Source of the DNA: Romeriopsis navalis LEGE 11480
Lineage (GTDB): Bacteria > Cyanobacteriota > Cyanobacteriia > Leptolyngbyales > Leptolyngbyaceae
Reading direction: 5' to 3'
DNA length: 64,000 nt
Assembly: GCF_015207035.1 (NCBI RefSeq)
Contig: NZ_JADEXQ010000018.1
Span: 1-64,000, forward strand
A program made the position numbers and the translations under genes. This document shows, one piece after another, positions 1 to 64,000 of the stretch; positions within the stretch are counted from its first letter, which is position 1; every line of letters begins with the position of its first letter. Under the pieces are notes generated by a model. That model was not told the origin of the DNA. It searched no databases and was given only the letters and a program-made list of their open reading frames with translations.

Positions 1-1
1 G

Positions 2-127
2 TACAAGTACAACCTCAATAAGAAAATCGCCATCACCCCTGGTTTGGCGGTAATCTTCAACCCCGAGCACAACAGCAACAACGATACGATCTTCGTCGGG
101 ACCATTCGTACGACCTTTAAGTTCTAA
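2..127 (+). CDS. Outer-membrane porin, C-terminal fragment
   Basis: An open frame enters from the left edge and codes for 41 residues before TAA. It contains ITPGLAVIFNPEHNSNND and ends in VGTIRTTFKF with a terminal Phe, as expected for the last beta-strand of an outer-membrane barrel. Cyanobacterial OprB-like/iron-uptake porins (SLH plus carbohydrate-selective porin domain) characteristically end with a TPG...NPEHNSNND...VGTIR segment, so I assign it there. The SLH domain, signal peptide and most of the barrel lie outside the window. A terminator follows, so it is probably transcribed separately from pst. Confidence 0.8.
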   Translation, partial: YKYNLNKKIAITPGLAVIFNPEHNSNNDTIFVGTIRTTFKF

Positions 128-153
128 ATCATTTTCGTTTCACACCCACAACC

Positions 154-184
154 GGGGTGGCTGAATCTTGGCTGCCCCTTTTTT
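154..184 (+). terminator. Rho-independent terminator of the porin gene
   Basis: A GGGG-rich arm (154-162) pairs with the complementary arm 170-178 through about nine pairs including wobbles, and is followed by a run of six T. It sits 27 bases after the porin stop codon. Confidence 0.65.
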
Positions 185-189
185 CTCGC

Positions 190-223
190 TTTAGCTTCTC
201 ACGTTTTCGCCCTTAGCTTCTCA
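190..223 (+). promoter_or_regulatory. Pho-box-like direct repeat upstream of pstC
   Basis: TTAGCTTCTCA occurs twice (191-201 and 213-223), exactly 22 bases apart, with a weaker T-rich copy between. An 11-base period of 8-base repeats is the arrangement of PhoB/SphR boxes. A TATAGAT sequence (about 226-232) follows and could be the -10 element. This suggests phosphate-starvation control of the pst genes. The box is degenerate compared with the CTTAACCT consensus. Confidence 0.5.
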
Positions 224-243
224 ATTATAGATACGCCGAACCT

Positions 244-1224
244 ATGGCCCTGAGTGAACCAATCGCACGCAATATACCGGTGGCTGATGAGGATTCGATT
301 TATCAGGCACAGGGATTTTCATTGCCGATCGATCGCATCTTTAAAGGAATTAGCCTTGCAATTTCGCTTGGGGTAGTCGGTCTACTCTTTTGGTTAACTT
401 GGGTGATCTTCAATCAAGCCCGACCAGCCATCGCCCAGTATGGCTTCGGCTTTTTAAGCAGTTCCGAATGGGATGCCGATAGTGAGATCTTCGGCGCGTT
501 GCCCTATGTCTATGGCACCTTAGTGAGTTCGTTATTGGCCCTATCGATGGCGGTGCCAGTCGGTTTATCAGCGGCAGTTGTCACCAGTGAAGATTTCCTG
601 CCAAAATCTATTCAAGCCCCGATCGTCTTTTTGATTGAATTAATTGCTTCTATCCCGAGTGTAATTGTGGGCTTCTGGGGGATATTTGTATTAGTCCCAT
701 TTCTAGAGCCGGTGCAACTCGGCCTATATAAAACGCTGGGGTGGATACCATTTTTCAGCACCGAAACACCCGGATTCAGCATGTTTGTCGCGGCAGTAGT
801 ACTCGCTGTGATGATTTTGCCGACAATCGCCTCAATTAGTCGGGATGTGATTCAGGCTGTGCCACGGGATATTCGCAGTGCCTCAATCGCCTTAGGCGCA
901 ACGCGCTGGGAAATGATTTTAACAGTCTTATTACCGTCAAGTATTTCGGGGATTGTCGGAGCAGTGATGCTGGCATTAGGTCGCGCATTAGGAGAAACAA
1001 TGGCTGTGACAATGGTAATCGGCAACTCCGATCGATTGAATATTTCATTGTTTGATGCAGCAAATACGATTCCGGCTATGCTGGCGAATGAATTTGGTGA
1101 AGCCTTTGGCGATCTACATGTCGGGGCCTTAATGTATCTGGCGTTAGTCTTATTTCTACTGACGTTAGCCGTGAATGTTGCAGCAGTATATCTCGTTCAA
1201 GCGTTAAGTTTTAAGGCACAGTAA
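244..1224 (+). CDS. pstC: Phosphate ABC transporter permease PstC
   Basis: Integral inner-membrane permease of the high-affinity phosphate importer; it forms the channel with PstA and is driven by PstB. The 326 residues have about six hydrophobic segments, the first near residues 33-55. The cytoplasmic-loop motif of importer permeases is visible near residue 218 (SIALGATRWEMILTVLLPSS), followed by ALGRALGETMAV, typical of PstC. Fourteen bases separate it from pstA, indicating an operon. The Pho-box-like repeat upstream fits phosphate regulation. No pstS or phoU is present in the window; the upstream neighbour is a porin. Confidence 0.95.
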   Translation: MALSEPIARNIPVADEDSIYQAQGFSLPIDRIFKGISLAISLGVVGLLFWLTWVIFNQARPAIAQYGFGFLSSSEWDADSEIFGALPYVYGTLVSSLLALSMAVPVGLSAAVVTSEDFLPKSIQAPIVFLIELIASIPSVIVGFWGIFVLVPFLEPVQLGLYKTLGWIPFFSTETPGFSMFVAAVVLAVMILPTIASISRDVIQAVPRDIRSASIALGATRWEMILTVLLPSSISGIVGAVMLALGRALGETMAVTMVIGNSDRLNISLFDAANTIPAMLANEFGEAFGDLHVGALMYLALVLFLLTLAVNVAAVYLVQALSFKAQ

Positions 1225-1237
1225 GCGAGCCAATGAT

Positions 1238-2104
1238 ATGGTAAACCCAATCAACCCGAGTCAAGTAACCAAACCCCTCGCTCCGGGACGTGCTTGGTTC
1301 GATCACGGCATGACAGTATTAAGCTATGGCTTAACCGCATTAGCGATCTTGCCACTGGTCTCTTTAGTCTGGAAAATCTTCAGTGAAGGTCTGAAGCAAC
1401 TCAGCTTTAATTCACTGACGCAATCACTGGCCGATGAGCCAGTTGGATTTGCGAATGCGATTCTTGGAACGTTGATGATTGTATTGGTTTCAGCATTATT
1501 TAGTTTGCCAACTGGCATAATCACTGCCATCTATTTGTCGGAGTTTGGCAAAGACATAAAAGTTGCCCGTATCATTCGATTTATGGTGCGGATTATTAGT
1601 GCAGTGCCATCGATCGTTATGGGGGTCTTTGCCTATGCCGTACTAGTCGTTACCTTGGGTAAACCTTCAGCCCTAGCGGGAAGTTTTGCCTTGGCCGTCT
1701 TGATGTTGCCTATGGTGATTTTGGCAACGGAAGAAGCACTCAAGCTAATTCCCCAAAATCAACGGGCTGGGTCAGCTGCCCTCGGAGCCAACCAGATTCA
1801 AACCACCTTCAAAGTTGTAATTCGTCCCGCTTTACCAGGAATTACCACCGCATCTTTACTCGCAATTGCACGCGCAGCGGGAGAGACAGCGCCAGTATTG
1901 CTGACCGCACAGTTTAGCCAATTCTATCCCGAGGGATTGCTCAATCCCAGCCCATCGTTATCAGTGATGATCTATGAATATGCTGAATCACCAGAGATTG
2001 CTCAAAACGAACTCGCTTGGACCGCATCACTGGTCTTATTAGTACTGGTCATGAGTCTGAGTGCGGGTGCCCGATTATTAGTGAAACGATCGGCAACTCG
2101 ATGA
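1238..2104 (+). CDS. pstA: Phosphate ABC transporter permease PstA
   Basis: Second membrane subunit of the Pst phosphate importer. The 288 residues have multiple transmembrane segments and the coupling-helix motif SAALGANQIQTTFKVVIRPA followed by IARAAGETAPVLL, the PstA form of the GETA signature. It lies between pstC and pstB in the standard order. The start is the ATG soon after the pstC stop, within operon distance. Confidence 0.95.
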   Translation: MVNPINPSQVTKPLAPGRAWFDHGMTVLSYGLTALAILPLVSLVWKIFSEGLKQLSFNSLTQSLADEPVGFANAILGTLMIVLVSALFSLPTGIITAIYLSEFGKDIKVARIIRFMVRIISAVPSIVMGVFAYAVLVVTLGKPSALAGSFALAVLMLPMVILATEEALKLIPQNQRAGSAALGANQIQTTFKVVIRPALPGITTASLLAIARAAGETAPVLLTAQFSQFYPEGLLNPSPSLSVMIYEYAESPEIAQNELAWTASLVLLVLVMSLSAGARLLVKRSATR

Positions 2105-2143
2105 TAATCGCGCTGTCTCATCAGTAACGAACGCTGTTTCATT

Positions 2144-2977
2144 ATGTCGCTTAATTGTATGACTTACTCTACAAAAACCATGACTCCGAATCCAAGGGCA
2201 AACCCCCATCAAATTGCTCTGAATATCCATCACCTTAATTGCTACTATGGCCGTAAATGTGCCGTCGAGGGCGTGTCGATGGAGATTTACCCGAACCAAG
2301 TCACGGCAATTATCGGTCCATCGGGTTGTGGTAAGTCAACCTTTCTCAAGTCGCTGAACCGGATTTCTGAATTAGATAGTGATGCGGTGTACGAAGGGAA
2401 TGTAGAATTCTTCGGACAAAACATCTTCGATTCGCAAGTCAATCTCAATCGATTACGCAAGCAGATTGGCATGGTATTCCAGAAACCGAATCCATTTCCG
2501 ATGAGTATTTATGACAATGTGGCTTATGGCGTGAAACTATTTTATCAAGTGTCGCGATCGCGCCTCGATGCAATTGTCGAAAACTCTTTGCGCGGGGCGG
2601 CCCTTTGGGATGAGGTCAAGGACAATCTGCATAAATCGGCCTTAAGCCTATCGGGTGGTCAGCAGCAGCGCTTATGTATTGCGCGGGCCTTAGCCGTCAA
2701 ACCCAAAATTTTGTTAATGGATGAACCTTGTTCGGCTTTAGATCCGATCGCCACGATGAAAATTGAACAATTGATTCATAAGTTACGCGATGAATTCACG
2801 ATCGTCATCGTGACACATAATATGCAACAGGCATCCCGCGTATCGGACTATACGGCCTTTTTTAGCACCGATGAAAGCCGGGTAGGTTATTTGGTGGAAT
2901 ACGATCGGACAGAAAAAATCTTTAGTAATCCGAGCGATCACCAGACCCACGACTATATCTCTGGTCGCGTTGGCTAA
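2144..2977 (+). CDS. pstB: Phosphate ABC transporter ATPase PstB
   Basis: Cytoplasmic ATPase that powers PstCA. The Walker A motif GPSGCGKST is near residue 58, the LSGGQQQR signature near 168, and the Walker B/D-loop [12 protein letters not shown] near 190. The C-terminal histidine switch is VTHNMQQA. The length of 277 is slightly long for PstB (about 255-270). An ATG at 2180 would give 265 residues and a more usual N-terminus, so the true start is uncertain. The gene lies 39 bases after pstA, in the same operon. Confidence 0.95.
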
Positions 2978-3037
2978 ATATCGCCTTGAATCGGGTTCGC
3001 TATACTGCTAGATGTTCCCACTGTATTGACAACTAGC

Positions 3038-3397
3038 ATGACGCATCAAAATCGCACCAAAGACCCCAAAGTTAAAACAACATCCGCGATCTGGGCTATG
3101 GCTACAGGCATGTTAGGCATCTGCATCCCGTTAGTCGCAATCACGGAAAGCGGTGTAATTTTGCCGTTACTGGTCATCCTTGGAGCAACAACGGCAACAA
3201 GCGTTATCTGGCTTGCCCCCGATCGCAAAGCACAACTACAGTTACAGCGATCGACGGAAGTCATTCAGTCCTTAGAAACCCGCATCGAAAACTTAGAGAC
3301 GATTTGTAGCGGGGTTGAGTTTGATATACAGCAACGACTCTCCAGCCATGAACAAACTGCAACTGCAACCGACTCACAGCAGCAACCGATTGTTTAG
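3038..3397 (+). CDS. Small membrane protein with C-terminal coiled coil
   Basis: 119 residues, family not recognised. After a charged N-terminus there are two adjacent hydrophobic stretches (roughly residues 18-35 and 40-60), then a heptad-like charged segment rich in Gln, Leu and Glu (about 65-95), suggesting a membrane-anchored coiled coil facing the cytoplasm. ATG 3038 is preferred over the upstream TTG at 3026. It lies 60 bases after pstB on the same strand and may be cotranscribed. Function unknown. Confidence 0.5.
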   Translation: MTHQNRTKDPKVKTTSAIWAMATGMLGICIPLVAITESGVILPLLVILGATTATSVIWLAPDRKAQLQLQRSTEVIQSLETRIENLETICSGVEFDIQQRLSSHEQTATATDSQQQPIV

Positions 3398-3437
3398 ATC
3401 GCAATTGTTCAGGATGCAATCACACTGGAGCAAAGTT

Positions 3438-3821
3438 TCAAGGTTGGTGACAGCGGTGTATGCCCAGGGACGGGTGACCGGTACAACAAACAAGGAACAG
3501 GTCGACACCAATATCGAGCTGGGAAAGGCTCGATGATTCACCAAAGATTTGACGTTGTGTTTCCACGGTATTACAGATAATCCGCAGGGTTTTTTCCTTA
3601 ACTTCCAGCTGAATATCGCCAAGTTGCCAGCCAGGAAAATTATTGCTGAGAAATTCGCGGAGAACGTGGGTGATTAGCATAAAGTGATGACTTGAAATGA
3701 AGTGATTACCTGGTTGGAGCCAAGTTGAAGTCGGTAATTGCAATAAATAAAGCCGAAAATGTCGCTTCGCAGTACTCGAATGCGAGATCGTCTGAGTAAA
3801 GATACCGCAGCTCTGATTCAC
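3438..3821 (-). CDS. Hypothetical protein, doubtful
   Basis: A 127-codon reading frame with no recognised family. The central part (MLITHVLREFLSNNFPGWQLGD..., then a beta-like LEVKEKTLRII stretch) looks protein-like, but the N-terminus is low-complexity in character and no ribosome site is evident. It could be a decayed fragment. The 414 bases downstream of it toward the FHA gene hold no gene. Confidence 0.25.
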   Translation of the reverse strand: MNQSCGIFTQTISHSSTAKRHFRLYLLQLPTSTWLQPGNHFISSHHFMLITHVLREFLSNNFPGWQLGDIQLEVKEKTLRIICNTVETQRQIFGESSSLSQLDIGVDLFLVCCTGHPSLGIHRCHQP

Positions 3822-4235
3822 TCAAGCCACAGTTTAAACAAAGCTATTGATGTAACGTCAATTCAGCGAAAGTGCGATGCATTATCAGCAGGTTCGGCTA
3901 GCACACATTAGCTGGGTCGAGCTGTATCTACCAAACAAATGGTTGGCGCTCAACTAGCCACAACACAAGACAATCTGACTCACTCAGGCGGGATGGAGAG
4001 TTGGTGAGTGAATCGCAGCATTTCGGCATATGCAAAAATCACTGCGTAATTTAACCGGCTTAACAAACCCATAAATATAAACCTGCTTAAAGTTTCCCGT
4101 GCTTTTAACAACACCTCTGTGCAGGGCGATATGGGCATCGAATGATCCAGACAATACCCAATTTCACCTAACCTAAAATATCCACATTGGATTTGTCAAT
4201 TGCTCTTATTGTTTTGTCAAGGTTGACCGCTGCCG
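3822..4235. other. Non-coding stretch
   Basis: No reading frame, RNA gene or strong hairpin was recognised here. It separates the doubtful minus-strand ORF from the 3' end of the TPR-FHA gene. Confidence 0.4.
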
Positions 4236-5345
4236 CTAGCGCATCCAGTATGTCGCACGGCTCTGCGGCCCAAAGCTAATCACGTCACCCGACTGCAAAA
4301 GCCGAATTTGTTGGGGTTTACCATTCACTTGTACCCCATTAGTACTGGGTTTTCCCGCCAAATCACCATCTTGGATCTGATACCAATACTGCTGATTATC
4401 CGGGTCATCAACACGCTGGAAGACGGCATGAAATCGCGAAATAAAGCGCGACTGGAGATGAATATCATTATGCGGATCGCGGCCGATCGTATATTGACGT
4501 TGAAATAGATAGACTTCCCGACGACCGACTTCATCTTCCAGCACAAGCAATGGTTGCAGCACTGGCTGGGATGTAACGTAGTCGTCCAAACGCGTATTGC
4601 GGTGTGGCACAACATCCATCAAACTCGGATCCGTCAGACTTGGATCAAATCCCGCTTGATTAATTTCCGCGATGTTGGTGGTAGTCTCAGAACTTGCGTT
4701 GAGATTTAGGGAATTGCGGGCGAGCTGACGCCCTTGCTCCGCAACTTCATCGTTGGGATTCAGCAAGATCGCCCGATCGTAGCTAATCAGCGCCGCTTGA
4801 TGCTGCTCGAGATCCAGTAGCGCACTGCCTCGATTCCGCCAGGCTTCGAACAGATCCGTCTGATAGGTGAGCGCCCGATCATAGCTATCTAGCGCGGCTT
4901 CAGCTTGATGCAGACCGTAAAGTAAAACATTACCCCGATGCAGGAGGGCCTGAGTATGATTAGGTCGGAGCTGCAAGACGCGATCGTATTCCTGCAAGGC
5001 TGCACTGTAATCACCTAGGCCATAGTGGTGCGCCTGCGCTTGATGATAATGGATTTCACTACAGGCATCACGCGCCGGTTCTAATTCGAGGGCCTGATCA
5101 TAGGAAGCAATTGCCGCGGCATACAACCCCAAATCTTCCAAAACTAGGCCACGCTCGTACCATGCCTCCCAAAAGTCTGATCTGGCAGCAATTACTTTGT
5201 TGTAAAGCGCGGCAGCTTTTTCCAGCTGACCACTAGTTGCGGCAGCTAGACCTTGGCGGTACCAAGCTAATGTTTCACCGGCGAGCGGAATGCGTCCAGT
5301 ATCTATCATATGGGGGCAGAGAAGTCTCCGTATCAAAGGATGCAC
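4236..5345 (-). CDS. TPR-repeat protein with C-terminal FHA domain
   Basis: 369 residues. Several tetratricopeptide repeats (about residues 30-210; units such as AWYRQGLAAATSGQLEKAAALYN and AWRNRGSALLDLEQHQAALISYD) form a protein-binding superhelix. A variable linker follows, then an FHA phosphothreonine-binding domain from about 270 (YTIGRDPHNDIHL, SRFISRFHAVF, NGVQVNG), with the conserved GR, S-x-x-H and NG residues. It probably acts as a cytoplasmic adaptor reading Ser/Thr-kinase phosphorylation. The start could also be the Met at residue 13 (MIDTGRIPLAG). It is divergent from the M23 peptidase gene, with a perfect palindrome between them. Confidence 0.85.
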   Translation of the reverse strand: MHPLIRRLLCPHMIDTGRIPLAGETLAWYRQGLAAATSGQLEKAAALYNKVIAARSDFWEAWYERGLVLEDLGLYAAAIASYDQALELEPARDACSEIHYHQAQAHHYGLGDYSAALQEYDRVLQLRPNHTQALLHRGNVLLYGLHQAEAALDSYDRALTYQTDLFEAWRNRGSALLDLEQHQAALISYDRAILLNPNDEVAEQGRQLARNSLNLNASSETTTNIAEINQAGFDPSLTDPSLMDVVPHRNTRLDDYVTSQPVLQPLLVLEDEVGRREVYLFQRQYTIGRDPHNDIHLQSRFISRFHAVFQRVDDPDNQQYWYQIQDGDLAGKPSTNGVQVNGKPQQIRLLQSGDVISFGPQSRATYWMR

Positions 5346-5525
5346 TGCTTAATTCATCACTGCATCCATCTTGAGAGATATATTGGGCTAGATTGCTGGG
5401 CTGTACTGCCTGATCAGGCTTCAACCCAGATATTTTTAGCGTAGCGTAAATTTGGTGTTGGCTCAGTAATCTTGGTGTCAAATTTGACAAGATTTCATGA
5501 GCTTTTAATTTATTTTCTATGTTCA

Positions 5526-5551
5526 GCGCTATTTACTTAAGTAAATAGCGC
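5526..5551. repeat. 26-bp perfect palindrome between divergent genes
   Basis: GCGCTATTTACTT joined directly to its reverse complement, with no spacer. It lies in the shared upstream region of the TPR-FHA gene and the M23 peptidase gene. A symmetric operator or a cruciform are possible readings; no T-run supports a terminator. Confidence 0.6.
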
Positions 5552-5647
5552 GGCTTCACTGAACTCCAGCAAATAAATGTTTCTCTGCAAAAATGCATCG
5601 CATAATAAAGGTTAACAATCCACAAAGGGCTTGAGGCTTCAAGGGCA

Positions 5648-6850
5648 ATGTCGATTTTCTCTGCTGTGTTTCGGTGGCGCAGGTATGTGGCGCGGCGCCG
5701 ACGTCCCGGTTTCCTGCTGATCTCAGGCATGAGCCTATGTTTAGTGGCAGCGGTGAATTTGCTGCCGGTGCAAGCCCAGGTTGAGGAGTATCGCCAGCAA
5801 CGCCAGCAAGTTGAGCAACAGAAGCAGCAGATTCAGAAAGCCCGCGAGCGTGTCAAGGCGCAGGCCAAGGATGCCGAAAAGAACTTGACTGGCATTCGTA
5901 AAACCATCAAAGCCACAACCGCCACAATTGCGGCTAATGAAGCAAAGCTCAAGCAGGCGGGTGAGAAGCTCAGCCAATTAGAAGCAAATTTAGGCAAAGC
6001 CGAGTCGGTATACCAAAAGCAGCAAACATCCACAGTTGCACGTTTGCAAGTCATGCAGCGGCAGCGCGGGAGTTCGGGCTGGGCGGTGCTGCTGCAAAGC
6101 CAGTCAATGAATGATTTTTTGGATCGCAGACAGCGCTTAAAGCAGGTCTTTGAAGCTGATCGCAAAGTCTTAGTCCAGTTGAAAACTGAGACAGATAAGA
6201 TTGTGAAGCAGCGCAATGCCGTAGAACAGCAGAAGCAACGAATCACCATCTTGACGCAACAAAAGTTGGCCCAGCGAGCAGAACAGCAGCAGAAAGAGTC
6301 TTATCAGCGCCAGACGATCGAAAAGTTGAAGACAGATAAGCTAGCCTTAGAGGCGGCAATGTCAATTTTGTCACAGGATTCGGTGAATTTGACTGCCTTG
6401 ATTCGTCAGCGGGCCAAGGTGGAGCGGCGGCAGCAAATTGGTCCCGGAAACGTGGTGGTGATTGGGTCAGGACAAGTGAGTTTCCCAGTAACAGCACCGC
6501 TTTCAAGTGAGTTCGGTTATCGGATGCATCCAATTCTAGGCTACGCCAAGTTTCATGCGGGCTTGGACTTTGCGGCAGACTATGGTGAGGTGATTCGGTC
6601 GGCGGCACCCGGTTATGTGATTTTTGCCGGTTGGTATGGGGGATACGGCAATACGGTGATTGTGGACCATGGTAATGGGGTGACGACGTTATACGCCCAT
6701 GCCGATGGACTCTATGTTGAGGAAGGACAGCAGGTACAACGCGGTGAGCCGATTGCGCTAGTCGGCTCGACAGGTTTATCAACAGGACCACACTTACATT
6801 TTGAGCTGCGCTCAAATGGAGAGCCGGTTGATCCGCTACCTTATATGTAG
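5648..6850 (+). CDS. M23 family murein hydrolase, EnvC/NlpD-like
   Basis: 400 residues. An Arg-rich N-terminus followed by a hydrophobic segment (about residues 23-43, ending VQAQ) looks like a signal peptide or anchor. A long Gln/Lys/Glu-rich coiled coil covers roughly 45-250. The C-terminal LytM/peptidase M23 domain (about 285-395) contains FHAGLDF and GPHLHFEL, the His-Asp and H-x-H zinc ligands, so unlike EnvC the metal site looks intact. It likely cleaves or helps cleave peptidoglycan in the periplasm during division. The coiled-coil plus LytM layout is that of EnvC-type divisome hydrolase factors. Confidence 0.88.
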   Translation: MSIFSAVFRWRRYVARRRRPGFLLISGMSLCLVAAVNLLPVQAQVEEYRQQRQQVEQQKQQIQKARERVKAQAKDAEKNLTGIRKTIKATTATIAANEAKLKQAGEKLSQLEANLGKAESVYQKQQTSTVARLQVMQRQRGSSGWAVLLQSQSMNDFLDRRQRLKQVFEADRKVLVQLKTETDKIVKQRNAVEQQKQRITILTQQKLAQRAEQQQKESYQRQTIEKLKTDKLALEAAMSILSQDSVNLTALIRQRAKVERRQQIGPGNVVVIGSGQVSFPVTAPLSSEFGYRMHPILGYAKFHAGLDFAADYGEVIRSAAPGYVIFAGWYGGYGNTVIVDHGNGVTTLYAHADGLYVEEGQQVQRGEPIALVGSTGLSTGPHLHFELRSNGEPVDPLPYM

Positions 6851-6940
6851 TGTCGAATATTTCCTTGAACGCCGTGGCGTTCTCAAGTTGGAAGTTGTGT
6901 TATAATTAGTGGCCTGCTGAATCATTTGTTTTAGTGGCGA

Positions 6941-7013
6941 GGGCATGTAGCTCAGGGGATAGAGCATCAGATTCCGGTTCTGAGGGTCGCAGGTTCGAAT
7001 CCTGCCATGCTCG
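6941..7013 (+). tRNA. tRNA-Arg(CCG)
   Basis: A complete cloverleaf: acceptor GGGCATG with CATGCTC, D-arm GCTC/GAGC, anticodon stem TCAGA/TCTGA with loop TTCCGGT, and T-arm GCAGG TTCGAAT CCTGC. CCA is not encoded. It is an isolated, normal-looking tRNA, unlike the array further right, and has its own terminator. Confidence 0.95.
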
Positions 7014-7020
7014 TTAGTCT

Positions 7021-7057
7021 GAAATGCCTCAAAACGCCTAGTGTTTTGAGGCATTTC
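7021..7057 (+). terminator. Terminator after tRNA-Arg(CCG)
   Basis: A stem of about 15 pairs (GAAATGCCTCAAAAC with GTTTTGAGGCATTTC after a short loop), followed by a T-rich stretch. Confidence 0.8.
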
Positions 7058-7110
7058 AAACCTTTTAGGTGATTTTAGAATCCGTTCAAATTTACTAAAT
7101 TTGAAATATA

Positions 7111-7913
7111 TTTGGTAGTGATGCATAGTGAGGAGACGCGGGTATGCTAATCACAGATGTGATTAGAGCAGTTTTGAACATGGAATGTCCCCGCTGCCAG
7201 TCTTAGCCCATCTCCAAAAATGGTCTGACGCACTACGATAAACAACGCTATCGCTGTAAGGACTGTCGTCGTCAATTTGTGGAAAATCCCAGTCGTCAGC
7301 CGATTACCCAAGCCCAACGCGAATTAGTTGATCGCCTGTTGAAGGAACGGCTTTCCCTGGCCGGAATTGCCCGTGCGGCGTAAGTCTCCAAACGCTGGTT
7401 GCAGTATTACGTCAATCAAAAGTATTACCAGGTCGATCAGCAGGTTTAAGTTCCCCCAAAAAAAAGGCCCGTTCGTGCTGCAGCTTGATGAACTCTGGTC
7501 TTTTGTCTATTGCAAACACCACAAATATTGGGTGTGGCTCGCGATGGATGTCGAAACCCGCGAAATCGTTGGGGCATTTATTGGCCCTCGGAGTCGAGTT
7601 GGCGCTCAAGGACTCTGGCAGTCATTAGCCGCAATTTATCGCCAATGCGCAATGTGCTATACCGATTTCTGGGAGACTTACGCACAAGTCCTACTCACCA
7701 AACGGCATCAGGCAGTTGGCAAAGAGTCCGGCCTGACCAGTTATATTGAGCGATTCAACCTCACCTTAAGACAACGCGTTAGTCGCTTAGTCCGACGCAA
7801 TCTTGCCTTCTCCCAAAAACTGGCCAATCATATTGGGGCAATCTGGGACTTCATTCATCACTACAATGCGGCGCTCCAAACTCCTTGACCATCACTATGC
7901 ATCCACTACCAAA
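7111..7913 (+). mobile_element. IS1-family insertion sequence, decayed
   Basis: About 0.8 kb bounded by imperfect terminal inverted repeats. The left end reads TTTGGTAGTGATGCATAGTG; the right end, in reverse complement, reads TTTGGTAGTGGATGCATAGTG. The size and the zinc-ribbon plus DDE transposase match the IS1 family. No clear target-site duplication is visible next to the ends. It inserted just downstream of the tRNA-Arg terminator. Confidence 0.8.
7180..7888 (+). pseudogene. IS1-type transposase, disrupted
   Basis: The N-terminal part begins MECPRCQS (zinc ribbon), but its frame hits TAG after eight codons. Downstream the frame continues as KNGLTHYDKQRYRCKDCRRQF and a helix-turn-helix-like region to a second in-frame TAA near 7381. 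The catalytic part reads in another frame (LQLDELWSFVYCKHH..., GAFIGPRSR, ERFNLTLRQRVSRLVRR). IS1 normally uses one programmed frameshift between InsA and InsB; two stop codons in addition indicate inactivation. Confidence 0.85.
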
Positions 7914-8516
7914 AACTTTACTAATCAGGTTCAGATGATTGTCTGGGCTACCTGTACCAATTGTGGTGGTTACATCGATCTCTACGATCGTTGTACTTGC
8001 GACTATCAATAAAATCTGGCTTACGATGATTAGCGTCGTCGATCAAAGCAGACCCGAAAACCGATCGAATTGAGTCGATCATCGGGAAATAGTGATTTCG
8101 GTAGGCCGCTCTGATATATAAGTGTGCAGCAGATGACGCCATGAACCACTAAGAAGATTGGTGCGTAGTCGTCAGTTTTCTAGGAGTTGTCGGCATTCCC
8201 ACTGGTAGATAATGTGAGCATTTCATCACTGGGATTGCCCCATAGCCAAAGCGCACTACTAAGTTCTACGGACTACCTACGTAAATCGATGAAACCTTTG
8301 CTAGTCAGGTTTTTTCGTCGTGTCCCGTCTACTTTTTGATTGTGCTTGATTAAACCTGCAATATTGCTTTATCACAACCTGAAACAACCTTGGGGAATAG
8401 TTTACTCAGTGCTGTTGGTAACTTGATACAAGCAGGTATGAAGATCAGTTATCTATTAAAGCAACTGCCAATCTACTCGGCATTCTAACTAAGCACGTTA
8501 GGGATTTTTAGTTGTT
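7914..8516. other. Non-coding stretch after the IS
   Basis: No gene is recognised between the IS and the ComFB-like gene. Short open frames on both strands show no protein-like features. Confidence 0.4.
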
Positions 8517-9152
8517 ATGAACTGTACTACCATCCGTCCACAAATGGCTCAGACCTATGTCAATGCCATGTCGATTTTGGTTGAGGCCGCAGTGAACGAT
8601 CGGATTGTTCAATGCTCAGCTCGCGAGCAGGCCTATTTAAATCGGCAGGAAATTATTGCCTATACACTCAACCAATTACCAGGCTTGCATGCGACGAGTG
8701 AACAAGGGTTGGAATATCAGCTAGAGCAGGGTCGCCAACGCTATCATGGTCAGATTCAAGTTGCGCTTCAACGAGCTTTCGCCGCGGTCCTGCGCGATCC
8801 CATTCTAAGTTATACGCCGTTATCGGACCCATCACCACAAGCGGTACTCGATACGATTCACCAGATGTTCCAAACGGATCAAATTGATTGGCCGATGGTG
8901 CCACATATCCTGGCCGGATTACTCCGTCAGGAATCGCCCAGTCAGGCTCTAGCCAAGGCAAAGGTGCTCGCGCAGAAGGATGCTGATAAGCAGGCACAGG
9001 ATGCAGCGCAGGAGGATGCCCTAACGGTATTCTTCCAATTTAGTGAAACGCTGAATCCGTTGTCTGCAGACGAAAATCACCTTGTGCCATCGCATCCTGC
9101 AGGTGATCCGATAGCTACATCTGTGACGAACGATCGCCTTTGCGCGCATTAA
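8517..9152 (+). CDS. ComFB-like protein
   Basis: 211 residues. Residues about 38-100 (AYLNRQEIIAYTLNQLPGL, then ATSEQGLEYQLEQG, then QVALQRAFAAVLRDP) match the layout of the cyanobacterial late-competence ComFB family: a short helical domain with the YLNR..IAYALN..PPLYATS pattern. Members have been linked to c-di-nucleotide binding and to competence/motility control; the function here is inferred only from family. The C-terminal half (residues 110-211) is an unrecognised, Gln/Ala-rich extension. It appears to be a single-gene unit. Confidence 0.65.
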   Translation: MNCTTIRPQMAQTYVNAMSILVEAAVNDRIVQCSAREQAYLNRQEIIAYTLNQLPGLHATSEQGLEYQLEQGRQRYHGQIQVALQRAFAAVLRDPILSYTPLSDPSPQAVLDTIHQMFQTDQIDWPMVPHILAGLLRQESPSQALAKAKVLAQKDADKQAQDAAQEDALTVFFQFSETLNPLSADENHLVPSHPAGDPIATSVTNDRLCAH

Positions 9153-9390
9153 AGCGTGAATAGTTTGAATCAGTAGAGATAAGTGTTTGAACAAATATCG
9201 TGAACTTAAAACGGATTGCCTCGCGTCATATGCCGGCTAAATTTGCCCTCGTTAAATCGGTCGTCAGGCCGGTGGGGAATCGGATAGAAATCGTGCAAAC
9301 CGACTTAACCAAGGCGGTTGTGCAACGATGCTGAGCAATCAAATCAGCCAATTAATCGACAAAATCTAGGGACTGTGAGCCTGAAAACGA

Positions 9391-9705
9391 ATGACTAGCC
9401 ATACCTCACGCATCTGGACCACTTCGCTCTCGAAACAGATTGCGCGATCCCAACAGCAGATACGGATTCTCTCGATCGACGATGCCACAATTGAAGCGCA
9501 CCAGCAGTTTATTGATCTGGCGCAGCGCGTGATGGCACTGCTTTATCGTGATGAAAGTTTGCTTGAGGTGATTGCACGACTGGAGCGTTATACGCTGCAG
9601 ATGCCCTCATCACAATCACATATCAGTGAACAGATTATGCTCGCACTGCGGTTGAATTCTCCAGATTTGCTGACCTCTCCCACCCCAGTGACACCAGAAC
9701 TATAG
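9391..9705 (+). CDS. Hypothetical protein
   Basis: 104 residues, mostly helical and polar, not recognised. Neither a signal peptide nor transmembrane segments are seen. It is followed 30 bases later by a strong hairpin terminator, which supports it as an expressed gene. No functional clue comes from its neighbours. Confidence 0.45.
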   Translation: MTSHTSRIWTTSLSKQIARSQQQIRILSIDDATIEAHQQFIDLAQRVMALLYRDESLLEVIARLERYTLQMPSSQSHISEQIMLALRLNSPDLLTSPTPVTPEL

Positions 9706-9734
9706 TGGCCGTCAGCTGTCGTAAGGACTAAAAT

Positions 9735-9770
9735 CCCCTGATGCCGAGTTAACGCATCTGGCATCAGGGG
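9735..9770. terminator. Bidirectional terminator
   Basis: CCCCTGATGCC pairs perfectly with GGCATCAGGGG. An A/T-rich run flanks the left arm and AAAATC the right. It lies between convergent genes (the hypothetical ORF on + and the 176-residue protein on -) and can serve both. Confidence 0.8.
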
Positions 9771-9799
9771 AAAATCAGACTTTAGTTGATCAAACAGCG

Positions 9800-10330
9800 T
9801 TAGCGTTTCTTCGACTTCGTTTTAGTCGTCTCTTCCGGAATGTCCTCAGGGTCTGGATCGGGCGATTTCAAGGCTTCATCTAGGACTTCCCGTGCCGTTT
9901 CTGCCTGCGCCCGTGCCGCTCGATACTTCAGATTCGCTTGAGCGTAAGTTTTGAGGATTTTAAACCCATCCTTAAACTCCGCAATATCTTCTTCGCTAAT
10001 CGGATCGTCCGTAAATAGAATATCAATCTTTTCACGCACCTCCAATGCCGCCGCCCGCGAATCCTGGGCCTTCAACTTCAGCGTTGCCAATCCACTGAGG
10101 ATTTGCACCGCTTGGTTCAGTGCATCTTCGCTACCCACAATTAACGTTCCTGGTTCATCCACTTCAATAAACTGCTGTGGCCCAAACCCATCGGCGGTTT
10201 CCGGCGGAATCTCGCCGGATTCGATCAGGCCAATCAGCTTTTCCATCGCTTTATCACGGGCTTTCGCTGAATCTTTGCCAGAAACATTAATTTTTAGCTC
10301 AGGGGCTTGGGGCAGAGTGTATTGAACCAT
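9800..10330 (-). CDS. Conserved hypothetical protein
   Basis: 176 residues: an N-terminal alpha/beta part (YTLPQAPELKINVSG, then KARDKAMEKLIGLIESGEIP, with PQQFIEVDEPG) followed by a helical part with many Ala/Glu/Lys and an acidic-then-basic tail (EETTKTKSKKR). No enzyme motif is recognised. It lies 74 bases downstream of dinB on the same strand and may share its transcript. Function unknown. Confidence 0.65.
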   Translation of the reverse strand: MVQYTLPQAPELKINVSGKDSAKARDKAMEKLIGLIESGEIPPETADGFGPQQFIEVDEPGTLIVGSEDALNQAVQILSGLATLKLKAQDSRAAALEVREKIDILFTDDPISEEDIAEFKDGFKILKTYAQANLKYRAARAQAETAREVLDEALKSPDPDPEDIPEETTKTKSKKR

Positions 10331-10404
10331 GTCTTCAGAAATGAAAGGGGCGAATGGTTGGCTATTCTACCTCGAAATTCTGTTTGAACCATATTTTTCC
10401 TGAT

Positions 10405-11499
10405 TTACAAAGGATTGGCTGAATTTGCAAAATCTAGCTGCAATTGTTGAAAGGTTTGAGGTTCTGTCGCCAGCTTGCCGATACCCAGCCCCAGTAGCCG
10501 AATTGATTTGCCCGATAAATCCACTTCTTCAAGCATGCTGAGCGCCACGAGTCGAACGACTTCCAGACTGTCAAATACGGTAGTTTGGGTATGGTTGCGA
10601 GTAATCTGCTGATAGTCGGCAAACTTGATTTTTAGAATTAACGTATAGCCGGATTTTTCTAATTTGCTAACTCGATCGTATAACTTCATGGCCAACTGAT
10701 TGAGCGAATGTTCAATCACGTCACGCTCGCGTAAATCTGGGTCATAGGAAGTCTCAACACTCACTGATTTACGCACTCGATTGGGGACAACTGGCCGATC
10801 GTCTTGTCCGCGTGCGATGCGGTAATAAAATCGTCCCACTTTGCCAAACCGTTGCAATAACTCGGCTTCCGATCGTGCTCGCAAGTCAGCTCCGGTAAAG
10901 ATCGCCATATCATGCAGTTTGCTGGTCGTCGCTTTCCCGATGCCGTGGAACTTCTCCACCGGCAACTGGGCGACAAAATCGGCTGCCTGTTCCGGCAAAA
11001 TCACGGCCATGCCATTGGGCTTATTCAAGTCCGACGCCATCTTTGCTAAGAACTTATTGACTGAGATCCCGGCGGACGCGGTTAACTGAGTTTCGGTAAA
11101 AATGCGATCGCGAATCATCTGTGCAATGCGCTTGGCCGAAGGACTATCGATCTTATTCTCGGTGACATCCAGATATGCCTCATCAAAGGCCACTGGCTCC
11201 ACCAAATCCGTATAGTCAGCAAAGATGGTGCGAATTTGCTGCGACACTTCCCGATACACGGCAAACCGCGGTTTGACAAAAATCAACTGCGGGCAGCGCT
11301 GTTGTGCCGTCCGGGAGGGGACGGCTGATTTTACGCCATACTGCCGCGCTTCATAGCTTGCGGCAGCGACGGCCCCACGCTTGTCTGGAGAACCACCTAC
11401 CGCCACCGGTTTACCCCGCAGTGCGGGATTATCACGCTGCTCCACCGACGCGTAAAACGCATCCATATCAATATGTATGATTTTGCGCTGTAGCGGCAT
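10405..11499 (-). CDS. dinB: DNA polymerase IV, Y family
   Basis: 364 residues, the usual length for DinB. The N-terminal catalytic motif HIDMDAFYASVEQ holds the first metal-binding Asp, and AFDEAYLDVT (about residue 104) carries the Asp-Glu pair. The helix-hairpin-helix thumb FHGIGKATTSKLHDM and a little-finger domain follow. It performs translesion synthesis opposite bulky or alkylated lesions. The C-terminus QLQLDFANS resembles a beta-clamp binding motif (QLxLF). No LexA box was recognised upstream. Confidence 0.95.
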   Translation of the reverse strand: MPLQRKIIHIDMDAFYASVEQRDNPALRGKPVAVGGSPDKRGAVAAASYEARQYGVKSAVPSRTAQQRCPQLIFVKPRFAVYREVSQQIRTIFADYTDLVEPVAFDEAYLDVTENKIDSPSAKRIAQMIRDRIFTETQLTASAGISVNKFLAKMASDLNKPNGMAVILPEQAADFVAQLPVEKFHGIGKATTSKLHDMAIFTGADLRARSEAELLQRFGKVGRFYYRIARGQDDRPVVPNRVRKSVSVETSYDPDLRERDVIEHSLNQLAMKLYDRVSKLEKSGYTLILKIKFADYQQITRNHTQTTVFDSLEVVRLVALSMLEEVDLSGKSIRLLGLGIGKLATEPQTFQQLQLDFANSANPL

Positions 11500-11591
11500 A
11501 CGATCGAGTCAAATTGGATAGAGCAATCACTGATCACATTTCTAATATGGATTCTCTAATGTTTTTGACCGATCAACAAGATGACTTGGCG

Positions 11592-14297
11592 CTAGTCCGG
11601 TTCACCAATTAAATTAAACGCGGCCCAAATTTCTGGTTCGGGATGCGTCTTCAAGGTTTTCAGCATCGCCGATCGCAAGGCAGCGGCTTTATCCGACTGC
11701 TGTTGCAGCGATCGATAGAACTCCACCATAAATCCTGAAGTCGCTTTATCGTCAATTGCCCATAGCGAAACCACAACGCTCGCGGCACCGGCCGCCATCC
11801 ACGATCGCGATAAGCCCAAAACGCCATCCCCGGTAATGCGGCCGCGGCCTGTGTCACAAGCACTTAATACGACGAGATCGGCATTAATGGGAAGTTTTAG
11901 CATTTCTGCGGCGGTCAATAAGCCATCTTCCTGTCCACTAGGTGCGAGGGCCAACCAACCTTGTAATGGCTGTTGTGGACTAAAAACTCCATGTGTTGCC
12001 AAGTGGATAATGCGGGCATTTGCGAGTTGCGACTTAATGCTGGCTTCAGTGGCGCGCGCACCAACCAGCGGACTGACATTTAATAAATTTCCGATCGCTT
12101 GCGCCTCAGTTGCGGCGCCTGGTAGGGCATCAAATCCCGATGGCATTGGTGTGGGATTGCCGACAATGAGCGTTGATTGGCGCTGGTTTCTGGGTTTGGA
12201 ACGTTCCAAACCCAGAACTTGAATTGATGGTGTGGTCAAAATCGTATGTTGCTCAATTAAGAACTTATTTTGCGGGCTTTGCAACGCCGCAAATGGAACC
12301 AGAAATAGCTGTTCCTGGGGGGCAAATACGACGCGATCGTTGGGATCTCTGGGTAATAAATCAGCAATTGGCTCGATTAATAATTGATGTAGCTGCCGGA
12401 ATTGTAGGAATTGCGATCGGCCATTGGTTAAACCCGTTGGAGTATTGCCACGACGACGCTGTCCTAAGCGTTTCCCGATCGCATTACGCGCAATTTTGAC
12501 CAATCCTCCTAGTGAATTTTCTGCTGCTGCATTGGGGTTTAATGCCACGCGGCGAAATGTTACCTGTCCCGTTGGTTTTACGACCCAAATAAAGATGGCA
12601 CTTTCACGCGGTTCGGCGGTGAATTGAACCGCTCCACCATGTTTTACTGGCACAAACTGATCACGGATAATCGAATACTGAACGATCGTAGACTTTTGCT
12701 GCAGCGCAATTTGGCGAATCTGCTCGATCGAAGGTGGCCGGACGATCGAGGCGCTTGCCTCATTGGTTGTGCCCCTTGCTAATAGCTCAATAAATGCCCT
12801 GGCGCGACCCCGTTCGGCAATCTCTAACGCTGGTTCTGGTTTATTCTGTGCGATCAGCGTTTCTTGTAAATTGCGATAGGCATCAAGCTGCGTTTCAAAT
12901 AGCGATACTTTGAATGCATCATTATTGCCCAGCCCGGCTCGCAGCGATTCCCAGACTTTAATGGCATTGGTAAGATGGGTTTCTGACTGTTCGAAACGTT
13001 GTAATCGCAAGAGGACATCACCCAAATTTGTGAGGGTAATGCCTTCGCCTAATTGGGCTTTAAGTTCGCGCATCAGCGCCAAGCTACGCTGATGATAGTC
13101 CACTGCCGTATCAAACTTGCGTTGATAGGTGTGTGTTGTGCCTAAGCCTAATAATGCTTGGGCAACTTGTAAGCGGTCATTGATTTCGATCGCAATCTCA
13201 TGACTGGTTTGATATGCCTCGATTGAGGCCGCAAAATCACTGTTCTGAGCATAGGCATTACCGAGGTTGCCATGCGCTTGGGCCTGTCCGTAGCGATCGC
13301 CAATCTTGCGAGAGATGGCTAAACTTTTCAGTTGTTGTTTAATCGCGGTATCGACTTGTGACTGTGTTAGGTAGGCATTGCCAATGTTGCGTAACACCAA
13401 AGCACGCCACTGCGCCATCGATTCCTGCGAAAATTTTGCTAAAGCCTGCTCATAGAATATCAGCGCTTTTTCGTAGTCACCCAAGGCACCATGCGCGGCG
13501 CCAATCCCAGCTAAAGCCATGCCGACACCCGCCTCATTCTGATCGGCTGCGGCAATCTTAATTTGTTGCTGGTGATAGGCGATCGCCTGCTTGTACTGAC
13601 CAAGGATATAGGCCGTGACCCCGAGATTATTCAAGGCATGGGTTTGGCGGAGAGCTTGATTGGCGGTTTTTGCCTCAACTAAACGGTCCTGATAGCACTG
13701 TAATAACTGCTGATAAACACTGGCTTGCCGATCGCCCATGCGCTTTTGCCGAATCTGGCGTACCTGCGATTGGCAGCTTAACGATGGTTTGGCGGCAATA
13801 TTGTTTGAAGGGAGGGATAACCCCGGATTGCTTTGGACTGGTGGTTTCGCCGCATTTGCCGCCGTTGGGCCGGGATTTGGTACGCCACTGGGGCCTGAAA
13901 TGGAAAACAACACACAGCTATCACTGGAACAATCCGGCTGATTATTTGCCAGAAAACCATATTCCGGCAATATGACATCGAGTGCGATTAGCTGATTCAG
14001 GCGAGTGCTCAATGGTAAACGCGAATGATACACCCGCCAGTTCCGGGATAAATCAATGCGTAGTAGTGAACCAGCGGGTTGGCTATCCGGCAGTAAGATC
14101 GGTGGCCCAGTGGGTGTCGGAAAGTTACCTGGGAAGTTATCGGGAAAATTATTATTCGGGAAATTGCGACCGGGAATATTTTGGGCGATCGTCGGATATA
14201 CATCGATATCCAGTCGCGTTTGAGGCAGTGGGGCTGTCGCGTCTAGCACTGGCGGCACCAGAGGCAAAAATAAAGCAGGAAATAAGGGAACAAACAT
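11592..14297 (-). CDS. Secreted/anchored TPR protein with CHAT protease domain
   Basis: 901 residues. A hydrophobic N-terminus is followed by a Pro/Asn-rich low-complexity stretch (NFPNNNFPDNFPGNFP). A block of tetratricopeptide repeats spans about residues 190-470 (units such as ALNNLGVTAYILGQYKQAIAYHQ). The C-terminal CHAT domain (about 600-900) carries the caspase-like dyad in HLATHG and LSACDTG, so a cysteine protease activity is likely. TPR-CHAT proteins are abundant in cyanobacteria and are seen in signalling or defence contexts; the substrate is unknown. A 30-bp perfect palindrome lies inside the gene. Confidence 0.9.
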   Translation of the reverse strand: MFVPLFPALFLPLVPPVLDATAPLPQTRLDIDVYPTIAQNIPGRNFPNNNFPDNFPGNFPTPTGPPILLPDSQPAGSLLRIDLSRNWRVYHSRLPLSTRLNQLIALDVILPEYGFLANNQPDCSSDSCVLFSISGPSGVPNPGPTAANAAKPPVQSNPGLSLPSNNIAAKPSLSCQSQVRQIRQKRMGDRQASVYQQLLQCYQDRLVEAKTANQALRQTHALNNLGVTAYILGQYKQAIAYHQQQIKIAAADQNEAGVGMALAGIGAAHGALGDYEKALIFYEQALAKFSQESMAQWRALVLRNIGNAYLTQSQVDTAIKQQLKSLAISRKIGDRYGQAQAHGNLGNAYAQNSDFAASIEAYQTSHEIAIEINDRLQVAQALLGLGTTHTYQRKFDTAVDYHQRSLALMRELKAQLGEGITLTNLGDVLLRLQRFEQSETHLTNAIKVWESLRAGLGNNDAFKVSLFETQLDAYRNLQETLIAQNKPEPALEIAERGRARAFIELLARGTTNEASASIVRPPSIEQIRQIALQQKSTIVQYSIIRDQFVPVKHGGAVQFTAEPRESAIFIWVVKPTGQVTFRRVALNPNAAAENSLGGLVKIARNAIGKRLGQRRRGNTPTGLTNGRSQFLQFRQLHQLLIEPIADLLPRDPNDRVVFAPQEQLFLVPFAALQSPQNKFLIEQHTILTTPSIQVLGLERSKPRNQRQSTLIVGNPTPMPSGFDALPGAATEAQAIGNLLNVSPLVGARATEASIKSQLANARIIHLATHGVFSPQQPLQGWLALAPSGQEDGLLTAAEMLKLPINADLVVLSACDTGRGRITGDGVLGLSRSWMAAGAASVVVSLWAIDDKATSGFMVEFYRSLQQQSDKAAALRSAMLKTLKTHPEPEIWAAFNLIGEPD
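12188..12217. repeat. 30-bp perfect palindrome inside the CHAT gene
   Basis: TTCTGGGTTTGGAAC is followed immediately by its reverse complement. It encodes the GLERSKPRN region upstream of the CHAT active-site segment. Coding sequence rarely holds a spacerless palindrome of this length. Confidence 0.7.
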
Positions 14298-14798
14298 CGT
14301 GATTAACCTTCCCGTTCAGATTTATTGCTCAAACTGCTCTGTGAACTTTGGGTTATTGCAGGTCAGTTCGATTTAGAATTGTTCGCCATCCTTGGCGCGA
14401 AACTGGCATTGGATTGTTTTGGTGACGGTGTCACTTGCTTGTCCAACTGCGTGATGATCCAGATCAAGCAAGCGTCTTTGTGTGGCACCTGGTAGCTGCT
14501 GTTTGACCCTGGGCCGGAGCGATTTGGGGCTGAATCCGACTTTTGGGTATGTCTAGTTTAGCAATTCTCATTGCTAGCGCCGGCACAACCGTTGAGAACT
14601 TCACAACAGACTTAATGTCAGCCGCCGCAACGATGCTCAACGCCGAAATCGATAGGCGGAAAAGCGTAACGGGATCAAACTGCTAACACGATTGATGCGG
14701 GCTTCACTACGCAAGATTGTGAGATTCAGCGCAGCTGGCTTGATGTCACGTTTTGTAACTGACGATGCCTTCACTGACGATGCCTTCAAGCGCTCGCA
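14298..14798. other. Non-coding stretch
   Basis: About 500 bases between the CHAT gene and sbcC, both on the minus strand. It presumably includes the CHAT promoter. A short direct repeat, ACTGACGATGCCTTCA, occurs twice near 14757-14790. No gene was recognised. Confidence 0.4.
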
Positions 14799-17700
14799 CT
14801 AAACACATAAATCTAAATGTGACCCCGTCTCGGTCTTCGTCACCTCAATCCGTGCCTGAAATGCATCGCGGAAATAAGCCATGTGCGTAATCGTCAAAAT
14901 ACAAGCAAAATCATCGGCGATCGCATTAATTGCCCCAATTAGTCGATCGATGCCTTCCTTATCCTGTGTCCCAAATCCTTCATCGACAATCAACATCTGT
15001 AGGGCCGTTCCCGATCGTTGGGAAAGTAATCGTGCTAGCGCCAACCGAATTGCAAAGTTAATCCGAAACGCCTCGCCACCGGAGTAGGTTTCATAGGGCC
15101 GCGTCCCGCGAGCATCGGCAATTAAAATATCTAAGGTTTCAATCGCTTTGGCGGATGGCGGCTTTGACTGACTGCGGGACTTGCTGGATTTCCCGGACTT
15201 CCCAGCGCGCGATCGATGCGTGACAAATTGCACATGTAGTTGATTGGCACTGAGCCGGGCCAAAATCTGATTGGTCATGGTTTCAAGCTGCGGCAGGATA
15301 TTTTCAATCATCAGTGCCGGAATGCCATTTTTCCCAAAGGCCTGCGCTAATTCCTGATAGACCCGATGTTGTTGCTGAATCTGTTGCAACTCGGTCATCA
15401 GTTCAAGTTGACGCAGCTTTAGCTGTTCTTGCTCTTGCTGTCGTTGTTGAAGTTGGCCCAGCTTGGCTAACTGTTCATCGAGCGTTTGGCGATCGCGCTG
15501 CAACTCGGTTTCCCATTGCTGGATCGCTGCCGTCGTATCGGGGTGCTGGGCTAAACAGCGATTCAGAAATTCCACTTGCTGCTGGAGGGTCTGCTGCTCC
15601 ATTACCCGGGTTTGCAAGGCTTGGGAAATATCTTCTACGCGAGTTTGTACCTGGGGAAATTGTTGGCGGGCCTGTTGCAATTCCTGATACTTGAGCTGCC
15701 AGACCTGAGCCTGCCGCAACTGACTGCGCAATTGGTTATGTTGTTCTAAGCTGTAGCCAATCGACTCTAACTGTTGGTCAAATTCGTGTAAATTACTGGC
15801 ATTTTCTGCTTCTATCGTCGCAATTTGCTGCTGTAATGCCTGTAACTGCTGTTGTAATTCTGGTGCTTTCTGCAAGACTTGCTCATAGCGCTTTTGCGCC
15901 TGCTTGATATCACCATATTTGATCTCGGCCCAACGCCATCGATCGACCCACCCACGGGCCAAAGCATGATCTCGTTCATCATAGTTCAACTGTCCGAGGG
16001 TCTGGTCGAGTAATGCCATCTCTTGATGAAAGTCAGCCACATGGGTATTGTTGCGCAGCTGTAATTCGACCTGTTCTAACTCATCCGTGAGTCGCTCAAA
16101 TGCCTGTTGTGCTTCGGTGTTGGTTTGGAGTTCGGATTGTAATTGTCCCTGGGCTTGTCGCACTTCGCCGTATTGCGTCAGCCGTGTCTCAATCTCACAG
16201 TATTCTTGGCGCAGTACTTGGATTTCGCGCTCGGATACGGCTAACTGTTCACGAATAATCCAAATCTGACTCAGGATTTCCTCTTGTTTGGCTTTATGCT
16301 TTTCTAAAACTAAGTGGCGATGGTGTTCATCGAGGGGACGATCGCACAGTGGACAAGCCGGAATCTCGTCGCCGCTGATATGCATTTGCTCGACCAGTGT
16401 GACGGTATCGGCATCTCCGGCAATTTGATATTCGCCATTGGCTTCATGGGCGATCGTCCCTAATTCACTGCTAATCTCAACTTCTGCCAAGATGCCATCT
16501 TTGTTTAATAAGCGGAGAATTTGGTCAATTTCAGCTAATTGTCCTTCATAGGCGCGCTGATGGCCCTGTAAGCGCTCCATAAAGGTGCGCCGCTCTACCC
16601 CCTTTTCTCGAACTTGCTCTTGGTATTGCCGCAACTGATCGAGTTCTTCAATCCGGACGGCGACGGCGGTGACTGCTTCTTGTAGTACGGGTTGGCGTGA
16701 TTGCTTGGCTTGAAACTGCTGTGCATTGACCCGGAGTTCATCTAAGCGGGCGGTTAAGCGGGCGGTGGCTCGATCGATCTCCCGGTTGAGTTGTTGTTGC
16801 CGTTGCACCAGTGGTGCGGCTTGCATTTGGGCATCTTCGTAATGCTGAAGTTGTTTGCGAGCTTGTTGTAATTGGGTAAGACCTTCTTCGATCTCAGTTT
16901 TTCGGCTGAGGGTTTGTTCGAGATCGGCTTTTTGGTCTTCGAGGGATGTGAGCTGTAGCTGCACCCGCTGTAACGCTTGTTGCAATTGATTTAACTGTGC
17001 ACTCTGTGCCTGTTGTTGCTGACCGCGTTGGGCCTGGACGACCTGAAATGCTTGGAATCGATTGGCCAGGACTTCTTCTTGTCCCTGAATGGTCTGCCAC
17101 TGTGCATAGCCGGCAAAAATGTCGGTTTCTTGCGAAAACAGCGCTTCTAACGTTTTTAATTGCTGTTCCGCTTGGACTAACTCCTGCCGGTGTTGTTCAC
17201 AGCCTTGAGTCACCTGTTGGAGCTGCTGTTGCTGCCAATCGCGTTGCTGTTGCCAAGCCTGCCGCTGCTGCTGCTGTTTTTGTAGGGTTTGTAGCTGTTC
17301 CCGCCCCTTGATTTGTAGTTGTTGGAGTTGGGCGACGAGGGACTCCGACTCCGCCCGATCGCGCTGAATATGTTTCTGAGCCTGTCGCTGATTCGCGATC
17401 GTGCTCAACTGCTGCTCGAACAAGCTGACCTGACCTTTGAGCTGCCTGGCCTGGTCGCGGGCTTTCTCCGCCAGTTCATCGTAATGCTGCAACTTCAGCA
17501 AATCCGCCAGAATCTGCTTACGCTCCCCCGGCCGCTTCAACATAAACTCATCGGCGCGGCCCTGGCGAAGATAAGCCGAATTGACAAAGGTTTCGTAGTC
17601 GAGATTGATTTGATCGTGGATCAGCTGCTGCGTCACGCGCAGATTCTTGCCCGTCAGCGGACGAAACTGCCCCGCCTCCGTCTCCACTTGAAAATCTAGG

Positions 17701-17981
17701 GTCATGGCCTGCCCTCGATACCTGGTCCGAATCACCCGGTAGGTATTGCCATGAATCCGAAAACTAAAATCAACCCGCGCTTCGCTCAACCCCTGATGAA
17801 TCACATCATCCTCGGTGGCGGCTCGACTACTGCCCCAAATCGCCCAAGAAATCGCCTCTAACAGCGAAGATTTGCCCGCACCGTTCGGGCCACAGATGCA
17901 CGCCGTGTGCAACCCTCGAAAATCGAGGGTTGCCTCCCGATAGCTCAGGAAGTTACGCAGCGTTAGCTGAAGAGGGATCAT
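14799..17981 (-). CDS. sbcC: SbcC/Rad50-type exonuclease subunit
   Basis: 1060 residues. The N-terminal ABC-type ATPase half has the P-loop GPNGAGKSSLLEA (residues about 33-45). Long Gln-rich coiled coils flank a zinc hook CPLCDRP near the middle, and the C-terminal half holds the ABC signature YSGGEAFRINFAIRLAL and Walker B MLIVDEGFGTQD. It works with SbcD/Mre11 to cleave hairpins and process double-strand ends. No sbcD lies in the window, unlike many genomes where the two are adjacent. Confidence 0.95.
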   Translation of the reverse strand: MIPLQLTLRNFLSYREATLDFRGLHTACICGPNGAGKSSLLEAISWAIWGSSRAATEDDVIHQGLSEARVDFSFRIHGNTYRVIRTRYRGQAMTLDFQVETEAGQFRPLTGKNLRVTQQLIHDQINLDYETFVNSAYLRQGRADEFMLKRPGERKQILADLLKLQHYDELAEKARDQARQLKGQVSLFEQQLSTIANQRQAQKHIQRDRAESESLVAQLQQLQIKGREQLQTLQKQQQQRQAWQQQRDWQQQQLQQVTQGCEQHRQELVQAEQQLKTLEALFSQETDIFAGYAQWQTIQGQEEVLANRFQAFQVVQAQRGQQQQAQSAQLNQLQQALQRVQLQLTSLEDQKADLEQTLSRKTEIEEGLTQLQQARKQLQHYEDAQMQAAPLVQRQQQLNREIDRATARLTARLDELRVNAQQFQAKQSRQPVLQEAVTAVAVRIEELDQLRQYQEQVREKGVERRTFMERLQGHQRAYEGQLAEIDQILRLLNKDGILAEVEISSELGTIAHEANGEYQIAGDADTVTLVEQMHISGDEIPACPLCDRPLDEHHRHLVLEKHKAKQEEILSQIWIIREQLAVSEREIQVLRQEYCEIETRLTQYGEVRQAQGQLQSELQTNTEAQQAFERLTDELEQVELQLRNNTHVADFHQEMALLDQTLGQLNYDERDHALARGWVDRWRWAEIKYGDIKQAQKRYEQVLQKAPELQQQLQALQQQIATIEAENASNLHEFDQQLESIGYSLEQHNQLRSQLRQAQVWQLKYQELQQARQQFPQVQTRVEDISQALQTRVMEQQTLQQQVEFLNRCLAQHPDTTAAIQQWETELQRDRQTLDEQLAKLGQLQQRQQEQEQLKLRQLELMTELQQIQQQHRVYQELAQAFGKNGIPALMIENILPQLETMTNQILARLSANQLHVQFVTHRSRAGKSGKSSKSRSQSKPPSAKAIETLDILIADARGTRPYETYSGGEAFRINFAIRLALARLLSQRSGTALQMLIVDEGFGTQDKEGIDRLIGAINAIADDFACILTITHMAYFRDAFQARIEVTKTETGSHLDLCV

Positions 17982-18410
17982 TTATTTCGTAACCAAAATC
18001 TCGTAACTGGGGCACATCATTCAATCATTCGGAGCGATCGATTGAGCATCACTGATACATCCAGCCAACCCGCACAAGTAGTACAGAAAAACCTCAGTAC
18101 AAGAACACTTAAGTACAACCGCACTTCTTAGTGTAGACTGCAAACCCCAAATTTTGTAAACCCTGACCAGATTTTTTTCACTTTTTGCCGCTGAACGGGT
18201 TCTCAGCCAGGCGATCGACCCATCCCATCGGAAGTGTAATGCCGATCGCCAAATCACCCCCCAGCCAAGGTGTGAAACGTATACAATTTGGAGTAGTGCT
18301 CATAGTCCAGTATGACCAACGACTGGGCGATTTGAACTAGTCGCTTTTGAAACTAGACAGTTTTGAACTGGACAGTTTGCCGCTCAATCTCATCCCTTCA
18401 CGCAACTCTA

Positions 18411-19184
18411 ATGACCTACTGCCTTGGCATTATCACAAAAGCGGGCCTGATTATGGCCGCTGATTCACGCACCAATGCGGGGGTGGACTACGTTGCCACC
18501 CAGCAGAAATTGTTTGACTTTACCCTGCCCGGTGAGCGCGTGCTATTTATCTGTGTATCAGGCAATCTCTCCATCACCCAATCGGTGTTGGCTCTGCTAC
18601 GACGGGACATCAAAACCCATGAAGAGCATAATTTGCACTCGATCGATAGCATGTACGAGATCGTGCGATATATTGGCCGCAAAGTCCGTCAGGTGATGGA
18701 ACAAGACCGCGAATGGTTTAAAAAAGACGGCATTAGCATGACGTCCAACTTCTTAGTCGGTGGTCAGGTCCAGGGCGAAGAACCCGAGCTATATATGGTT
18801 TATCCCCAAGGCAACGCGATTCAGGCATCAAAGGAAACACCATTTCTACAAATCGGTGAGGCGAAGTATGGCAAACCGATTCTCGATCGGGTCCTCACCC
18901 CCGAGACATCCCTCGACGATGCGGCGAAATGTGCGCTGTTGTCGATCGACTCCACCATGAAGTCGAATATCTCCGTCGGCCCCCCGATCAACTTGATCAT
19001 GTACGAAGCCGACACCTTCAAAGTCCATAACGAACTGCGACTGAAAATGGGGGCCTCGTACCTGCTGGCGATTCGCAAAGCCTGGGAATACGAATTGCGC
19101 ACGGCCTTTGAACGGATGCCCAAGATCGAGTGGGATAACCAGGCCATGAGCGAAGCCAAGCCCGAGGATGATCTGGTTGACTAG
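18411..19184 (+). CDS. Anbu-type proteasome-like peptidase
   Basis: 257 residues from ATG 18411; the longer frame opening at 18363 is rejected because the Anbu family starts MTYC with Thr2 as the expected nucleophile. GLIMAADSRTNAGVD is the characteristic N-terminal strand of the family, placing it in the Ntn-hydrolase (20S proteasome/HslV-like) fold. Anbu proteins are often linked to ATP-grasp and alpha-E genes; these are absent here. Substrate and physiological role are unknown. Confidence 0.85.
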   Translation: MTYCLGIITKAGLIMAADSRTNAGVDYVATQQKLFDFTLPGERVLFICVSGNLSITQSVLALLRRDIKTHEEHNLHSIDSMYEIVRYIGRKVRQVMEQDREWFKKDGISMTSNFLVGGQVQGEEPELYMVYPQGNAIQASKETPFLQIGEAKYGKPILDRVLTPETSLDDAAKCALLSIDSTMKSNISVGPPINLIMYEADTFKVHNELRLKMGASYLLAIRKAWEYELRTAFERMPKIEWDNQAMSEAKPEDDLVD

Positions 19185-19227
19185 CCGCTGACTGGCATCA
19201 TTACCGCTGACTGCATCATTCCAGCGC

Positions 19228-19863
19228 CTAACGCACCCCTAACAGCTTATGGGTCTGCAAACTCATGCGCCACTGGGGATGCTGCAATATGTAGTCGAAA
19301 ATCTGCTGTTGACTAGCGTGCGAACCCCACTCCGGCTGGAGGTAGCGATCGGCCAACTCCGTGGTCAACGCTGACTGTTGCTCGGCCCACTGGAAATCGG
19401 TTGTGTTCGCAACCACCAGCTTCAGTTCATTGACTAACGGGTAAATCCCTGGCAACGGTGGCTTAAAGATCTTCGGCGATAGCGTAATCCAATCAAATTC
19501 ACCACTCAAGGGATGGGACCCCGATGTTTCCAAGTGAATCCGCAATCCCTTAGCTCTTAACGCCTGGGTCAGAGGATTGAGATCATGCATCAATGGCTCT
19601 CCCCCCGTAATCACCACGAATCGCGGGTGGCAAGCCGCCGCTCCATTGGCTAAATCCTCGATCGTCCGCCGGGGATGCCGCTTATCACTCCAACTAATCT
19701 TCGTATCACACCAAGGACAACCGACATCACACAGTGCGAGTCGAATAAAAAAGGCATTTGTCCCGGCCCAAGCCCCTTCGCCTTGAACCGAATGGAAAGT
19801 CTCGACGATCGGCAGCATTTCCGCAGTTGACGATATTTCTCCGACTTCTAGCATGTTAGTCAT
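19228..19863 (-). CDS. queE: 7-carboxy-7-deazaguanine synthase QueE
   Basis: Radical SAM enzyme converting 6-carboxytetrahydropterin to CDG in the pathway to preQ0 and queuosine, the modified base in tRNA Asp, Asn, His and Tyr. The cluster ligands are C45, C49 and C52 in LCDVGCPWCDTK, the CX3CX2C spacing. HSVQGEGAWAGTNAFFIRL precedes them, and TGGEPLMH follows. The length (211) is normal. Its ATG overlaps the queD stop codon (ATGACTAA), showing translational coupling. Confidence 0.95.
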   Translation of the reverse strand: MTNMLEVGEISSTAEMLPIVETFHSVQGEGAWAGTNAFFIRLALCDVGCPWCDTKISWSDKRHPRRTIEDLANGAAACHPRFVVITGGEPLMHDLNPLTQALRAKGLRIHLETSGSHPLSGEFDWITLSPKIFKPPLPGIYPLVNELKLVVANTTDFQWAEQQSALTTELADRYLQPEWGSHASQQQIFDYILQHPQWRMSLQTHKLLGVR

Positions 19864-20254
19864 CTTCGTATTCCGCCCACGAGTTCGGCGTTTCAGACAC
19901 GGCTACTTTGAGGACAATCCCGTCCGGCAGCATTTCCTTAGTTTTATCGTAAATGTATTTGGCAATCATCTCAGCGGTTGTTGCGTAGCCCTCTGGCAGC
20001 ACTTCATTCAGATAACAGTGGTCGAGTCCGCCCTTCTCCACGTCTCGCTTGGCCCAGCGCAACGTCCGAAAATCTGCCACCATCACCGGGTGGGGACAAA
20101 ACTCCGATGGGTTTAATTTCGCCGTCTTTGCCTCAATGCGGACCTGATATGTATGCCCATGCAAGCGACCGCATGGCCCGTCATAGTCCTTAATCTGGTG
20201 AGCCGCACTAAAGTGAAATTCGGTCTGGAGCGTCCATTTGGGCATGGGATTCAA
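19856..20254 (-). CDS. queD: 6-carboxytetrahydropterin synthase QueD
   Basis: 132-residue tunnelling-fold enzyme making 6-carboxy-tetrahydropterin from dihydroneopterin triphosphate, one step before QueE. The zinc ligands are H19, H32 and H34 (FSAAHQI; CGRLHGHTY) and C28 is the catalytic Cys. It is the first gene of a queD-queE pair with overlapping stop and start. It supplies a tRNA-modification pathway and sits just outside the tRNA island, though both genes are also ordinary chromosomal genes. Confidence 0.95.
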   Translation of the reverse strand: MNPMPKWTLQTEFHFSAAHQIKDYDGPCGRLHGHTYQVRIEAKTAKLNPSEFCPHPVMVADFRTLRWAKRDVEKGGLDHCYLNEVLPEGYATTAEMIAKYIYDKTKEMLPDGIVLKVAVSETPNSWAEYEDD

Positions 20255-20499
20255 ACAAAAGCAGTTTACGTAAACAGCTCACAATTTTACTTGATTAAAT
20301 TAGCCGATCGCGGCTCCACATTGCTTTTTCTTTGGCTAAATCCCAGAATTGCATAAGTCCCCCAAAGCCAAACGTAATTCTTTCCAACCATCGACGACTC
20401 TCCGGAATTTCCGACCTTTGAGCCGTAGAGAAAACTAGGTGGGTTTGAGCCACGATCGAGAAACTTATATGAAAGATCGAAAAAGACGCAAAAATAACC

Positions 20500-20528
20500 T
20501 TGCCAAACCCAACTACATCTTGTAGTAT
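20500..20528 (+). promoter_or_regulatory. Promoter with inverted-repeat operator (copy 1)
   Basis: TTGCCA (20500-20505), 17 bases, then TAGTAT (20523-20528). Overlapping the -10 is ACTACA-TCT-TGTAGT (20512-20526). The same arrangement recurs upstream of the tRNA array, and both begin CCTTG(A/C)CAA. The dyad resembles TACA/TGTA-type operators bound by BlaI/MecI/CopY-like repressors; that assignment is only by resemblance. Confidence 0.6.
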
Positions 20529-20560
20529 TCGGTTAATAACACTTGTAAATTGAGGTTCCC

Positions 20561-20938
20561 ATGATTTCAACGTTCACCATAACTCTACGCGGCGCATTCG
20601 TAGCCCGTCTCCTGGGTGAGATGGCAGCGATGCTGTGTGGCAGCATGGGAACGCTCATGGAAGCCGCACTCACCGTTCTACTCTCTGGCTTTGGTGCGTT
20701 ACCGCAAAGCAAATCTAGAACGGGTTCATCTCGATCGATGCAGCTGCCACGGGTCGCAATTCTAGTGGCAATTAGTCTGTTCCAGCGTCCCTTCGGTTGC
20801 GACCGATTTGTCCGAGTCAACGATTTACTCGGATATACAGGGAAATATGGCGTCATCGACCATATTCTTGGCTGGAATTGCCCCGAGCGTAGAAAAATTA
20901 GGAGCGAAGCGTACTGCCTCTCGGCCATACGCGCATAG
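20561..20938 (+). CDS. Possible protein of unknown function, or transcript of an RNA
   Basis: A 125-codon frame placed exactly between a good promoter and a strong terminator. The N-terminal half (MISTFTITLRGAFVARLLGE...) is moderately hydrophobic; the rest looks poorly protein-like, and the opposite strand is also open over this stretch. No family is recognised. The transcription unit is better supported than the protein: a structured RNA is an equally good reading. Confidence 0.35.
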   Translation: MISTFTITLRGAFVARLLGEMAAMLCGSMGTLMEAALTVLLSGFGALPQSKSRTGSSRSMQLPRVAILVAISLFQRPFGCDRFVRVNDLLGYTGKYGVIDHILGWNCPERRKIRSEAYCLSAIRA

Positions 20939-20965
20939 GAAAAAGCGAAACCGCTAGCTTTTATC

Positions 20966-21006
20966 CCCCGCTCCTGGAAATGACCAGAGGCGGGGGAAAT
21001 TTTTTA
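20966..21006 (+). terminator. Strong rho-independent terminator
   Basis: CCCCCGC pairs with GCGGGGG, with inner CTGG/CCAG pairs, followed by AAA and six T. It ends the transcript that starts near 20535. Confidence 0.85.
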
Positions 21007-21102
21007 GTGACTTGTTTTCTCCCCAATAGCTTCTACCGCTCACATGACCGATATTTCGCGGCACTATTTCGCGGCATTTAAGCAAGACGAGGAGTACCCA
21101 CG

Positions 21103-21651
21103 ATGCAAGCTCTGCAAGTTCAAACTCTACAACGTCAAACCTATCCATCGATTCTCCAGAACACAGTCGTGGTGTTCTCCAAAAACTATCTCCCCCTCAG
21201 TCGAATTTCGATTAAGCGGGCGATTTGTCTCCTAGTTACCGGCCAAGCAGAGCCGATCGATCTCACCCCCAATGGCGATTGCCAAATCTGGGAGGTCCAT
21301 TCGCCCAGCACTGTACTACAAGTACCAGAGCATATTCGGCTAACGATCGGTAATCACGGCAGGCATTGGAAAGTGCCACCAGTGAATCGGCGGGGCGTAC
21401 TACAGCGGGACGGCCACCAGTGCCAATACTGCGGTAGTAAAAAAAAGCTCACCCTTGACCATGTAATGCCACGGTCCAAAGGGGGACAGCATACCTGGGA
21501 CAACGTTGTTGCGGCTTGCGCAAGTTGTAATGGCCACAAAGGCGACAAACTCTTGCATCAAACCAAGATGCAGCTACGCAAACAGCCCAAAGCACCCATG
21601 CACCCCGCAGTCATATTTGCGGACGAATTCTGGAAAAGCCAGCAGACCTAA
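21103..21651 (+). CDS. HNH endonuclease family protein
   Basis: 182 residues. The C-terminal HNH domain (about 95-160) has CQYCG, then LTLDHVMPRSKGG, then WDNVVAACASCNGHKGDKLLHQT: two CxxC zinc pairs around the DH...N..H beta-beta-alpha metal core. The N-terminal 90 residues (SRISIKRAICLLVTGQAEPID) match a common cyanobacterial HNH subfamily. A GAGGAG ribosome site lies eight bases before ATG. HNH proteins of this type are often attached to mobile or tRNA-linked DNA; the target is unknown. Confidence 0.88.
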   Translation: MQALQVQTLQRQTYPSILQNTVVVFSKNYLPLSRISIKRAICLLVTGQAEPIDLTPNGDCQIWEVHSPSTVLQVPEHIRLTIGNHGRHWKVPPVNRRGVLQRDGHQCQYCGSKKKLTLDHVMPRSKGGQHTWDNVVAACASCNGHKGDKLLHQTKMQLRKQPKAPMHPAVIFADEFWKSQQT

Positions 21652-21774
21652 ATCCGGTCGGTTCTGAGTTGTTAGCTTCAAGTCATTTAGCTGCAACTAA
21701 CAACCCAGAATCACCATACCGGCAGGGTCAACGACTCAACAAAAGCGCATGAGCGCGGGAAGCGAGAAATAATA

Positions 21775-22158
21775 ATGTTGAAATTGACCTACACCGAAGC
21801 GGGATTGTATTTAGAGCGCATCACGGCGTCCGTTGAGAACCTTGTTTCCCAGCGCACAATCCTGGCAGTCCGCACTGGTAAATCGATCTACGTGAAGCCT
21901 AATGGTGCGTCCTTTTTGATTCCGGCGAATGCCGTGAATTTGCAGGCGTTCAAACAAGCTGTACAAGGTGAAACGAGCCAGACGATCGACCTTTGCCAAG
22001 TGGATGATGAGTTCTACGAAGTCAGCCTTCGCGGCACGTGGATTGCTAGCAGCAATGAAGCCCACACGGGGATTTTCGTCGCTTGTATGCACGATCGGAC
22101 AGAGTGCTTTATCGAAACGCTCTGGAAAGCCACACAGAATCTCGTGTCTTTGATCTAA
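21775..22158 (+). CDS. Conserved cyanobacterial hypothetical protein
   Basis: 127 residues beginning MLKLTYTEAGLYLERI, with DDEFYEVSLRGTWIAS and a helical C-terminus FIETLWKATQNLVSL. I recognise this as a widespread cyanobacterial family of unknown function (alpha/beta, no transmembrane segments). It is preceded by a purine-rich ribosome site. It probably marks the chromosomal side of the tRNA island boundary. Confidence 0.7.
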   Translation: MLKLTYTEAGLYLERITASVENLVSQRTILAVRTGKSIYVKPNGASFLIPANAVNLQAFKQAVQGETSQTIDLCQVDDEFYEVSLRGTWIASSNEAHTGIFVACMHDRTECFIETLWKATQNLVSLI

Positions 22159-22632
22159 AACCTGATCTAAAACCTGTAGCGTGTAATTCGCATCAATAAA
22201 ATCAGAAATCGGTCAGGTAAATTTGCCCGTCAAGCTAGCCAATGTTGCAGCATAACGATCGGGATTTGCCGCACCGATTTCACCCAAGATTTTGCCGATC
22301 GATTACACGTATTACAACCGATCAATTTACGGCAATGTCGAGTGTATTACTCGCACAGCGATAACGCACCAATGCAACATATTTAGTTTAGAGGACGAGT
22401 GCGATCGTGGATTTAGCGATCTCGCCCCAAACCCCAATGCCTTCAAGCATTGAGAGGTAGTTGAGGTTATTCGACTTCGATCGCTTCTATCCAAGGCAAT
22501 TTGAAATTCGAGAGTGCAACGCTATTTATATATAACAACGCGAAAGCCGCTTATATATAAATGCATTGAATACGCCAAAGCCAACACTGGCAGCAATATT
22601 CAAGCATTCTCGAAAAAAGTTTCAAAAAACCC
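22159..22632. other. Non-coding stretch ahead of the tRNA-array promoter
   Basis: About 470 bases with no gene. It contains the AT-rich inverted repeat listed separately near its right end; otherwise nothing is recognised. Confidence 0.45.
22524..22562. repeat. 12-bp perfect AT-rich inverted repeat
   Basis: ATTTATATATAA and TTATATATAAAT flank a 15-base spacer (CAACGCGAAAGCCGC). It lies 70 bases before the array promoter. It could be a protein site, a melting element or the end of a mobile fragment. Confidence 0.6.
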
Positions 22633-22662
22633 TTGACAATCACAAATACTACAATGTAGTAT
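22633..22662 (+). promoter_or_regulatory. Promoter with inverted-repeat operator (copy 2), reading into the tRNA array
   Basis: TTGACA (22633-22638), 18 bases, then TAGTAT (22657-22662). ATACTAC-AAT-GTAGTAT (22646-22662) is a perfect dyad over the spacer and -10. A repressor bound here would block the promoter. It is the only strong promoter seen before the array. The match with copy 1 includes both the -35 context and the dyad arms ACTACA/TGTAGT. Confidence 0.7.
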
Positions 22663-22694
22663 AAATAGTATGAGGAAAGCAAACGGAGCAAACA

Positions 22695-22961
22695 ATGAAA
22701 ACGCTCATACAAAAAGGCTTTCCTAAGCAACTGAAGCCAATACAACTAAAACAAATTAGTTATAAGGCCCAACGCACTGATACGTTTCCAGTGCAATCAG
22801 GTAAACCGAGTCAGCGGACAATCAGTCCCAGCACTCAACTTCAGGAAAAAGCCTTTCAGCAGGTCAAGCACCTGCATCAGACAGCTCAAGCCAATCATGT
22901 TCCGACATCGGTCAGAACGATTGCAAACCTTTACTTCCTAGAGCGGCGTATTTTCTGGTAA
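22695..22961 (+). CDS. Small leader protein at the head of the tRNA array
   Basis: 88 residues, basic and Gln-rich (MKTLIQKGFPKQLKPIQLKQ...), not recognised. The last third (FQQVKHLHQTAQANHVPTSVRTIANLYFLERR) could form helices. GAGGAAAG upstream is a plausible ribosome site. It begins about 30 bases after the dyad promoter, so it is probably the first cistron of the array transcript. It could be the regulator of that promoter or merely a leader; nothing in the sequence decides. Confidence 0.55.
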   Translation: MKTLIQKGFPKQLKPIQLKQISYKAQRTDTFPVQSGKPSQRTISPSTQLQEKAFQQVKHLHQTAQANHVPTSVRTIANLYFLERRIFW

Positions 22962-23201
22962 ACAACCAGCCTGGTAATTCGCCACATCAGGCTTAAGTAA
23001 TTAAGCAGCAAATTATTCAACGCACGATCGAGTCACTGGACTTCCTAGAAATTAGTGAATCTAAAGACTCAACTGAACCTTGAAAACCAAATAGAAATGC
23101 CACAAATTAATCGTGGGAATGACGAATTAAGAATGGCGAATAGTGAATTGAGCAATCAACTCCACATTCAAAATTCTAAATTCTCACCTCCCACCTTACG
23201 T

Positions 23202-23276
23202 GGGGATGTAGCTTAGCTGGTTCAAAGCATCTGTCTGTCGAACAGAAGATCGTGGGTTCGAATCCCATCATCCTCG
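23202..23276 (+). tRNA. tRNA-Asp(GTC)
   Basis: First tRNA of the array. Acceptor GGGGATG/CATCCTC; anticodon stem TCTGT/ACAGA with loop CTGTCGA; T-arm GTGGG TTCGAAT CCCAT; discriminator G. CCA not encoded. Confidence 0.9.
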
Positions 23277-23372
23277 CCTTGAGTCCACAATGAGCGGAAT
23301 TGCGAAAACGGAATTGAGAATGGAAACATTACCCTACATTCTAGATTCAAAGATTCCCTCTAGACTCCGAAT

Positions 23373-23446
23373 AGCCTCGTGGACGAATAGACAAGTCGGC
23401 GTGATTCTCAGTCATGCAGAAGCGGGTGCAACTCCCGTCGGGGCTT
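23373..23446 (+). tRNA. tRNA-Glu(CTC)-like
   Basis: Acceptor AGCCTCG/CGGGGCT (one wobble); anticodon stem CGTGA/TCATG with loop TTCTCAG; T-arm GCGGG TGCAACT CCCGT, with an atypical T-loop. CCA follows in the DNA. The D-arm is weak. Bacteria normally read both Glu codons with a TTC anticodon, so a CTC gene is unusual. Confidence 0.65.
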
Positions 23447-23454
23447 CCAATTAT

Positions 23455-23526
23455 ATCCAGGTGGCCAAGTGGAAAGGCGACGGATTGCAAACCCGTCTAT
23501 CGTGGGTTCGATTCCCACCCTGGATT
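23455..23526 (+). tRNA. tRNA-Cys(GCA)
   Basis: Acceptor ATCCAGG/CCTGGAT; loop TTGCAAA on stem ACGGA/CCCGT, with an A-C mismatch at the loop end; T-arm GTGGG TTCGATT CCCAC; CCA encoded after the discriminator. Confidence 0.85.
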
Positions 23527-23530
23527 CCAA

Positions 23531-23602
23531 TGCAGTGTAGCTCAATGGCAGAGCAGCAAGCTCATAACTTGAAGGGTGTGGGTTCAATTCCCACCACTGC
23601 AA
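23531..23602 (+). tRNA. tRNA-Met(CAT), elongator type
   Basis: Acceptor TGCAGTG/CACTGCA; anticodon stem GCAAG/CTTGA region with loop CTCATAA; T-arm GTGGG TTCAATT CCCAC; CCA encoded. A paired first base (T1-A72) argues against the initiator. A CAT anticodon could also belong to a lysidine-modified tRNA-Ile; this cannot be told apart by eye. Confidence 0.85.
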
Positions 23603-23610
23603 CCAAACCT

Positions 23611-23682
23611 ACCGGAATAGTGTTAACGGCAACACGTCGGTCTCCAAAACCGAAATTCTGGGTTCAAATCCTAGTTCCGGTG
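23611..23682 (+). tRNA. tRNA-Trp(CCA)
   Basis: Acceptor ACCGGAA/TTCCGGT; anticodon stem TCGGT/ACCGA with loop CTCCAAA; T-arm CTGGG TTCAAAT CCTAG; discriminator G. CCA not encoded. Confidence 0.88.
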
Positions 23683-23710
23683 TGAGCGCTCGGTTTATAC
23701 CAAGTGCTCC

Positions 23711-23862
23711 AACACAAACAGCGGCTCCGTGCCCTCAATTAAGAAGCCTACATACTGGACAAGGTCGCAAGACTGAGTAGGTTCGATTCCTATAACCTCC
23801 GCCAAACTCTGGAGGTTTATAAACAGCTTCTTTAACTCGCATGGAGTTCCCAATCTTGTGTT
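23711..23862 (+). ncRNA. Ro/Y-like structured RNA A, with T-arm/acceptor mini-helix module
   Basis: Framed by AACACAA/TTGTGTT and GCTCCGTGC/GCATGGAGT (two wobble pairs), then inner stem AAGAAGC/GCTTCTT, with the shared internal loop CTACATACT. The enclosed module has a T-arm (GTAGG TTCGATT CCTAT) followed by ACCTCC and then GGAGGT, so the acceptor helix is closed as a hairpin in permuted order. No complete D-arm was seen. The 3' flank GTTCCCAATCTTG matches the other copies. It is embedded between tRNA-Trp and tRNA-Glu. Helices were inferred by hand. Confidence 0.65.
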
Positions 23863-23870
23863 TCACATAT

Positions 23871-23945
23871 AGTGCAGAACGCGAAGTGGCCGAGCGGTCA
23901 GTCTTTCAAACTGATGATTAGCGGGTTCAAGCCCCGTCTGCACCG
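23871..23945 (+). tRNA. tRNA-Glu(TTC)
   Basis: Six-pair acceptor GTGCAG/CTGCAC; anticodon stem TCAGT/ACTGA with loop CTTTCAA; T-arm GCGGG TTCAAGC CCCGT; CCA encoded. The D-arm is weak, and the sequence differs widely from the usual cyanobacterial tRNA-Glu, which starts GCCCCCA. Confidence 0.75.
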
Positions 23946-23953
23946 CCAAACCT

Positions 23954-24037
23954 GGGTAGATATGCAAATTGGCTGAAGCAAACTGATTGTAAACCAGTTG
24001 TCCCTGACCGTTGGGGGTTCAAATCCCTCTCTGCCCA
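23954..24037 (+). tRNA. tRNA-Tyr(GTA)
   Basis: Acceptor GGGTAGA/TCTGCCC; anticodon loop TTGTAAA on stem ACTGA/CCAGT with an A-C mismatch at the loop; long variable arm; T-arm GGGGG TTCAAAT CCCTC. The class II arm is as expected for bacterial tRNA-Tyr. Confidence 0.88.
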
Positions 24038-24062
24038 CTGCTGAATCATTCAGCAATTTCTT

Positions 24063-24146
24063 GGAGAGTAACCCGATCGGGCCGATCGGCGCTGTTTGCT
24101 AAACAGATGGGGTTACTTGCCTGTGGTTCGAGTCCACTGCTCTCCG
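24063..24146 (+). tRNA. tRNA-Ser(GCT)
   Basis: Acceptor GGAGAGT/GCTCTCC (T7-G66 wobble); loop TTGCTAA on stem ending CTGT/ACAG; long variable arm; T-arm GTGG TTCGAGT CCAC. The D-arm region is GC-rich and irregular. Confidence 0.82.
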
Positions 24147-24150
24147 CCTT

Positions 24151-24224
24151 GAGAATATGGTGTAGCCGGATAACACGTTAGCTTGCGAAGCTAAAGACCG
24201 AAGGTTCGAGTCCTTCTATTCTCG
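24151..24224 (+). tRNA. tRNA-Arg(GCG)
   Basis: Acceptor GAGAATA/TATTCTC; anticodon stem TTAGC/GCTAA with loop TTGCGAA; T-arm GAAGG TTCGAGT CCTTC. A GCG anticodon is rare in bacteria, which usually read CGU/CGC with inosine from ACG. Confidence 0.85.
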
Positions 24225-24288
24225 CTGTGGAACCAAGTAGGCAGCATTGCTCCTAATGTTGCTTACTTGATTCCATCTTTGACAATTT

Positions 24289-24362
24289 CCCCTGGTAGCT
24301 CAGCTGGTAGTAGCGCTTGTTTGAAGCACAAGAGGTCATCCGTTCGAACCGGATCTAGGGGG
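24289..24362 (+). tRNA. tRNA-Phe(GAA)
   Basis: Acceptor CCCCTGG/CTAGGGG; anticodon stem CTTGT/ACAAG with loop TTGAAGC; T-arm ATCCG TTCGAAC CGGAT. CCA not encoded. Confidence 0.88.
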
Positions 24363-24388
24363 CTGGGTTTTTCATAACCCTTCCATGA

Positions 24389-24461
24389 TGGGGTGTAGTT
24401 CAACTGGCAGAGCGCCGGATTGTTACTCCGGAAGTTGGAGGTTCGAAGCCTCTCACCCCAG
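24389..24461 (+). tRNA. tRNA-Asn(GTT)
   Basis: Acceptor TGGGGTG/CACCCCA; anticodon stem CCGGA/TCCGG with loop TTGTTAC; T-arm GGAGG TTCGAAG CCTCT; CCA encoded. Confidence 0.9.
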
Positions 24462-24469
24462 CCAATTAT

Positions 24470-24570
24470 TGCCGAGTAGACAAACTGGTAAAGTCGCCTG
24501 TCTCTGAAACAGGAGCTTCTGTAGGTATCTGCTTCGCAGACGCTAACGCGAACAAAGCCTACCTCGGCAT
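24470..24570 (+). tRNA. tRNA-Gln(CTG) with repeat inserted in the T-loop
   Basis: Acceptor TGCCGAG/CTCGGCA; anticodon stem CCTGT/ACAGG with loop CTCTGAA; CCA encoded. T-stem GTAGG/CCTAC is interrupted: in place of TTC the loop holds about 27 extra bases (TATCTGCTTCGCAGACGC...GCGAA) before CAAAG. The insert forms its own hairpin (TCTGC/GCAGA). The same insertion occurs in the Gly(TCC) and first Ala(TGC) genes. Without RNA processing the T-loop/D-loop contact would be lost. Confidence 0.82.
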
Positions 24571-24577
24571 CCAACAT

Positions 24578-24650
24578 AGCCCTGTGGTGTAACTGGCAAC
24601 ATCCTTCACTTTGAATGAAGAGAGTCTAGGTTCGAGACCTAGCGGGGCTA
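24578..24650 (+). tRNA. tRNA-Gln(TTG)
   Basis: Acceptor AGCCCTG/CGGGGCT; anticodon stem CTTCA/TGAAG with loop CTTTGAA; T-arm CTAGG TTCGAGA CCTAG. CCA not encoded. Confidence 0.85.
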
Positions 24651-24694
24651 TCGGGGGGATAGTAACGAGAACTTACTAGCCTCCTTTCAAACAT

Positions 24695-24768
24695 ACTTCT
24701 GTAGCCCAATTGGTAGAGGCGCGAGTCTTAGAAACTCGTTAGTGCTGGTTCGACCCCAGTCAGAAGTA
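24695..24768 (+). tRNA. tRNA-Leu(TAG), short variable loop
   Basis: Acceptor ACTTCTG/CAGAAGT; anticodon stem CGAGT/ACTCG with loop CTTAGAA; T-arm CTGG TTCGACC CCAG. The variable region is only a few bases, although bacterial tRNA-Leu is normally class II with a long arm. Confidence 0.8.
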
Positions 24769-24774
24769 CCTTAT

Positions 24775-24848
24775 CCGGGTGTGGTGTAGCTTGGTAGCAC
24801 TTCTGTTTTGGGAACAGACGGTCGCAGGTTCGAATCCTGCCACTCGGA
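24775..24848 (+). tRNA. tRNA-Pro(TGG), first copy
   Basis: Acceptor CCGGGTG/CACTCGG; anticodon stem TCTGT/ACAGA with loop TTTGGGA; T-arm GCAGG TTCGAAT CCTGC; discriminator A. Confidence 0.88.
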
Positions 24849-24851
24849 CTT

Positions 24852-24899
24852 TGGGAATTGAAAAATTTAGTCACTTCTAAATCTTACAATTCCCAATCT
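24852..24899. repeat. Spacer hairpin between tRNA genes
   Basis: TTGGGAATTG pairs with CAATTCCCAA across an AT-rich loop. Related GAATG/CATTC-type spacer hairpins occur near 25414-25470, 26870-26915 and 27960-28026. Confidence 0.6.
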
Positions 24900-24907
24900 A
24901 ACAACAA

Positions 24908-24980
24908 GCTCCTGTGGCGGAACGGCAGACGCAGCTGATTCAAAACCAGTGTTTTGTGAGTTCGACTCTCACCAGGAGTA
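24908..24980 (+). tRNA. tRNA-Leu(CAA), short variable loop
   Basis: Acceptor GCTCCTG/CAGGAGT; loop TTCAAAA on stem GCTGA/CCAGT, with an A-C mismatch at its top; T-arm GTGAG TTCGACT CTCAC; CCA encoded. The variable loop is GTTTT only. Confidence 0.78.
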
Positions 24981-24989
24981 CCAAACCTT

Positions 24990-25062
24990 CGGGATGTAAT
25001 TCAGCGGTCAGAAGCCTTGTTTTGGGGACAAGGAGTCATAGGTTCGAATCCTATCGTCCCGA
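24990..25062 (+). tRNA. tRNA-Pro(TGG), second copy
   Basis: Acceptor CGGGATG/CGTCCCG; anticodon stem CTTGT/ACAAG with loop TTTGGGG; T-arm ATAGG TTCGAAT CCTAT; CCA encoded. The sequence differs substantially from the first Pro gene, so this is not a recent duplicate. Confidence 0.87.
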
Positions 25063-25070
25063 CCAAATTT

Positions 25071-25143
25071 GCCCTTGTGACGGAATGGCAGACGTCGCCC
25101 GCTCAGAACGGGTGTTTTACAGGTTCGAGTCCTGTCAGGGGTA
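25071..25143 (+). tRNA. tRNA-Leu(CAG), short variable loop
   Basis: Acceptor GCCCTTG/CAGGGGT with wobbles; anticodon stem GCCCG/CGGGT with loop CTCAGAA; T-arm ACAGG TTCGAGT CCTGT. Short variable region, like the other array Leu genes. Confidence 0.8.
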
Positions 25144-25167
25144 CTGGGTGATAAACCCAAACTTCAA

Positions 25168-25240
25168 GCTCTCGTGGTGGAACGGTAGACACACTAGACC
25201 GAGGATCTAGTCTTTATGGGTTCAAATCCCATCGGGAGTA
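25168..25240 (+). tRNA. tRNA-Leu(GAG), short variable loop, C33
   Basis: Acceptor GCTCTCG/CGGGAGT; anticodon stem CTAGA/TCTAG with loop CCGAGGA; T-arm ATGGG TTCAAAT CCCAT; CCA encoded. The nearly universal U33 is C here, which would disturb the anticodon U-turn. Confidence 0.75.
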
Positions 25241-25248
25241 CCAAACAT

Positions 25249-25320
25249 GAGTCGTTGGCAGAGCGGATATGCAGCTGACTTTTAATCAGTACCATCTGGG
25301 TTCGACCCCCAGGCGACTCA
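25249..25320 (+). tRNA. tRNA-Lys(TTT)
   Basis: Acceptor GAGTCGT/GCGACTC; anticodon stem GCTGA/TCAGT with loop CTTTTAA; T-arm CTGGG TTCGACC CCCAG; discriminator A followed by CC. Confidence 0.87.
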
Positions 25321-25341
25321 CCTCATACATTTCAACCTAGC

Positions 25342-25413
25342 GGGCTATTAGCTAAGCGGGAAAGCAGCCGTCTCTTAAACGGAAGAGCGTAGGTTCGAAT
25401 CCTACATGGCCCA
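25342..25413 (+). tRNA. tRNA-Lys(CTT)
   Basis: Acceptor GGGCTAT/ATGGCCC; stem CCGT/ACGG with loop CTCTTAA; T-arm GTAGG TTCGAAT CCTAC; discriminator A. Confidence 0.85.
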
Positions 25414-25472
25414 TTGGGAATGAAGAATGAAGAATTAGTTTCAACATTCTCAACTCCACATTCCCAATTTCA
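25414..25472. repeat. Spacer hairpin between tRNA genes
   Basis: TTGGGAATG and CATTCCCAA enclose an AT-rich stretch with further GAAT/ATTC repeats. It is the same kind of spacer as at 24852. Confidence 0.55.
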
Positions 25473-25476
25473 CCTT

Positions 25477-25550
25477 GCCCCTGTGATGCAATTGGCAGAC
25501 ATGGCTCGCTTAAAACGAGTTTGTTGCAGGTTCGACTCCTGTCGGGGGTA
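25477..25550 (+). tRNA. tRNA-Leu(TAA), short variable loop
   Basis: Acceptor GCCCCTG/CGGGGGT; anticodon stem GCTCG/CGAGT with loop CTTAAAA; T-arm GCAGG TTCGACT CCTGT. It is the fifth Leu isoacceptor of the array, all without a long arm. Confidence 0.8.
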
Positions 25551-25551
25551 T

Positions 25552-25626
25552 CGCGGAGATAGAGCTACGGTGCGCTCAAAGGTCTCATAAGCCTTTACTT
25601 ACCAGGTTCAACTCCTGGCTCCGCAA
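25552..25626 (+). tRNA. Initiator-like tRNA-fMet(CAT)
   Basis: Acceptor CGCGGAG/CTCCGCA leaves C1 opposite A72, the mismatch that marks bacterial initiator tRNA. The loop is CTCATAA; T-arm CCAGG TTCAACT CCTGG; CCA encoded. The anticodon stem lacks the usual three G-C pairs, so initiator function is likely but not certain. Confidence 0.75.
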
Positions 25627-25634
25627 CCAACCAA

Positions 25635-25707
25635 GCTGGTGTAGCTCAATTGGCAGAGCAGCTGTTTTGTAAACAGCCGGTTGCAGGTTCGATGCCTGTC
25701 ACCAGCC
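25635..25707 (+). tRNA. tRNA-Thr(TGT)
   Basis: Acceptor GCTGGTG/CACCAGC; anticodon stem GCTGT/ACAGC with loop TTTGTAA; T-arm GCAGG TTCGATG CCTGT; D-arm GCTC/GAGC. Confidence 0.88.
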
Positions 25708-25736
25708 CCTTCCTTTTTTACTCAGGGAAATTCATC

Positions 25737-25829
25737 ATGCTATCTACTTTCATTGTCTTAGGTTTCTTTGCCAGTATTCCCGGCATCTACTTTATCGGTC
25801 TGGATTACCTGTTCAAACGGACGCCCTAA
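25737..25829 (+). CDS. 30-residue single-span membrane peptide (candidate)
   Basis: Starts ATG after CAGGGAAA and reads MLSTFIVLGFFASIPGIYFI followed by GLDYLFKRTP and TAA. One hydrophobic helix and a basic tail resemble the small single-span proteins of cyanobacterial membranes, but I do not recognise it as any photosystem or cytochrome subunit. It lies in a 140-base gap between tRNA-Thr and tRNA-Gly. It may be a toxin-like or leader peptide, or chance. Confidence 0.4.
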   Translation: MLSTFIVLGFFASIPGIYFIGLDYLFKRTP

Positions 25830-25846
25830 GTGAATTTAAAAATCAT

Positions 25847-25941
25847 TCGATCGTGGTGTAACGGTAGCATCCGAGTCTTCCAAACTCAGGGTACGAGTAT
25901 CTCCTTCGGAGACGCTTCGCGAACGAATCTCGTCGGTCGAT
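25847..25941 (+). tRNA. tRNA-Gly(TCC) with repeat inserted in the T-loop
   Basis: Acceptor TCGATCG/CGGTCGA; stem GAGT/ACTC with loop CTTCCAA; CCA encoded. T-stem ACGAG/CTCGT is split by TATCTCCTTCGGAGACGC...GCGAA in place of the TT of the T-loop; CGAAT follows. The insert position is the same as in Gln(CTG) and Ala(TGC), but with a different hairpin sequence (TCTCC/GGAGA). Confidence 0.8.
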
Positions 25942-25945
25942 CCAA

Positions 25946-26017
25946 GCGAATGTGGTGTAGTGGAAAACATCAAGTCGTGCCAAGTCTTAGTCACGGGTTC
26001 GAATCCCGTCATTCGCT
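25946..26017 (+). tRNA. tRNA-Gly(GCC)
   Basis: Acceptor GCGAATG/CATTCGC; loop GTGCCAA on an imperfect stem AAGTC/GTCTT; T-arm CACGG GTTCGAA-type arm with ACGGG/CCCGT. The anticodon stem mismatch makes it one of the weaker cloverleafs. Confidence 0.72.
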
Positions 26018-26022
26018 CTCGT

Positions 26023-26094
26023 CATCCTGTGGCGCAACGGTAGCGCATCTGTCTTACAAACAGAGGGTTGTAGGTTCGAATCCTACCAGGATGA
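26023..26094 (+). tRNA. tRNA-Val(TAC)
   Basis: Acceptor CATCCTG/CAGGATG; anticodon stem TCTGT/ACAGA with loop CTTACAA; T-arm GTAGG TTCGAAT CCTAC; CCA encoded. Confidence 0.9.
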
Positions 26095-26102
26095 CCAAAC
26101 AT

Positions 26103-26176
26103 GGGGATGTAACTCAACTGGATAGAGTGCCAGGCTTCGAACCTGGAAGTTGTGGGTTCAAGTCCTACCATCCTCG
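26103..26176 (+). tRNA. tRNA-Arg(TCG)
   Basis: Acceptor GGGGATG/CATCCTC; anticodon stem CCAGG/CCTGG with loop CTTCGAA; T-arm GTGGG TTCAAGT CCTAC with one mismatch. Confidence 0.85.
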
Positions 26177-26181
26177 CCTTC

Positions 26182-26255
26182 GGGAATGTAGCTCAATGGA
26201 TCAGAGCAAGGAGTTTCTACCTCCTAGGTTGTGGGTTCAAGTCCTACCATTCCTG
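26182..26255 (+). tRNA. tRNA-Arg(TCT)
   Basis: Acceptor GGGAATG/CATTCCT; anticodon stem AGGAG/CTCCT with loop TTTCTAC; T-arm GTGGG TTCAAGT CCTAC; CCA encoded. Confidence 0.87.
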
Positions 26256-26362
26256 CCAAACTGAACATCATGTGATTCAAACAATCAGGAGAAACGTTTT
26301 CATTGTCATTTAACTCGTTATGCCGCGAAGCATGTAAGTCATAACACAAGCAAAATTTTCAC

Positions 26363-26597
26363 TTCGATCGTGTCTGATTCGTAGCCCAACTGCTAGAGTC
26401 TACATACATCAGTACGAGAGGAACAGTACCGTCATCCCAGCTATGACGGGCGTGAAGCAAAGAAAGTACGCAGAACCCAGGAGGTCGGCTTAGAAGTAGC
26501 CATCCTTTAAAGAAAGTGTGATAACTCACTGGCGGAGTGCTTTCCAAGTGACGAACGCTATGCTCTAACGACTCTTACGTCAAGAGGCACGATCGAA
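26363..26597 (+). ncRNA. Ro/Y-like structured RNA B, carrying 23S sarcin-ricin and GTPase-centre mimics
   Basis: Outer helix TTCGATCGTG/CACGATCGAA (10 pairs) plus CGTA/TACG, inner stem GAGTC/GACTC, and the shared TCTACATAC internal loop. The module holds AGTACGAGAGGA (26411-26422), the universal sarcin-ricin loop 12-mer, then a hairpin CCGTCAT/ATGACGG. Next comes 26477-26532, which aligns almost throughout with the 58-nt L11-binding domain of 23S rRNA (E. coli 1051-1108), including GGCTTAGAAGTAGCCATC and TTTAAAGAAAG. The bases beside the sarcin-ricin 12-mer do not restore the H95 stem. In real 23S these two elements lie about 1.6 kb apart and in the opposite order. Confidence 0.8.
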
Positions 26598-26608
26598 AAC
26601 AAAAATAT

Positions 26609-26706
26609 GAGTCTGTAGCTTAATTGGGAAAGCGTCTACCTTGCAAGTAGAAAAATGTCAGTATCTGCGTTGCAGACGCTAACGCGAACAAATCTGACCA
26701 GAATCC
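26609..26706 (+). tRNA. tRNA-Ala(TGC) with repeat inserted in the T-loop
   Basis: Acceptor GAGTCTG/CAGAATC with a G3-A70 mismatch instead of the G3:U70 identity pair; anticodon stem TCTAC/GTAGA with loop CTTGCAA. T-stem GTCAG/CTGAC is split by TATCTGCGTTGCAGACGC...GCGAA before CAAAT. It lacks the AlaRS determinant and is interrupted, so it may not be charged with alanine. Confidence 0.72.
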
Positions 26707-26714
26707 ACCACCTC

Positions 26715-26787
26715 GGGGTTGTAACTCAATTGGTAGAGTGCCTGCTTTGCAAGCAGGAAGTTAGGGGTTCGAGTCCCCTCTACTCCA
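26715..26787 (+). tRNA. tRNA-Ala(TGC), intact copy
   Basis: Acceptor GGGGTTG/CTACTCC retains the G3:U70 alanine identity pair; anticodon stem CCTGC/GCAGG with loop TTTGCAA; T-arm AGGGG TTCGAGT CCCCT; discriminator A. Confidence 0.9.
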
Positions 26788-26789
26788 CT

Positions 26790-26863
26790 GTGGCTGAACC
26801 CAAAATGGAGGCGGGGCTAGTCTGTGAAACTAGTATTAGCGGGTTCAACTCCCGTCGGTCACC
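26790..26863 (+). tRNA. tRNA-His(GTG)
   Basis: Acceptor GTGGCTG/CGGTCAC with discriminator C, as expected for His; anticodon stem CTAGT/ACTAG with loop CTGTGAA; T-arm GCGGG TTCAACT CCCGT. No templated G-1 is obvious (T precedes). Confidence 0.82.
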
Positions 26864-26933
26864 TGGAGAAACGGAATGTTTGATGATGAGAAGATTTTCG
26901 CAATTCTGCATTCCAAATTCTCAATTCAAAAAT

Positions 26934-27018
26934 GGAAGCTACGGCTAATGGTTTAGCAATCGGTTTCGAAAACCGACGTATAGTTGATGCTATAGGAGTT
27001 CGATTCTTCTAGCTTCCG
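26934..27018 (+). tRNA. tRNA-Ser(CGA)
   Basis: Acceptor GGAAGCT/AGCTTCC; anticodon stem TCGGT/ACCGA with loop TTCGAAA; long variable arm (TATAG...CTATA); T-arm GGAG TTCGATT CTTC. Confidence 0.88.
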
Positions 27019-27021
27019 CCT

Positions 27022-27104
27022 GGAGAGTACGGCCAATGGTTTGGCAAATCGTTTTGAACACGATCGCAGTGCTCAACTTGGGGGTTCGATTCCTCTACTC
27101 TCCG
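27022..27104 (+). tRNA. tRNA-Ser(TGA)
   Basis: Acceptor GGAGAGT/ACTCTCC; stem TCGT/ACGA with loop TTTGAAC; long variable arm; T-arm GGGG TTCGATT CCTC; CCA encoded. Confidence 0.88.
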
Positions 27105-27113
27105 CCAAAACCA

Positions 27114-27185
27114 CCACCAGGAGCCGGAAAGCGAGGCACTGTGCTGATAACGCAGGGATAGTAGGGGCAGTACCTACCTGGTGGA
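27114..27185 (+). tRNA. tRNA-Ile(GAT)
   Basis: Acceptor CCACCAG/CTGGTGG; D-stem GCC/GGC; anticodon stem CTGTG/CGCAG with loop CTGATAA; T-stem GTAGG/CCTAC, but with T-loop GGCAGTA, which lacks the TTC motif. Confidence 0.75.
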
Positions 27186-27317
27186 TGAGTTTCGTCAAAC
27201 TTCCCGGCGAAACTTCTGAACGGCGATCGTTGGCAACAACAACGCAATTACTGCATAAGCTCCAACGACCCGGCGTTAATCCTTTGTACACCTTTACTTG
27301 ATTTTTTGGTGCGAGCC

Positions 27318-27956
27318 ATGACCACTCGTCAAATGTTCAACTCTAAACAGCAACCAGGGCATTTCGACTACACGCTGCGTAAGCAAACTGGTGGTCCTGG
27401 TCAGTACGCACGGGTAGTTGGCTACCTGGAAGCCTGCAATGAATTCTTTGCATTTGATAACCAAATCACTGGCGGTGCAATTCCGACGGAATATATCAAA
27501 GCCTGTGAACAAGGTTTCAAAGATGCAACCAGCTCTGGTATCCTCGCGGGCTATCCCGTCACTGGTGTCAAAGTTGTGCTTACCGATGGTGACTTCCATC
27601 AAAACGATTCGAACGATCGAGCTTTCCAGTTTGCTGCTTGCCAAGGTTTTTACCAAGGTATGAGCACAGCGGATGCCGTGATTATCGAACCGATTATGGA
27701 TGTTGTCGTGACAATTCCCACCGCCTGCATCGGAGCCGTACAAGTCAACCTGATGGCACGGCGGGGGATTCTCCAAGACATCCGCACAGAGCACAACCAC
27801 ACCGAACTTAAAGTGCAGGTGCCGCTCTCGGAAATGTTTGGCTATGCGACTCAGCTACGATCGCTCACATCGGGTCAAGGCACATTCTCCATGACCCCAC
27901 GGGATTACCAACCGGTACCCGAAAGCGTGCAGCGTAGTCTGATCGCTAGTGCCTAA
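27318..27956 (+). CDS. Stand-alone EF-G domain IV-V protein
   Basis: 212 residues from ATG 27318 (TTG 27306 and GTG 27309 are alternatives). The sequence matches elongation factor G domains IV and V: RKQTGGPGQYARVVGY, the GGAIPTEYIKACEQGFKDA block, AGYPVTGVKVVLTDGDFH, IIEPIMDVVVTIP and VPLSEMFGYATQLRSLTSGQGTFSM. Domains I-III, including the GTPase, are absent, so it is not a factor on its own. In intact EF-G, domain IV enters the decoding site and domain V touches the GTPase-associated centre. It sits inside the tRNA array, next to RNAs that mimic those rRNA sites. The domain boundaries are clean and the frame intact, arguing against a decayed gene. Confidence 0.88.
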   Translation: MTTRQMFNSKQQPGHFDYTLRKQTGGPGQYARVVGYLEACNEFFAFDNQITGGAIPTEYIKACEQGFKDATSSGILAGYPVTGVKVVLTDGDFHQNDSNDRAFQFAACQGFYQGMSTADAVIIEPIMDVVVTIPTACIGAVQVNLMARRGILQDIRTEHNHTELKVQVPLSEMFGYATQLRSLTSGQGTFSMTPRDYQPVPESVQRSLIASA

Positions 27957-27959
27957 CAA

Positions 27960-28026
27960 ATTGAGAATGCAGAAGTGAGAATTGAGAAATTACTTTCTAC
28001 ATTCTGCATTCTCACCTCTCAATTCA
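27960..28026. repeat. Spacer hairpin after the EF-G-like gene
   Basis: GAATGCAGAAGTGAGAA and the near-complementary TTCTGCATTCTCAC segment, with outer TTGAGA/TCTCAA. It may act as a terminator or processing hairpin. Confidence 0.55.
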
Positions 28027-28032
28027 CTCAGT

Positions 28033-28115
28033 GGAAGGTGCCGCTAATGGTTGGCAACTGGTTTGGAAAATCAGGGTAGACGCTTAGTCTAGAGGTTCGA
28101 TTCCTCCTCTTTCCG
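28033..28115 (+). tRNA. tRNA-Ser(GGA)
   Basis: Acceptor GGAAGGT/TCTTTCC with one mismatch; anticodon stem CTGGT/ATCAG with loop TTGGAAA; long variable arm; T-arm AGAGG TTCGATT CCTCC. It completes a Ser set of GCT, CGA, TGA and GGA. Confidence 0.82.
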
Positions 28116-28116
28116 T

Positions 28117-28268
28117 CGCTCCGCGACCCAACCGGTGAAGCTTACATACTTAAGGTTAACCAAACGGACGCAGGTTCAAATCCTGCCAGACCCACTTGCT
28201 TGGGTCTGTAGCTCAGGGGTAGAGCATTTGGATAGTAAAACATAGCTTTTCTAACTCGCGCGGAGTTT
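28117..28268 (+). ncRNA. Ro/Y-like structured RNA C, carrying a circularly permuted tRNA
   Basis: Outer helix CTCCGCG/CGCGGAG, inner GAAGCT/AGCTTT-type stem, internal loop TTACATACT. The module runs CCAAA, T-arm GCAGG TTCAAAT CCTGC, CAGACCCA, six-base loop, TGGGTCTG, D-arm GCTC/GAGC, TTTGG. All four tRNA helices form, but the 3' half comes first: the acceptor is closed by a short loop and the anticodon loop is open and grafted on the framing stem. Bacterial YrlA Y RNAs use this same topology. It lies directly after tRNA-Ser(GGA), and the next gene's ribosome site follows it. Confidence 0.82.
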
Positions 28269-28301
28269 CAAATTTTGTAATTAATCCAGGAGGTGAGAAC
28301 A

Positions 28302-29024
28302 ATGCCAAAGATCTTTGAAGTAGGCGGAAAAGTCCGCGATGAATTACTCGGACGCCAGAGCAATGATGCTGATTTCGCATTTGTTCTCACGTCTGAGGAA
28401 GCCGCTGGTAAGTCGATCGAACAAGCCTTCGACTTTATGCGGGATTGGATGTTGGAGATGGGGTTTCAGATCTTTCTGAGTACGCCTGATTGTCTGACTA
28501 TCCGCGCTAAGTTCTTTAACTCGAAGCAAACGGCTGACTTTGTGTTAGCAAGGCGGGAATTAACATACATGCCTGGAACTCGCCGACCAATAGTGGAGCC
28601 GGGTAGCTTAGAGGATGACCTGAAGCGACGGGATTTTACCGTTAATGCGATGGCGAAGGGTGAAAGTGGTGAGTTGATCGATTTATTCGATGGTCAGAAA
28701 GATCTGGCCGATCGTATCCTTCGCACCCCTCTAGAGCCGATGGTCACGCTAGCGGAAGATCCCTTGCGAGCACTCCGTGCGATTCGATTCACTGTCAAAT
28801 TGGGATTTTACATGGCACCGGATTTACTCGATGCTTTGCACAACCCTGAATTGCCAGAATTGATGGCGACGGTGAGTACCGATCGGGTCCGGGAAGAACT
28901 AGCCAAGGCAATGAAAGTCGATACCTGGGGCACCCTAAAGGTATTGCAGCAGTTGCCGGAAGCATTAGTGCGTGATTGGTTGGAACGGCCCAATATGTGG
29001 TTGATGCCCACGGTCAAGACCTAG
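28302..29024 (+). CDS. CCA-adding/poly(A) polymerase head-domain nucleotidyltransferase
   Basis: 240 residues. ATG 28302 is chosen because AGGAGG lies eight bases upstream. The class II tRNA-nucleotidyltransferase head domain shows GGKVRDELLG, the acidic NDADFAF, RRELTYMPG, LEDDLKRRDFTVNAMA and AEDPLRALRAIRFTVKLGF. The C-terminal anticodon-arm binding region of full CCA enzymes (about 400 residues) is missing. It probably acts on RNA 3' ends. Since many array tRNAs lack CCA, end maturation or repair of these tRNAs is a natural inferred role. Confidence 0.85.
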   Translation: MPKIFEVGGKVRDELLGRQSNDADFAFVLTSEEAAGKSIEQAFDFMRDWMLEMGFQIFLSTPDCLTIRAKFFNSKQTADFVLARRELTYMPGTRRPIVEPGSLEDDLKRRDFTVNAMAKGESGELIDLFDGQKDLADRILRTPLEPMVTLAEDPLRALRAIRFTVKLGFYMAPDLLDALHNPELPELMATVSTDRVREELAKAMKVDTWGTLKVLQQLPEALVRDWLERPNMWLMPTVKT

Positions 29025-29087
29025 GGGCGGGCATCCCCCGCCCTCGATCACCCAAATACCCGGCCAATCGACCCAAGGAGATGAGCT

Positions 29088-30008
29088 ATGAAACAGACCT
29101 ACAACCTCATCGTTCCAATCGGAACCCAAGTCGTAAGCCAAGTCGAAATGGCAAACCTCTGCCCTAAAGGCGCAGTCGGTGTCGTAACATATGCCCCCAT
29201 CGATGGCTCCCATAGCTACAGCGTAAAATTACCCAACAACAAACAAGTCCAGCTCAAACGCCACGAATTCCAACTGCGGAAACAGTTCCAAAAAACTGGC
29301 CTGCAATTTGACTCTGAAGCCACCGAGCACGACCTCGAACAATACGTAATCTACCGCTGCGTTGTGGGTTCCCGCGCCTTCGGCCTCGACGACGAAAACT
29401 CCGATACCGATCGACGCGGCATTTTCCTGCCACCGGCGCGCCTGCATTGGTCGCTCTACGGCATCCCGGAACAACTCGAAAACGATGCCCTCCAGCAATG
29501 CGACTGGGAACTCCAGAAGTTCCTCGTCCTCGCACTCAAAGCTAACCCCAACGTATTGGAATGCCTCTATTCCCCACTTGTGGATATTTGCCACCCGATC
29601 GCCCAGGAATTGCTGAATGCGCGATCAATGTTTCTCTCACAGTTGGTTTACCAAACCTACAACAGCTACGTCCTATCTCAATTCAAAAAAATGGAGCAGG
29701 ACCTACGCAACCAGGGCAAAGTGCGCCCCAAGCACGCCATGCATCTGATTCGTCTGCTGCTGTCGGGAATCACCGTCCTGAACGAGGGCTTTGTCCCCGT
29801 AAAAGTAGAGGAACACCGAGAAAAACTGCTCTCGATCAAATACGAGCAAATGCCCTGGGAAGCCGTCAATGCTTGGCGCTTGGAATTGCATGAGCAATTC
29901 GATCGAGCCTTTGCCAAAACCAATCTTCCAGAGCGACCGGATTATGCGCAAGCGAATGATTTTCTGGTGCGGGCACGGCGATCGGTGGTTGATCTGCCTA
30001 TTTCGTAA
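29088..30008 (+). CDS. RlaP-type predicted nucleotidyltransferase 1
   Basis: 306 residues with AAGGAGATGAG before ATG. The N-terminal 80 residues are an unrecognised beta-rich domain. From about residue 85 the DNA-polymerase-beta-like fold shows YRCVVGSRAFGLDDENSDTD and RRGIFLPP: the GS motif and paired acidic residues of the RlaP family. It also shares with its downstream paralog NPNVLECLYSPLV (residues about 155-167) and HLIRLLLSGI. RlaP proteins are associated with RNA ligases in RNA-repair loci; activity is predicted, not proven. No ligase gene is in the window. Confidence 0.82.
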   Translation: MKQTYNLIVPIGTQVVSQVEMANLCPKGAVGVVTYAPIDGSHSYSVKLPNNKQVQLKRHEFQLRKQFQKTGLQFDSEATEHDLEQYVIYRCVVGSRAFGLDDENSDTDRRGIFLPPARLHWSLYGIPEQLENDALQQCDWELQKFLVLALKANPNVLECLYSPLVDICHPIAQELLNARSMFLSQLVYQTYNSYVLSQFKKMEQDLRNQGKVRPKHAMHLIRLLLSGITVLNEGFVPVKVEEHREKLLSIKYEQMPWEAVNAWRLELHEQFDRAFAKTNLPERPDYAQANDFLVRARRSVVDLPIS

Positions 30009-30011
30009 TTG

Positions 30012-30120
30012 TGATCCCCCTAAATCCCCCTATCTCCTTTGGAGAGGCTTTGCCAACAAAAGGGGGACTTTGAACTTTACTTCTTGTCCCCCCCTTTTTA
30101 AGGGGGGCGAGGGGGGATCA
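30012..30120. repeat. GATCCCCC-type dispersed repeat
   Basis: Starts TGATCCCCCTAAATCCCCC and ends GGGGGGATCA, a G/C-run palindromic element with an internal TTTTAAGGGGGG arm. A second, shorter copy lies after the Ro gene. Elements of this type are dispersed in many cyanobacterial genomes. Confidence 0.7.
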
Positions 30121-30164
30121 CAACCACTACTCCAAACCCCAAAAACCCCAAGGAGGTGATCACC

Positions 30165-30926
30165 ATGACTTTAAATAAAGCAATGCAACAACGATTGCAA
30201 CAAATCGCGAATGACCAACCCTACCCACTGATCTTTGCAACAGTCAGCGGCGCTCACCTCTACGGCTTTCCATCACCGGACTCGGACTACGACTTGCGCG
30301 GCGTCCATCTACTCCCCTTGAGCGAAATCGTCGGACTCAAAACTGGGCCAGAAACCTTGGATATTTCCAAACAATTACCTGACCTAGAACTCGATCTCGT
30401 CACCCACGAACTCAAGAAGTTTATGGGCCTTTTGCTCAAGCCAAATGGTTATGTCCTAGAGCAGCTTTTATCGCCCTTGGTAATCCAAACATCGGAAACC
30501 CACCAAGCCTTAAAAGCGATCGCCCCTCAATGCATCACACGGCATCACAGTCATCACTATCTGGGCTTTGTCAAAACCCAGTGGCGACTCTTCACCAAAG
30601 AGACTCCGCCCCGCGTTAAACCCTTGCTCTACGTCTATCGCGTTCTCCTCACCGGCATTCACCTAATGCAAACCGGCGAACTCGAAGCCAACCTCGTGAC
30701 GCTCAACGAAAAATTCCAACTGGCCTATCTCCCAGACTTGATTGCTCAAAAGGTATCGGTTCAGGAAAAAGGCACACTCAATGAAGCTGACATCAGTTTC
30801 CACGAGCAGGAATACCAGCGTTTAGTCAGCGAGCTAGAACAAGCCCGCGATCGGAGCCATTTACCCAGTAAACATAATGCCGCCGATGCCATGAATGAGC
30901 TGCTGTTGCAAGTACGGTTGGGTTAA
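30165..30926 (+). CDS. RlaP-type predicted nucleotidyltransferase 2
   Basis: 253 residues; ATG 30165 follows AGGAGGTGATCACC, a very strong ribosome site, so the in-frame GTG at 30156 is rejected. The active-site segment is FATVSGAHLYGFPSPDSDYD then LRGVHLLP, and then KKFMGLLLKPNGYVLEQLLSPLV. It is the minimal family form, without the N-terminal domain of paralog 1. Two diverged paralogs side by side suggest different RNA ends or partners. Predicted role: adding a nucleotide to damaged RNA. Confidence 0.82.
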   Translation: MTLNKAMQQRLQQIANDQPYPLIFATVSGAHLYGFPSPDSDYDLRGVHLLPLSEIVGLKTGPETLDISKQLPDLELDLVTHELKKFMGLLLKPNGYVLEQLLSPLVIQTSETHQALKAIAPQCITRHHSHHYLGFVKTQWRLFTKETPPRVKPLLYVYRVLLTGIHLMQTGELEANLVTLNEKFQLAYLPDLIAQKVSVQEKGTLNEADISFHEQEYQRLVSELEQARDRSHLPSKHNAADAMNELLLQVRLG

Positions 30927-30985
30927 ATCTGAGTCGATCTAAAGCACTGGATCGACTCTCCCACGAGTACTTCCAACAATCATCT

Positions 30986-31741
30986 ATGAGTGAACATCGT
31001 CTCGACGAAATCCTGATCGAACGACCGCGATCGGGCATGAAAATCAGTTCGCGGAAAATCCCAGGCAACAAAAAGTTCCTATATCAGCTCACCCGGGAGG
31101 CTACCGATCATGGGCTATTACAGCCCCACATTATCAAGGTCCGCGATGGCACGAAATATCTCAGCGATAATCTCGCGCCCCTGCGACGTTACCTGCGATC
31201 AAAAGTTGGGCAAAAATGGGACGACATTTACAGTGAGCTAAACCAACGGCTCGATCGTTCCACCATTAGCGGCCAACATGTTTTCGACCACCTGTGGTAT
31301 TACGTCACACGAGAAGTCGAAATGATTGATGGTTTACCTTATCAGAAGCCCAGTGAGAATTGCTGGACGTACCAACTGCTAGTCAGCCGGTATTATCCAC
31401 AGTTCTATGTGCATCCAGAAACCGGAATTCTGACTCTCGCTCCGCGTGGCAGTCGGATTCAAGTTCGTATCGTTCCAACCTGGTGGCATCAGCCAAAAGG
31501 CGAGGTGCGATGGGTGAATAAATACCACCAGTATCACTGTCTCGACGGTATCTGGTATAGCATTCGATTTAGCGACTTCAATTGCACAATCACCCACTGG
31601 GATGTCTTGCTCAAAGCCGAACTTTCGCGCCAAGATTCATTGCAGCGCTATGGTTACGCAATTTACGCCGATCGTAAGCAGCAATGCAGCAAACGCGATC
31701 TCAAGCGACTGAAACTCCGAGTTGATTCGCCTTCCGGTTAA
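30986..31741 (+). CDS. Unrecognised protein in the RNA-repair cluster
   Basis: 251 residues, soluble, basic, Trp/Tyr/Arg-rich. The middle holds LAPLRRYLRSKVGQKWDDIY then SELNQRLDRSTISGQHVFDH, a patterned segment I believe recurs in hypothetical proteins of other bacteria, then several WYY/WWHQP aromatic stretches and a basic C-terminus. No enzyme motif is named. Its place between RlaP genes and the Y-like RNAs suggests an RNA-binding or repair accessory role. Confidence 0.6.
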   Translation: MSEHRLDEILIERPRSGMKISSRKIPGNKKFLYQLTREATDHGLLQPHIIKVRDGTKYLSDNLAPLRRYLRSKVGQKWDDIYSELNQRLDRSTISGQHVFDHLWYYVTREVEMIDGLPYQKPSENCWTYQLLVSRYYPQFYVHPETGILTLAPRGSRIQVRIVPTWWHQPKGEVRWVNKYHQYHCLDGIWYSIRFSDFNCTITHWDVLLKAELSRQDSLQRYGYAIYADRKQQCSKRDLKRLKLRVDSPSG

Positions 31742-31969
31742 TTTACCTTCGAGCTAATTTATCTTCGAGTCATGCAGTACGAGATTCATCGCAAACAATC
31801 TCCGCCATTTGGCAGATACACATCCCAATCCCAATTCGCTAGATTAGAACCATGAAAGACACAAGCAACAGCGGGCGAGTTAACCGCACAATTTAAACTA
31901 GCCATCTAGTTGAAGCTATCTAGCTTCCCAATGTGATCCAGCGCGTGACACATTCCTAAAACAGCATTT
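31742..31969. other. Short gap before RNA D
   Basis: A TTTATCTTCGAG-type near repeat sits just after the stop codon of the preceding gene. Nothing else was recognised. Confidence 0.35.
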
Positions 31970-32095
31970 CACTTCGTAACCCAACGTAAAAAGCTTACAT
32001 ACCTGCCTATTGGTTAGGCATTTGACTCCAGATCAAACCATAGTGAGTTCGATTCTCACGTATGAACCAACAGCTTTTTCAACTTGTACGAAGTG
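31970..32095 (+). ncRNA. Ro/Y-like structured RNA D, carrying a tRNA-Trp-like body
   Basis: Outer helix CACTTCGTA/TACGAAGTG (9 perfect pairs), inner stem AAAAAGCT/AGCTTTTT, internal loop TTACATACC. Inside is a tRNA-like body in normal order: D-arm GCCT ATTGGTT AGGC, anticodon stem TTTGA/TCAAA with loop CTCCAGA (CCA), T-arm GTGAG TTCGATT CTCAC, then GTATGAACCA. Its acceptor would be CATAC/GTATG, using the conserved TACATAC element itself. The 3' flank is ACTCCCAATTTG, as in other copies. Confidence 0.75.
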
Positions 32096-32106
32096 ACTCC
32101 CAATTT

Positions 32107-32220
32107 GCCGTATCCTAAGCGTTTAGGCATACATACTTAGCCAAAACCGGTGCATGTTGAAGTGACATGATGCAAGCCTGAGCCATTAATCGCAGGCATT
32201 GCCTAACGTACTCATACGGC
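32107..32220 (+). ncRNA. Ro/Y-like structured RNA E, unidentified module
   Basis: Outer helix GCCGTAT/ATACGGC, inner stem TTAGGC/GCCTAA, internal loop ATACATACT. The module folds into two hairpins (GCATGT...ACATGATGC and GCCTG/CAGGC). I do not recognise a tRNA or rRNA counterpart. The 3' flank AACTCCAAATTTTC matches copies A, C and D. It begins 12 bases after D. Confidence 0.65.
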
Positions 32221-32301
32221 AACTCCAAATTTTCTCACGGCTCACAAATAACTGCATAAGTTCATCGGGCCATAAGTTATATCGCAAAGCAGAAGAGGTA
32301 G

Positions 32302-32508
<207 letters not shown>

Positions 32509-32529
32509 GCGGCAGCAGCCGAATATCTA

Positions 32530-32735
32530 ACTTCGTGCCCCAACCCCAAAAGCCTACATACTCTAAGATAACGGTCCTAAGGTAGCGAAACTCAGGCAAC
32601 TGAGCCAGCGATAGTTCAAAGCATCTCCTGTAGATAATTTGAACGTGCCCACTGCTAAAGACGTGTTTGCAAAAACAGACTTTTAGTAAGAGCGGCCGTA
32701 AAAGTACCAAACCGCTTTTGAGACTTGCACGAAGT
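32530..32735 (+). ncRNA. Ro/Y-like structured RNA F, carrying a permuted 23S H68-H71 mimic
   Basis: Outer helix ACTTCGTGC/GCACGAAGT, inner stem AAAAGC/GCTTTT, internal loop CTACATACT. The 5' part of the module (32568-32590) contains ACGGTCCTAAGGTAGCGAAA, near-invariant 23S domain IV sequence (3' strand of H69 through H71). The 3' part has GCCCACTGCTAAAG...TTTTAGTAAGAGCGGCCGTAA, matching H68 and the 5' strand of H69. GGCCGT and ACGGTC re-form H69. So the block is circularly permuted: cut in the H69 loop, which is joined to the framing stem. Extra hairpins (CTCAG/CTGAG; GTTCAAA/TTTGAAC) fill the middle. Confidence 0.8.
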
Positions 32736-32797
32736 GTTTACCTTTCGCTCATGCAGCGCTGTTAGCGCATGTAGCATTCAGATTTTTTACAATTAAC

Positions 32798-34605
<1,808 letters not shown>

Positions 34606-34635
34606 ATTGAGGAGATCGGTTAATTGCGAAGGTTG

Positions 34636-34719
34636 TGATCCCCCCTATCCCCCCTTCAAAAGGGGGGCACCGGAAGTTGATTCAAATTCCCCCTTTTGAA
34701 GGGGGATTTAGGGGGATCA
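34636..34719. repeat. GATCCCCC-type dispersed repeat, second copy
   Basis: TGATCCCCCCTATCCCCCC at one end and TTTAGGGGGATCA at the other, with CCCCTTTTGAAGGGG inside. It is related to the copy at 30012. Confidence 0.7.
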
Positions 34720-34813
34720 AATCTCTGCACCAAATCATCAAACATCAAAACCTGTCGAACGATAAAGGGAACGGTCGATCGACAGCTAAAACAAACAACT
34801 ATAAAAACGAACA

Positions 34814-35695
34814 ATGTCCGCGATCAATCAGCTACTTCAATCCTTAGCCAAGCAAGAAAACCAACTCCAAAATACTCAGTTCCTTGCTCCCTGCGTCAAA
34901 AGCGGATATATCCGCACAAGGATTCAGGGAATGGTTTATGGCTTTACACCAGAGCCAAAAGACTTTGAAGGCTGGGGGATTTTTCAGCCTGCGGATACCC
35001 AGTCGGCAACCCTGATCGAGTCAGCCGAGATCTGGCAAATCGATGAATACCTGCAAGCACTTCCAGCAATTCGAGTCCGCTTAGTTTACCAACTGCAAAA
35101 TCAAACTTGGCTCGCCTATCCAATTAATGAAGCTGATATGCGTCAGCGATTTGGTACGGCACGCCCGATCGTCATACATCTAGTTTCTGAAGGTACAGCC
35201 TTTGATGCCATCATCGTGCGTTGCCTCGGTGCAGCATTTTACTTTGAGATGCGCGATCGTAAAGCCGACCCAGAACCAGCGGAACAACTGCAAACAAATC
35301 TTCAGCAACTAACCCCAATCGCTGATTTATGCTTCTCGGGCCTCACCCCTGAAATGCGAACCACCTATGAGCTTGTCGCAAGACAGACAGAAGAATTTCC
35401 ACTGCCAGCGAGAACCAATCATCCTGCTCCAAGTACGAATCCTCGGCCAGTTCGCCACGACGAAAAACGGTTACGGGATGCACTATTGACCGGTGGTGGT
35501 TTCCTCGATCGATACGAAGATCGCGGTGACTACTGGACAGTCGAATGGCGGACCAGCGACGGTGAAGCCCATACTAGTGCCATCGCCAAACGCGATCTAA
35601 CTGTTGTCACCGCTGGAATTTGTTTAGACGGCTTCGACGAAAATTTCGACCTGCAATCGTTGGTTGGCGTCGTCGAACAGCAATGGGATGACTAA
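34814..35695 (+). CDS. Unrecognised protein between Ro and E1-like genes
   Basis: 293 residues, soluble, not recognised. The N-terminal half is beta-rich (GYIRTRIQGMVYGFTPEPK, WGIFQPAD). A Pro-rich linker near residues 195-215 separates a C-terminal part with LRDALLTGGGFLDRYEDRGD then YWTVEWRTSDG and an acidic tail QQWDD. It is 40 bases ahead of the E1-like gene, in the same direction. By position it may be a conjugation target, adaptor or E2 replacement; no cysteine motif supports the last. Confidence 0.55.
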   Translation: MSAINQLLQSLAKQENQLQNTQFLAPCVKSGYIRTRIQGMVYGFTPEPKDFEGWGIFQPADTQSATLIESAEIWQIDEYLQALPAIRVRLVYQLQNQTWLAYPINEADMRQRFGTARPIVIHLVSEGTAFDAIIVRCLGAAFYFEMRDRKADPEPAEQLQTNLQQLTPIADLCFSGLTPEMRTTYELVARQTEEFPLPARTNHPAPSTNPRPVRHDEKRLRDALLTGGGFLDRYEDRGDYWTVEWRTSDGEAHTSAIAKRDLTVVTAGICLDGFDENFDLQSLVGVVEQQWDD

Positions 35696-35735
35696 CCCCA
35701 AATCATCAAACTCAATTAATTAAACTCAGTCAATC

Positions 35736-36368
35736 ATGTCCTACTTACTCCACGAGCAGCTCTATCGATCGAACGCGATCATGGAAAAGCTCAAAACCTA
35801 CTCAATCACCATTTGTGGTAGCGGTGCCCTCGGAGCCAACATCACGGAAAATCTCGCCCGCGCTGGTTACGGAAATCTCAAGGTGATCGACTTCGATCGC
35901 ATCGAAGAGCACAACCTTTCCACCCAGCCCTACTACAAAAGCGACATCGGTGGCTTCAAAGCTAAAGTCTTGGCCAACAGCCTCTACCGGGCGATCGGAG
36001 CCAAAATCCGCACCGAGACAAAAGAACTTACCGCCGACAACGTGGGTACATTATTACAGGGTGCCGACTTGGTCGTTGATGCTTTTGACAACAGTCGATC
36101 GCGTCAAATAATCACGGATTACTGCACGACCCAAAATCAAGCCTGTCTCCATTCCGGACTTGCCGCTGATTATGCGGAAGTAATTTGGAACCAGGACTAT
36201 CGCGTTCCATCCGATGTGAATGACGATATTTGCGACTATCCCCTCGCTCGAAATCTTGTCATACTAACCGTCGCAACAACGTGCGAGATCATCACGCAAT
36301 TCATTGTAACCAACCAGCAAGAAAATCGCACCATCACCCTAAAAGATCTCAGCATCCAAAGCTTCTAA
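35736..36368 (+). CDS. E1/ThiF-like adenylyltransferase
   Basis: 210 residues, a minimal E1 adenylation domain. The nucleotide loop is TICGSGALGANITENLARAG (about residues 27-46), then VIDFDRIEEHNLSTQPYY, then LVVDAFDNSRSRQI, the standard ThiF/MoeB/E1 pattern. The CxxC zinc pairs of ThiF/MoeB and a separate catalytic-Cys domain are not seen. It probably activates the C-terminus of a ubiquitin-like protein; the 66-residue Gly-ending protein upstream is the obvious candidate. Confidence 0.85.
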   Translation: MSYLLHEQLYRSNAIMEKLKTYSITICGSGALGANITENLARAGYGNLKVIDFDRIEEHNLSTQPYYKSDIGGFKAKVLANSLYRAIGAKIRTETKELTADNVGTLLQGADLVVDAFDNSRSRQIITDYCTTQNQACLHSGLAADYAEVIWNQDYRVPSDVNDDICDYPLARNLVILTVATTCEIITQFIVTNQQENRTITLKDLSIQSF

Positions 36369-36423
36369 CCCAAAGAAGCCTGCCATCACAAATCGACGCC
36401 CTTACTCAGACCGATCAAACTGT

Positions 36424-36500
36424 ATCCGGGGGGTGTCGGGGGAGTGGAGTCCCCTGACATCGCAGGGGCGCGGGGAGAAGTTCCCCGGAACAGTCGCGCA
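36424..36500. repeat. GC-rich hairpin repeat
   Basis: GTCGGGG...CCCCTGAC (36435-36457) and CGGGGA...TTCCCCG (36471-36487). It is a two-hairpin element like the short GGGGTCCCC-type dispersed repeats of cyanobacteria. Confidence 0.55.
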
Positions 36501-36581
36501 GGCGACCCAACAAACTATCCACTCAACCGACAACCGCCATCAACTAAGACTAAAACCAACCAAACTCCAAAACAACAAATC

Positions 36582-37130
36582 ATGCCATCCAACCGCCAAA
36601 CAAAAATCAGCAAATACCTCAGCTACCATCTTCGCCACGCCCCCCAAGAACTCGGACTAACTCTCCAACCCGGCGGCTGGGTCAACATCACCGATCTCCT
36701 CACCGCCGCATCCCAAGATAAATACACCATCACCCGCCAAGAACTCGAAACCATCGTCGCCGAAAGCGAAAAACAACGCTTCGCCATCGACCCCACCGGC
36801 GAGAAAATCCGCGCCAACCAAGGCCACAGCGTCACCGTCGATCTAAAACTCGAACCGATGGGACCACCCGCTATCCTCTACCACGGCACCGCCGCCCAAT
36901 TCGTCGATCAGATCCTCGAATCCGGCCTCAAAAAAATGGCCCGCCACCACGTCCACCTTTCTGCTGATACTCGCAAAGCGAAAGATGTTGGGCAACGTCG
37001 TGGTAAACCTGTGATTTTTCAAGTCGATGCGGCGGCGATGGATGCTGCAGGCATAATCTTCTACTGCTCCGAAAACGGTGTTTGGCTCACCGATCACGTT
37101 CCGCCAGAGTATCTAACGCCGATCGTATAG
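36582..37130 (+). CDS. kptA: RNA 2'-phosphotransferase KptA/Tpt1
   Basis: 182 residues from ATG 36582; the longer frame from 36444 runs through the GC-rich repeat and is rejected. The winged-helix part (SKYLSYHLRHAPQELGLTLQ, GWVNITDLL) supplies the first catalytic Arg/His. NQGHSV, ILYHGTA, HVHLSAD and RRGKPVIFQVDA complete the NAD-binding site. It removes an internal RNA 2'-phosphate using NAD+, the step after a plant/fungal-type tRNA ligase. In a cluster of RNA-repair genes it fits the healing of ligated RNAs. Confidence 0.93.
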   Translation: MPSNRQTKISKYLSYHLRHAPQELGLTLQPGGWVNITDLLTAASQDKYTITRQELETIVAESEKQRFAIDPTGEKIRANQGHSVTVDLKLEPMGPPAILYHGTAAQFVDQILESGLKKMARHHVHLSADTRKAKDVGQRRGKPVIFQVDAAAMDAAGIIFYCSENGVWLTDHVPPEYLTPIV

Positions 37131-37150
37131 CGCAGGCCGATGCTGCAACC

Positions 37151-37798
37151 CTATAGTAAATCTTCGACTGTCTCCCAGTTTTGGCCGCGTCGAATCACTT
37201 CTGGATCATCGCCTGTCATATCGACGATCGTTGACATCTGCCCCGATGGCTCAACATCGCTGTCAATAATCACGTCCACCATGCTGTCAAAGCCATCAAA
37301 TAGCTCAAACCGTGAATCGGCGACATGGACTGCTTCAAACTCTTCTTCTAATGCCAATGCGTAGGCACTCGTCGAAATAATTGGATTGCCTAATGCTTCC
37401 ATTAACGCTAAAGAAATTGGATGGTCTGGTACACGAATTCCGGTTGTTTTTCGCTTTGGATGCATGACCAGCTTTGGCACCAATTTTGTTGTTGGTAAGA
37501 CGAAGGTGTAAGGCCCCGGGATCAGCTTGCGCATGAGTTTGTACGACCCATCATCGACCTTGGCATACTGGGCAATATCGGATAGTGATGGACATAAAAA
37601 TGTTAGCGGCTTCTCGTTCGCCATGTCCTTGATTTGGCGCACTCGCTGCACGGCACTTTTTGAATTTAGGTCACAGCCGATCGCGTACACCGTATCCGTG
37701 GGATAGAGCATAACGGCTCCACGCCTGAGTTCATCCCGAATGTCATCAACTGTACGTTGTTGGGGATTAACCGGATGTAGCGAATAAATTTGGGCCAT
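37151..37798 (-). CDS. YciO-type protein (Sua5/YciO/YrdC family)
   Basis: 215 residues. VMLYPTDTVYAIGCDLNSK is the YrdC-fold substrate loop; TFLCPSLSDIAQYA, GPYTFVLPTTK and GIRVPDHPISLALMEALG follow, and the overall pattern (starting IYSLHPVNPQQR) is closer to YciO than to TsaC/Sua5. The family makes or binds threonylcarbamoyl-AMP for tRNA t6A; the role of YciO members is less certain. It is convergent with kptA, 20 bases apart. Confidence 0.88.
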   Translation of the reverse strand: MAQIYSLHPVNPQQRTVDDIRDELRRGAVMLYPTDTVYAIGCDLNSKSAVQRVRQIKDMANEKPLTFLCPSLSDIAQYAKVDDGSYKLMRKLIPGPYTFVLPTTKLVPKLVMHPKRKTTGIRVPDHPISLALMEALGNPIISTSAYALALEEEFEAVHVADSRFELFDGFDSMVDVIIDSDVEPSGQMSTIVDMTGDDPEVIRRGQNWETVEDLL

Positions 37799-37897
37799 AA
37801 CTCAAACAAAATTATCAAACAATCTTATTTAAAGTTGTAGCAGAACCGCACCATTGAAACCGCATCTCCTAGTTAAATCGTAACTAAGTGCAGAACG

Positions 37898-39388
37898 TCA
37901 ACACCCCGTCAAATCGGCTGCGACAAACTTTGCGGTATTTTTTGCGGCCTCCAAAATTGTCATAAGACCACTTCCGGGATGCACGGCTCCGCCAACCCAA
38001 TATAAACTCTCTACTTTTTCCGATCGAATTGGTGGACGCATTGGCCCCATCTGCAACCATGTATGACTCAGATTAAATACTGCACCGAGATGCACAAAGT
38101 AGTCGTCCTGCCAGGTATCGGCTGTATGTAACGACTCCGTCACAATATGCTGCTCTAAGTCTTCAAAGCCTAGCAAGGCCAATTGCTGCACGACAAAATC
38201 TCGGTATGACTGCTGCTGCTCGGACCAATTCACCCCATGGCCTGTATGGGGAATCGGTACCAAAACATAGAGGGTTGAATGGCCCGCTGGTGCGGCGGAA
38301 GTCTCTGTTGCGCCGGGATAGCAAACATAGAATGGCGGATCAGTCTCATCTAATGCGGAATCGTCGACAAATGGTTTATCCTTGCGCCGCACATGTTCTG
38401 ACAGATAAATCTGATGGTGCGGCACATCATACTGCTTGTCTAAACCGAGATGCAGCATGAATGTGGAGCAGGAAAACTGCTTTTTATCAAAAAATGCCTT
38501 GGTGTATTTCCCGCGATGGGACTCGGGCACGATCGACTGCACCGCCTGAGCAAAGTCAGCATTCACCACCACTGCATCCGCCGCAATCTGCCGACCATCT
38601 TCTAGCTCAATCCCAACGGCCTTGTCTCCTTTCAGCAAGACCTGACGCACCGGGGAATTCAGATGAATCTTGCCACCCTTATCCTCGATCGCCCGTCCCA
38701 ATGCCTGGGCTAATGCGCGAAATCCCCCCTTTGGATGCCATACACCATAGGCCAACTCTAGATAGGGAATCAGACTAAACACACTCGCACTCAAGGTCGG
38801 ATGCATCCCTAAATATTTCGCTGGATAGCTCAAGGCATACACTAATCGATCGTCCCCAAACGCTTTCCAGAAATGCTGATACAACGATTCCCAAGGCTTA
38901 AAGCTCAAGAACGCCGGAATCTCATCAAGTCGGGCATATCCCAAGAGCGATCGCGCCGGTTGACTCAAATACGGCTCATACCCCAGCTCATACATCCGCT
39001 CCAGCCGCTTTACCCATTGATCAAATGCCTCCGGCAGGTCCGATCGCCATTCCCCAATCTGCTGCTTCAGTGCATCTCGATCGGTCGTCAAATCCAACCA
39101 AGTATCATCCCAAAACCGCAGCCGCGTATAAGGATCAACCCGCTGAAACTCAATATAATCCGCCCGGTTCAACCCCGCACTGGCAAACAAATCCTCATAC
39201 AACTGCGGCATCTGCAAAATCGTTGGCCCCGTATCGAAGTGATAAGCCCCATCCTGCAAACCCCGCATTCGACCACCTACGCGATCGGCAGCTTCAAATA
39301 TCTCTACCTCACAACCTTGTCCTAGCAATCGTAGCGCAGTCGCCAAACCACCTGGCCCCAAACCAACAATTGCTACAAGCTGGCTCAT
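37898..39388 (-). CDS. CrtI-like phytoene desaturase / FAD oxidoreductase
   Basis: 496 residues. The N-terminal FAD fingerprint is IVGLGPGGLATALRLLGQGCEVEIFEAADRVGGR, here split as GLGPGGLATALRLLG and EAADRVGGRMRG. YHFDTGPTILQMPQLYEDL is typical of CrtI. The C-terminal GGAVHPGSGLMTILEAAKNTA is the carotenoid-desaturase signature. Bacterial CrtI makes lycopene from phytoene in one enzyme; most cyanobacteria use CrtP/CrtQ instead, so this may be a side-branch desaturase. Substrate unknown. Confidence 0.88.
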   Translation of the reverse strand: MSQLVAIVGLGPGGLATALRLLGQGCEVEIFEAADRVGGRMRGLQDGAYHFDTGPTILQMPQLYEDLFASAGLNRADYIEFQRVDPYTRLRFWDDTWLDLTTDRDALKQQIGEWRSDLPEAFDQWVKRLERMYELGYEPYLSQPARSLLGYARLDEIPAFLSFKPWESLYQHFWKAFGDDRLVYALSYPAKYLGMHPTLSASVFSLIPYLELAYGVWHPKGGFRALAQALGRAIEDKGGKIHLNSPVRQVLLKGDKAVGIELEDGRQIAADAVVVNADFAQAVQSIVPESHRGKYTKAFFDKKQFSCSTFMLHLGLDKQYDVPHHQIYLSEHVRRKDKPFVDDSALDETDPPFYVCYPGATETSAAPAGHSTLYVLVPIPHTGHGVNWSEQQQSYRDFVVQQLALLGFEDLEQHIVTESLHTADTWQDDYFVHLGAVFNLSHTWLQMGPMRPPIRSEKVESLYWVGGAVHPGSGLMTILEAAKNTAKFVAADLTGC

Positions 39389-39527
39389 ATATTACCCCCA
39401 CGTATTCAATTGAGTCAAAGATATAGATAAGTCATACATCTTGAAATAAATTGAGCAATTGTAGCAAACTAGCGCGCATACTGATGGAGTAGAATATCCG
39501 TCAACTCGTAACGAATTATAGACTTGC

Positions 39528-41432
39528 TCACTTTCGCAAACAATTTGATCCACAAGATCGAGGTCCTTTTACAACATTCATCTTATACATTTGTTTTCCC
39601 AAAACCTTCTTCAAATAGGTCTTCTGTTCAGGATTAAACTCATAGTATGTTCCGAGTCCCATAATAGATTTGTCATTCACCCTCTTTTGGGGCTTTTTGG
39701 CGGGCTTTTTGGAGTGAGATAGACCAAGCAGGTGCCCTACTTCATGTGCTATTGTCCTTGCTACTTTTTGTGGAGAATCTAAAAGTGCAAGTTGACTCCC
39801 GTTACTTCCAGGCATTGGCATAATTGGAAAGACAAATGCAATATCATCAGCTGTATCATTATTTTCATCTATTTCCTCTGCAAAACCATGAAATAAGCCA
39901 CGATTAACATTGATGGCGGATGGCAGCTGATTGATACTCAAATATTTATTAGCTATTTGATATGTTGGGTCTGTAGAAACGTATACCGTTGAGTAGACAG
40001 CGTTAGAACCGGGTCTATAGTATGGCCTATGTTGCATGAATACAATATTTAGGTCCTTGAATATTCTTCCCAATTCTGACATCACATCTTGTATAAACTG
40101 ACTTCTATTCCATGTCGTCTGCGACGCTTGAACAGGACTGCTCAATTGAGCGGCAGCGCGCAGTGCCGGAAGATCTAATCCCCTGCTATTAAAATAATAT
40201 TTTTTCTGAGTACAGACCTTTCCAATTAAACAACGAAATTGAATATGATGCTTGGGATTGAAATTTACATAGACAACTTGTGGAGATGGGGAGTATTTCA
40301 TATTTCCACGCAAAATCCTAGCTATAGCTATTTCAGGCTTTGTCCTGCAATCAACTGTGTACCATTCGTATCCTCCATCGCTTCCATTCCCTGACGCCTG
40401 TGCTCCTTTTCCCCAACTTAGGCTCAATGAGTATCTAGTAGTTAACTTATCCCCTTTCTGAAATCCGGCTTTGATGTATGGAGGAATTAATGTTCCATTA
40501 CTAAAAAAACACTGATTGTAGGCTGAGCTTATAGAGATAGATGCATTCTTTGGTATATGCTTACGCTTTTTAATCGCATTTACTAAATCGCGGGCGTTGC
40601 ATCCGAAGATCACTCTTCCATAACAATACTCCGGTGTATCTCGTCGGAATAAAATCGTATTTAAAGAATTTGCATAAGTGCCATGTGCGCCTATGGCTTT
40701 TTCCGCTTTATACGTTGTTGAATGCCCCTTTAGAGATCTAAGTCGCCGGCTCGATGCACGCGTATAATGTGTAGGAACACCGCCATTAGAACTATCACCA
40801 AACAAAAGCCTCCTCAAAAAATTTGTGGGCACATCTTCAAATGTCATATCATCGGAGCCTCTCACCTGATTGCTGCCTGATCGACGAGGAGATGATGTAG
40901 CAGGAAGATTTGCTTCAGCACGATTTGTACGGCGAGCGTATGGGACATAGGGTAAATCTTCCTGCTTGGCTGAAAAAATAGGATCAGGAAACAATGTCAC
41001 TTTAGTATTTTTCTGAAAAATCAGTTTTCCTTCAAAGGTACATCCAGATCTTGTACTGACAGGCATCCCAATACGAAAATCACCATTTGGTTTGATGATG
41101 ACTGGATTAGGACTGTAATAATAATTTCTAAGATTCCATCGTCCATCTTCACCAATGTATTTCCCTTTAATATGAGTCGTACGAGCACTTTCAACAGTTA
41201 AGTCCTTTTTCAACTCCAAAACATAAGAACCAGATTCATCTGTGAAGCTAAGGCTATATCCACCATGACGACTAAATAGACTAGCTTCACTAATCACACG
41301 ATCATTGCGTTTTGGATTGCGTCCAAACCCAGTACATGAAGCTGTCCCAACCTTTTTAGCCGTTGCAGTCTCAGAAATCATTGACGCAGTAGCTGCTAAA
41401 GCAACAGCTGTAAGAGTAGAGACTAGTTTCAT
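39528..41432 (-). CDS. Secreted matrixin-like zinc metalloprotease
   Basis: 634 residues with an N-terminal signal peptide (MKLVSTLTAVALAATASMIS...). A long unrecognised region (30-430) is rich in Tyr/Ser/Arg, with several Cys. The C-terminal catalytic domain has HEVGHLLGLSH (about residue 573), the HExxHxxGxxH metzincin zinc motif; MGLG downstream is a candidate Met-turn. Secreted matrixins degrade extracellular protein. The codon use seems more A/T-rich than neighbours, as in the next gene. Confidence 0.8.
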   Translation of the reverse strand: MKLVSTLTAVALAATASMISETATAKKVGTASCTGFGRNPKRNDRVISEASLFSRHGGYSLSFTDESGSYVLELKKDLTVESARTTHIKGKYIGEDGRWNLRNYYYSPNPVIIKPNGDFRIGMPVSTRSGCTFEGKLIFQKNTKVTLFPDPIFSAKQEDLPYVPYARRTNRAEANLPATSSPRRSGSNQVRGSDDMTFEDVPTNFLRRLLFGDSSNGGVPTHYTRASSRRLRSLKGHSTTYKAEKAIGAHGTYANSLNTILFRRDTPEYCYGRVIFGCNARDLVNAIKKRKHIPKNASISISSAYNQCFFSNGTLIPPYIKAGFQKGDKLTTRYSLSLSWGKGAQASGNGSDGGYEWYTVDCRTKPEIAIARILRGNMKYSPSPQVVYVNFNPKHHIQFRCLIGKVCTQKKYYFNSRGLDLPALRAAAQLSSPVQASQTTWNRSQFIQDVMSELGRIFKDLNIVFMQHRPYYRPGSNAVYSTVYVSTDPTYQIANKYLSINQLPSAINVNRGLFHGFAEEIDENNDTADDIAFVFPIMPMPGSNGSQLALLDSPQKVARTIAHEVGHLLGLSHSKKPAKKPQKRVNDKSIMGLGTYYEFNPEQKTYLKKVLGKQMYKMNVVKGPRSCGSNCLRK

Positions 41433-41541
41433 GCTGACACTTCTGAATGAAAAAACAACTCAAATATTTGCTTCACTTAACTCTGCAATCAGAATCCAGT
41501 AAAACGTAAATACTCTTTAGAAGAACTTAAGCGTTTCTTAC

Positions 41542-42168
41542 TTAAATGGGCGCACACTGTCGTTCATGTGGCCTCGTACTGCAATAACGTGAGCCATTTC
41601 TCACTTTTTTCCAAGTAGAAAGAGAGTAAATTGTAAAACGCTCAACATTACTGTCACCATCATAATAAGGAGAGTATGAATTCTGTCCTACTACATAGCC
41701 ATAGCGTTTTCCCTTGTAGAAGAGTTCAGGCGTTTTATAAAACGGATTCATAATTTTATCAGTATAACGAGATGCTGCAAAATCCTGAGCTACTCGATCT
41801 CCAAATGCCTGACGAATTAGGGCTAATCCTTTTCCCTCATCCCGAACAAAATCTAAACGAGAACGCACTGCACGTATTTCCAAAGACTCGGACTTTGATC
41901 GACTTGAGAGCGGACGTGTGATAGACGATGGATAAATAGCAAATCGTAATTCGCCACCTTGGAAAGGCTTCGAAAGCGTCTGATCACTTCTAGTTTCTTT
42001 ATCTCGCCCAATTTTGTATCCTCTCCAGAGTGGGCGGCTTGCTGCAAATTTCATTGCCTGAGACATACTCTGACCGGGTAAAGCCCAGGCACTCATTGGG
42101 ATAAAACACCCAACTCCAATAGCAAGAATTGATACAGCACTTAACTTTATAGTTTGAGTCATTTTCAT
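41542..42168 (-). CDS. Secreted hypothetical protein
   Basis: 208 residues if started at the MKM (42168), giving a signal peptide TIKLSAVSILAIGVGCFIPM then SAWAL; the longer frame from 42255 has no such start. The mature part is Ser/Arg/Tyr-rich with two C-terminal cysteines (RYCSTRPHERQCAPI). No family was recognised. It lies next to the matrixin gene in the same direction and shares its A/T-rich style, perhaps acquired together. Confidence 0.6.
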   Translation of the reverse strand: MKMTQTIKLSAVSILAIGVGCFIPMSAWALPGQSMSQAMKFAASRPLWRGYKIGRDKETRSDQTLSKPFQGGELRFAIYPSSITRPLSSRSKSESLEIRAVRSRLDFVRDEGKGLALIRQAFGDRVAQDFAASRYTDKIMNPFYKTPELFYKGKRYGYVVGQNSYSPYYDGDSNVERFTIYSLSTWKKVRNGSRYCSTRPHERQCAPI

Positions 42169-42397
42169 GGGAGAACACAAATAACCTGTATTGTAGAAGC
42201 ATATTATTTGATTCCTCACTGAAGTTGCAAGTGCTTCATGCCACAATTTAAGCAATTATTCACAGTTTTCAGTAATGGTTGCTAACGCTCTCTGCGTCGT
42301 AATGATTACCTTCTAAATCTATGGCCACCTCACCAAGACTTGATTAACTGAACTTTTCCTTTCTTGTCCTTCGTAACACCAACACTATGGCGATTAT

Positions 42398-42930
42398 TTA
42401 CTTCACTCCAGTCAAATAAACATTAAATTCCTGCATTGCCTTAGCCGCGCTGGTTTTACCAATTAATAAGCATCGTTTGAACACATCCAAATCCAGATTG
42501 CTCAGCCCCGGCAACTCACTCTGCTCAATTTTCTCATACCTATTTGCCCGCAGACGATACAACGCCAACGTCCCATCCTCCCAAAACCAAACCTCCGGAA
42601 CCCCGATCTCCCGATAACGATCTAGCATTACTAATGCCATCACTACTCAAAGACAATCTCGATCGCCAAATCCGGAACAGGCTTAACCCCCTCAATACAA
42701 TAAGACTGGTCCGGCTGTGCCGCCGCCTCTCCATCCACCTCTTGATTCGCACTGTCCGTCCCCAAAAACTCAACCCCTCGATCCCCAAAATATAACGACA
42801 GCAGAACATTTACCAAACTAGAGAAAATTTCGTGCGGTTTGTCCGGCATATAGATTTCGATCGTCCCATCAAAATAGCTGAGCTTTACATTTGGCGTCTG
42901 TTCGCAGCCCTGATGAATCAGCTTAAATTG
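42398..42930 (-). pseudogene. Uma2-family (DUF820) nuclease, frameshifted
   Basis: The sequence reads NVKLSYFDGTIEIYMPDKPHE, VPDLAIEIVF, SSDGISNA and LDRYREIGVPEVWFWEDG in three different frames, which together follow the Uma2 PD-(D/E)XK pattern (DLAIEVVFTSGGISKL.RY..LGVPEVWFWED). Frame changes lie near 42630-42650. The N-terminal part is cut off by a stop codon close to the next gene. It is a broken gene. Confidence 0.82.
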
Positions 42931-42940
42931 GATCCCCTAC

Positions 42941-43666
42941 CTAACGGTGTCGCCACCACCGCACCACCTCCCACGGCAACAGCAACAACCCCATCACAAT
43001 CCCCGCTAACCCTGCCATCACACCCACTCGCCACGGCCACGGTCCCATCACATCAATCAATGTCGGCTGACTCGGATTACGTTCTCCCAAATACCCATAG
43101 TTAAACCCAAACGCCGCATCGATCGGAAACACCACCGCCACATAAGCCAACCCCGCCACCACCGACCAATACAAATCCTTCCACCTCGGCCGAAACCGAT
43201 GCACCACCAGCATATACACCGCTGTTCCGACGATCGCCGTATGGTGCAACCAAAAAATCCAAAAGATCACTGTCAACGGCCCCGACCCCAAATCCGGCGT
43301 AATAATCCCCTGCAAACTCAGACCAATCCCCCAGAAATATAAAATCGCCACCAAAAACCGCGATCGCCACACCAACGCAAATGGCATCAGCAAAGCCACA
43401 ATGTCACAGATATGCAGTGGCAACGACCCCGCCACATTAAAATTTCCCGGCAACAGCCACCACCCATGAAACCCCAACCATTGCAGCAAATAAAATAAAG
43501 CAAACCCGCGCTCAAACCAACTCAGCTTCTGCGTCCCGCGCCACCGCACACCCAAGCCAACCACAACCGCCCAAAAGATCGTTAAACCCACCACGATCGC
43601 TAAGTGGGTAAGCGAAAATGGCTGAAACTGATGGAGCGAGTCTGGCCACATACCTAGAGTTGTCAT
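42941..43666 (-). CDS. TIGR02206-type integral membrane protein
   Basis: 241 residues with about six to seven hydrophobic segments. SLPLHICDIVALLMPFALVW and the early GVRWRGTQKLSWF match the YwaF/TIGR02206 family, of unknown function. HHTAIVGTAVYM and GFNYGYLGERNPSQPTLIDVMGPWPWR are further family hallmarks. It is flanked by the Uma2 remnant and the RND pump gene. Confidence 0.82.
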   Translation of the reverse strand: MTTLGMWPDSLHQFQPFSLTHLAIVVGLTIFWAVVVGLGVRWRGTQKLSWFERGFALFYLLQWLGFHGWWLLPGNFNVAGSLPLHICDIVALLMPFALVWRSRFLVAILYFWGIGLSLQGIITPDLGSGPLTVIFWIFWLHHTAIVGTAVYMLVVHRFRPRWKDLYWSVVAGLAYVAVVFPIDAAFGFNYGYLGERNPSQPTLIDVMGPWPWRVGVMAGLAGIVMGLLLLPWEVVRWWRHR

Positions 43667-43729
43667 ATTGGGTTAATGCCCGGTATCACTTGCTTATTCT
43701 AGATGACGTGGCTAATCGCGCCAGATATT

Positions 43730-46700
43730 CTACGGTGTGGCTTTAGTTTTCGCTTGGTTTGGTGTGAGCAGCAAGTACAGACCCGGAATCACCAGCAACG
43801 CAATCAGGGTAGAAGCGACTAAGCCAAACCCGATCGCACTCGCAAGGGGGAACCAAGTCGGATCACTTAAGGCCAGCGGGATGACGCCGACTATCGTCGT
43901 GATACTCGTGGTGAGAATGGGACGGAGACGATCGGCGGCCCCGCGTGCAGCAGCTTCCCTTACCTGCATGCCTTTTTCCCGATGACTGTTCATTGTTTCA
44001 ATCATCACGATCGCATCATTGACCACAATTCCCGTTAAAGCAATAATCCCAATCACCGCTGGAAATGAGATGGGAATCTGGAACGCGAAGAAGCCTAGAA
44101 ACGTACCGATAAATGCAAACGGTATCGCCAGCATAATGATGAATGGCTGTGTGAATGAGCTGAATTGAATCACCAACACTGCAAAGACTAAAAATAATGC
44201 CACAACGGCCATTTGTCCGGCAGAAGAAAATGTCTCCCCTTGGGTTTCTAATTCTCCACCAAATTTGTAGTCATAGCCTGATTCCCACTTTCGCTTCATG
44301 CTGACTATTTTCGGTTCGATGTCAGCCACAATCTCGCCAACGGTGCGATCTTTGTTCTTGGCTAATACCGTGACCGTGCGTTGGGCGCTGTTATGGGTAA
44401 TGGATAAGGGTGCCTCACCCACTTCCACCTCTAAAACCTGGCTGCCAGCCACGGTTTCACCATTTTTGGTAAACACAGGCATACTGAGTAATTCGTCGCG
44501 TCTTGTTGGTCCGCCAACGCCACCAGCGCGTGAAGCCCATCGAGTACTCAAGCGAATTTCTAGATCTTCCTCACCGCCACCGATCGGGAAGTCGCCGATG
44601 TCATTATCCGTGAGTAAATAGCGTCCCTGTAGCGCAAGATCATCCGAGGATAATCCATGAAAATTAATCGATTCCCGCCGTGGTCGGAGTTTTAAATCCG
44701 GCCGTAAAGCCCCGAGGTCATCTCGCACATCGACCGCACCGGCGGTTTGTCTGAGGGCCAATTGCACTTCCCCAGAAATCCGACGGAGTTGACTCATATC
44801 AGTGCCAATTAGCTTAATTTGAATTGGATCGCCGCCGGTTCCAGTGGCTTCTTTATTTACCACCAGGGAAGCCCCAGGATATTGCCTAATTGCTGCGTTG
44901 AGTTCGTTGCGGAGGTCGTCCACATAGTCATACGATGGCTTGGCTCGATCGGAAAACGGCGTGAAAATTGCGGAAAAGCCGACAAGATAATTGCCGCCGC
45001 TAGGTTTAATCCCACTTTCTTGAACTAATCGACTGCGCTGTCCGACCAATTTAACCACACTCTCCAAATAGGTTTTATTGCGCAATGTCTCCCCAATGTC
45101 ATCTGCTACTTTCTGCGATGTATCCAGCGTTGTTGTTGAGGGGAGTTCAATATTCACACTCAATTTCCGACCATCACTATCTGGGAATAGTGACCCTGGA
45201 ACAGTGCCAACTAATATGGTTGAGGTGACGAATAGCGCCAGCACCCCAAATACCCAAACTTTCGCGATCGCCTTATTCCGAATTGTGACGGCTAAGCTCC
45301 AGTCATGGAATTTGGCTGCTGCAATTTCCGTCAGGCGATCGATCCGGCTTTTCTCCCCTTTCACCTGTAAATTGCCCAAGAGCAACCGCGACATTGGAAT
45401 CGCCACAAATAGGGCAATGAAATAACTCAACACTAAACAGACGATCGCGCTAATCGGAATCAACCGGATAAATTTGCCCATGGTGCCGCTAATTGCCATC
45501 AAGGGCGCTAAGGCCAAAATCGTGGTGAGCTGTCCCGAAAAAGCGGGAACGGCATAGGTGCTCACTGTTTTGAGCGCGGCTTGATCAAAAGTTAGCCCCT
45601 CGACAAAAATCCCGTCATGCATCCCCTCCATCATCAGAATGAATACGTCAACAAGTAGCCCCAAGGCCAAAATCATCCCGACCTGAACCATCGTATTGAG
45701 GGTGAAGCCGCAGAGAAATAAGATTGCTAATGCGCCTAAGAAGGTCAGCGGAATCGCTAAACCAGCCACTAATGCTTCGCGCCAAGTTAAGGCAAATAAT
45801 AAGACAATAAATACGCCTAAAACACCTTGCCAGGCATTCGTAAACACATTGAGGAGGTCTTTACTAATCGCGTCGGCATCGGTGCTAATCACGCGATAGT
45901 CTAAGCCGTAGGGCCAGAGATTTGGATTTTGTTTGGCCGCATCCAGCGCAGCGATCGCATCCTCAATCACCTTCACCGTATCGGAGCCTGCAACCTTGAC
46001 TAGATCAAGATTCACAAACGTTTGAAAATTGCCTTGGGCCGAACTTAAAAATGCCCGGTTCTTTTCCCGCTCTAAATCTCGCCGGACTGCCGCAACTTCT
46101 TGTAATCGGACAACCCGACTACCTACATCTTCACCTAAGCGTGTGACGGGTAAGTTGCGTAACTCCTCAAGGCTTCGAAACCGACCGTAGTATCGCAGCT
46201 GTGTTCCAATCTCATCACTCTCAATCTGATCCCAAGGAAAATCCTGATTGCCCTGCTGAATCGCATCGGCCACCTGGGTGGCTGATACCCCCATCGTGGT
46301 CATGCGTGCCGGAATCAACTGGACATGAATCACTTCCTCACGATTCCCACTGAGGTCCACTTTACGGACATTTGGCACCGTTTCTAAGGTTTCTTGAATG
46401 TCTTTCGAGACTTTACTAAGGACAGCCAAATCAATATCGCCATACAACCCGACTGTCAGTACCGGCGTATCCTGGGTTGAGACTTGTTCGACCTTGGGCT
46501 CATCGGCCTTACTCGCCAGATCTGGTTTAGCTTCATCGACCTCAGCCCGGACTAAAGCTAAGGATTCACTGATCGGGGCTTCGGCCTCAAACTCCACTGA
46601 GATAATCGAAGAACCATCGAAAGAGGCACTATTCATCTCTTTCAGACCCTTCATTGACTTAAGTTCTTTCTCAAGCTTGTCAGTGACCTGGTTTTCGATC

Positions 46701-46948
46701 GTCTCTGGGTCAGCCCCGCCCCAATTGGTCTGGATATTGGCGATCGCCACATTAATATCAGGATCACCTTCCTTGACCATCGTTGAGATCCCCATGAACC
46801 CGCCGACAATCAGCAACAGCGATAGGAGAATGGCAAATACGGTTTTGAGAAAAAAGAACTGGGCCAAAGGCGACGCCTGGCTTGGGTCAGGAATATGATG
46901 TGCCGCATGGGATGTTGGCGGCGTAGGTGGTGAAGATAGCGGACTCAT
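43730..46948 (-). CDS. RND-family efflux transporter permease (AcrB-like)
   Basis: 1072 residues, the usual AcrB length. The layout is an N-terminal cytoplasmic tail, first transmembrane helix (about 33-55), first periplasmic porter loop, a helix bundle near 370-560 (GVLGVFIVLLFALTWREALV; LGLLVDVFILMMEGMHDGI), second porter loop and a C-terminal helix bundle with ALTGIVVNDAIVMIETMNS. A proton-driven drug or metabolite exporter at the inner membrane. It is divergent from the adaptor gene, with about 640 bases between. Confidence 0.92.
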   Translation of the reverse strand: MSPLSSPPTPPTSHAAHHIPDPSQASPLAQFFFLKTVFAILLSLLLIVGGFMGISTMVKEGDPDINVAIANIQTNWGGADPETIENQVTDKLEKELKSMKGLKEMNSASFDGSSIISVEFEAEAPISESLALVRAEVDEAKPDLASKADEPKVEQVSTQDTPVLTVGLYGDIDLAVLSKVSKDIQETLETVPNVRKVDLSGNREEVIHVQLIPARMTTMGVSATQVADAIQQGNQDFPWDQIESDEIGTQLRYYGRFRSLEELRNLPVTRLGEDVGSRVVRLQEVAAVRRDLEREKNRAFLSSAQGNFQTFVNLDLVKVAGSDTVKVIEDAIAALDAAKQNPNLWPYGLDYRVISTDADAISKDLLNVFTNAWQGVLGVFIVLLFALTWREALVAGLAIPLTFLGALAILFLCGFTLNTMVQVGMILALGLLVDVFILMMEGMHDGIFVEGLTFDQAALKTVSTYAVPAFSGQLTTILALAPLMAISGTMGKFIRLIPISAIVCLVLSYFIALFVAIPMSRLLLGNLQVKGEKSRIDRLTEIAAAKFHDWSLAVTIRNKAIAKVWVFGVLALFVTSTILVGTVPGSLFPDSDGRKLSVNIELPSTTTLDTSQKVADDIGETLRNKTYLESVVKLVGQRSRLVQESGIKPSGGNYLVGFSAIFTPFSDRAKPSYDYVDDLRNELNAAIRQYPGASLVVNKEATGTGGDPIQIKLIGTDMSQLRRISGEVQLALRQTAGAVDVRDDLGALRPDLKLRPRRESINFHGLSSDDLALQGRYLLTDNDIGDFPIGGGEEDLEIRLSTRWASRAGGVGGPTRRDELLSMPVFTKNGETVAGSQVLEVEVGEAPLSITHNSAQRTVTVLAKNKDRTVGEIVADIEPKIVSMKRKWESGYDYKFGGELETQGETFSSAGQMAVVALFLVFAVLVIQFSSFTQPFIIMLAIPFAFIGTFLGFFAFQIPISFPAVIGIIALTGIVVNDAIVMIETMNSHREKGMQVREAAARGAADRLRPILTTSITTIVGVIPLALSDPTWFPLASAIGFGLVASTLIALLVIPGLYLLLTPNQAKTKATP

Positions 46949-47591
46949 GGGCTATGCTGACATCAAAAATCAGGGAAAATGAGTAATTTAGACGACATTT
47001 ATCTTCGCGTGACTGGAATGGTTGGTGACAGTGTGGCAATTTAATTGAGGGTAATATGATTCAGCCGAGATTTAGGCGGGACTGAATCGTGGATGATGCG
47101 TCACCTGGCTGAATCAGGATTGGGAAGGACTTAGCGCTGAGACTTAGTGCAATCGGCAACGAGGCGTTAAAGTTCGTGTCACTAAAGGATTAGCCGGATT
47201 AGAGGCTCAAAATGGGCGGGGGCCTGCGGCAATTGCATTACCCAAATTTTGTGGCGATAGATGACATTTTTATCTGTCGTGTTGATGACTAAAAGTCGCA
47301 GAATATACTGAAAATTGACTATGCCAGAAAACTTGACGCTTTGGATCGTAAAGTGTTGTTTTTACAATACCATGGCCACCTAATCTAGAGCTGGTAATCA
47401 GAAATCTAACAAATAATGTCTACATTTCGTATTTTGATAAAATTGCTGCTAGATCTAGTATTGATAAACTGATCAATTATCTGATTGCTGCTAGTGTTTT
47501 TTGGGCCTTGAGTCAGAGGATCGGTCGATCGCTGAAACATGCACGAGCGATTGCTGTTGTCATCAATTAATCCGCACCGGAAGTACGCTAT
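46949..47591. other. Divergent promoter region of the RND pump and adaptor
   Basis: About 640 bases without a gene, AT-rich toward the adaptor side. It must hold the promoters of both transport genes. No repeat or regulator site was recognised. Confidence 0.45.
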
Positions 47592-49094
47592 ATGCCGATT
47601 GAGCAAAAAGAGCGCAATGAACCAGCCTCCGAGCCAGTCAAGCCAACGGGTGTTGCAAGTATTGCGAAGTACAAAGCGGCGATTGTCGATCAAATCACGG
47701 CGGCGAAAGCCAGTAAATTTGCCTTGCCCGCGACATTGATGGGCGCGATTGTCCTTTTTACAGGGGTGGGGTTGATATTGCGGGCTAATTCTGGCACATC
47801 TTCGAATGAGCAGGCTGAGACAACGGCGGCAAAACCGGCGCGCTTGCCGATTCGCGCTGAGCCTGTGGCATTAGAACCGATTCAGGGCTGGACCTATGGT
47901 GATGGATTTGTGAGTGCTGTGGTCAAAAAGCATTTGAACTTCCAGGCGGAGGGGACCGTGATCTACCTGAAGCGGATTAATGGGCGGATTTTGCGGGAAG
48001 GTGATTTTGTCAGGCAGGGAGCGTTGTTAGCTCGCGTTGATCCCCGCAAGTATGATGCTGATATTACGGTTGCAGCAGCCGGGCGATTAGAAGCGAGCAA
48101 TAGGGTACTCGATGCTACTGCTAATCTCCGCCAGGCGGAAGAAGCGCTGGCCCAAGCCCAAGCGGATTTACAAAAAGCGAAGACTGATGAGACATTTTCG
48201 CGTGATGATTTAAAGCGTTATCAAGACCTATCATCAGCTGGTGGGATTGCCCGTCGCGAGGCCGAGCTGAAAGCCACTGAGTATAAGAATTCACAGGCTA
48301 ATGTCACAGCGGCATTAGCGAAGGTGCGATCGGCTCAATCGCAAATCTCTGCGGCTAAGACCCAAGTGACAACCGCTGAGGCTGGGGTTAATTCCGCCAC
48401 GGCAAAATTGGCTCAAAGCAACATCAGTCGGGAAGATACGGAATTGGTTGCGCCATTTAATGGGGTGATTAGCCGGTTAAATATTCGGGAGGGTGATTAT
48501 TGGACACCCCAGATCGTCAATGCCTCGGCGGACTATCAGAAAATCACTGAGCGATTGCCGATCATTATGATCAATCCGAGTCAGCTAGAAGTGGATGTCG
48601 AGTTACCGGCGTTTGAGGGCGCACAAGCTCGATCGGGCCAGCGGGCCTTTATTATTCTGGAACGGAATAGCGCTAAGGCGAAATCGGGCAAGTTGACCGG
48701 TGAGAATTTGATGCAGTTGGCCAGTGCGCAAGGGACAATTTCTTCAGTCAGTCCGTCGGTTTCACCCGGTGCGCGATCGGTGCGTGTCACGCTCAGGATT
48801 ACGCAAGGCGCGGACAACTTAAAAGACGGTGCGCGGGTGGCAGCTTGGATTGCGACCCAAGAAAAACCGAAGGCCATTGTTGCGCCATTTAAAGCCTTTG
48901 TTTTTCGTGATCAGCAGCCCTATGTATTTGTGTTGAATGAATCGCAGGGGATTGTTGAACAGCGGGCGGTGCAGCCTGGAATTGAGGGATTATCGAAGCG
49001 GGAAATTTTGGCCGGTGTGCAGCCGAATGAAAAACTGGTCACGGAAGGGATCAATCGGCTGGTCAATGGCACACCGGTCGAGGTGATGCCGTAG
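47592..49094 (+). CDS. RND periplasmic adaptor (membrane fusion protein)
   Basis: 500 residues. One membrane anchor (about 46-64), a lipoyl/barrel-sandwich half (GTVIYLKRINGRILREGDFV, ALLARVDPRKY), a long alpha-hairpin (about 150-290, Ala/Gln-rich), the second lipoyl half (APFNGVISRLNIREGDY) and a C-terminal beta-barrel. It links the RND pump to an outer-membrane channel. Paired with the divergent pump gene. Confidence 0.9.
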   Translation: MPIEQKERNEPASEPVKPTGVASIAKYKAAIVDQITAAKASKFALPATLMGAIVLFTGVGLILRANSGTSSNEQAETTAAKPARLPIRAEPVALEPIQGWTYGDGFVSAVVKKHLNFQAEGTVIYLKRINGRILREGDFVRQGALLARVDPRKYDADITVAAAGRLEASNRVLDATANLRQAEEALAQAQADLQKAKTDETFSRDDLKRYQDLSSAGGIARREAELKATEYKNSQANVTAALAKVRSAQSQISAAKTQVTTAEAGVNSATAKLAQSNISREDTELVAPFNGVISRLNIREGDYWTPQIVNASADYQKITERLPIIMINPSQLEVDVELPAFEGAQARSGQRAFIILERNSAKAKSGKLTGENLMQLASAQGTISSVSPSVSPGARSVRVTLRITQGADNLKDGARVAAWIATQEKPKAIVAPFKAFVFRDQQPYVFVLNESQGIVEQRAVQPGIEGLSKREILAGVQPNEKLVTEGINRLVNGTPVEVMP

Positions 49095-49110
49095 TGCTGG
49101 CGAGCCAGAT

Positions 49111-49776
49111 ATGTCACCGATGCCGCCCGCCGTATCAGGCAAATATAAACAACTACTAGTTGTATTGGTTCTCAATTTTAGTTTGTCCCCGTTTTTTGAT
49201 GGGATGTTCGGGGAGTTGCTGTCTTCTGCGCTATTGCTGTACACGTTGATCGTGATTGTCCGCACTTTCTCGATGCGCCAACAGCTATTGCAGCTTTATC
49301 TGGGGATTGCGATATCTGCCTTTGGCCTCCAGACCGGCCTGCGACTCGGTTGGTTTAGTGCTGAAGTGCTATTCCTTGCGGTACTAATTCAAGTGGTTTA
49401 TGGAATTTACTTAGGTGTTGCTGTATACCTAATCCTGCGTGATATTTTACTGTGTCAGCAGGTGACAGTTGATACGATTCGTGGCAGCATCTGCGTCTAT
49501 CTGCTGATTGGGTTTATCTGGGCTTTTTTGTATGGCATTGTTGCCAGCTTGGATGCACAGGCGTTTTCCACCTCAATCTTGAATGCCACTTCATCCTATG
49601 GTGAGATTATTTACTTCAGTTTTGTCACCTTGACGACGTTGGGTTACGGAGATATTCTCCCGGTGAGTCCAATCGCACGCATGTTGGCAAATCTCGAAGC
49701 GATCGTCGGTCAGCTCTATCCATCGATTCTGATTGCCATATTGGTGAGTAATTACACGGCGGAAAAATTGAAATAA
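49111..49776 (+). CDS. Two-helix-pore potassium-channel-like protein
   Basis: 221 residues. Several N-terminal hydrophobic segments are followed by a pore loop TLTTLGYGDILPVSP (about residues 172-186) with the K+ selectivity filter GYGD, then a last helix IVGQLYPSILIAILVSNY. This is the Ion_trans_2 pore without an RCK domain. It starts 16 bases after the adaptor stop codon, so it is possibly cotranscribed. Confidence 0.88.
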   Translation: MSPMPPAVSGKYKQLLVVLVLNFSLSPFFDGMFGELLSSALLLYTLIVIVRTFSMRQQLLQLYLGIAISAFGLQTGLRLGWFSAEVLFLAVLIQVVYGIYLGVAVYLILRDILLCQQVTVDTIRGSICVYLLIGFIWAFLYGIVASLDAQAFSTSILNATSSYGEIIYFSFVTLTTLGYGDILPVSPIARMLANLEAIVGQLYPSILIAILVSNYTAEKLK

Positions 49777-50161
49777 GTCCGTTCGATCGCCAGCCGTTGA
49801 TTTGACCCGCCAGTTTGTCCTGCTGATGTTCGATATCAGTCGAAAGTAATATGCCCATAGCATGAATTGTCTATCTAATTATCATCCATAGGTATTACGT
49901 TTTCCAAATTTTTGCATTGTGCCGAGTGGAAATCGTTGGTGATCGAATGACCAATCCTCCTATCAGCTGCATAAATTAACTAAGATAGGCGTGATATCTA
50001 GCAACCTTTAATTAAGTTAATACGTCATTGATTCATCATCTTGTCCCGAAGCATCGGAAGCCGGATTGTCTGCTGTGGACGTTGGCGATTAAAGGCTTAC
50101 CGAGTTGCACCCAATTGGATTGCGAACTCGCATCCACATTTAGTCGATCGAGGAGTTTATT
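49777..50161. other. Non-coding stretch before the CHAT cluster
   Basis: No gene is recognised. It presumably contains the promoter of the CHAT-sigma-DUF1822 gene row. Confidence 0.4.
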
Positions 50162-51523
50162 GTGCGCATTAAAAAAGCCTTATATCTTGTCCTAACTCTT
50201 GGGATGGCGATCATCATCCTGATCAGCCACGATTCAACCGCGATTACGCAGGCTAGAACCGTTGATCCGGTTGCGGTTCCCGTCAGTGCATCAAAACTCA
50301 AACAGGCGTTTGCTCAAAATGATATTGCCAGTGTCATTCGGCAACTGGAGTTAGGCTGGAAGTACAATTTCGAACGATATTATCAACGGCGGTTTACGAC
50401 ACCCTATTTATCGCTTGAGGGCATTCAACTCCGGCTAAATAACTTACAGAAATCCACCAATCAGAAAACGGGTTTAGTCTATGCGGTACCCGGTGCCAAG
50501 CAACTCGAACTTATCCTTGTCCCGCCGACAGGAGAACCGATTCATAAGACTGTTGTGGTCGATCGTCAAACCCTGACTCGGACCGCCCAGGATTTTCGCC
50601 TTGAAACAGTCAACTCTTCGTCTTCCCCGGATGACTATCTGCCACCAGCACAGCAGATGTATGAGTGGTTGATCCAACCGATCGCCGACGAGATTGACAC
50701 ACAACAGATCGATACATTGCTTTTCTGTGTTGGTAAAGGTTTGCGGGGGCTACCGCTGGCGGCGCTCCACGATGGTCAGAAGTTTCTGATTGAGCGATAT
50801 AACTTGGCCCTGATTCCTGCCTTTAATTTGCTGAACCATCATCCCAATATTTTATCTGATACAAAAGTGCTCGCGATGGGTGCGTCAGAATTCAGCAATA
50901 ATCCGGCTTTACCTGCTGTTCCCCTAGAATTGCGCAGTATTACTCAAAATAACTGGTCGGGTGAGGTCCTATTAAATCAAGACTTTACCCTGGAAAATCT
51001 GGCTGAAGCTCGGTCACGCAACTTTGGCGTGATTCATCTGGCGACCCATGCCAGCATTACCGCGAATTCAGCCCGCGAGTCTTATCTCCAATTCTGGGAT
51101 CAGCGCCTGAGTCTTGATCAGATGAAATCCCTCAATCTGCAAACCCCAGCCGTTCAGCTCCTCGTGCTGAGTGCTTGTCAGACGGCGCTGGGTAGCGCAC
51201 AAGCCGAACTTGGATTTGCGGGGTTTGCGGTACAATCCGGCGCGAAAGCGGTGATTGCTAGTCTTTGGAAGGTGAATGATGTTGGCACTCTCGTCTTGAT
51301 GTCCGAACTCTATAAGCATCTAGGGACGACGCAAATTAAGGCCCAAGCCCTGCGCCAAGTCCAGATTGATTTACTCCAGGGAAATATTACAATTGATAAC
51401 AGCTCGATTCTCAAGGATTCCAGCAATCCCACCTTGCAGGCCGCGATTAAGCAATTAGATAGCCCGAATCTCAAGCATCCCTATCATTGGGCCGCATTTA
51501 CACTGATTGGTAATCCTTGGTAA
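50162..51523 (+). CDS. CHAT-domain protein
   Basis: 453 residues with the GTG start after a purine-rich site (AGGAG). A signal-like hydrophobic N-terminus (LYLVLTLGMAIIILISHDST) is followed by a helical region and a CHAT domain (about 160-453) with HLATHASI and LSACQTALG, the caspase-like His/Cys dyad, and IASLWKVNDVGT. It is likely a periplasmic or membrane-anchored protease-type signalling protein. First gene of a row with sigma-like, DUF1822, CHASE2 and DUF928 genes. Confidence 0.88.
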   Translation: MRIKKALYLVLTLGMAIIILISHDSTAITQARTVDPVAVPVSASKLKQAFAQNDIASVIRQLELGWKYNFERYYQRRFTTPYLSLEGIQLRLNNLQKSTNQKTGLVYAVPGAKQLELILVPPTGEPIHKTVVVDRQTLTRTAQDFRLETVNSSSSPDDYLPPAQQMYEWLIQPIADEIDTQQIDTLLFCVGKGLRGLPLAALHDGQKFLIERYNLALIPAFNLLNHHPNILSDTKVLAMGASEFSNNPALPAVPLELRSITQNNWSGEVLLNQDFTLENLAEARSRNFGVIHLATHASITANSARESYLQFWDQRLSLDQMKSLNLQTPAVQLLVLSACQTALGSAQAELGFAGFAVQSGAKAVIASLWKVNDVGTLVLMSELYKHLGTTQIKAQALRQVQIDLLQGNITIDNSSILKDSSNPTLQAAIKQLDSPNLKHPYHWAAFTLIGNPW

Positions 51524-51563
51524 AACCAAATGAGCATTGTTTTTTCTGCTGGTACTGTGTTCT

Positions 51564-52814
51564 ATGGCTTTCCATCCTCGACAAGATCTGATTGAAATTT
51601 TTTCGACCTTTCTCCGGTTTGAGGACGATCGTGCCGTTGGTTGGCTGAGTGATCGACGGTTGCAGCGGCAGATTGCTCAAGCTATGCAAGCGGCTGACGC
51701 CCCGACTGCTGAAACCTTTTGGGTGAATCATTGGCAAGCGGTTTGGCGGGAACATGCGGTGTCGGCGGATGCGGCTGACGTGGGTCAGGGGGATGATGCC
51801 TCGGTTCCCGCCCAACAGCGCCTTGCGCTGGGGCATCTGTCGGCCTATGTCCAAGAAACCTGTTTTTGGAGTGTGCGCCGCGTCATTACCAAAATTGATT
51901 CGGTGCAAGTGCAGATTGCGGATGGGTTTCAAGTGGCGATCGCCCAGTTGCCAAAACTGCTGAATTCGTTTGACTCCAACTTACCTGGGAGCTTTAAGGC
52001 CTATGCCAATACGGCCTTTGCCAATCTTGTGCGATCGCATTTACGCCGTCGACGGGAAATCGATCTCTGTTCGGAATGGGGACTGCTGCTTAAACTCAGC
52101 CGGAAACAGGTGCGTGAGAGTTTGGCCCATGCAGGCTTTACTGGTGATGAAGCAACGGCTTACCAACTGCTGTGGCAAGCCATGTTAGAGCATTATCGCC
52201 CCGCCCAACTCAAATCCCAACGCCAATCAGCGGCGCCCACAGATGAGATGCTTACCCTGATTGATCAAGCCTTCCAGCAGGCCTGTAGCAACCAGGCAAT
52301 TACGCCGGAAGCCTTAGACTCGAAACAAATCACCCAACGTCTTCAAGCACTGGCTAAACATGCCAGAGGTTATCTCTATCCGGGGACCAAATCGCTCAAC
52401 GTGACCTACGGCGATAGTGAGTCGGAGTTAATTAGTAATCTGCCTGATTTGGCCGCTGATGCACCGATCACGAATTTGATTGTTCAAGAAGATCAGCAGT
52501 CGCGTCAAACTCAACAGACTCAGCTGAGTCAAGTAATTATGGCGGGGATTATGGCCCTCGAAGCCTCTTCCCAAGAGCTATTGCGGTTGTACTACCAAGA
52601 GAATGCGACGCAGCAAGCCATGGCGCAGCAATTACAAACTAAGCAATATACGATTTCTCGCAAGTTGACCCGGATTCGCCAGCAACTTTTACTGGTTGTG
52701 ACTCAGTGGAGTCAAACCGAACTGCATATTTCCCTCAACTCCGACGTGATTGAATCTATCAGCAATGCATTAGAGGATTGGCTCCAAAATCACTATGACC
52801 AGCCAACTGGCTAA
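51564..52814 (+). CDS. Sigma-70-like regulatory protein
   Basis: About 416 residues from ATG 51564 (51537 is an alternative TTG start). FKAYANTAFANLVRSHLRRRREIDLC resembles sigma region 2, and the C-terminal SSQELLRLYYQENATQQAMAQQLQ then RKLTRIRQQLL is a region-4 helix-turn-helix. It is longer than ECF factors, with an insert of about 150 residues. This type is found beside CHAT/DUF1822 genes in cyanobacteria and may control them. Confidence 0.8.
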   Translation: MAFHPRQDLIEIFSTFLRFEDDRAVGWLSDRRLQRQIAQAMQAADAPTAETFWVNHWQAVWREHAVSADAADVGQGDDASVPAQQRLALGHLSAYVQETCFWSVRRVITKIDSVQVQIADGFQVAIAQLPKLLNSFDSNLPGSFKAYANTAFANLVRSHLRRRREIDLCSEWGLLLKLSRKQVRESLAHAGFTGDEATAYQLLWQAMLEHYRPAQLKSQRQSAAPTDEMLTLIDQAFQQACSNQAITPEALDSKQITQRLQALAKHARGYLYPGTKSLNVTYGDSESELISNLPDLAADAPITNLIVQEDQQSRQTQQTQLSQVIMAGIMALEASSQELLRLYYQENATQQAMAQQLQTKQYTISRKLTRIRQQLLLVVTQWSQTELHISLNSDVIESISNALEDWLQNHYDQPTG

Positions 52815-52884
52815 ACTATGCTCGTTTTAGCCCACCCGCACGATTGCTGTATCCCGTTTTTGAACGCTGCTGAGGAAAATTCTG

Positions 52885-54072
52885 ATGAGTTCTACGATCC
52901 ACTCCGCGACCTTTAGTCCAAACCAATGGCTACTCGAAATTCCCGATGGGCTACACCAATCGGCGCGCCAAACGCCTCAATCCGGCAATTATGCTGCGGC
53001 CGACTGGAATTACTACCTGACTGAAGTGACCCATCAAGCCTTACTCACATGGTTTCAAGATGTTGATGCGGCGGCGACCATCCGTGAGGTTGATCCTGCG
53101 TTATTCGCCCAGCTTAATCAATGGATTCCGGGCAGTGTGATCGATTGGTGCGGCAAACGCTGTGTGATTTTGCCCAATGCCACGCTGGATGATAGTGAGC
53201 TGCTGATTCCCCAAGAATGGATTGATATTCCGGAATGGCAGGGCGACTACTTCTTGGCTACGCAAGTGGATTGGGACGATCGCACCATCAAGGTTTGGGG
53301 CTATACCACCCATGAACGAATTAAGCAGCAGGCGGCATATATTCCCAGTGAGCGCATGTATCAGCTCGATGCGGTCCATTTGATTCAGGACTTAAATGCC
53401 CTCGCGATCGCCCGGCAGCTCTGTCCCGATGAAGTGACTCAAGTGGCGGTTGATCCGATCCATCCACTATCGGCCAGTGCCACGGCCCAGTGGCTCGAGC
53501 AATTAAGCAACTCACCGAACCCGCGTTTAGCAGTGCCTTTTGCCACTTGGGCCGCCTTAATTACCCAACCCGATTGTTTGGCAACCCTCGCGCAACCCCG
53601 GTCAACGGTCGTCGCATCCTTCGACAATCTGATCACTAATCTCAGCCAATGGGTGGATGGCGTCGTCGAACAGAGTTGGCAAACGCTTGATAGTTTGATG
53701 GGCCGCGATTTCGCCCCGGCCTATGCCTTCCGTGATGGTGAGGCTGACAACGATGCACAAACTATCCGGCGGGTTAAGCTGGTCCAGCTTAACGCTGAGA
53801 CGGTATTGCTGTTGGTGCTTGAGCTCAAACCGCTTGAAGATGGCCGAGTCTACATCAAAGTGCGGCTGTATCCTCCGAATACAGCCCGTCCTTTACCAGC
53901 CCAGGTCAATCTGAGTTTGCAAACCATAGATCAACAAACCGTGCAAACCATTAGCAGTCGGGCACAAGATGATCTCATTCAACTCAAGGGCTTTCGCTGT
54001 CCTAGTGGTTTTCAGTTTGTGATTCAAGTGGCGCAAGCCGACACCACGATCGACCTACCATTCGTGGTGTGA
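52885..54072 (+). CDS. DUF1822 family protein
   Basis: 395 residues. N-terminal FSPNQWLLEIPDGLHQSARQ, mid WIDIPEWQGDYFLATQVDWDDRTIKVWGY and C-terminal LKGFRCPSGFQFVIQV match the cyanobacterial DUF1822 family, of unknown function. It lies between the sigma-like and CHASE2 genes (seven bases before the latter), in an operon. Confidence 0.88.
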   Translation: MSSTIHSATFSPNQWLLEIPDGLHQSARQTPQSGNYAAADWNYYLTEVTHQALLTWFQDVDAAATIREVDPALFAQLNQWIPGSVIDWCGKRCVILPNATLDDSELLIPQEWIDIPEWQGDYFLATQVDWDDRTIKVWGYTTHERIKQQAAYIPSERMYQLDAVHLIQDLNALAIARQLCPDEVTQVAVDPIHPLSASATAQWLEQLSNSPNPRLAVPFATWAALITQPDCLATLAQPRSTVVASFDNLITNLSQWVDGVVEQSWQTLDSLMGRDFAPAYAFRDGEADNDAQTIRRVKLVQLNAETVLLLVLELKPLEDGRVYIKVRLYPPNTARPLPAQVNLSLQTIDQQTVQTISSRAQDDLIQLKGFRCPSGFQFVIQVAQADTTIDLPFVV

Positions 54073-54079
54073 GGTTGTT

Positions 54080-56440
54080 ATGGAACGTTTGATTGTCCTT
54101 AACTTAGGCCAAGGGAATTGGCAAAGTGAATTTCGGTTGGTGACCGCCCAGCTTTGGCTCGAACCTCAAGGGGTGCCGATTCAGGTGACGGGGAGTTTGC
54201 TCGGGGCGAGCCAAGTCGGAGAATTATATAATCGTTGGCGGCGTCTTTATCCCGACATCTATCGGCATTTGGCGAATACTCGCAAGCTCAATATTCCTGG
54301 CTTGGAGCTGGATGAAGATGATGTTACGCATGTTTCCCAAGCCGAATTTGAGCAACTCTCCTCCGATGTCCAGCAATCGCTCAATCATTGGATGACGCAA
54401 CCGGGTTTTCAGAAGATTGCGGAACAATTGCGGATTCAACTGTTTCCGAGTGATGGTATTCGGCTGGTGATTTTGGCGGATGAGCTGGAAGTCTTGCGCT
54501 TTCCGTGGCAGCTCTGGTCGTTTTTTGACGACTATCCCCAGGCTGAATTAGGGATTAGTCCGCTGGACTATGGCCGATCGACGACGCAATTACCAACCGC
54601 TTTGTCACCAGCTACCGCCCCGCCTCAGCAAGTCAAAATTCTGGCGATTCTTGGCGATCGCCAAGGGATTGATGTTAATCAAGATCAACAGTTACTGGAC
54701 CAGTTACCAAATACCCAGATTACTTGGTTGGTGGAACCCACGCGCCAGGCCTTGGACCAGCAGCTTTGGGCGGCTGGCTGGGATATCTTATTTTTTGCGG
54801 GGCACAGTTTTACTGATCGCCAAGGGTATCTCAAAATCAATCCTCAGGAGGCACTCACGACTGAGCAATTGCGTTATGGTTTGAAGTACGCGATCGCCAA
54901 TGGTTTGAAGTTAGCAATTTTCAACTCCTGCGACGGGCTTGGTCTGGCCCAAGATTTAGCGGGTCTGAATATTCCGCAGGTGATTGTCATGCGGGAGTCT
55001 GTGCCAGATACGGTAGCGCAGCAATTCCTCAAACAACTATTACTCCAGTTATCGGCGGGCCAATCGCTGTATCATGCTGTCCGTCAATCCCGTGAACAAC
55101 TGCAATCGATCGAAACCTACTTCCCCTGTGCGACCTGGCTACCGGTGCTCTGCCAAAATCCGGCGGAAACACCGTTTGACTGGCAGTCGATTTACGCCGC
55201 GTCGCCGACTAGCCCGTTCAAGTCTCGAGCAAAGGTATGGGCCCCACCCGTCATGGCGAGCTTAGCCGTATCAGTCATGCTGATCTTGCTCCGGAGTATT
55301 GGGCTATTACAAGCGGTTGAATTAGCAGCCTACGATCGGATGATGCGTTTACGACCAGCAGAACCAATGGATCGACGGATGCTCATCGTTACAGTTGATG
55401 AATCGGATATTGCGGCCCAAGGGAATGAAATGCGCAGTGGTTCACTTTCTGACCTGACGCTGAAGAAAGTTCTGTCGGTTATTAATCAAGCGAAACCCCA
55501 AGCGATCGGCCTCGATATTTACCGTGACTTTCCCGCACAGGATAAAGTGTTGGCGCAGCAACTTGCGACCAACAAGCGGCTGTTCCTAATTTGTAAGCGT
55601 CCAGCCGGACAGGATGACCCGACGGGGGTTGCGGCGCCCCCGGAGGCTGCGAAATCACCACGGGTCGGCTTTAGCGATTTTGTGCAAGATGGCGATGGTG
55701 CGATCCGGCGGCAACTGATTGCGATGTCAGCGGCATCGAGTTCTCGATGTCCAGCAAATTATGCCTTGAGCGCGAACTTAGCGCTGAACTACTTGGCGGA
55801 GAAACAGAATATTATCCCGGAGTTTCCCAATGATGCCAGCTTGAAATTAGGAGAAGTAATTATTCCAAAAATGACCTCGAATTTTGGTGCTTATCAGGCG
55901 ACTGATGCCGCAGGATTTCAGGTTATGTTGAACTATCGCAGTGGCAAAGATACCAAAGCAATTTTCCCCCAAGTGAAACTGCGACAATTGCTGCGAGGGG
56001 AAGTGAATCCTGAGATTATCCGCGATCGCATTGTGTTAATTGGATTAACTGCACCAAGCAGCCTGGATCGTTGGAGTACGCCCTACGGTCAAGGATTTCA
56101 AGCCAAACTGCCCGGCGTCATGGTACATGCCCATATGATTAGTCAACTGCTGAGTGCGGTGCTCGATCGGCGTCCCTTATTACGAGTATGGCCTGCCTTT
56201 TTCGCAGAACTGTGGATTATCCTGTGGTCGTTGAGTGGAATGGTGTTAGGAACGCTGATTGATCGGCGTTGGATTTGGTGGATTGGGCTTGGAGGTGGTG
56301 TTTTATTGGGCTTTAGCGTTGCTTATCTTGGCTTTTTGAATATGCTTTGGTTGCCACTGATTCCAAGCCTCATTGGCTTTATTGTTGCGAGTCAGCTAGC
56401 TCAGGCTTGGCGCATGTATCAGTTGAAACGGAGAGCATAG
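54080..56440 (+). CDS. CHAT-CHASE2 transmembrane sensor
   Basis: 786 residues. The N-terminal CHAT-like domain (about 120-360) has FFAGHSF and FNSCDGLGLAQDL. A transmembrane helix follows near 392-410, then an extracytoplasmic CHASE2 domain (about 415-690: YDRMMRLRPAEPMDRRMLIVTVDESD, AIGLDIYRDFP, DRIVLIG, PGVMVHAHMISQLL), and three C-terminal membrane helices. No kinase or cyclase domain follows, so the output is probably the CHAT part. Confidence 0.9.
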   Translation: MERLIVLNLGQGNWQSEFRLVTAQLWLEPQGVPIQVTGSLLGASQVGELYNRWRRLYPDIYRHLANTRKLNIPGLELDEDDVTHVSQAEFEQLSSDVQQSLNHWMTQPGFQKIAEQLRIQLFPSDGIRLVILADELEVLRFPWQLWSFFDDYPQAELGISPLDYGRSTTQLPTALSPATAPPQQVKILAILGDRQGIDVNQDQQLLDQLPNTQITWLVEPTRQALDQQLWAAGWDILFFAGHSFTDRQGYLKINPQEALTTEQLRYGLKYAIANGLKLAIFNSCDGLGLAQDLAGLNIPQVIVMRESVPDTVAQQFLKQLLLQLSAGQSLYHAVRQSREQLQSIETYFPCATWLPVLCQNPAETPFDWQSIYAASPTSPFKSRAKVWAPPVMASLAVSVMLILLRSIGLLQAVELAAYDRMMRLRPAEPMDRRMLIVTVDESDIAAQGNEMRSGSLSDLTLKKVLSVINQAKPQAIGLDIYRDFPAQDKVLAQQLATNKRLFLICKRPAGQDDPTGVAAPPEAAKSPRVGFSDFVQDGDGAIRRQLIAMSAASSSRCPANYALSANLALNYLAEKQNIIPEFPNDASLKLGEVIIPKMTSNFGAYQATDAAGFQVMLNYRSGKDTKAIFPQVKLRQLLRGEVNPEIIRDRIVLIGLTAPSSLDRWSTPYGQGFQAKLPGVMVHAHMISQLLSAVLDRRPLLRVWPAFFAELWIILWSLSGMVLGTLIDRRWIWWIGLGGGVLLGFSVAYLGFLNMLWLPLIPSLIGFIVASQLAQAWRMYQLKRRA

Positions 56441-56490
56441 AAGCCTGGTTTTCTCGGACTGTTGTAAATCACTCAGAAGGTTAAATTTAC

Positions 56491-57225
56491 ATGCGATATT
56501 CCACATTGGTACGCAATACGACTCTGGCATTTGCCCTCGTCTGTAGTTGCTTGACGGCCACAGCAGCGTCTCCCCCATCGCCCATTGCCCAGTTTCAAGA
56601 CCAACTCCGTTGGCAACCCCCACCTCCACCGCCGACGCTGGGAGAGCCGGGGGGGCGAGGTCAAGGTGGAGGACAGCGTGGCGATTGTAAAAAATATCGC
56701 TTTGTTACTCCTTTGGTTGCGCGCAGTAAAGCAGGAATTCGTTGGGGCCAAACTATCGCGAAGCAGCCAAATCTCTGGGTATATGGGCCAAGTGGGTTTA
56801 TGCAAGATCTGCCTGTGGAGATTCGCGTGATTAATCAGCAAGGTGAGACTATTGCGAAGCGGCGGACGCGGACTCAAGCAACACCGGCAGGAATCATTTC
56901 GGTGCCTTTTCCTGAATTGCCACTGGGCGAAGTGCATTGGTGGGAACTTGCGGTTTATTGTGATGCCGAATTTCCGGATGTGCCGGTGATTCAGCGCGGC
57001 CTGATTCAGCGGATCGCACCCTCATCTGCGATGACTCAAACCCTCGCGACTATCCCGGACCCGATTACGAAAGCGAATTTCTATGCGGCGAAGGGGCTGT
57101 GGTTCGATGCGCTGGAGACGATCGGCAATGGTAATATTGCGGCGCTAACACGATCGGAACTATTAGCGGATTTATTCAAACAGTCGGATTTATCTGGTTT
57201 TGTGACTGCGCCGCTGCGCAACTAA
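56491..57225 (+). CDS. DUF928 secreted protein
   Basis: 244 residues with a signal peptide (LAFALVCSCLTATAA) and a Pro/Gly-rich linker. LVARSKAGIRWGQTIAKQPNLWVYGP and LPLGEVHWWELAVYCD identify the cyanobacterial DUF928 family, of unknown function and commonly near CHASE2 and CHAT genes. Last gene of the row; a large hairpin follows. Confidence 0.88.
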   Translation: MRYSTLVRNTTLAFALVCSCLTATAASPPSPIAQFQDQLRWQPPPPPPTLGEPGGRGQGGGQRGDCKKYRFVTPLVARSKAGIRWGQTIAKQPNLWVYGPSGFMQDLPVEIRVINQQGETIAKRRTRTQATPAGIISVPFPELPLGEVHWWELAVYCDAEFPDVPVIQRGLIQRIAPSSAMTQTLATIPDPITKANFYAAKGLWFDALETIGNGNIAALTRSELLADLFKQSDLSGFVTAPLRN

Positions 57226-57379
57226 TAGGATGTTGTGGTTTGAGCCGATTAAGCTTTGATGTGTCTCATTCTGGTTTAGATGATTCTTACGACCAAGGTG
57301 GTTCATCGTGACAATCCATCGGTCAAAACCGATGAATTGTGATTGTCTGCCTTTCCTGGCCCCAAAATGATGCCTTTAA

Positions 57380-57427
57380 ACTGGCGACTGGCTCGCGATG
57401 ATCCATCACCGCGAGCCAGTCGCCAGT
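57380..57427. terminator. 18-bp perfect hairpin between convergent genes
   Basis: ACTGGCGACTGGCTCGCG and its exact complement flank a 12-base loop. It lies between the DUF928 gene (+) and the Rieske gene (-); T-rich sequence follows on the plus side. It is probably a bidirectional terminator. Confidence 0.75.
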
Positions 57428-57440
57428 TCTTATTTGGGTT

Positions 57441-57806
57441 TTAGGCGTCAATCGATAGATCGTCACCGTCTTGAGTTACAGCAAAATTTGCTACATCGGT
57501 AGGGGCTTTACCCATTGCCATCATTTTCTTGGCCGCACCGGGTAAAGGAATGCCGACAAAGGAATCGACCCATTCCACGTTTTTGCCAGTACAGATCTCA
57601 AACTTAGAACCATGGAATGGGCAAGTAATCACACCGTTCTCAAATTTGCCTTTAGCCATGGGTAGTCCCAGGTGAGGGCACTTGTTCGCAACGGCACAAT
57701 ACTGATCACCCACTTTAGCGACGAGCACCGATTGACCGTTGGCACTAGTTTTCAGAACCTTGTCAGTACTGACATCAGAAGTAGTAGCAATTTTGGTTTT
57801 AGTCAT
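57441..57806 (-). CDS. Rieske [2Fe-2S] ferredoxin
   Basis: 121 residues. Cluster ligands C43-x-H45 (CPHLG) and C62-x2-H65 (CPFHG), the Rieske CxH...CxxH pattern. No transmembrane helix and a compact length point to a soluble ferredoxin of the NirD/biphenyl-dioxygenase type. It supplies electrons to an unidentified oxygenase or reductase. Confidence 0.93.
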   Translation of the reverse strand: MTKTKIATTSDVSTDKVLKTSANGQSVLVAKVGDQYCAVANKCPHLGLPMAKGKFENGVITCPFHGSKFEICTGKNVEWVDSFVGIPLPGAAKKMMAMGKAPTDVANFAVTQDGDDLSIDA

Positions 57807-58452
57807 GATTGAAGACGCCTGTACTATAGAAAGTCTTAAAATTCTGGAAAACGACTACCAGATAATACAGTATCCAGTGGTTGTACCTGCGATCGAGTGA
57901 CAAAGTGTTATGAAAACCATACTTTGGTCATTCGGTGACGTTAGTGTTGGGGTGATGCAGTTTCATCATCGCGATTACTGAATATTGCTACTGCTTCCTC
58001 AAAAGACGCATAAATGAGTTCGGCGAGATAAGCCGTCTGTTGCTTTGAGTCAGTATTTAGTTTGGGTATCTTTGGGAGTCCTTTTGCCAATATGTCTCGA
58101 TGCCAGTCTGAAAAATCACGCTGTACTAGTTTTATGCCAAATCAGCTGGCGTACTAATTTTGGGATTTGATTTGACCCATAAAATTAAACTGAAATTACT
58201 AATCGTTATATTGTTGTGAATATGGTTTTAGATGAAATTGATTTTGTCTAGTGATATGTGTTTTTGACACTGGCGTGGTTTAAGATGATTTATTCGAAAT
58301 TTGTCATGTAGTCCCATTCCCGATGTGGGATATTTATTTTGCTTGTCAGCCGAGCAATTAATTGCATCACTTAGTCCGCTAGCGCTAACATAAACGTCAT
58401 CCTCACTTTGAAAATAGGATGCCTGCTAAGTAATTGTTGAAAGTGATGATGG
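57807..58452. other. Non-coding stretch
   Basis: No gene is seen in about 650 AT-rich bases. It includes the Rieske promoter at its left end. Confidence 0.4.
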
Positions 58453-58671
58453 CTATATTTTTTGGTTTGGGGCTGAAACTTCCGTTACCCACTTGCCAAT
58501 TAACTGGCCATTTTTGAATACCCAGCGGCTACTTAACCTAGGGGTCAGGTGAACTGATGTCTCATTATCATGTTGGTGAAAATCCTTGATGCTGTTTGGA
58601 TAGAAAATCACTTCATCTTGGGAGATCGTGATTGTCTGGTTTAAGGATTGGATTGATGGTGTGGTAGTCAT
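58453..58671 (-). CDS. Small hypothetical protein
   Basis: 72 residues, beta-rich (TITISQDEVIFYPNSI, SRWVFKNGQLIGKWVTEV). Not recognised. It is isolated from other genes by several hundred bases on both sides. The alternating hydrophobic pattern looks protein-like, but no ribosome site is evident. Confidence 0.4.
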   Translation of the reverse strand: MTTTPSIQSLNQTITISQDEVIFYPNSIKDFHQHDNETSVHLTPRLSSRWVFKNGQLIGKWVTEVSAPNQKI

Positions 58672-59221
58672 GGTTAAACGTCGCAGGGGGATTGTGGGCT
58701 GAAAATGAGTTCTGGCTTTTTTGATCTATTTCATCGATCTACACGTTTCCCTTATTTAACTTATGCAGGTATTTAGAAATTTTTTGTTCAGATTCCACCA
58801 TCGAATTATTCGATTGACTCGTCGATCGACTATGCGATCCATTGAATGAGTGTGACTTCTAGCGTCCTGTCTTGTGGCTAGATTTTCCCCTAATCCAAAA
58901 TCAATTGCTCACTGGTTCGCTATGCCGCAAGAGCGTGCAAGTTTCTTGAGCGTTGCATCTCCTCAAGGCTCCAAGGTCTGTTGACTATAATTTACAAAGT
59001 GCTTGCATCATTCAAACTGGATTATGCGCAGCTTGCGGTTAAAAATTCCTTCGATGGTTGGCTGGTCTGATCGTCGGCTGCGAACCCTTGATCGCATGCA
59101 ACATCTATGACCGGCTAGAAATCAAAAAATATTTTGACATGTTGACTAGCAGAGGGTTTCGTTAATACTTGAGCTAAGTGTTGCTGCTGGACTCGGCTCA
59201 ATTCAGGCATTCAGCTCAATG
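58672..59221. other. Non-coding stretch
   Basis: About 550 bases with no recognised gene, between the small hypothetical gene and the 3' end of the TpsB-like gene. Confidence 0.4.
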
Positions 59222-60991
59222 CTAAAACGGTGCATAGTTCACCGAAAAATAGATCCCCTGCTCCTGCAAACTGCGTTTCTCTCCATCGAGCTTCACGAGC
59301 GGGAGCCCCCAATCGAGGCGAGCAGAGAACGTTCCCTGTCGCCAAAGTAAACCGACGCCAGCACCAACTAATGTACTGGTTGTTGGGTTATTCCCTGAGA
59401 TGTTCCAGCCTGTCCCCAAATCTAAGAATGGCGTGACTTGCAATAATCCCCCCGATCGTCGGTTTTGCAAAATTGGCAAACGTCCTTCGATCGACAATAG
59501 CAATCCTGAATCCGTCAGTAGTGCATCCTGGCGATATCCTCGCACTGTCAACTGTCCACCCAAACCAAACTGCTCAAGTGGCACTAAATCACTACCGGCG
59601 AGCTGTACATCGCCTTTCACTAATAGCTGTGCATTCGATGCAAATTGCTTCAGCCATTGTCCCTGTCCGCGCCAAGTAAAGAAGCGACTATCCGGGCCAT
59701 TGTCGTTGACACCGTTTCGGCCAGATACGTTCGCGCCAAACCAATCGAGCCCAAAACTAAACTGTGATCGCAGGGCCAGCACATGGGTTTCATTCCGCTG
59801 CGTATAGTCTTGGAAAAAGCGTAGCGCCGAGATGCGAGTTCGACCCGCAGTATCGGCCCCAGGAGAAAGCGCAAATGGCCCAATTTGATCGAGACCGAGT
59901 TCAGTCTGGCTCTCTTGCCGAGAAAAGGATACTCCTAATCCAGTTTCTTGGGTTGGCGTCTGACTAATGGGTTGCCGTAGACTCAGTTCGTAGTAGCGCG
60001 ATCGCGCCAGAATATCCAATACGCTAAATGGCCGCTCGATGATATTGCTGCGGGTGCCACCATAGCTCAAGCTCAATGTGCCCTCGCGGGCATTAATCGG
60101 TAATGTATAGCTTAAATCAATGCCGTTACTGCCGTCGGTATTGGTATAACCGGCACTGAGGCTATCGCCGATCCCGAGCAAGTTATTCTCGGTGATTTGC
60201 ACTTTACGTCGAAAGCTCCCCACACTGGGCGATCGGCCATTGTCGAGACTGAATTGTGTGGTGAAGGTATCGGCTTCGGAAACTTCTACCACCAAGCGAT
60301 TGGTCCCAGGGCGAATTCCGGCTTGGAGATCCGCTGCAATATTCGTAATCCGAGGATTGAGGCGGAGTTGTTGTAGGCTGGTGAGCAATTTGGGGACATT
60401 GAGTGGTGTTTCTACACCTAACTTAATCCGTTTGCGGATATATGTATCGCGCAAACGAGAATTGCCCTTCACTGCGATTTCTGTGAGTTTTCCCTCCACA
60501 ATCCGAATTTTGACGACGCCCTTGTCCATGGTCTGAGGGGGAATCAGGGCTGCTGTTGTGACGTAGCCCTGATCGACGTAAAACTGGGTGATGCGCGATC
60601 GCACATTGAGTAATTCGGCAAAGGAGAGGTCTTTGCCCATGTAGGGAGTAGTTACGGCGGTCAGCTCTGCCTGGGAGAATTTCGTATTGCCAATAAATTC
60701 AAATCGCTCAACTCGGACGGTTGCTGGGATGGATTCTGACGGCATAACCTCCGTATTTTCTGGTGTTGGCAATGTATCTTTTGAATCTGGCTTAATTAAT
60801 CCTTGATCGGAATTTTCTGGTAATAGGGCTGGTGGTTGGGGATTGATTTGTCGATCGCGGAGCTTTGTGGCAAGTCGAAACGCCGTATCATAGCTCGACT
60901 GGGCGCTGGTAATGGTGGGGGTAAGGATGTAGATTAATCCAACACTCAGCAGCACTGATTTCAGCGGTAGAATTGCCTTGCCAGTCATCAC
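59222..60991 (-). CDS. ShlB/FhaC/HecB-type two-partner secretion transporter
   Basis: 589 residues with a signal peptide (LKSVLLSVGLIYILTPTITSAQ). Residues about 90-170 form POTRA domain 1 (VRVERFEFIGNTKFSQAELTA); POTRA 2 follows (VRIVEGKLTEIAVKGNSRL), then a 16-strand beta-barrel ending YFSVNYAPF. It exports a large haemagglutinin-type partner across the outer membrane; no such partner lies in the window. Cyanobacterial genomes often keep this gene near CHAT/CHASE2/DUF928 clusters. Confidence 0.9.
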   Translation of the reverse strand: MMTGKAILPLKSVLLSVGLIYILTPTITSAQSSYDTAFRLATKLRDRQINPQPPALLPENSDQGLIKPDSKDTLPTPENTEVMPSESIPATVRVERFEFIGNTKFSQAELTAVTTPYMGKDLSFAELLNVRSRITQFYVDQGYVTTAALIPPQTMDKGVVKIRIVEGKLTEIAVKGNSRLRDTYIRKRIKLGVETPLNVPKLLTSLQQLRLNPRITNIAADLQAGIRPGTNRLVVEVSEADTFTTQFSLDNGRSPSVGSFRRKVQITENNLLGIGDSLSAGYTNTDGSNGIDLSYTLPINAREGTLSLSYGGTRSNIIERPFSVLDILARSRYYELSLRQPISQTPTQETGLGVSFSRQESQTELGLDQIGPFALSPGADTAGRTRISALRFFQDYTQRNETHVLALRSQFSFGLDWFGANVSGRNGVNDNGPDSRFFTWRGQGQWLKQFASNAQLLVKGDVQLAGSDLVPLEQFGLGGQLTVRGYRQDALLTDSGLLLSIEGRLPILQNRRSGGLLQVTPFLDLGTGWNISGNNPTTSTLVGAGVGLLWRQGTFSARLDWGLPLVKLDGEKRSLQEQGIYFSVNYAPF

Positions 60992-61359
60992 TTAAATATT
61001 CGTCCTTGATCAAGTAAGTCGAGTGTTAAATACAGGGAAATTATCGCCTAATTTCTTGATTTTGTTATTTTTGTGTAATGAAAATTCTATGTAGCAGTCG
61101 TTAAGGGCAAAATAGCGACCGTAAAATACCGATCGTGAAGTTCGTTAATTGTTGATTCGCCAAGCAGTTTGTCCTAATCGCTGACTTGTCAATGCCAGCT
61201 AGTCAATCTAAGGGGTTTATTACTAAGGGGTTTGTTATCCTGCCGCGACTAGCGACCCCAAAGCCTGACTCAGTCGTGTACGAGGCCGTAGCGCTAGGAT
61301 TGAGTGGATGTGTTCTTCTACTTGAATACGGTGGCCCGCTCAAGCTCAAACTTTGTTCT

Positions 61360-61402
61360 GGTCGTGCATCAATGAAAGGTTTGGGTCGTGCATCAATGAA
61401 AG
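61360..61402 (+). repeat. Direct duplication at the transporter start
   Basis: GGTCGTGCATCAATGAAAG occurs twice, 24 bases apart, duplicating the ATG context of the following gene (GRASMK twice in frame). The second ATG is the likely start. Confidence 0.75.
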
Positions 61403-62754
61403 TTTTACCCCTGACATTTAGGACTAAGCTCGCCTATGGGCTGGGAGAACTCGGGACGGTGATTCCGGTGAGTATCGCTGTTTTCTTCCTTCTGTATTTT
61501 TTAACGGATGTCGCTGGCTTAAATCCTGCCTTAGCCGGAGCTGTGTTACTTGTCGGACGAGGGTGGGATGCGATTAACGATCCATTGATTGGTTGGCTCA
61601 GCGATCGGACTCACTCGGCTTGGGGACGTCGCTATCCTTGGATGATTTATGGCGCAGTGCCCTTGGCTTTAGGTTGTACGTTGCAGTGGATTGTGCCACC
61701 GATCAGCAGTCAGTGGGGACTGTTTGCTTACTATACGCTGCTGTCGTTATTGGTCTATGCGGCATTTTCGGCTGTGCAACTCCCCTTTGCGGCTTTAGCT
61801 GCGGAACTGGCCCAGGATTATGATCAGCGGACGCAGCTGATGGGGATCAAAGCGGGCTTCAACATTGTTGGTAGTGTCGTCGGTTTAGTATTAGCCCAAG
61901 TTGTGTTTGCCTCCATTGCAGATGTGCCACAGCGGTACGTGACGATCGGTTGGCTGAGTAGCTTGGCCGTGTTGCTTGGCATTGGCCTCTGTGTCTGGGG
62001 GACGTATTCTCGCTATTGGGCTGTACAGTCACCGACGCCGGTCGTCCACCGATCGTTCTGGACGGAAGTGCCGTCGTTGTGGCATAACTCGGCATTTCGC
62101 TGGCTGATGGGGCTGAATTTATGCTCTTTGATGGGAATACAGGTGACGGCAGCTATGTTGCCCTATTTCGTCAGTCATTGGATGCGATTGCCAGCGCAGC
62201 ACTTTACACAAATGGCGATCGTGGTGCAGGTGAGTGCGGTATTGACGATGCCGTTATGGATGAAGGTGGCCCAGCAAACGAGTAAACGCATCGTCTATTT
62301 TTGCGGTGCGCCATTGGCTTTCGTGGCACTAGCGGCGATGAGTTGGGTGCAGCCAGGACAGCTTTGGTTGATGTATGGTTTCGGTGTGATGATTGGTGTG
62401 GGGCTGTCAACATTCTATTTGGTGCCGTTAGCGATGCTGCCCGATGTGATCGCGATTGATGCAATTCAAACGGGACAGCGGCGTGAAGGTTTATTTTTTA
62501 GCTTTTTGGTCTTTTTCCAAAAGGTCAGTCTGGCGATTGCCCTGTTTATTGTGGGTCGATTGCTCGATCGGACGGGCTTTATTGGTGGTGAGACGCTACA
62601 AGTGCAGCCCGTCGAGGCACTGTGGGCGATTCGACTGATGATGGGGCTATTTCCGGCGTTGTTAATACTGGGTGGGTTATATTGCGCATATCGTTACCCG
62701 ATTACGCGGCAACAGCTGCAAATAATCCGAGCTGATTCGCATTCAGCGACCTGA
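61396..62754 (+). CDS. GPH-type (MelB-like) sugar:cation symporter
   Basis: About 452 residues from ATG 61396; the 70 codons before it are not membrane-protein-like. Twelve hydrophobic segments, with KLAYGLGELGTVIPVSIAVFF, DAINDPLIGWLSDRTHSAWGRRYPWM (read as DAINDPLIGWLSDRT plus WGRRYPWM) and LPDVIAIDAIQTGQRREG, are hallmarks of the glycoside-pentoside-hexuronide family. Substrate unknown. Confidence 0.9.
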   Translation: MKVLPLTFRTKLAYGLGELGTVIPVSIAVFFLLYFLTDVAGLNPALAGAVLLVGRGWDAINDPLIGWLSDRTHSAWGRRYPWMIYGAVPLALGCTLQWIVPPISSQWGLFAYYTLLSLLVYAAFSAVQLPFAALAAELAQDYDQRTQLMGIKAGFNIVGSVVGLVLAQVVFASIADVPQRYVTIGWLSSLAVLLGIGLCVWGTYSRYWAVQSPTPVVHRSFWTEVPSLWHNSAFRWLMGLNLCSLMGIQVTAAMLPYFVSHWMRLPAQHFTQMAIVVQVSAVLTMPLWMKVAQQTSKRIVYFCGAPLAFVALAAMSWVQPGQLWLMYGFGVMIGVGLSTFYLVPLAMLPDVIAIDAIQTGQRREGLFFSFLVFFQKVSLAIALFIVGRLLDRTGFIGGETLQVQPVEALWAIRLMMGLFPALLILGGLYCAYRYPITRQQLQIIRADSHSAT

Positions 62755-62860
62755 CTCGGTCGGATGGCGCAGTGGTGAAATAATTCCCAATCTTTGATGT
62801 TTGGTCACGGTCTGCGGAGGGTACTGGGTTTGGATCGCCAGGAATTGGATTTTCTGTCTT

Positions 62861-62896
62861 GGTTGATTCAATGCATCAGGTTGATTCAATGCATCA
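62861..62896. repeat. 18-bp tandem duplication
   Basis: GGTTGATTCAATGCATCA is repeated twice head to tail, in the gap between the symporter and lspA. Confidence 0.8.
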
Positions 62897-62913
62897 GCTT
62901 GCCGCTGCAATAT

Positions 62914-63390
62914 CTAACGTGCAGTGGGTGTGCTGGGCGATCGCCAAAGTCCTACAAACAGACAAATCAAGCCAAGATTAATCATCACATCCGCGATATT
63001 GAAAATCGGGAAATTAATCAGCCGGGCATCAAGGAAATCAATCACATGGCCAAAGGCGAAGCGATCGATGCCGTTGCCTAAAGCCCCGCTCAAAATCAGG
63101 CCATAGCCCAACTGCTCCCAACGCGGTAAGCGAGGATTCCAAATGGCTAATGCGGCCAAGCCGACGCTGACAATCAACGAGAGCCATCGGAGCCAGCCGC
63201 CCCCCTGCCCTTGAAATGAACTAAATGCTGCTCCCGTATTTACCACATAGGTAAAGTGAAAAATATCGCGAATCACCGGCAATGTTGCTGGTGGATCCTG
63301 CAGTGGGAAAGCTGTTAAAATCCAAAGCTTTGTGGCTCGATCGAGGGCAACCCCCGCCGAAGCAGCAATCCAGAACAAGCGGTTACGCAT
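62914..63390 (-). CDS. lspA: Lipoprotein signal peptidase LspA
   Basis: 158 residues with four transmembrane helices. VVNTGAAFS and the catalytic Asp residues D109 (GNGIDR) and D134 (FNIADV) identify signal peptidase II, which cleaves the signal peptide of diacylated prolipoproteins in the inner membrane. Eighty bases after bioY on the same strand. Confidence 0.95.
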   Translation of the reverse strand: MRNRLFWIAASAGVALDRATKLWILTAFPLQDPPATLPVIRDIFHFTYVVNTGAAFSSFQGQGGGWLRWLSLIVSVGLAALAIWNPRLPRWEQLGYGLILSGALGNGIDRFAFGHVIDFLDARLINFPIFNIADVMINLGLICLFVGLWRSPSTPTAR

Positions 63391-63470
63391 ATCAGCCAGC
63401 CAACAACATCAAAAAACTTTCCTCAGGATACGACGATCCTCGCACTCAGCGGCGTGGTATCCCCTGCAGC

Positions 63471-64000
63471 TCAATAAAACATCGCCCGCCGAAACAGAAA
63501 TGCGACCACCGTCACCGCACAAACGACCCCAATCTGTCCAGGCAACTGCTGCAACGAATAGATGCCGATTTCCGCAAAGAGCCCTAACGAATCCTTGGGG
63601 ACTAATCGTAGGCCATGCATTACCGACAAATAGGTAATGCCCGTGGCATGAATGGCGACGAGTCCGGCCATACAGCAACACACCAGCCATTCTAGCTTTG
63701 GCACGGCCCGAAATGCCAAATAGCCACAAAGCCATGCGCCTGGCACAAAGCCCAATAGGTAGCCAAAGGTCGGCTGTCCGAGGTACCCAATGCCACCACC
63801 TTGGGAAAAAATCTGGAATCCGGCTAAGCCTAAGACTAAATAAGCAATCTGGGAGATTACCGCGGCATTGCGCCCGGCTAAGCAGCCAATTAGCAACACC
63901 GCCCCAATCTGATAACTGACGCCGAGTAAGTAGGTGGGAATCTGGCCCAAGCCAATGCCTAACATCGCTGCCTGCACAAAATTACCGCCGATCGTCAGCA
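63471..64000 (-). CDS. bioY: Biotin transporter BioY, truncated by the window edge
   Basis: The frame stays open to the right edge, so the N-terminus is outside; an internal ATG at 63977 is not the likely start, since LTIGGNFVQAA precedes it. Six hydrophobic helices; GYLLGFVPGAWLCGYLAF and FSQGGGIGYLGQPTFGYLLG are typical BioY sequence. S-component of the ECF biotin importer. Confidence 0.9.
   Translation of the reverse strand, partial: LTIGGNFVQAAMLGIGLGQIPTYLLGVSYQIGAVLLIGCLAGRNAAVISQIAYLVLGLAGFQIFSQGGGIGYLGQPTFGYLLGFVPGAWLCGYLAFRAVPKLEWLVCCCMAGLVAIHATGITYLSVMHGLRLVPKDSLGLFAEIGIYSLQQLPGQIGVVCAVTVVAFLFRRAMFY

Follow-up and report, generated by a model that had tools for sequence, protein, structure and literature searches.

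A predicted Y-like RNA of Romeriopsis navalis carries a circularly permuted core of 23S rRNA domain IV beside a Ro60-type gene

Bacterial Y RNAs are already known as mimics of tRNA, and Ro60 has previously been linked to 23S maturation and to misfolded 5S rRNA. The best described case is YrlA of Salmonella and other bacteria, in which a basal stem for Rsr/Ro60 bears an effector domain that imitates an RNA of translation; the RNA is encoded next to rsr, in an operon for RNA repair (PMC8394870, PMC7790460). YrlA, which resembles tRNA, is acted on by the tRNA-modifying enzymes DusA and TruB (PMC8394870) and was suggested to inhibit an anticodon nuclease competitively (PMC7790460). A bacterial Y RNA also tethers Rsr to PNPase (PMC8394870), the architecture of the Deinococcus machine RYPER (Rsr-Y RNA-PNPase), for which imitation of rRNA has not been reported. 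In Anabaena, TrcR controls a tRNA operon and also represses rtcB; antibiotics that target translation induce the operon (PMC10272220).

We analysed 64,000 nucleotides of Romeriopsis navalis LEGE 11480 (GCF_015207035.1, contig NZ_JADEXQ010000018.1, positions 1 to 64,000 of the forward strand), a stretch referred to here as the window. Like YrlA, the RNA gene at 32530-32735 appears to join a Y RNA-type basal stem to a domain that imitates translation RNA, and it sits likewise beside a gene for a Ro60-fold protein, ending 223 bases upstream of its start. Where YrlA copies the D, T and acceptor arms of tRNA, however, this RNA copies domain IV of 23S rRNA. The tRNA-like effector domain of the YrlA subclass is absent, there being no Rfam tRNA match at 32530-32735; indeed Rfam 15 gave no family in this interval even at E up to 5. 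From sequence comparison we regard it as close to certain that the gene encodes a Y-like RNA whose insert is a circularly permuted H67-H68-H69-H70-H71 core of domain IV. Junction sequence and helix topology are shared with 23S domain IV; the mimic differs in being permuted, in having lost the H69 loop, in the sealing of H67, in the shortening of H68 and H71 and in its Y-stem frame.

The segments are not collinear with 23S. There the order is H67-5′, H68, H69-5′, loop, H69-3′, H70, H71 and H67-3′, whereas in the window H69-3′, H70 and an H71-like hairpin precede a second hairpin, H68-5′, a shortened H68 and finally H68-3′/H69-5′. The mimic is thus opened at the H69 loop, which is the point of entry of the Y stem, and the H67 end is sealed by a hairpin. 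ATAACGGTCCTAAGGTAGCGAAA (32568-32590) matches the genome's own 23S (contig C191, 5.4 kb) exactly over 23 nt, and its core, GGTCCTAAGGTAGCGAAA, occurs at only two sites in the 6.47-Mb assembly with at most one mismatch, namely the mimic and the 23S gene. On the other side, GCGGCCGTAA at 32692-32701 lies within GTAAGAGCGGCCGTAA and has GGTGAACGGCGGCCGTAA as its 23S counterpart; ACGGTC (32571-32576) is able to pair with GGCCGT (32694-32699). An earlier note, made from the letters of this DNA, had described a mimic of H68-H71. The core is there, but the imitation is larger, and two parts of it had been overlooked: the basal strand TGCCCACTGC (32646-32655), counterpart of the 23S H68 5′ strand TGCCCAGTGC, and the hairpin GTTCAAA...TTTGAAC (32614-32644), which caps H67 in the place of 23S GGCGT/GACGCC. 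The window copy lacks the UUCCU stretch following H70.

Table 1. Features of the domain IV mimic, its neighbours and the other Y-like RNAs of the window
Feature	Position	Strand	Basis
Y-like RNA, T arm and capped acceptor-like stem	23723..23848	+	Frame catalogue
Y-like RNA, sarcin-ricin loop (SRL, 26411-26422) and GTPase-associated centre (GAC, 26462-26544)	26367..26595	+	Rfam LSU, 61.6 bits; frame, homologs
Y-like RNA, tRNA opened at anticodon loop, acceptor stem sealed	28118..28266	+	Sequence; frame catalogue
Y-like RNA, linear tRNA mimic	31969..32096	+	Rfam tRNA, 37.2 bits; frame
66-aa ORF just upstream of mimic	32308..32508	+	tblastn: most cyanobacterial loci and planctomycete locus
Outer Y stem, 5′ strand	32530..32538	+	9-bp perfect stem with 32727-32735; frame shared by other window Y-like RNAs and relatives
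Inner frame AAAGCCTACATAC	32549..32561	+	AAAGC pairs with GCTTT 32714-32718; TAC 32559-32561 pairs with GTA 32704-32706
H69 3′ strand ACGGTC	32571..32576	+	Identical to 23S; covarying pairs
H70 segment CTAAGGTAGCGAAA	32577..32590	+	Homologs: CUAA invariant, GGU in 29-30 of 30; bases outside search pattern
H71-like hairpin CTCAG-GCAA-CTGAG, GNRA loop	32591..32604	+	Both-sided changes at 5 of 5 pairs; 98% of cells paired
Junction CCAGCGATA, equivalent of 23S GCACGAA	32605..32613	+	Most homologs AGCGA-like
H67-sealing hairpin GTTCAAA...TTTGAAC	32614..32644	+	27 of 30 homologs form a closing stem of 4 bp or more, register mostly equal
H68 5′ basal strand TGCCCACTGC	32646..32655	+	9 of 10 identical to own 23S; CTGC invariant
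Shortened H68 hairpin	32656..32685	+	Predicted stem with both-sided changes
H68 3′ strand and H69 5′ strand GTAAGAGCGGCCGT	32686..32699	+	R1 alignment; covariation
Outer Y stem, 3′ strand	32727..32735	+	ACTTG motif just before
Short Y-like RNA	32804..32882	+	Frame
Divergent Ro60/Rsr-type protein, 548 aa	32959..34605	+	Foldseek on predicted model

The mimic shares its basal stem with five other Y-like RNAs of the window. In the window and in relatives the frame reads CGUGCCCCAAC ... AACUUGCACG, with an inner AAAGC ... GCUUU and then UACAUAC. Its consensus on the Y-like RNAs, CGYRCCCYAAC ... TACATAC ... AACTTGYACG, agrees with what is expected of Y RNAs, a basal stem whose conserved internal loop is common to the Y RNAs of a locus, and the ACUUG element is reminiscent of vertebrate Y RNAs. 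Both-sided changes are observed in the inner frame of the mimic in four of the five AAAGC/GCTTT pairs and two of the three TAC/GTA pairs.

The permuted block was aligned to 23S, as the earlier note had suggested, using a covariance model (R1) built only from six real 23S segments, one from this genome and five from other bacteria. These were cut in the H69 loop, the H67 ends were joined by GAAA, and the helices H67, H68 base, H69 and H71 were specified. R1 gave a single match in the 64-kb window, at 32568-32703, spanning the full length of the model (32.2 bits, E = 2.8e-7); it also matches the three homologs first found and most of the remainder. This alignment, together with the order of the elements, bears out the proposal that the interval holds a circularly permuted domain IV with the H69 loop opened and the framing stem in its place. 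When 32591-32735 was shuffled 5000 times preserving dinucleotides, the H68/H69-5′ strand was equalled in 11 cases, the H68-5′ strand in 180 and both together in none. At the H67 position 23S reads ACGAA-a-GGCGU...GACGCC-UGCCC and the mimics GCGAA-GCAUG...CGUGC-GUGCCC. The sealing stem averages 4.9 bp in the 30 homologs and 3.8 bp in mononucleotide shuffles; since 52% of shuffle trials attain 4 bp with any register allowed, the sealing hairpin is supportive but not decisive. We note that its apical UCUC-YYGY-AGA (window 32623-32635) is kept in most homologs, Myxococcus included, and is not explained by 23S. Folded by itself to minimum free energy, the window copy does not form H69, while RNAalifold on an alignment of 30 sequences predicts H69, H71 and H68; H69 of the window copy is thus a prediction from comparative evidence.

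The same RNA was located upstream of Ro60-type genes in the relatives G031, G009 and G241, and was found in G023 too. The own sequence and those of G031, G241 and G009 were combined in a second model (R2). Scanning 84,980 species genomes with the pattern GCCCRCTGCN{5,35}GTAAGAGCGRNCG returned 48 stretches, 27 of which R2 confirmed (E < 1e-6): 21 from cyanobacteria (many Nostoc, Fischerella muscicola, Calothrix, Rivularia, Oscillatoria, Anabaena azotica, Alkalinema and others), four from Myxococcales, one from Ktedonospora (Chloroflexota) and one from a Phycisphaeraceae MAG. Adding the own, G241 and G023 sequences to these 27, among which are G009 and G031, gave the set of 30; its 29 homologs fall in four phyla, the cyanobacteria, myxobacteria, Chloroflexota and Planctomycetota. 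Exactly one copy is present in each of the 19 genomes searched whole. In Archangium (L106 1880-2150) the mimic is away from Ro60 and is framed by a far longer, near-perfect stem than in cyanobacteria.

Conservation and covariation across the 30 sequences are the strongest evidence for the mimic. Standard pairs fill 95.2% of pair cells (86.8% in shuffles) and 12 pairs show both-sided changes, neither value being reached in 500 shuffles; the alignment was fitted to a model holding the tested pairs and so leans towards them. Portions of the H68 strands and some of the H69-5′ bases were prescribed by the search pattern; it placed no constraint on the H69-3′ strand, on CUAAGGU, on the H71 hairpin or on the frame. 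H69, H71 and the frame helices all covary. In H69, 97.8% of cells are paired, the fourth pair being GC in 25 sequences, AU in four and UA in one, and the fifth UG in 12, UA in 10 and CG in six. The H69 pairing is therefore kept across the permutation; its loss in homologs, named beforehand as the outcome that would speak against the proposal, did not occur among the 30 sequences. The bases equivalent to U1911 and U1917 are nearly invariant (28/30 and 29/30), and the conserved bases sit on the H68/H70/H71 junction side.

The mimic consensus is GCCCACUGC/GUAAGAGCG, that of 23S GCCCAGUGC/GGUGAACGGCG. Having a consensus of their own, the mimics are therefore not fresh 23S copies. A mimic-specific CACU/AAGA internal loop, common to homologs in four phyla, replaces the 23S sequence. 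The exact 23-nt identity to the own 23S would be accounted for by a pseudogene, a 23S fragment inserted into the island by chance, but we judge this very improbable: the elements stand in permuted order, H67 has been closed again, and the homologs of four phyla have the mimic-specific bases in common and covary. The permutation, the homologs and the covariation contradict random insertion, against which the earlier note had also argued. That the mimic is what remains of a mobile element in the H69 region, whether an I-CeuI-type homing site or a group I intron with permuted exons, seems just as hard to credit. The I-CeuI site lies within the very 23S stretch that the mimic copies, yet in the mimic the site is split and its halves stand in reverse order. 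No intron core or endonuclease was seen beside the mimic, and an intron or homing-endonuclease origin was set aside. At the Rfam gathering score the window and related loci reached only tRNA and LSU families, and the mimic loci of other phyla no family except tRNA. Viral contigs scanned for exact patterns yielded 35 stretches and one stretch; the model recognised no genuine copy among them (best E = 0.38), and a phage origin was rejected on these scans; the single viral match to the SRL/GAC pattern has no Y frame on reading. Plasmid and phage BLAST matches are limited to a 26-29-nt stretch of 23S.

The protein encoded downstream of the mimic has no match to Pfam TROVE (PF05731). Its AlphaFold model is of moderate confidence (pLDDT 68.9), and the best 12 Foldseek matches of this model in the PDB are all Ro60/Rsr, with E down to 1.6e-11; the family profile also gives weak matches to two TROVE chains in the PDB. 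The predicted structure therefore points to a Ro60/TROVE fold, with a TROVE ring and a vWA domain. Surveys based on PF05731 undercount bacterial Ro60, since this divergent subfamily escapes that model, and because TROVE misses the subfamily we used the family profile in its stead to find Ro60 genes. The subfamily is present in 12 of 42 genomes of the home family, one match being a broken fragment. The mimic occurs in four of these 12 and in none of the 30 others (Fisher p about 0.004, by hand). A Ro60 homolog is present in each of the eight mimic-bearing genomes tested, Ktedonospora and Myxococcales among them, the Myxococcales protein being a distant and partial match only. The permutation was sought and found beside other TROVE-type genes, for example in G031, G009, G241 and a planctomycete locus; in Myxococcales, Ktedonospora and G023 the mimic is away from the Ro60 gene. 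As judged from sequence, the mimic keeps the company expected of a Y RNA, a genome with a Ro60 ortholog that is usually adjacent. Many cyanobacteria and one planctomycete share the arrangement small ORF, mimic, Ro60. Three conserved proteins of no known family (32308-32508, 30986-31741 and 34814-35695) travel with the mimic and Ro60. Oscillatoria sp. SIO1A7 (G396 contig C172; L144, L151) has two tandem Ro60 homologs, with the mimic about 1 kb upstream of the nearer one.

As to function, the Y-like RNA would present, on a stem of the Ro60-binding type, an effector module made of a permuted and trimmed domain IV core (H67-H71). Permutation would make the H69 stem the entrance from the Y stem and turn the H68/H70/H71 junction outward. 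The module may be recognised by a protein that normally binds the H67-H71 core, such as an rRNA modification, assembly, decay or repair factor, and the RNA would in this way tether or gate that factor at the Ro60 ring. Tethering of Ro60 to a factor able to recognise the domain IV core of 23S is our best guess at the mechanism and a tentative one, drawn by analogy with the Rsr-Y RNA-PNPase machine, whose architecture is our working model, and with YrlA as a DusA and TruB substrate. Taken jointly, identity and tether are judged somewhat probable. The RNA-repair genes near the mimic speak for this explanation: two RlaP, Tpt1/KptA and a poly(A)-polymerase head, with an RNA ligase in relatives. The earlier note had implied relevance of H69 to the A-site tRNA and the decoding site. 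This found no support: the contact is made by the H69 loop, which the mimic lacks. A direct role at the decoding site is unlikely because the H69 tip is missing and the conserved face is the H68/H70/H71 junction.

The main rival is that the module acts as a decoy, luring a ribotoxin or ribosome-targeting antibiotic off 23S much as the adjoining tRNA-like Y RNAs would lure anticodon nucleases. The structures imitated (tRNA, domain IV, SRL and GAC) correspond to sites that toxins and antibiotics are known to attack, antibiotics against translation induce the cyanobacterial tRNA operon (PMC10272220) and YrlA has been cast in a similar inhibitory role (PMC7790460). Nevertheless the tips usually targeted, the H69 and anticodon loops, are precisely what was removed, the conserved bases lie on the junction side and the window copy is without UUCCU; we consider a decoy unlikely. 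A regulator of assembly, in which the RNA titrates a domain IV rRNA-modifying or assembly factor and Ro60 merely stabilises it, would suit the near invariance of the U1911 and U1917 equivalents and the common stress regulon of RsgA and RtcB in Anabaena. It leaves the constant Ro60 frame and the linkage to Ro60 and RNA-repair genes unexplained, and we do not think it probable.

In the RNA at 26367-26595, AGTACGAGAGGA is the sarcin-ricin loop, followed by the GTPase-associated centre inside the Y frame. Five further genomes of 144 searched have this SRL/GAC fusion, with the Y frame in every one, and in five Nostocales loci it stands alongside the H69 mimic. We also noted homologs in at least 10 other genomes, one with up to three copies. 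The tRNA-derived RNA at 28118-28266 follows the same design as the H69 mimic, opened at a loop and sealed at the other end. Because the permuted domain IV design recurs in four phyla, the RNAs that partner Ro60 appear to copy not just tRNAs but pieces of the ribosome too. Beside the tRNA-type and SRL/GAC-type Y-like RNAs of an RNA-repair island, the domain IV mimic may direct Ro60 to damaged or misfolded 23S. It is conceivable, though doubtful, that Ro60 has a matched set of Y RNAs that jointly imitate the A-site environment of the large subunit: tRNA, the domain IV/H69 core, and the GTPase-associated centre with the sarcin-ricin loop. If so, each Y RNA would consist of ribosomal parts permuted or fused onto a Ro60 stem, and the whole would be a system for surveillance or repair of ribosome damage in which rRNA mimicry sets the substrate class.

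Among the papers searched, none deals with rRNA-mimicking Y RNAs; with respect to Chen 2014, Wang 2018 and Sim and Wolin 2018 this is judged from papers citing them. A Y-like RNA of four phyla that imitates a functional core of 23S would make rRNA mimicry a second mode beside tRNA mimicry and would offer a concrete handle on the choice of substrates by Ro60. An rRNA domain that is circularly permuted in nature and under selection would also be useful for work on RNA folding.

Like the trn operon of Anabaena, a long tRNA array of the TrcR regulon, the window has a long tRNA array, which adjoins the Y-like RNA island; the published trcR-box core TACTACACTTGTA (13 bases) does not, however, occur in the window within two mismatches. 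A promoter and terminator scan of 31700-33000 gave nothing above chance. Proteins of the window include an EF-G domain IV-V fragment, the poly(A)-polymerase head, the two RlaP nucleotidyltransferases, ThiF, Tpt1/KptA and Sua5, to which relatives add the RNA ligase. The EF-G fragment (27306-27956) is a standalone domain IV-V protein of 216 aa that lies in the island near the SRL/GAC RNA, and in the relative L039 the island holds an EF-G-like gene of greater length. Further Y-like RNAs in which circular permutation opens a tRNA at the anticodon loop and the acceptor stem is sealed were seen at L050 145-292 and 430-575 and on the minus strand of L096 at 4384 and 3819. At 3447 on the same strand of L096, the insert of a Y-like RNA resembles an anticodon arm with a long variable arm, so that even pieces of tRNA are seemingly displayed.
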